From Tannerella sp. (GTDB lineage: Bacteria; Bacteroidota; Bacteroidia; Bacteroidales; Tannerellaceae), in contig JAITHS010000052.1 of the NCBI GenBank assembly GCA_031279875.1, positions 1-13,820 on the forward strand: DNA of 13,820 bases. Reading direction: 5' to 3'. The notes under the pieces are model-generated. The model had not been told where the DNA came from, ran no database searches, and worked only from the letters and a program-made list of their open reading frames with translations. A program made the position numbers and the translations under genes. Below are positions 1-13,820 of the stretch, in pieces. How positions within the stretch are numbered: position 1 is the stretch's first letter; every line of letters starts with the position of its first letter.

Positions 1-7
1 CAACAAT

Positions 8-118
8 AGTCCCGCATGGGACGACACTTGATTGCGCCGACGCTTATAATGACGGACGTAAGCTCCAAACCGCTTGCAGGGTTTAAAACCACTGCAAGGG
101 TTTTGGGTACCGTCATTA
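8..118. repeat. Nested inverted repeats, REP-like intergenic DNA
   Basis: Three pieces of structure are visible. Positions 8-29 contain the palindromic module gtcccgcatgggac plus a short tail, and this 22-nt string recurs exactly, inverted, at 12590-12611. Positions 47-55 (taatgacgg) pair with 110-118 (ccgtcatta). Inside them, 73-84 (cttgcagggttt) pairs with 86-98 with one extra base. The pattern suggests the edge of a dispersed repeat cluster that continues left of the window. An ORF can be drawn through it (16-234), but its protein is unlike anything recognised and its codons follow the palindromes, so it is not called as a gene. Confidence 0.6.
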
Positions 119-217
119 CTTATCGTTTGGTGCTATCATTCCTGCTCGCAATGACGAATGCCATAGCACCTCAAACTTTTTTGAACCGGCAGTTTCATAA
201 TTCTCAAAATTTTATGC

Positions 218-225
218 TAAATTTG
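218..225 (+). promoter_or_regulatory. Bacteroidota -7 box before the nuclease gene
   Basis: TAAATTTG matches the Bacteroidota sigma-factor -7 consensus TAnnTTTG and lies 19 nt before the nuclease ATG. No convincing TTTG -33 element sits about 19-21 nt upstream. Transcription would begin near 232, giving a very short leader if the first ATG is used. Confidence 0.5.
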
Positions 226-244
226 CAGCCGTAATAACACAAAT

Positions 245-1030
245 ATGATTAAACTATTTACCGTCAATTATTGTATGCGTGTTGCATTAAGTTTTTTGTT
301 AATGCAACTGTGTTGCAGTTGTGTTTTTCCGAAAAAGTCGTTTCATGACGTCGAAATTCCTGCGCGGATAAAAGGCCGATACGAGCAAATTATCTGTCAT
401 TCAGGCTATTCCGTCAGTTACAACGCCGACTGGAGGATATCGAACTGGGTAGCTTACGAACTGACGCCGGAGGAGGTTGCCGGTACCGTTTCGCGTAAAG
501 ACAAGTATATCCCCGACCCGAAAGTCAATGGTGCGACGGCAACAAACGACGACTACAAAGGCTCCGGCTGGGACAGAGGACACATGGCGCCTGCCGCAGA
601 TATGAAGTGGAGCCGTCGGGCGATGGAAGAAAGTTCGTATCTGTCGAATATTTGCCCTCAAAATCACAATTTAAACGGCGGGGTATGGAAAGATATTGAA
701 GAAAAGACACGCAGCATGGTTGTGAAAAAAGGCAGCATGTATGTTGTTTGCGGGCCGATAGTGTCGAAACGTTCTCAAACAATCGGGAGCAACAAAGTGG
801 TCGTGCCGGACGCATTTTTCAAGGCGCTGTTGCAGAAAAACAACCAACGGTGGGAAGCGATAGCGTTCATTTGCCCGAACGAAAGCGGACGCAAAAAACT
901 GTCTTCTTACGCAATGACGATTGACGATTTGGAAAAGATTACCGGTATTGACTTTTTTCATTCACTGCCCGACGAAATAGAAAATGATGTGGAAAGCAGG
1001 TTTGATTTAACTTACTGGAAATTAAAGTAA
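245..1030 (+). CDS. DNA/RNA non-specific endonuclease, probable lipoprotein
   Basis: This 261-residue protein belongs to the beta-beta-alpha-metal (Serratia NucA-type) nuclease family, which cuts single- and double-stranded DNA and RNA with one bound divalent metal. The signature DRGH is at residues 110-113, with H113 as the expected general base. It is followed by the block SNICPQNHNLNGGVWKDIE, where N144 is the expected metal ligand and E152 the conserved acid. The N-terminus is hydrophobic and ends in QLCCSC; a relaxed lipobox with C26 lipidated is plausible, so the enzyme is probably exported and membrane-anchored. ATG 245 is annotated because a -7 box lies just upstream. ATG 275 (M11) would give a more typical lipoprotein leader and cannot be excluded. 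No immunity-like or secretion partner lies next to it. A role in extracellular nucleic-acid scavenging is inferred. Confidence 0.88.
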   Translation: MIKLFTVNYCMRVALSFLLMQLCCSCVFPKKSFHDVEIPARIKGRYEQIICHSGYSVSYNADWRISNWVAYELTPEEVAGTVSRKDKYIPDPKVNGATATNDDYKGSGWDRGHMAPAADMKWSRRAMEESSYLSNICPQNHNLNGGVWKDIEEKTRSMVVKKGSMYVVCGPIVSKRSQTIGSNKVVVPDAFFKALLQKNNQRWEAIAFICPNESGRKKLSSYAMTIDDLEKITGIDFFHSLPDEIENDVESRFDLTYWKLK

Positions 1031-1324
1031 TCATCTTATAATCACATCATCTATAACGTTTGAACCGGCGTGATTGTTGAGGGTCGTTACCAACCGTTTG
1101 CGCATCGACTGTAACTCACTGCGTAAAACCGACGATGACATCGATACGTGTAATACCCTGTGTATCACATATATAGATGTTGTTTTTTGAGATATTTTAG
1201 GGTCAATAATCTCGTCCCACAAACGCATAACACGTGCTTCGAGCATCTTGTGGTACGCTTCGGGATTGTCGCGCCAAAAAAGTTTCATTAAGGCATCAAT
1301 TTTCTCCGTCTTTCGGTGGTACAT
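1031..1324 (-). CDS. DUF721 (DciA-like) small protein
   Basis: This 97-residue protein resembles the DUF721 family: a basic N-terminus (MYHRKTEKI), an amphipathic helix, the conserved Trp in RLWDEII (W36), then a beta-strand and helix segment ending in a hydrophobic C-terminus. DciA, the founding DUF721 protein, helps load or regulate the replicative helicase DnaB. Whether this shorter Bacteroidota member does so is not known from the sequence. The ATG at 1324 lies inside the end of the upstream helicase gene (29-bp overlap), which suggests translational coupling. A later ATG at 1288 would remove the N-terminal stretch typical of the family. The stop codon directly abuts the stop of the converging nuclease gene, with no spacer and no terminator. 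Confidence 0.7.
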   Translation of the reverse strand: MYHRKTEKIDALMKLFWRDNPEAYHKMLEARVMRLWDEIIDPKISQKTTSIYVIHRVLHVSMSSSVLRSELQSMRKRLVTTLNNHAGSNVIDDVIIR

Positions 1325-3614
1325 GAGTGCTTAAAATATTTTTCTTAAAAAACCTGTACGCCAGCCGCAGTTTGCCGTAACCGTATTTGCCGCCGCTCTT
1401 CTCAAAAACCTCCTTAAAAGAGGGATGTTGGGAGTTCATCAGCGGTTTGAGCAGTGTTGTCAGTTCGATAAGTTCGTCTTGTGTAAAAATCTGATATACA
1501 GGCACTTCACCGCCGATATATTCTTCAAGATGACTTTCTATCGTAGAAACGGAAAGACTGCGTTCTGCGGCTATCTCCTGACAGTTTTTGCCCTGTTTAA
1601 AGAGTTTGAGTGTTTCGGCTCTCGTGTCGATTTTCGGCTGTTTCGGCTGTTTCGGTAACGCTGCTTTCGCTCCGTACTGCGTTGCTTTCGCTCCGGACTG
1701 CGGATACTGCGGCTTGCCTTTGGGCTTCAACCCTAACGGATTACCTGTTGAGCCGCCACCCGTTGAGCCGGAGGCATAATCGGTAACCGAGACCGTACTT
1801 TTCGGCAAATTCAGCGTCAAATCGTCAGCCAGAGCAACATTATTATACCTTACCTTTTTCATTTTTTCTATAAAGAAGAACAAATCTTTCTCCAAATCGA
1901 GCAGATTTTTGTAAAAAGTCTTTGCCGACTTGTAGCCCGCCATGATGCGAATATATTTTTGGAAAGGCGTTAAAATACGGCTCGAAATTTGTTCTGCAAA
2001 ATAAGTAACAGCCTTTTGGCAGCGGTCTTTCAGTGCAGAATAATCGCCGGTTTGCTCAGCGAAAAGCGAAATTTTCGACAGTTGCTCGCGGAATTTGCCT
2101 GCCACGTCGCTCATCTCACGCACCGCGATACTGAAATCCTCAACCATCTTGCGTGCCGGTTCATACTCCGTCGATGTTTTGCCGTCGAGCAGTTTTTCAA
2201 ACTCATACAGAAACGTAAACATAGTCTTGAAGTCGAAATACAGCTGTAACCGCTGCTGCCAGAATTTGCTTTTACCTTCGGTAAGTATTCTTTTGAGTTC
2301 ATTTTCAGCCTTTTCCGACTTGCCGAACTCAATGGCATACGTATCTGTCATCACGCAATCGGGCGAGATACGTGTCATCAGCACTATGCCTTCGAGGGTT
2401 GTACAGCGGCTCAAAGCCACGTACGCCTGACCTGCCGCAAACGACGCGCCGATGTCGATTATTGCTTTGTCGAACGTCAAACCCTGACTTTTGTGTATCG
2501 TTACCGCCCACGCCAATTTCAGCGGATACTGCTCAAAAGTGCCGATAACCTCCGATTTAATCTCGCCTTTTGACTTGTCAATATTGTAGCGCACATTTTC
2601 CCACACTTCTTTTCGCACGTCTATAACAGCCTTTGTTTCAGGTATTTCGGCTTTAATTATATCTTTGGTTACAGATTTAATGCGGGCTATTCTGCCGTTA
2701 TAATATTCGCCGTTATTAGAATCGTTACGGATAAACATTACTTGGGCGCCCGCTTTGAGAGGCAGTTCGAGGTCGGTAGGAAGAGAGTAATCGGGGAAGT
2801 CACCTTCTATAACTCCCTTATAAACAAACTCTTGCGAAGGCAGTTTGTTGAGTTCTTCTTTATTCATTCGCTCCGCCTTATAGTTATGCGTCGTCAGAGT
2901 GATATAATTATCATCCGGCGAAGGTCTAAAACCGGGGATATAACGTGCGTTGAGATTATTTAAATCGCTTTGTGTCAAGCAGTTATTGCGTACATTATTG
3001 AGTATTCCGACAAAATATTCTTCATTTTGGCGATATACTTTTTTGAGTTCGAGATAAATTGGCGGCACGCGCTTAAACACATGAGCATGAAAGAAAAACG
3101 GACTTTCGTAATGGTTTTTCAGCAATTCCCACTCTTCGTCTTTGACTACCGGCGGCAGTTGAAACATATCGCCGATATACAGCATTTGAACTCCGCCGAA
3201 AGGTTGGTTGTTGCGCCTCAAACCCTGCATTGTGCGGTCTATGGCGTCAAGCGTATCGGCACGCAACATGCTGACCTCGTCGATTATCAACAACTCTAAC
3301 TGCCTGATAAGGTCTAATTTAGCTTTTCCGAACTGAAATCTGTTGTCTTTGCGGACAACCGTACCGGGGATGTACATTTCAAGCGGCAGCTGAAACAACG
3401 AATGGAGCGTAACACCGCCCGCATTGATAGCCGCCACCCCTGTCGGAGCCGCTACCACTGCGTTTTTATGCGTGTTTTCACGTATGTAACGCAAAAACGT
3501 TGTCTTGCCTGTGCCGGCTTTACCGGTAAGGAAGACATGTTGCGATGTCTCGTTGACAAATGACGTAGCCATTTTGAATACGACATTGTTGTCATCGGTA
3601 ACGTTCTGATTCAT
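1296..3614 (-). CDS. PIF1/RecD-like superfamily 1 helicase with C-terminal HTH
   Basis: This 772-residue protein has an N-terminal helicase core. Walker A is GKAGTGKT (31-38), Walker B is LLIIDEVSML (about 108-117), motif III is GDMFQLPP (148-155), and the UvrD_C_2-type end reads VTIHKSQGLTFDKAIID followed by YVALSRC. These are the hallmarks of PIF1/RecD-type 5'-3' DNA helicases. A helical middle follows, then a low-complexity Gly/Ser/Pro/Lys linker (about 620-668) and a helix-turn-helix of the type found at helicase C-termini (HTH_40-like, about 670-705, NCQEIAAERSLSVSTIESHL). This architecture is common in Bacteroidales. A role in replication-fork or G-quadruplex maintenance is inferred from PIF1 relatives. 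It starts 31 nt after ilvC ends with no -7 box between, so it is probably co-transcribed with ilvC. DUF721 overlaps its end. Confidence 0.9.
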   Translation of the reverse strand: MNQNVTDDNNVVFKMATSFVNETSQHVFLTGKAGTGKTTFLRYIRENTHKNAVVAAPTGVAAINAGGVTLHSLFQLPLEMYIPGTVVRKDNRFQFGKAKLDLIRQLELLIIDEVSMLRADTLDAIDRTMQGLRRNNQPFGGVQMLYIGDMFQLPPVVKDEEWELLKNHYESPFFFHAHVFKRVPPIYLELKKVYRQNEEYFVGILNNVRNNCLTQSDLNNLNARYIPGFRPSPDDNYITLTTHNYKAERMNKEELNKLPSQEFVYKGVIEGDFPDYSLPTDLELPLKAGAQVMFIRNDSNNGEYYNGRIARIKSVTKDIIKAEIPETKAVIDVRKEVWENVRYNIDKSKGEIKSEVIGTFEQYPLKLAWAVTIHKSQGLTFDKAIIDIGASFAAGQAYVALSRCTTLEGIVLMTRISPDCVMTDTYAIEFGKSEKAENELKRILTEGKSKFWQQRLQLYFDFKTMFTFLYEFEKLLDGKTSTEYEPARKMVEDFSIAVREMSDVAGKFREQLSKISLFAEQTGDYSALKDRCQKAVTYFAEQISSRILTPFQKYIRIMAGYKSAKTFYKNLLDLEKDLFFFIEKMKKVRYNNVALADDLTLNLPKSTVSVTDYASGSTGGGSTGNPLGLKPKGKPQYPQSGAKATQYGAKAALPKQPKQPKIDTRAETLKLFKQGKNCQEIAAERSLSVSTIESHLEEYIGGEVPVYQIFTQDELIELTTLLKPLMNSQHPSFKEVFEKSGGKYGYGKLRLAYRFFKKNILSTHVPPKDGEN
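1632..1703. repeat. Short in-frame tandem repeats in the helicase linker
   Basis: A 9-nt unit (tttcggctg) occurs 2.7 times at 1632-1655. A 21-nt unit occurs twice in tandem at 1662-1682 and 1683-1703 with two mismatches. On the coding (minus) strand they give the linker repeats QSGAKAT / QYGAKAA and PKQPKQPK. All units are multiples of three, so copy-number change would alter linker length without breaking the frame. Confidence 0.75.
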
Positions 3615-3645
3615 AGTCTTATATTGTACAGTCGCCTTTGACCGT

Positions 3646-4689
3646 TCAATTGTTTTCCGGTCGCAATTTTCTCACCGTAGCTCCTGCGCGCCACATTTCG
3701 CTGTCGCGGAGGGCGGCAAGTTCGAGGTTGAGTTTCTCGCGATAGTCGGGCTGTGAGTTGGAATCGATAGAGCGTTGTGCTTCTTTGCCGGAGGCTACTT
3801 CGCTGTAAAGTTTCTCAAACACCGGTTTGGTTGCGTCGTGAAACGGTCCCATCCAATCTAATGCGCCGCGTTGTGCCGTTGTAGAGCAGTTGGCATACAT
3901 CCAGTCCATCCCGTTTTCGGCAAATAGTGGTCCGAGCGACTGTGTAAGTTCTTCAACCGTTTCGTTGAAGGCTTCCGAAGGCGAATGTCCGTTTTCGCGC
4001 AAAGTTTCGTATTGTGCTAATAATAAGCCCTGTATAGCGCCCATCAGCGTGCCGCGTTCGCCTGTAAGGTCGGAATAAACTTCTTGCTTGAACGTTGTTT
4101 CAAACAGATAGCCCGAACCTACGCCGATGCCCAGAGCGATAACCCTTTCGCGAGCGCGACCTGTGGCATCCTGAAATATTGCATACGACGAGTTTAACCC
4201 GCGACCTTGCAAAAACATGCGTCTCAAAGACGTTCCCGAACCTTTCGGCGCGACTAAAATAACGTCCACATCGGCGGGCGGCACGATGTTTGTCCGTTCT
4301 TTATAAGTGATAGCGAAGCCGTGCGAAAAATAGAGCGCTTTGCCGGCCGTCAGATGCTTTTTGACCGTCTCCCACTGCTCTATCTGCGCCGCGTCGGACA
4401 ATAGATATTGAATAATTGTAGCGCGTTTACAGGCTTCTTCGATGCCGAAAAGGGTCTCGCCCGATTTCCATCCGTCGGCGATTGCTTTCTCGTAGGTCTT
4501 ACCCTCGCGCTGTCCGACTATGACATTGAAGCCGTTGTCGCGCAGATTAAGGCTCTGACCCGGACCTTGAACGCCATAGCCGATAACTGCTATTGTTTCA
4601 TTTTTTAATACTTCTCTCGCTTTTTCCAGCGGAAACTCCTCGCGGGTAACAACATTCTCGTCTATCCCGCCAAAATTAATTATTGCCAT
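3646..4689 (-). CDS. ilvC: Ketol-acid reductoisomerase (NADP+)
   Basis: This enzyme converts 2-acetolactate (or 2-aceto-2-hydroxybutyrate) to the 2,3-dihydroxy acid using NADPH and Mg2+, the second common step of valine, leucine and isoleucine synthesis, in the cytosol. The 347 residues fit the short class I form. The Rossmann site reads VIGYGVQGPGQS (about 35-46). Later come SHGFAITYK, VAPKGSGTSLRR, and the knotted C-terminal domain with DLTGERGTLMGAIQG (metal-binding acids) and ETVEELTQSLGPLFAENG. The ATG at 4689 gives MAIINFGG, as in other Bacteroidales. It leads a minus-strand unit with the helicase gene. The other ilv/leu genes, often adjacent to ilvC, are absent here. No leader peptide or attenuator is visible in the roughly 30-nt leader. 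Confidence 0.97.
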   Translation of the reverse strand: MAIINFGGIDENVVTREEFPLEKAREVLKNETIAVIGYGVQGPGQSLNLRDNGFNVIVGQREGKTYEKAIADGWKSGETLFGIEEACKRATIIQYLLSDAAQIEQWETVKKHLTAGKALYFSHGFAITYKERTNIVPPADVDVILVAPKGSGTSLRRMFLQGRGLNSSYAIFQDATGRARERVIALGIGVGSGYLFETTFKQEVYSDLTGERGTLMGAIQGLLLAQYETLRENGHSPSEAFNETVEELTQSLGPLFAENGMDWMYANCSTTAQRGALDWMGPFHDATKPVFEKLYSEVASGKEAQRSIDSNSQPDYREKLNLELAALRDSEMWRAGATVRKLRPENN

Positions 4690-4719
4690 TTTCTTTTATT
4701 TAATTTTCAAAAACGGCTG

Positions 4720-4727
4720 CAAAAGTA
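4720..4727 (-). promoter_or_regulatory. Bacteroidota -7 box for ilvC
   Basis: On the minus strand TACTTTTG matches TAnnTTTG, 31 nt before the ilvC ATG. The nearest TTTG that could serve as a -33 box is 24 nt further upstream (4752-4755), longer than usual, so only the -7 element is convincing. It lies back to back with the yidC promoter. Confidence 0.5.
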
Positions 4728-4766
4728 ATCATTTTTTTTTAAATAAATGAACAAAAGAAGATTTTT

Positions 4767-4797
4767 TTTGCAGTATTAAATAAAAGTTGTATCTTTG
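4767..4797 (+). promoter_or_regulatory. Bacteroidota promoter for yidC (-33 and -7)
   Basis: TTTG at 4767-4770 and TATCTTTG at 4790-4797 are separated by 19 nt, a full match to the Bacteroidota TTTG / TAnnTTTG promoter with normal spacing. The -7 box ends 29 nt before the yidC ATG. It is the best-formed promoter in the window. Confidence 0.75.
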
Positions 4798-4826
4798 CGG
4801 CGTTTTTCTCACTTTGAAATTACAGA

Positions 4827-6785
4827 ATGGACAAAAATACGATTACAGGATTTGTACTGATTGGCTTGGTATTGATAGGATTCAGTTATTTAAGCCGTCC
4901 GTCAAAAGAGCAGCAGGAGCAGCGGCAACGCTATATTGATTCAATGACGATTGTTAAGCAGCAAGCCGTTGCAGAGCAGTCTCAACGTGAGGCTGCCATA
5001 AAAGAAGCTACGGTGCAAATGACCGTAGCACAGACCGATTCGGCACGACAGGCTGAAATAAACAACAACTACGGCGTCTTTGCTGCGGCGGTAAACCCGA
5101 CAATAACCGATAGCGCTATAACGGAAGTGCCTGATAATCAGGCACTTATAACGCTCGAAAACAACAAGGTAGAACTGCGTATCAGCCCCAAAGGAGGGCA
5201 GATTGTTTACGCCCGCGTGAAAGATTATGTTACCTACGGCAAAGAGCCGCTAATCCTTTTCGACGAGGGCGATGCGAAGTTTGAATTGTCTTTGATTACT
5301 GCTACAAACCACTTAGTTAACACTTCCGATTTGTGGTTCAAGCCGCTCAACAAGACCGCAACAGGAGTTACAATGCGTTTGCAGGCAGGTGAAGTCGGCG
5401 TTATAGACTTTATTTACAGCCTCAAAGCCGATGATTACATGACCGACTTTACGATTGAGACAAGCGGACTGAACGGCGTCCTCGCTCCGTCGAGTAATTC
5501 GCTTGATATTCAGTGGTTTCAACGCATGAGAGCGCAAGAAAAAGGGCGCAAACTCGAAAACCAATACACGGGGCTGTATTACAAGTTTTTATCCGACGAT
5601 GTAGAGCATTTCGGAGAGGCAAGCGACGAAAACAAATCCCTTTCGGCGCGCCTTCGGTGGATTGGTTACAAAAACAAGTTTTTTGCTGCCGCTTTGATTG
5701 CCGACGAAGCGTTATCGGCTACAAATCTGTCGGTTAAGACCGATAATTCGGATATCGGATACCTCAAAACGTTTATGACAACAACGTCGGTACCGTTTAG
5801 CCTGACGCAGAAAGAAAAAATCGGTTTCAAATGGTTTTTCGGACCCGCAAAATACAAATTATTACGCTCTTACGATAAAGACGTACCCAAAGAACGCCGC
5901 CTCGAATTAGACGAACTCATCCCGCTCGGTTATGCGTGGGTAAGACCTATCAGCGTATATTTCATACTGCCGATATTCGACTTCCTGAGCCGCTTTTTCA
6001 GCAATTACGGCATTATTATTCTGTTGCTTACTTTGGCTGTGAAAATTGTGCTTTATCCGCTGACTTACAAGGGATTAATATCGTCGGCAAAGATGCGCGT
6101 ACTGAAACCGCAGGTTGACGAACTGAAACTCAAATACCCAAAGAAAGAGCAGGCTATGGAACTGCAACAGGCAACAATGGCACTTTACAGCAGCGCCGGT
6201 GCAAGTCCGATGTCGGGATGTTTGCCGATGCTGCTCTCAATGCCCATATTGATAGCACTTTACTGGCTTTTCCCGACTGCTATCGAACTGCGTCAGCAAG
6301 GTTTTCTCTGGGCCGAAGACCTCTCTACTTACGACGATGTTTTCCGCTGGAATGCCGATATTCCGCTGATTTCGTTTATGTTAGGTAATCATCTCAGCCT
6401 TTTTTGCGTGCTTGCAACAGTTGTAAGCGTTTTCTACTCTAAAATCAACATGAACATCAGCGGCGGCGGTCAGCAACAAATGCCCGGAATGAACATGATG
6501 ATTTACCTGATGCCGGTTATGATGTTGTTCTTTTTTAACCAAAGCGCATCAGGATTAAGTTATTACTTCCTTATTTCGTCGGTTATAACGATAGCCCAGA
6601 CGATGCTTTTCCGCTATACTATCAATGAACGGAAACTTCTTGCCAAACTCGAAGAAAACAAGAAGAAACCAAAGAAAAAATCCGGCTTTATGAAGCGTCT
6701 CGAAGAAGCCCAGCGTGCGCAAAAAGAACAACTTCGCAAGCAACAACAGGAACGCGACCGTAAAATGAGGTCGGGAAAACGGTAG
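4827..6785 (+). CDS. yidC: Membrane protein insertase YidC
   Basis: YidC inserts and folds inner-membrane proteins, alone or with SecYEG. The 652 residues follow the Gram-negative layout. An N-terminal membrane anchor (about 6-22) is followed by a Gln/Ala-rich, probably coiled stretch (about 28-80), a large periplasmic beta domain (to about 360), and the conserved C-terminal 60KD_IMP membrane core (about 370-610). The core includes YPLTYKGLISSAKMR, the cytoplasmic coil, and SPMSGCLPMLLSMPILIALYW. The tail after about 610 is very rich in Lys, Arg and Gln, as expected for ribosome binding. The positively charged residue of the hydrophilic groove, Arg366 in E. coli, appears to be Lys406 here. 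The gene has its own strong promoter. The oxidoreductase gene follows after 36 nt and may be co-transcribed. Confidence 0.97.
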   Translation: MDKNTITGFVLIGLVLIGFSYLSRPSKEQQEQRQRYIDSMTIVKQQAVAEQSQREAAIKEATVQMTVAQTDSARQAEINNNYGVFAAAVNPTITDSAITEVPDNQALITLENNKVELRISPKGGQIVYARVKDYVTYGKEPLILFDEGDAKFELSLITATNHLVNTSDLWFKPLNKTATGVTMRLQAGEVGVIDFIYSLKADDYMTDFTIETSGLNGVLAPSSNSLDIQWFQRMRAQEKGRKLENQYTGLYYKFLSDDVEHFGEASDENKSLSARLRWIGYKNKFFAAALIADEALSATNLSVKTDNSDIGYLKTFMTTTSVPFSLTQKEKIGFKWFFGPAKYKLLRSYDKDVPKERRLELDELIPLGYAWVRPISVYFILPIFDFLSRFFSNYGIIILLLTLAVKIVLYPLTYKGLISSAKMRVLKPQVDELKLKYPKKEQAMELQQATMALYSSAGASPMSGCLPMLLSMPILIALYWLFPTAIELRQQGFLWAEDLSTYDDVFRWNADIPLISFMLGNHLSLFCVLATVVSVFYSKINMNISGGGQQQMPGMNMMIYLMPVMMLFFFNQSASGLSYYFLISSVITIAQTMLFRYTINERKLLAKLEENKKKPKKKSGFMKRLEEAQRAQKEQLRKQQQERDRKMRSGKR

Positions 6786-6821
6786 TTATTATAATAATCA
6801 TCATCTATAAACTAACAACTT

Positions 6822-8165
6822 ATGAAAACAACATCAAGAAGACAATTCATTGCGGCTACCATGACAGGTACGCTTGCCGCCGTCGCGACGCCGATAGTTA
6901 AGGCGAGCGAGAAAATAACCGCTCCGACGCTCATCCCTAATGAGGTTTTCGGAGCTAACGACCGTATCCGTGTCGCCGTGCTTGGCGTCAACGGACGCGG
7001 ACAGTCTCACATCGAAGAGGTCATGAAGCAGGAAAACGCTCAAGTCGTTAATCTCTGCGACCCCGACCTCGTTATAGCCCGCAAGAGAGCCGCCGAGTTT
7101 GAGAAAAATTACGGCAAAAAAGTTGCCGTAGAGCAGGATTTCCGCAAGGTGTACGAAAGCAAAGACATCGACGCCGTAACCCTTGCGACGCCCAACCACT
7201 GGCACGCTCTGCAAGTTATACTCGCTTGTCAGGCCGGAAAAGACGTCTATGTTGAAAAACCCGCTACACATAATATATATGAAGGCGGGAAAATGATAGA
7301 GGCGGCGTACAAATACAACCGCATAGTGCAGCACGGCGTACAGCTGCGCAGTTCCGTCTCTATCCGCGAAGCCATTAAGCATCTGCGCGACGGACTGATA
7401 GGCAGGGTATATATGGCACGCGGGTTAGTTTATCGCTGGCGTCCCGACATCGGCAACAAAGGCGTCTCAAACATACCCGAAGGACTTGATTATGACCTCT
7501 GGTGCGGACCGGCACCGATGGTTCCTTTTACCAAAAACCTTGTCCACTACAACTGGCACTGGCATTGGAACTACGGCAACGGCGATGTCGGCAATCAGGG
7601 TATCCACGAAACAGACCTCTGCATGTGGGGGCTTGACATTTCTTCCCTGCCCGAACGCATCACATCCATGGGAGGTAAATTTCTCTGGGATGACTGTAAG
7701 GAAGTGCCTGAAATTCAGACTTCTATCTATCATTATCCCAAAGAAAAGAAAATAATACAGTTTGAAGTGCGCAACTGGTGTACCAACCTCGAAGACGGCG
7801 CCGGAGTAGGCAACATCTTCTACGGCGACAAAGGTTATCTCGTCGTCAACGGCTACGGCTCCTACCAGTCGTTTCTCGGCGAGAAGCGCGAAAAAGGTCC
7901 GGCACGCTCCGAAAGCGGCGAACTGACATTGCATTTTAAAAACTGGCTCGACGCTATCCGCGCCCGCGATATGAGTATCCAAAACGGACCTGTCGAAACA
8001 GGACATCTCTCGTCCGCACTCGCACATCTGGGCAACATATCTTACCGTCTCGGCAGACAGTTGGATTTTGACCCCGTAGCCGAACAGTTTATTGGCGACG
8101 AAGATGCCAACCGCATGAGAACGCGCGAGTACCGCCAGCCGTTTATTTTGCCGGAAAAGATTTGA
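6822..8165 (+). CDS. Gfo/Idh/MocA family oxidoreductase with Tat signal
   Basis: This is an NAD(P)-dependent sugar or cyclitol dehydrogenase-like protein of 447 residues. The N-terminus has a twin-arginine leader (SRRQF, R6-R7, then a hydrophobic stretch to about A28), so it is predicted to be exported folded with its cofactor. The Rossmann motif GVNGRG is at 55-60, ATPNHWHA at 122-129 and the family EKP motif at 145-147. In the C-terminal domain the block HWHWNYGNGDVGNQGIHETDL (about 246-265) holds the likely catalytic His262. The HWHWNYGNGD block matches the dehydrogenase-type members rather than GH109 glycosidases. The substrate cannot be predicted. No -7 box is seen in the 36 nt after yidC. 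The 3' end overlaps kdsB by 23 bp on the other strand. Confidence 0.9.
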   Translation: MKTTSRRQFIAATMTGTLAAVATPIVKASEKITAPTLIPNEVFGANDRIRVAVLGVNGRGQSHIEEVMKQENAQVVNLCDPDLVIARKRAAEFEKNYGKKVAVEQDFRKVYESKDIDAVTLATPNHWHALQVILACQAGKDVYVEKPATHNIYEGGKMIEAAYKYNRIVQHGVQLRSSVSIREAIKHLRDGLIGRVYMARGLVYRWRPDIGNKGVSNIPEGLDYDLWCGPAPMVPFTKNLVHYNWHWHWNYGNGDVGNQGIHETDLCMWGLDISSLPERITSMGGKFLWDDCKEVPEIQTSIYHYPKEKKIIQFEVRNWCTNLEDGAGVGNIFYGDKGYLVVNGYGSYQSFLGEKREKGPARSESGELTLHFKNWLDAIRARDMSIQNGPVETGHLSSALAHLGNISYRLGRQLDFDPVAEQFIGDEDANRMRTREYRQPFILPEKI

Positions 8166-8919
8166 AACGACAGTTTGCTGTTTCCAAATCTTCCGGCGTA
8201 TCAATGCCGATAGTTTCGACAGTCGTTAATGCAACACTGATGCGATAACCGTTTTGTAGCCAGCGTAACTGTTCGAGGCTTTCGGCTATTTCAAGCGATG
8301 ATTGCGGCAGCGATGTTATCTCTTTCAAAATGTCGCTACGATAGGCGTACATCCCGATATGCTTGTAATAAACATGTTTTTTGAGCCATTCGGTATGCTT
8401 TGTACCTCTTATATAAGGTATTACCGAGCGGCTGAAAAATATCGCTTCGTTGCGGTTGTTTAAAACCACTTTCGGTGAATTGGGATTGAACAGTGTATGC
8501 TCGAAATCGCCGTCTGCATCAAAAGCTTTTACTAACGTAGCAATCTGAGTATCAGCGTTGTCGCTCTTGTCGCTCTTGAAACATGATTTGAGAAGTTCGA
8601 TTTGTTCGGGCTGAATAAACGGCTCGTCGCCCTGAATGTTAATTACGACGTCATATCCGTCGCCGATTTTTTTGTATGCTTCATAACAGCGGTCTGTTCC
8701 GCTGCGATGCTCTGACGAAGTTATGACAACATTTCCGCCAAAAGCGCGTACAGCCTCGAAGATACGTTCATCGTCGGTTGCAACATACAGATTATCAACA
8801 GTATTACAAGCCTGCTCATAAACTCTCCTTATCATCGTTTTGCCGCCGATGTCAGCCAGCGGTTTGCCCGGAAACCGCGTTGAAGCATAGCGGGAAGGTA
8901 TTATACCAAGGAATTTCAT
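8143..8919 (-). CDS. kdsB: 3-deoxy-manno-octulosonate cytidylyltransferase
   Basis: The enzyme activates Kdo for lipopolysaccharide: CTP + Kdo gives CMP-Kdo + PPi, in the cytosol. The N-terminal nucleotide-binding motif reads IIPSRYASTRFPGKPL. VINIQGDEPFI follows (metal and substrate site), then HIGMYAYR and the C-terminal GIDTPEDLETA. The ATG at 8919 is chosen because MKFLGIIPSRYAS is the standard family start. It gives 258 residues. An in-frame TTG two codons earlier would begin inside the stop region of the upstream gene. The ATG follows that gene's TGA by 2 nt, so translational coupling is likely. The stop lies inside the last codons of the converging oxidoreductase gene. Confidence 0.97.
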   Translation of the reverse strand: MKFLGIIPSRYASTRFPGKPLADIGGKTMIRRVYEQACNTVDNLYVATDDERIFEAVRAFGGNVVITSSEHRSGTDRCYEAYKKIGDGYDVVINIQGDEPFIQPEQIELLKSCFKSDKSDNADTQIATLVKAFDADGDFEHTLFNPNSPKVVLNNRNEAIFFSRSVIPYIRGTKHTEWLKKHVYYKHIGMYAYRSDILKEITSLPQSSLEIAESLEQLRWLQNGYRISVALTTVETIGIDTPEDLETANCRFKSFPAK

Positions 8920-8921
8920 TT

Positions 8922-10502
8922 TCAAAACAGCGGAATATCACTGCAAGCGTTGGGGGTGCGGACGCGCAGCAGATTAGTAACTGTCGGGGCTATCTCGGTG
9001 GCATAGACGGCACGGTCGAAGATGTTATGTTTCAGACCGTTACCAAAAAAAATCAGCGGGGTTAAAACGGTGTTGTTGCGTTTGATGTTCGATTGTCCCG
9101 ACTGTTCGTCTTCGATACCCCAGCCGGGTTGAAGTTTGATAATGATGTCGCCGCGACCGATATGAAATGTGCCGTAGCGCATCGCTGCCGAGCCTTCGTT
9201 CCAGTCGCCTTGACGCAGAACATTGTCGGTAACAGCCTGCTGGACACCGCTAAACTCCGAAACAAACTCTGCCGCTTTGTTTTGAACCGTTACAAGGTCA
9301 AGTTTCTCATCTTCAATGACTTTGCGGTTGAGATAAATTTGTTTGTCATAATAGCCTTTGACCCAGTTTTTTTGTCCGTACATAGCCATCAGATACATGT
9401 TAAGCAACGCCTGACAACGTTTCGGATGAAATGTTCCGCCAACGTCATGTTTATCTTCCGTAACTTTTTGATTATCATAATAATAGCCCGTGCCTGTCAA
9501 AACTACAAGCGTTTTTGACAGACCGATTTTTTTATCAATAACGTCAAGCAGTTCGCCGATGCACTTATCTATCTGATAATAATTATCTTGCACTTCTTGG
9601 GTATAATATTTGTCGATAACATCGGCAAAATTACCGCCGTAAAATGTAATCGACAGCATATCAGTCGTTTGATTGGAACCGAGATTACCTTTATCAACAA
9701 ATTCAACGGCAAGTTTTGTTATTTCGCTGTTGACAAGCGGAGATGTTTTGAAACGCGGATAGCAGCCAACTTCCCTTTCGTTGAAAGTATATTTAAAAGG
9801 CTTTTTATCAACCACATACGGAAGCGCCGAATATTTGTCGGCAATCATCAACGGCTCATAAACTAACGATGGCAACCGCTGTGAGAGCGACGTTTGACCA
9901 ATGTTGAGTTTGTCAACATAAGGCGGAATCGTTTTGTAGAACGTCGTAGTTGCCCACTTACCGTTGTAGTCGTCGAGCCAGAAAGCGCCGTCGGCAACAT
10001 GACCGGCCGAGATGATGGCGTTTTCGGCTTCGGGTGCAATGGAATAGACTAAACTTTTGCCTTTTGAAGCCACTTTCAACTCATCGCCGACGGTCGAAGC
10101 AAGCAGGTTTGCGGGCGAGAAGTTTTGATGGGTATAGTTACCCAGAAACTGCGGGTCGTAGAGGCATGACTGTTCTTTTTCACGCTCGAAATCATATCGC
10201 ATAACGCCCGTAATACTGTGATAGCAAGGGTTTGAGCCGGTAAACAGCGTGGCAAACGAACTTGCGCGGTCGATATTACTGAACTCATACTGAACATGCT
10301 TATATACAATTCCTTCGTTAAGCAGACGCTTAAAGCCTTTTTCGCCGTATGACGGTTTGAAATATTCCAACCAGTCGCCGCGCAACTGGTCAACAGTAAT
10401 CCAGACCACTAATTCGGGAACGTGCTGCTGCGCACGAACCGAGATATAAAAACCTGAAAATAAACAAATTGTAACAAATAATAATTTCTTCATAAAAGTC
10501 AT
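8922..10502 (-). CDS. Exported alkaline-phosphatase-superfamily protein, active site apparently lost
   Basis: The 526 residues start with a Sec signal peptide (KKLLFVTICLFSGFYISVRA, cleavage near A24). The first conserved block, WITVDQLRGDWL, keeps the metal-binding Asp38. FATLFTGSNPCYHSITG, AGHVADGAFWLDD, PLIFFGNGLK and YATEIAPTVTNLL also align well with PafA-type phosphatases. Aligned by eye with Elizabethkingia PafA, however, the nucleophile Thr79 is Arg79. Asn100 is Val100, Lys162 and Arg164 are Glu158 and Glu160, and Asp305 and His309 are Asn291 and Val295. Asp352-His353 are Thr338-Gly339 and His486 is Ser471. Phosphomonoesterase activity is therefore unlikely, and a binding or scaffolding role in the periplasm is inferred. 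ATG 10502 lies 3 nt after the trxB stop. M4 (10493) is an alternative start. Confidence 0.88.
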   Translation of the reverse strand: MTFMKKLLFVTICLFSGFYISVRAQQHVPELVVWITVDQLRGDWLEYFKPSYGEKGFKRLLNEGIVYKHVQYEFSNIDRASSFATLFTGSNPCYHSITGVMRYDFEREKEQSCLYDPQFLGNYTHQNFSPANLLASTVGDELKVASKGKSLVYSIAPEAENAIISAGHVADGAFWLDDYNGKWATTTFYKTIPPYVDKLNIGQTSLSQRLPSLVYEPLMIADKYSALPYVVDKKPFKYTFNEREVGCYPRFKTSPLVNSEITKLAVEFVDKGNLGSNQTTDMLSITFYGGNFADVIDKYYTQEVQDNYYQIDKCIGELLDVIDKKIGLSKTLVVLTGTGYYYDNQKVTEDKHDVGGTFHPKRCQALLNMYLMAMYGQKNWVKGYYDKQIYLNRKVIEDEKLDLVTVQNKAAEFVSEFSGVQQAVTDNVLRQGDWNEGSAAMRYGTFHIGRGDIIIKLQPGWGIEDEQSGQSNIKRNNTVLTPLIFFGNGLKHNIFDRAVYATEIAPTVTNLLRVRTPNACSDIPLF

Positions 10503-10505
10503 ACT

Positions 10506-11438
10506 TTAACCGTATAACAGGAACCTTTCCGCTTCGATAGCTGCTTTACAGCCGGCGGCGGCGGCAGTTATGGCTTGGCGGTATTCCGGGTCGGCTACGT
10601 CGCCTGCCGCAAAGACACCGGGTATGGTGGTGCGCGGAGTACCGTTTTCGGTAACGAGATAACCTTTGTCGCAGGTTTTGAGCCATGCCTTAAACACTTC
10701 CGTATTAGGCTTATGACCTATTGCAAGGAAGAATCCGTCGATGGCGATGTCAACTTTTGCTTCGTCGGGTTCGCCTTTACGATAAACGAGGTGTGCGCCT
10801 TCGACACCGTTTTCGCCGAACAGTCCCAATGTGTTATGTTCAAATAATATTTTAATATTCTCTTTTTCGGACACTTTTGACTGCATTATTTTGGATGCTC
10901 TCAAAAACGGTTTGCGTACTATGAGATAGACCTGTTTGGCGAGAGAAGCTAAATAAAGCGCTTCTTCGCAGGCTGTATCGCCGCCACCGACTACGGCTAC
11001 GGTCTTTTTGCGGTAGAAAAATCCGTCGCACGTAGCACATGCCGAGACGCCCATGCCCGCGTATTTGGTTTCGTCGGCTAATCCGAGATATTTGGCTGAT
11101 GCGCCTGTGGCAATAATAAGTGTCTCTGTTTCAATGACTTTCGAGCCGTCTATTGTGATTTTAAACGGGCGTACCGACAAATCGGCGGCGGTTGCGATGC
11201 CGCTACGTATATCTGTGCCGAAGCGTGCTGCCTGCCGTTTCAGGTCGTCCATCATCGCCATGCCGCTGATGCCTTCCGGATATCCGGGGAAGTTTTCGAT
11301 GTCGGTAGTCATAGTCAGTTGCCCGCCGGGTTGTATGCCTTCATACAAAATCGGTTGCAGATTAGCCCTTGAAGCGTAAATGGCTGCTGTGAAGCCTGCC
11401 GGTCCCGAACCGATTATCAAGCATTTGGTTTTTTCCAT
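10506..11438 (-). CDS. trxB: Thioredoxin-disulfide reductase
   Basis: This flavoprotein transfers electrons from NADPH through FAD and a Cys pair to thioredoxin in the cytosol. The length, 310 residues, is typical. The FAD site GSGPAGFTAAIYASRA is at 10-25, the redox-active CATC at 134-137, the NADPH Rossmann motif GGGDTA at 151-156, and the C-terminal FAD block GVFAAGDVAD near 275-285. The NADPH 2'-phosphate motif, HRRxxxR in E. coli, reads VRKxxxR at 174-180. Three basic residues remain, so NADPH use is still likely. The start follows the upstream gene by 3 nt, and the stop precedes the phosphatase-like gene by 3 nt. Confidence 0.96.
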   Translation of the reverse strand: MEKTKCLIIGSGPAGFTAAIYASRANLQPILYEGIQPGGQLTMTTDIENFPGYPEGISGMAMMDDLKRQAARFGTDIRSGIATAADLSVRPFKITIDGSKVIETETLIIATGASAKYLGLADETKYAGMGVSACATCDGFFYRKKTVAVVGGGDTACEEALYLASLAKQVYLIVRKPFLRASKIMQSKVSEKENIKILFEHNTLGLFGENGVEGAHLVYRKGEPDEAKVDIAIDGFFLAIGHKPNTEVFKAWLKTCDKGYLVTENGTPRTTIPGVFAAGDVADPEYRQAITAAAAGCKAAIEAERFLLYG

Positions 11439-11441
11439 AAA

Positions 11442-12320
11442 TTATATGTCGCAAATTCTGATACATTTTTCCAATGAGGCTATTTTGTCGGCCTGTTTAG
11501 GCACAAACTCCTGACCAACAAAGCCTTTGTATCCTACGTCGAGAAGCGCTTTCATAATGGCAGGGTAGTAAAGTTCCTGCGTTTCGTCTATTTCGGCGCG
11601 TCCGGGATTGCCTCCTGTGTGGATGTGCGAGAAAAACTCATGATAGCGGCGAATATTATCAATTATGTTGCCTTCCATTATTTGCATGTGATAGATGTCG
11701 TAGAGCAGGCGAAAGTTGGGCGAGCCGACGCGGCGACACAGTTCGGATCCCCATACGGTATGGTCGCAAAGATAATCTTTATGTCCCACACTATTAAGCA
11801 GTTCCATCGTTAATACTACTTTATGTTTTTCGGCAATCGGAGTGATGCGTTTGAGGCCTTTTTCGCAATTTTGCCATCCTTGCAGGTCGGTAACGCCGTT
11901 GCGACGTCCTGAAAAGCATATCAGGTTTGTCAGCCCTGCCTCTGCAACTTTGGGTATTATTTCTTCATAACTTTTAACTAATTCATCATGTAGCGACGGG
12001 TCGTTGAAACCACGGTCTATGCCAAGCCCTGCGCCCTGTGCCATGGCGACGGTTAAACCTTTGTCTGTTACCGTTTTCCAGTCTTTGGGGTCAAGGAGTT
12101 CTATCGATTCGATGCCGATTTTCTTGCATATATCGCAAAATTCGTCGAGCGGGTAACTGCCGAAACACCATTTGCTTACGGAATGATGAATATTGCCTTT
12201 GAGGGGTTCTTGTACCTGTTCTTTTGGTGAAACGGCAGCGTCGAGCTTGCCGACAGTCATCAGCGCCGCTCCTGATGCAAGCGCTGTTTTTAATGCTGTT
12301 CTTCTTGTAATTGTTTTCAT
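11442..12320 (-). CDS. Hydroxypyruvate isomerase-like TIM-barrel protein with Tat-like leader
   Basis: This 292-residue protein belongs to the AP endonuclease family 2 / xylose-isomerase-like TIM-barrel group. Its closest resemblance is to hydroxypyruvate isomerase: the block LLYDIYHMQIMEGN (205-218) is characteristic. The expected acid and metal residues are present: E173 (MELLN), D208, H234 (HTGGNPGR) and E271 (GQEF). Unlike cytosolic Hyi it has a twin-arginine-type leader (TRRTALKTALASGAALMTV, R6-R7), so export to the periplasm is predicted. The natural substrate, whether hydroxypyruvate or another ketose, cannot be told from the sequence. It is the first gene of the four-gene minus-strand operon, behind a -7 box. 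Exported sugar isomerases of this group often accompany Gfo/Idh/MocA enzymes, and one lies about 3.3 kb away on the other strand. Confidence 0.87.
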   Translation of the reverse strand: MKTITRRTALKTALASGAALMTVGKLDAAVSPKEQVQEPLKGNIHHSVSKWCFGSYPLDEFCDICKKIGIESIELLDPKDWKTVTDKGLTVAMAQGAGLGIDRGFNDPSLHDELVKSYEEIIPKVAEAGLTNLICFSGRRNGVTDLQGWQNCEKGLKRITPIAEKHKVVLTMELLNSVGHKDYLCDHTVWGSELCRRVGSPNFRLLYDIYHMQIMEGNIIDNIRRYHEFFSHIHTGGNPGRAEIDETQELYYPAIMKALLDVGYKGFVGQEFVPKQADKIASLEKCIRICDI

Positions 12321-12351
12321 TTTAAAATAAGTTTGTTAATAAATTATGCCA

Positions 12352-12359
12352 CAAAGGTA
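12352..12359 (-). promoter_or_regulatory. Bacteroidota -7 box for the isomerase-trxB-phosphatase-kdsB operon
   Basis: TACCTTTG on the minus strand matches TAnnTTTG and lies 31 nt before the first ATG of the operon. The upstream DNA is a long A/T run with no clear TTTG at the usual distance. No other -7 box fits inside the operon, where gaps are only 2-3 nt. Confidence 0.6.
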
Positions 12360-12418
12360 AATATTTTTTTTTAATTAATTATGGTTTAGGAATAAAAAAT
12401 TAATAACTTGTAATCGGA

Positions 12419-12669
12419 AGTCCCGCAGGGACAACACTTTATTAACCGTATGCTTTAGCATACGGTAGAGATGATACCAGCGAAGTCAACCGACAGCCCC
12501 GACGGAACCGATATGCTTTAGCATACGGTAGAGATGATACCCCTCCTGTCCAAGTCCCGCACGGGACGGTACTTGCAATCGACGATACGAAGTGTCGTCC
12601 CATGCGGGACTTGACGAGGAGTCCGTACACTGAAGTGTACGGTTAATAAAGTAAAGTCCCTGCGGGACT
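12419..12669. repeat. 251-bp palindromic element with terminal inverted repeats (REP/MITE-like)
   Basis: The ends, 12419-12450 and 12638-12669, are inverted repeats matching at 29 of 32 positions; the mismatches are one 3-nt block. Each end opens with the palindrome gtcccgcagggac or its complement. Inside are a 10-bp-stem hairpin (12445-12466), an exact 30-nt direct repeat (12449-12478 and 12512-12541), an inverted pair (12551-12574 against 12590-12613), and a hairpin with 8-bp arms at 12623-12642. No target-site duplication is obvious. ORFs drawn across it (12442-12630, 12486-12707) merely translate the palindromes. It fills most of the 376-bp gap between the HAD gene and the isomerase gene. 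It could also act as a bidirectional transcription or mRNA-stability barrier, which is inference. Confidence 0.8.
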
Positions 12670-12696
12670 CGCTTTTCCGAAACTATTCTATTTTGT

Positions 12697-13356
12697 TTAT
12701 TTGTCATCCCTTAGCAGCAACAAAATTTCTTCTGGCGTGTCAACGATATGACAGGCGCCGTTTGCAACGAGTTCTGTGCGCGGTCGGAAACCCCACGTAA
12801 CGCCGACCGACGTAACTCCTGCGTTGCTTGCCGTTTGCATGTCAATCGAAGAATCGCCGATATAAAGTGTATTTTCTACACTCATTCCTGTTTCCATCAT
12901 GATGTCGTAAACGATTTGAGGGTTGGGCTTGACCGGCACGTCTTGGCGCTGCCCGAACACCGCAGCAAAATGCACGTCAGGAAACAGTTTATCAATGAGA
13001 TACGTCGTAGCCTGATGATACTTGTTGGAAGCGACGGCGAGCAGCAAACCGCGATATTGCAACTCGGTCAGCAGTTTGGGGATACCGTTGTAAGGAAAAG
13101 TGTATTCTGTATTATGAAGATTGTAATAATCGACAAAAGTTTTTTTTACAAGTTCGAGATTATCGGGAGTTGAAGCGTTTGTCGGCAAGGCGCGTTCGAT
13201 TAGTTTGGCAATACCGTTGCCTACAAAATAGCGATACTCGTCAACCGGATGAGTAGGGAAGCGGTGCTGTTTGAGGGCATAGTTGACGCTCATAGCGAGG
13301 TCTGTAATTGTGTTGAGCAGCGTGCCGTCGAGGTCGAAAATGAGTAGTTTGTACAT
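12697..13356 (-). CDS. HAD-family hydrolase, phosphoglycolate phosphatase-like
   Basis: This 219-residue cytosolic phosphatase of the haloacid dehalogenase superfamily shows all four motifs: FDLDGT with nucleophile D8 and acid D10, S110 in VASNK, K143 in VKPNP, and GDSSIDM with D168 and D172. The helical cap after motif I is that of the phosphoglycolate phosphatase (Gph) group, which removes 2-phosphoglycolate formed in DNA repair, but substrate cannot be fixed by sequence. The ATG at 13356 (MYKLLIFDLDGT) is chosen. The frame stays open 38 codons further, but that stretch contains the promoter and reads as non-coding. The gene ends 27 bp before the palindromic element. Confidence 0.92.
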   Translation of the reverse strand: MYKLLIFDLDGTLLNTITDLAMSVNYALKQHRFPTHPVDEYRYFVGNGIAKLIERALPTNASTPDNLELVKKTFVDYYNLHNTEYTFPYNGIPKLLTELQYRGLLLAVASNKYHQATTYLIDKLFPDVHFAAVFGQRQDVPVKPNPQIVYDIMMETGMSVENTLYIGDSSIDMQTASNAGVTSVGVTWGFRPRTELVANGACHIVDTPEEILLLLRDDK

Positions 13357-13377
13357 GTTTTTATTTTTTTTACTATG

Positions 13378-13412
13378 CAAAGGTACATAAAAAATAATTA
13401 TCGGCACACAAA
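13378..13412 (-). promoter_or_regulatory. Promoter of the HAD phosphatase gene
   Basis: On the minus strand the -7 box TACCTTTG (13378-13385) is preceded by TTTG at 13409-13412. The spacing is 23 nt, a little longer than typical. The -7 box lies 21 nt before the ATG. The -33 element coincides with the U-tract of the upstream terminator, so termination and initiation signals share DNA. Confidence 0.6.
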
Positions 13413-13449
13413 AAAGCAGCGCAAAACGATTGACGTTCGGCGCTGCTTT
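13410..13449 (-). terminator. Intrinsic terminator after the Cys/Met metabolism gene
   Basis: Inverted repeats at 13413-13422 and 13440-13449 give a perfect 10-bp stem with a GC-rich core (gcagcgc) and a 17-nt loop. On the minus strand this is followed by six T residues (13415-13410, partly within the stem). It sits about 90 bp after the stop of the partial gene at the right edge. Confidence 0.75.
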
Positions 13450-13539
13450 CCAATTTGCGTTTCGGGTCAAAATACGATGTGCTGTCCGAAAAGCGCAATG
13501 GTAGTGAAGAACAATAAAATCGTAACGATCTTATCACTT

Positions 13540-13820
13540 TTATCTTTCCAACCCCTGTTGAAGGTCAGCGATAAGATCGGCAGCGTCTTCTATGCCTGCG
13601 GAGATGCGGATGAGAGTGTCGCTTATTCCGACCTGTTCGCGAACCTTCTTCGGGACAGATGCGTGTGTCATAACCGACGGCAATTCGATAAGTGATTCAA
13701 CGCCGCCAAGACTTTCGGCAAGCGCAAATATTTTCAGACGTTCCAGAAACACTTCCGCATCCGACTGTGTGCCGTCGATCTCGAACGACAGCACGCCTCC
13801 CGAACCTGATGTCTGTAACG
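13540..13820 (-). CDS. Cystathionine gamma-synthase/lyase family PLP enzyme, C-terminal part
   Basis: Only the last 92 codons are in the window; the gene runs off the right edge. The visible part reads SGSGGVLSFEI, then ESLGGVESLIELPSVMTHASVP, then GISDTLIRISAGIEDAADLI. This is the conserved C-terminal domain of Cys/Met metabolism PLP-dependent enzymes (trans-sulfuration). THASVP and the SxGIED block are typical of cystathionine gamma-synthase and gamma-lyase, which the sequence here cannot separate. The PLP lysine lies outside the window. Full proteins are about 380 residues. The gene ends at an intrinsic terminator. Confidence 0.92.
   Translation of the reverse strand, partial: LQTSGSGGVLSFEIDGTQSDAEVFLERLKIFALAESLGGVESLIELPSVMTHASVPKKVREQVGISDTLIRISAGIEDAADLIADLQQGLER

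Follow-up and report, generated by a model that had tools for sequence, protein, structure and literature searches.

The surface machinery of gut Bacteroidales depends on lipoproteins that are acylated at the N-terminus, and the enzyme responsible, Lnb, is a recent discovery. Passages of one report (PMC12994826) describe Lnb (DUF4105) as a Bacteroides lipoprotein N-acyltransferase, a lipid enzyme of the permuted NlpC/P60 type. Two members of the alkaline phosphatase (AP) superfamily are the other relevant points of comparison. The first is PafA, an alkaline phosphatase of Elizabethkingia (PDB 5TJ3 and 5TOO; NCBIfam NF042991). The second is YejM (PbgA), from another branch of the superfamily, whose AP-fold domain lies on the periplasmic side of the inner membrane and which is linked to envelope lipid biogenesis and has a role other than that of a classical phosphatase. 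The protein discussed herein, which we call pseudo-PafA, would share each of these characteristics with YejM. It is encoded by Tannerella sp. in what we refer to as the window, meaning the whole stretch of 13,820 nucleotides that was analysed.

The pseudo-PafA gene has an intact reading frame of 526 codons, as the initial annotation of this DNA had claimed, and we add that it lies on the minus strand (Table 1). Its translation contains the fold motifs quoted in that annotation, including the LFTG block and the TEIAPTVTNLL tail. The protein matches the Pfam model Phosphodiest (PF01663) with 56.7 bits, above the gathering cut-off of 23, and the NCBIfam PafA model NF042991 with 272.2 bits (E = 7.5e-81), which is below the equivalog cut-off of 650. 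The predicted structure is confident and intact, with a PafA fold that spans the full length of the protein, and a Foldseek comparison of this model with PafA gives an E value of 9e-43. Kinship to PafA is far beyond chance. By eye, the N-terminus (KK, a hydrophobic stretch and then VRA-Q) looks like the good signal peptide that had been proposed, and Gln25 is conserved in 63/67 rows of the clade. No other hydrophobic segment is present, and hence the window protein does not have the chain of five helices plus AP fold seen in YejM/PbgA. The Tannerella genome carries 15 PF01663 matches, several of which are pieces of longer frames, and only one matches pseudo-PafA.

Table 1. Features of the pseudo-PafA locus (window positions).
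Feature	Positions	Strand	Remarks
YidC-like membrane insertase frame	4827..6785		Two genes away from kdsB; assigned by eye from its translation
kdsB, directly downstream	8143..8919	minus	ATG 2 bases past the pseudo-PafA stop; alternative TTG start at 8925; TIGR00466 over cut-off
pseudo-PafA gene	8922..10502	minus	526 amino acids plus stop, read from 10502 down to 8922 with the stop included; PafA fold without catalytic residues
Thr338-Gly339, replacing metal ligands Asp352-His353	9486..9491	minus	Gly in 74/77 rows
Asn291 and Val295, replacing metal ligands Asp305 and His309	9618..9632	minus	From alignment
Glu158 and Glu160, replacing phosphate-contacting Lys162 and Arg164	10023..10031	minus	From alignment
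Arg79, replacing nucleophile Thr79	10266..10268	minus	Thr in 0/77 rows
Asp38, sole retained catalytic residue	10389..10391	minus	Asp in 72/76 rows
Probable signal peptide	10428..10502	minus	Codons 1-25, VRA-Q junction; by eye
trxB, directly upstream	10506..11438	minus	3-base gap; TIGR01292 over cut-off

The window protein was compared with PafA (PDB 5TJ3) at ten catalytic residues (positions 38, 79, 100, 162, 164, 305, 309, 352, 353 and 486) by using several alignments, including one made with MAFFT. Nine of the ten are gone, which bears out the earlier claim of near-total loss of the active site in an AP-superfamily protein. The assignments listed in the initial annotation (D38 retained, with R79, V100 at the position of Asn100, E158, E160, N291, V295, T338 and G339) all agree with these alignments. 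The one residue that is less certain is the equivalent of His486, which had been given as Ser471. Histidine is indeed absent there in every alignment, but serine appears in only one of them, with a gap or asparagine in the others.

This loss is not peculiar to the window protein. We tabulated 77 orthologue rows, which include the window, one locus counted twice (L080, identical to L107) and near relatives, and which exclude L086 (truncated by a contig end, and also substituted), L061 and L044-type duplicates, together with two groups treated separately (L087-L106 and L132/L133/L142-L171). The most PafA residues kept in any row is three of ten. Thr79, Lys162, Arg164, Asp352 and His353 are each found in 0/77 rows and His486 in 0/74, and the remainder are kept to varying extents (His309 in 1/76, Asp305 in 4/77, Asn100 in 19/77 and Asp38 in 72/76). 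The search for orthologues with the canonical residues, which had been suggested as a way to refute the pseudophosphatase claim, found none within the orthologous clade. Likewise, the conserved columns of the orthologue residue tables, which report on sequence positions rather than on geometry, offer no replacement metal ligands. In 14 pairs of close relatives, dN/dS ranges from 0.034 to 0.104 (17 pairs were compared, of which three were saturated; the window protein is in none of the 17). A lone mutant or a recent decay is therefore ruled out by the 77 substituted rows and the low dN/dS values, and the confident, intact fold likewise accords with the original judgment that decay is not recent. 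Site loss is thus combined with strong purifying selection across the clade, as gauged from pairs other than the window protein, and this combination is characteristic of a pseudoenzyme. The best reading is that the window protein is one of a line of pseudoenzymes in Bacteroidales that derive from PafA, and the earlier description of it as an exported pseudophosphatase is supported, with export being suggested by the apparent signal peptide.

The remodelled site is itself conserved in part, with Asn at the position of Asp305 in 56/77 rows, Thr or Ser at that of Asp352 in 75/77 and Gly at that of His353 in 74/77. Perhaps, then, the protein is an enzyme with new chemistry in which other residues of the pocket drive a metal-free reaction. 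We consider this very unlikely, because position 79 is variable (Arg in 20 rows, Gln in 20, Glu in 17, Lys in 7, and others) and differs again in the family with fusions described below, which is unlike a catalytic site, and because few clade-specific conserved residues present themselves as candidate catalysts. Residues conserved in the clade, numbered as in the window protein, are Gly121, Pro157, Glu260, Gln305, Gly339, Arg513 and Arg515.

Intact homologues do exist, and they serve as a control. A class-wide search provided 20 control loci, 19 from outside the window's order and one from within it. All 19 outside proteins, which represent 19 of the 140 such genomes with a match and are mostly top-scoring, keep 10/10 residues, and the one from the window's order keeps 1/10. 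Thus, the alignment does report intact sites where they are present. Within the order, L096, L104, L105 and L106 also keep all ten. Whereas pseudo-PafA orthologues adjoin genes for Lnb and SecA, the intact outside-order homologues that were fetched adjoin neither. Across the class (247 genomes), matches of at least 297 bits are confined to the window's order, and the best match outside it scores 231.8 bits.

In a 71-row tree, a branch with support 99 sets the Lnb/SecA-linked proteins (26 rows) apart, and these join a second family (f42), which is the home of the fusions, with support 98. This tree was made by a quick search with SH-aLRT support only, and 22 of its 68 inner branches are weak, with several long branches unsure. 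An earlier 94-row tree recovered the same linked group (71 rows, support 98). Both the linked proteins and f42 are surrounded by a grade of Bacteroidales homologues whose sites are partly lost, L096 alone being intact, and the tree would suit a stepwise loss of the site in one lineage. Tabulated members of this grade (L087-L095 and L097-L099) keep two to four of the ten residues, and several reside near PcrB, PPTase, GldD or GldE genes rather than near Lnb. Another Bacteroidales relative (G483:C1:1520468-1521841) has a split match (query 21-190 and 251-526) in one frame of 477 codons, which suggests that a middle segment has been lost.

The initial annotation placed the gene in one operon with kdsB and trxB. 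Given gaps of 3 and 2 bases, this local trxB-gene-kdsB operon is as described, but it fails as a functional clue because the other compared loci do not have trxB or kdsB. In the initial set of loci compared, these two genes were found beside pseudo-PafA only in the window's own copies, and kdsB and trxB as functional partners by general rule were rejected in favor of the context that is common in this set, namely Lnb and SecA. These recurring neighbours, as identified by Pfam and NCBIfam models, are present in 64 (Lnb) and 67 (SecA) of the loci compared. No Lnb was found in the Tannerella genome assembly, which is 80% complete and in 410 contigs. The possibility that Lnt replaces Lnb in this genome found no support, as the one partial match scores 35.5 bits against a cut-off of 132.9. 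A lone secA is present on another contig of this genome (G000:C356, locus L137), with an AAA-ATPase-like open reading frame upstream on the opposite strand.

The association with Lnb is extensive. Of 198 Bacteroidales genomes, 114 have a match to pseudo-PafA, 91 to the Lnb model and 190 to the SecA model. Of the 30 strongest orthologues (at least 297 bits, window included), 27 are immediately preceded by Lnb in the same orientation, the exceptions being the window, G144 and G030. Of 41 matches within the window's genus, all but that of the window itself (40/41) have Lnb upstream. The distance from the Lnb stop to the pseudo-PafA start, for start codons picked by script at 61 loci, has a median of -4 bases; 17 loci have an overlap of exactly four bases and 50 have a gap of 30 bases or fewer. 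The Lnb model used (NF051878) has an equivalog cut-off of 550 bits, which is exceeded in 2 of the 198 genomes compared with the 91 that have a match, and the neighbour at L083 is over both Pfam Lnb cut-offs. The GHT histidine and DNC cysteine of the permuted NlpC/P60 core, which by motif are the probable catalytic pair of Lnb, are kept in 45/45 Lnb rows (6 fusions and 39 separate proteins). Thus, this partner looks active. It is the acyltransferase itself, and its fold is unrelated to that of pseudo-PafA. On the opposite strand beside Lnb at four loci (L082, L085, L118 and L122) are genes for a type III pantothenate kinase, an LptC-like protein and GldE, surroundings that constitute an envelope-biogenesis neighbourhood.

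The converse association is looser, since pseudo-PafA has no match in 14 of the 91 genomes that carry Lnb. In two genomes (G068 and G173, loci L135 and L136), Lnb and secA adjoin at distances of 219 and 211 bases, and no pseudophosphatase was found between them or elsewhere in either genome, which is an apparent loss. Lnb therefore need not depend on pseudo-PafA. In Bacteroides thetaiotaomicron, the genes for Lnb and SecA presumably also lie close together, separated by a single gene.

The gene for SecA is directly downstream in 24 of the 30 strongest orthologues by coordinates and in three more (L112, L126 and L129) by locus map. This recurrence in 27/30 raises the prospect that pseudo-PafA is a chaperone or holdase that serves the Sec pathway or exported lipoproteins generally, and that Lnb adjoins simply because all three serve export. 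However, the link to Lnb persists in two genomes (G041 and G151) where secA is elsewhere, and SecA is cytoplasmic whereas pseudo-PafA is apparently exported. In addition, the fusions join pseudo-PafA to Lnb, and none to SecA were seen in the 81 genomes of the fusion family. We therefore view a general export chaperone as quite unlikely.

These fusions provide a further connection to Lnb. In G041, Lnb and then the pseudophosphatase are encoded by a single open frame of 924 codons. Such fusions, with no internal stop, are found in 7/81 genomes of one family (six distinct sequences, as two are identical), and in three more genomes of this family a stop codon separates the two halves. In the six distinct fusions, too, the pseudophosphatase part has lost the active site. 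In several other genomes of the family, Lnb and pseudo-PafA are far apart or on different contigs. A model of the fused protein has a pLDDT of 91.7 and predicts a helix (residues 390-411) that lies between the five helices of the Lnb region and the PafA fold. The pTM is only 0.72, and so the model does not fix the relative placement of the halves or establish contact between them.

Among pseudo-PafA proteins, only the fusions have five membrane helices and an AP fold in one chain, an arrangement like that of YejM, whose five membrane helices and periplasmic AP-fold domain are described in parts of PMC7576196. By analogy with YejM, whose AP-fold domain has a part in controlling LPS synthesis, pseudo-PafA could be a regulator or sensor, rather than an enzyme subunit, that binds a periplasmic lipid, lipoprotein or glycan and modulates either Lnb or the Sec pathway, and the divergent envelope genes found in some lineages (e.g., LptC and GldE) are in keeping with this idea. 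However, those same parts of PMC7576196 report that YejM keeps Thr302 and a metal, and there is no signalling gene among the conserved neighbours at the loci compared. Furthermore, with the ligands at both metal sites largely lost, Lys162 replaced by Asp, Asn or Glu in 65/77 rows and Arg164 by Glu or Asp in 54/77, phosphate sensing at the old site is disfavored. Thus, a regulatory role seems unlikely to us, and the earlier proposal that it senses glycans or lipids bearing phosphate or sulfate loses ground, although the protein may bind another ligand, or a lipid elsewhere on its surface.

A neighbour that is catalytically dead, apparently exported, conserved, translationally coupled to Lnb and sometimes fused to it is best read as a periplasmic, non-catalytic partner of Lnb, to which we assign a probability of roughly 0.58. 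From the fold, site loss, conservation, linkage and fusion that were computed, we infer export, contact with Lnb and a task for the protein. Pseudo-PafA would be exported to the periplasm, where it would touch either the periplasmic catalytic domain or the membrane part of Lnb, itself in the inner membrane. Its task there might be to hold and present the diacylated lipoprotein that serves as acceptor, fresh from the Sec pathway, or else to stabilize Lnb. In the fusions, what was once the signal peptide is predicted to form an additional membrane helix, so that the PafA fold and the catalytic domain of Lnb would share one side of the membrane. In the Tannerella genome, the gene would have moved into the trxB-kdsB operon, and its product would act in trans. 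Co-expression could be an alternative source of both adjacency and fusion. The suggestion in the initial annotation of an envelope scaffold pointed in the right direction, even though the kdsB-trxB operon was not the clue to it.

A more specific version of the Lnb-partner reading is that the N-acylation enzyme has two components, in which a dedicated dead PafA subunit uses its acidic pocket to dock the free N-terminus of a diacylated lipoprotein and presents it to Lnb at the Sec exit. With its charge reversed, the former phosphate pocket could indeed accommodate a ligand with positive charge, for example a free N-terminus, but we regard this detailed scheme as rather doubtful.

Our literature search, which mostly stopped short of subscription papers, including the original Lnb paper, turned up no description of an inactivated PafA homologue or of pseudo-PafA. 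We rate the protein, on the basis of sequence comparisons, as an AP-superfamily pseudoenzyme with an unexpected and testable partner. A pseudophosphatase that resides beside Lnb, or within the same polypeptide, points to an unrecognized component of lipoprotein N-acylation. Moreover, the label 'PafA' or 'alkaline phosphatase' may, in gut Bacteroidales, be attached to proteins that cannot act as phosphatases, which would mislead surveys of the phosphorus cycle; in the case of one such survey (PMC8115612), parts of its text indicate that gut anaerobes are outside its scope. Finally, a lineage whose members range from intact through partly to fully degraded should be useful for studying the transition from enzyme to partner protein.
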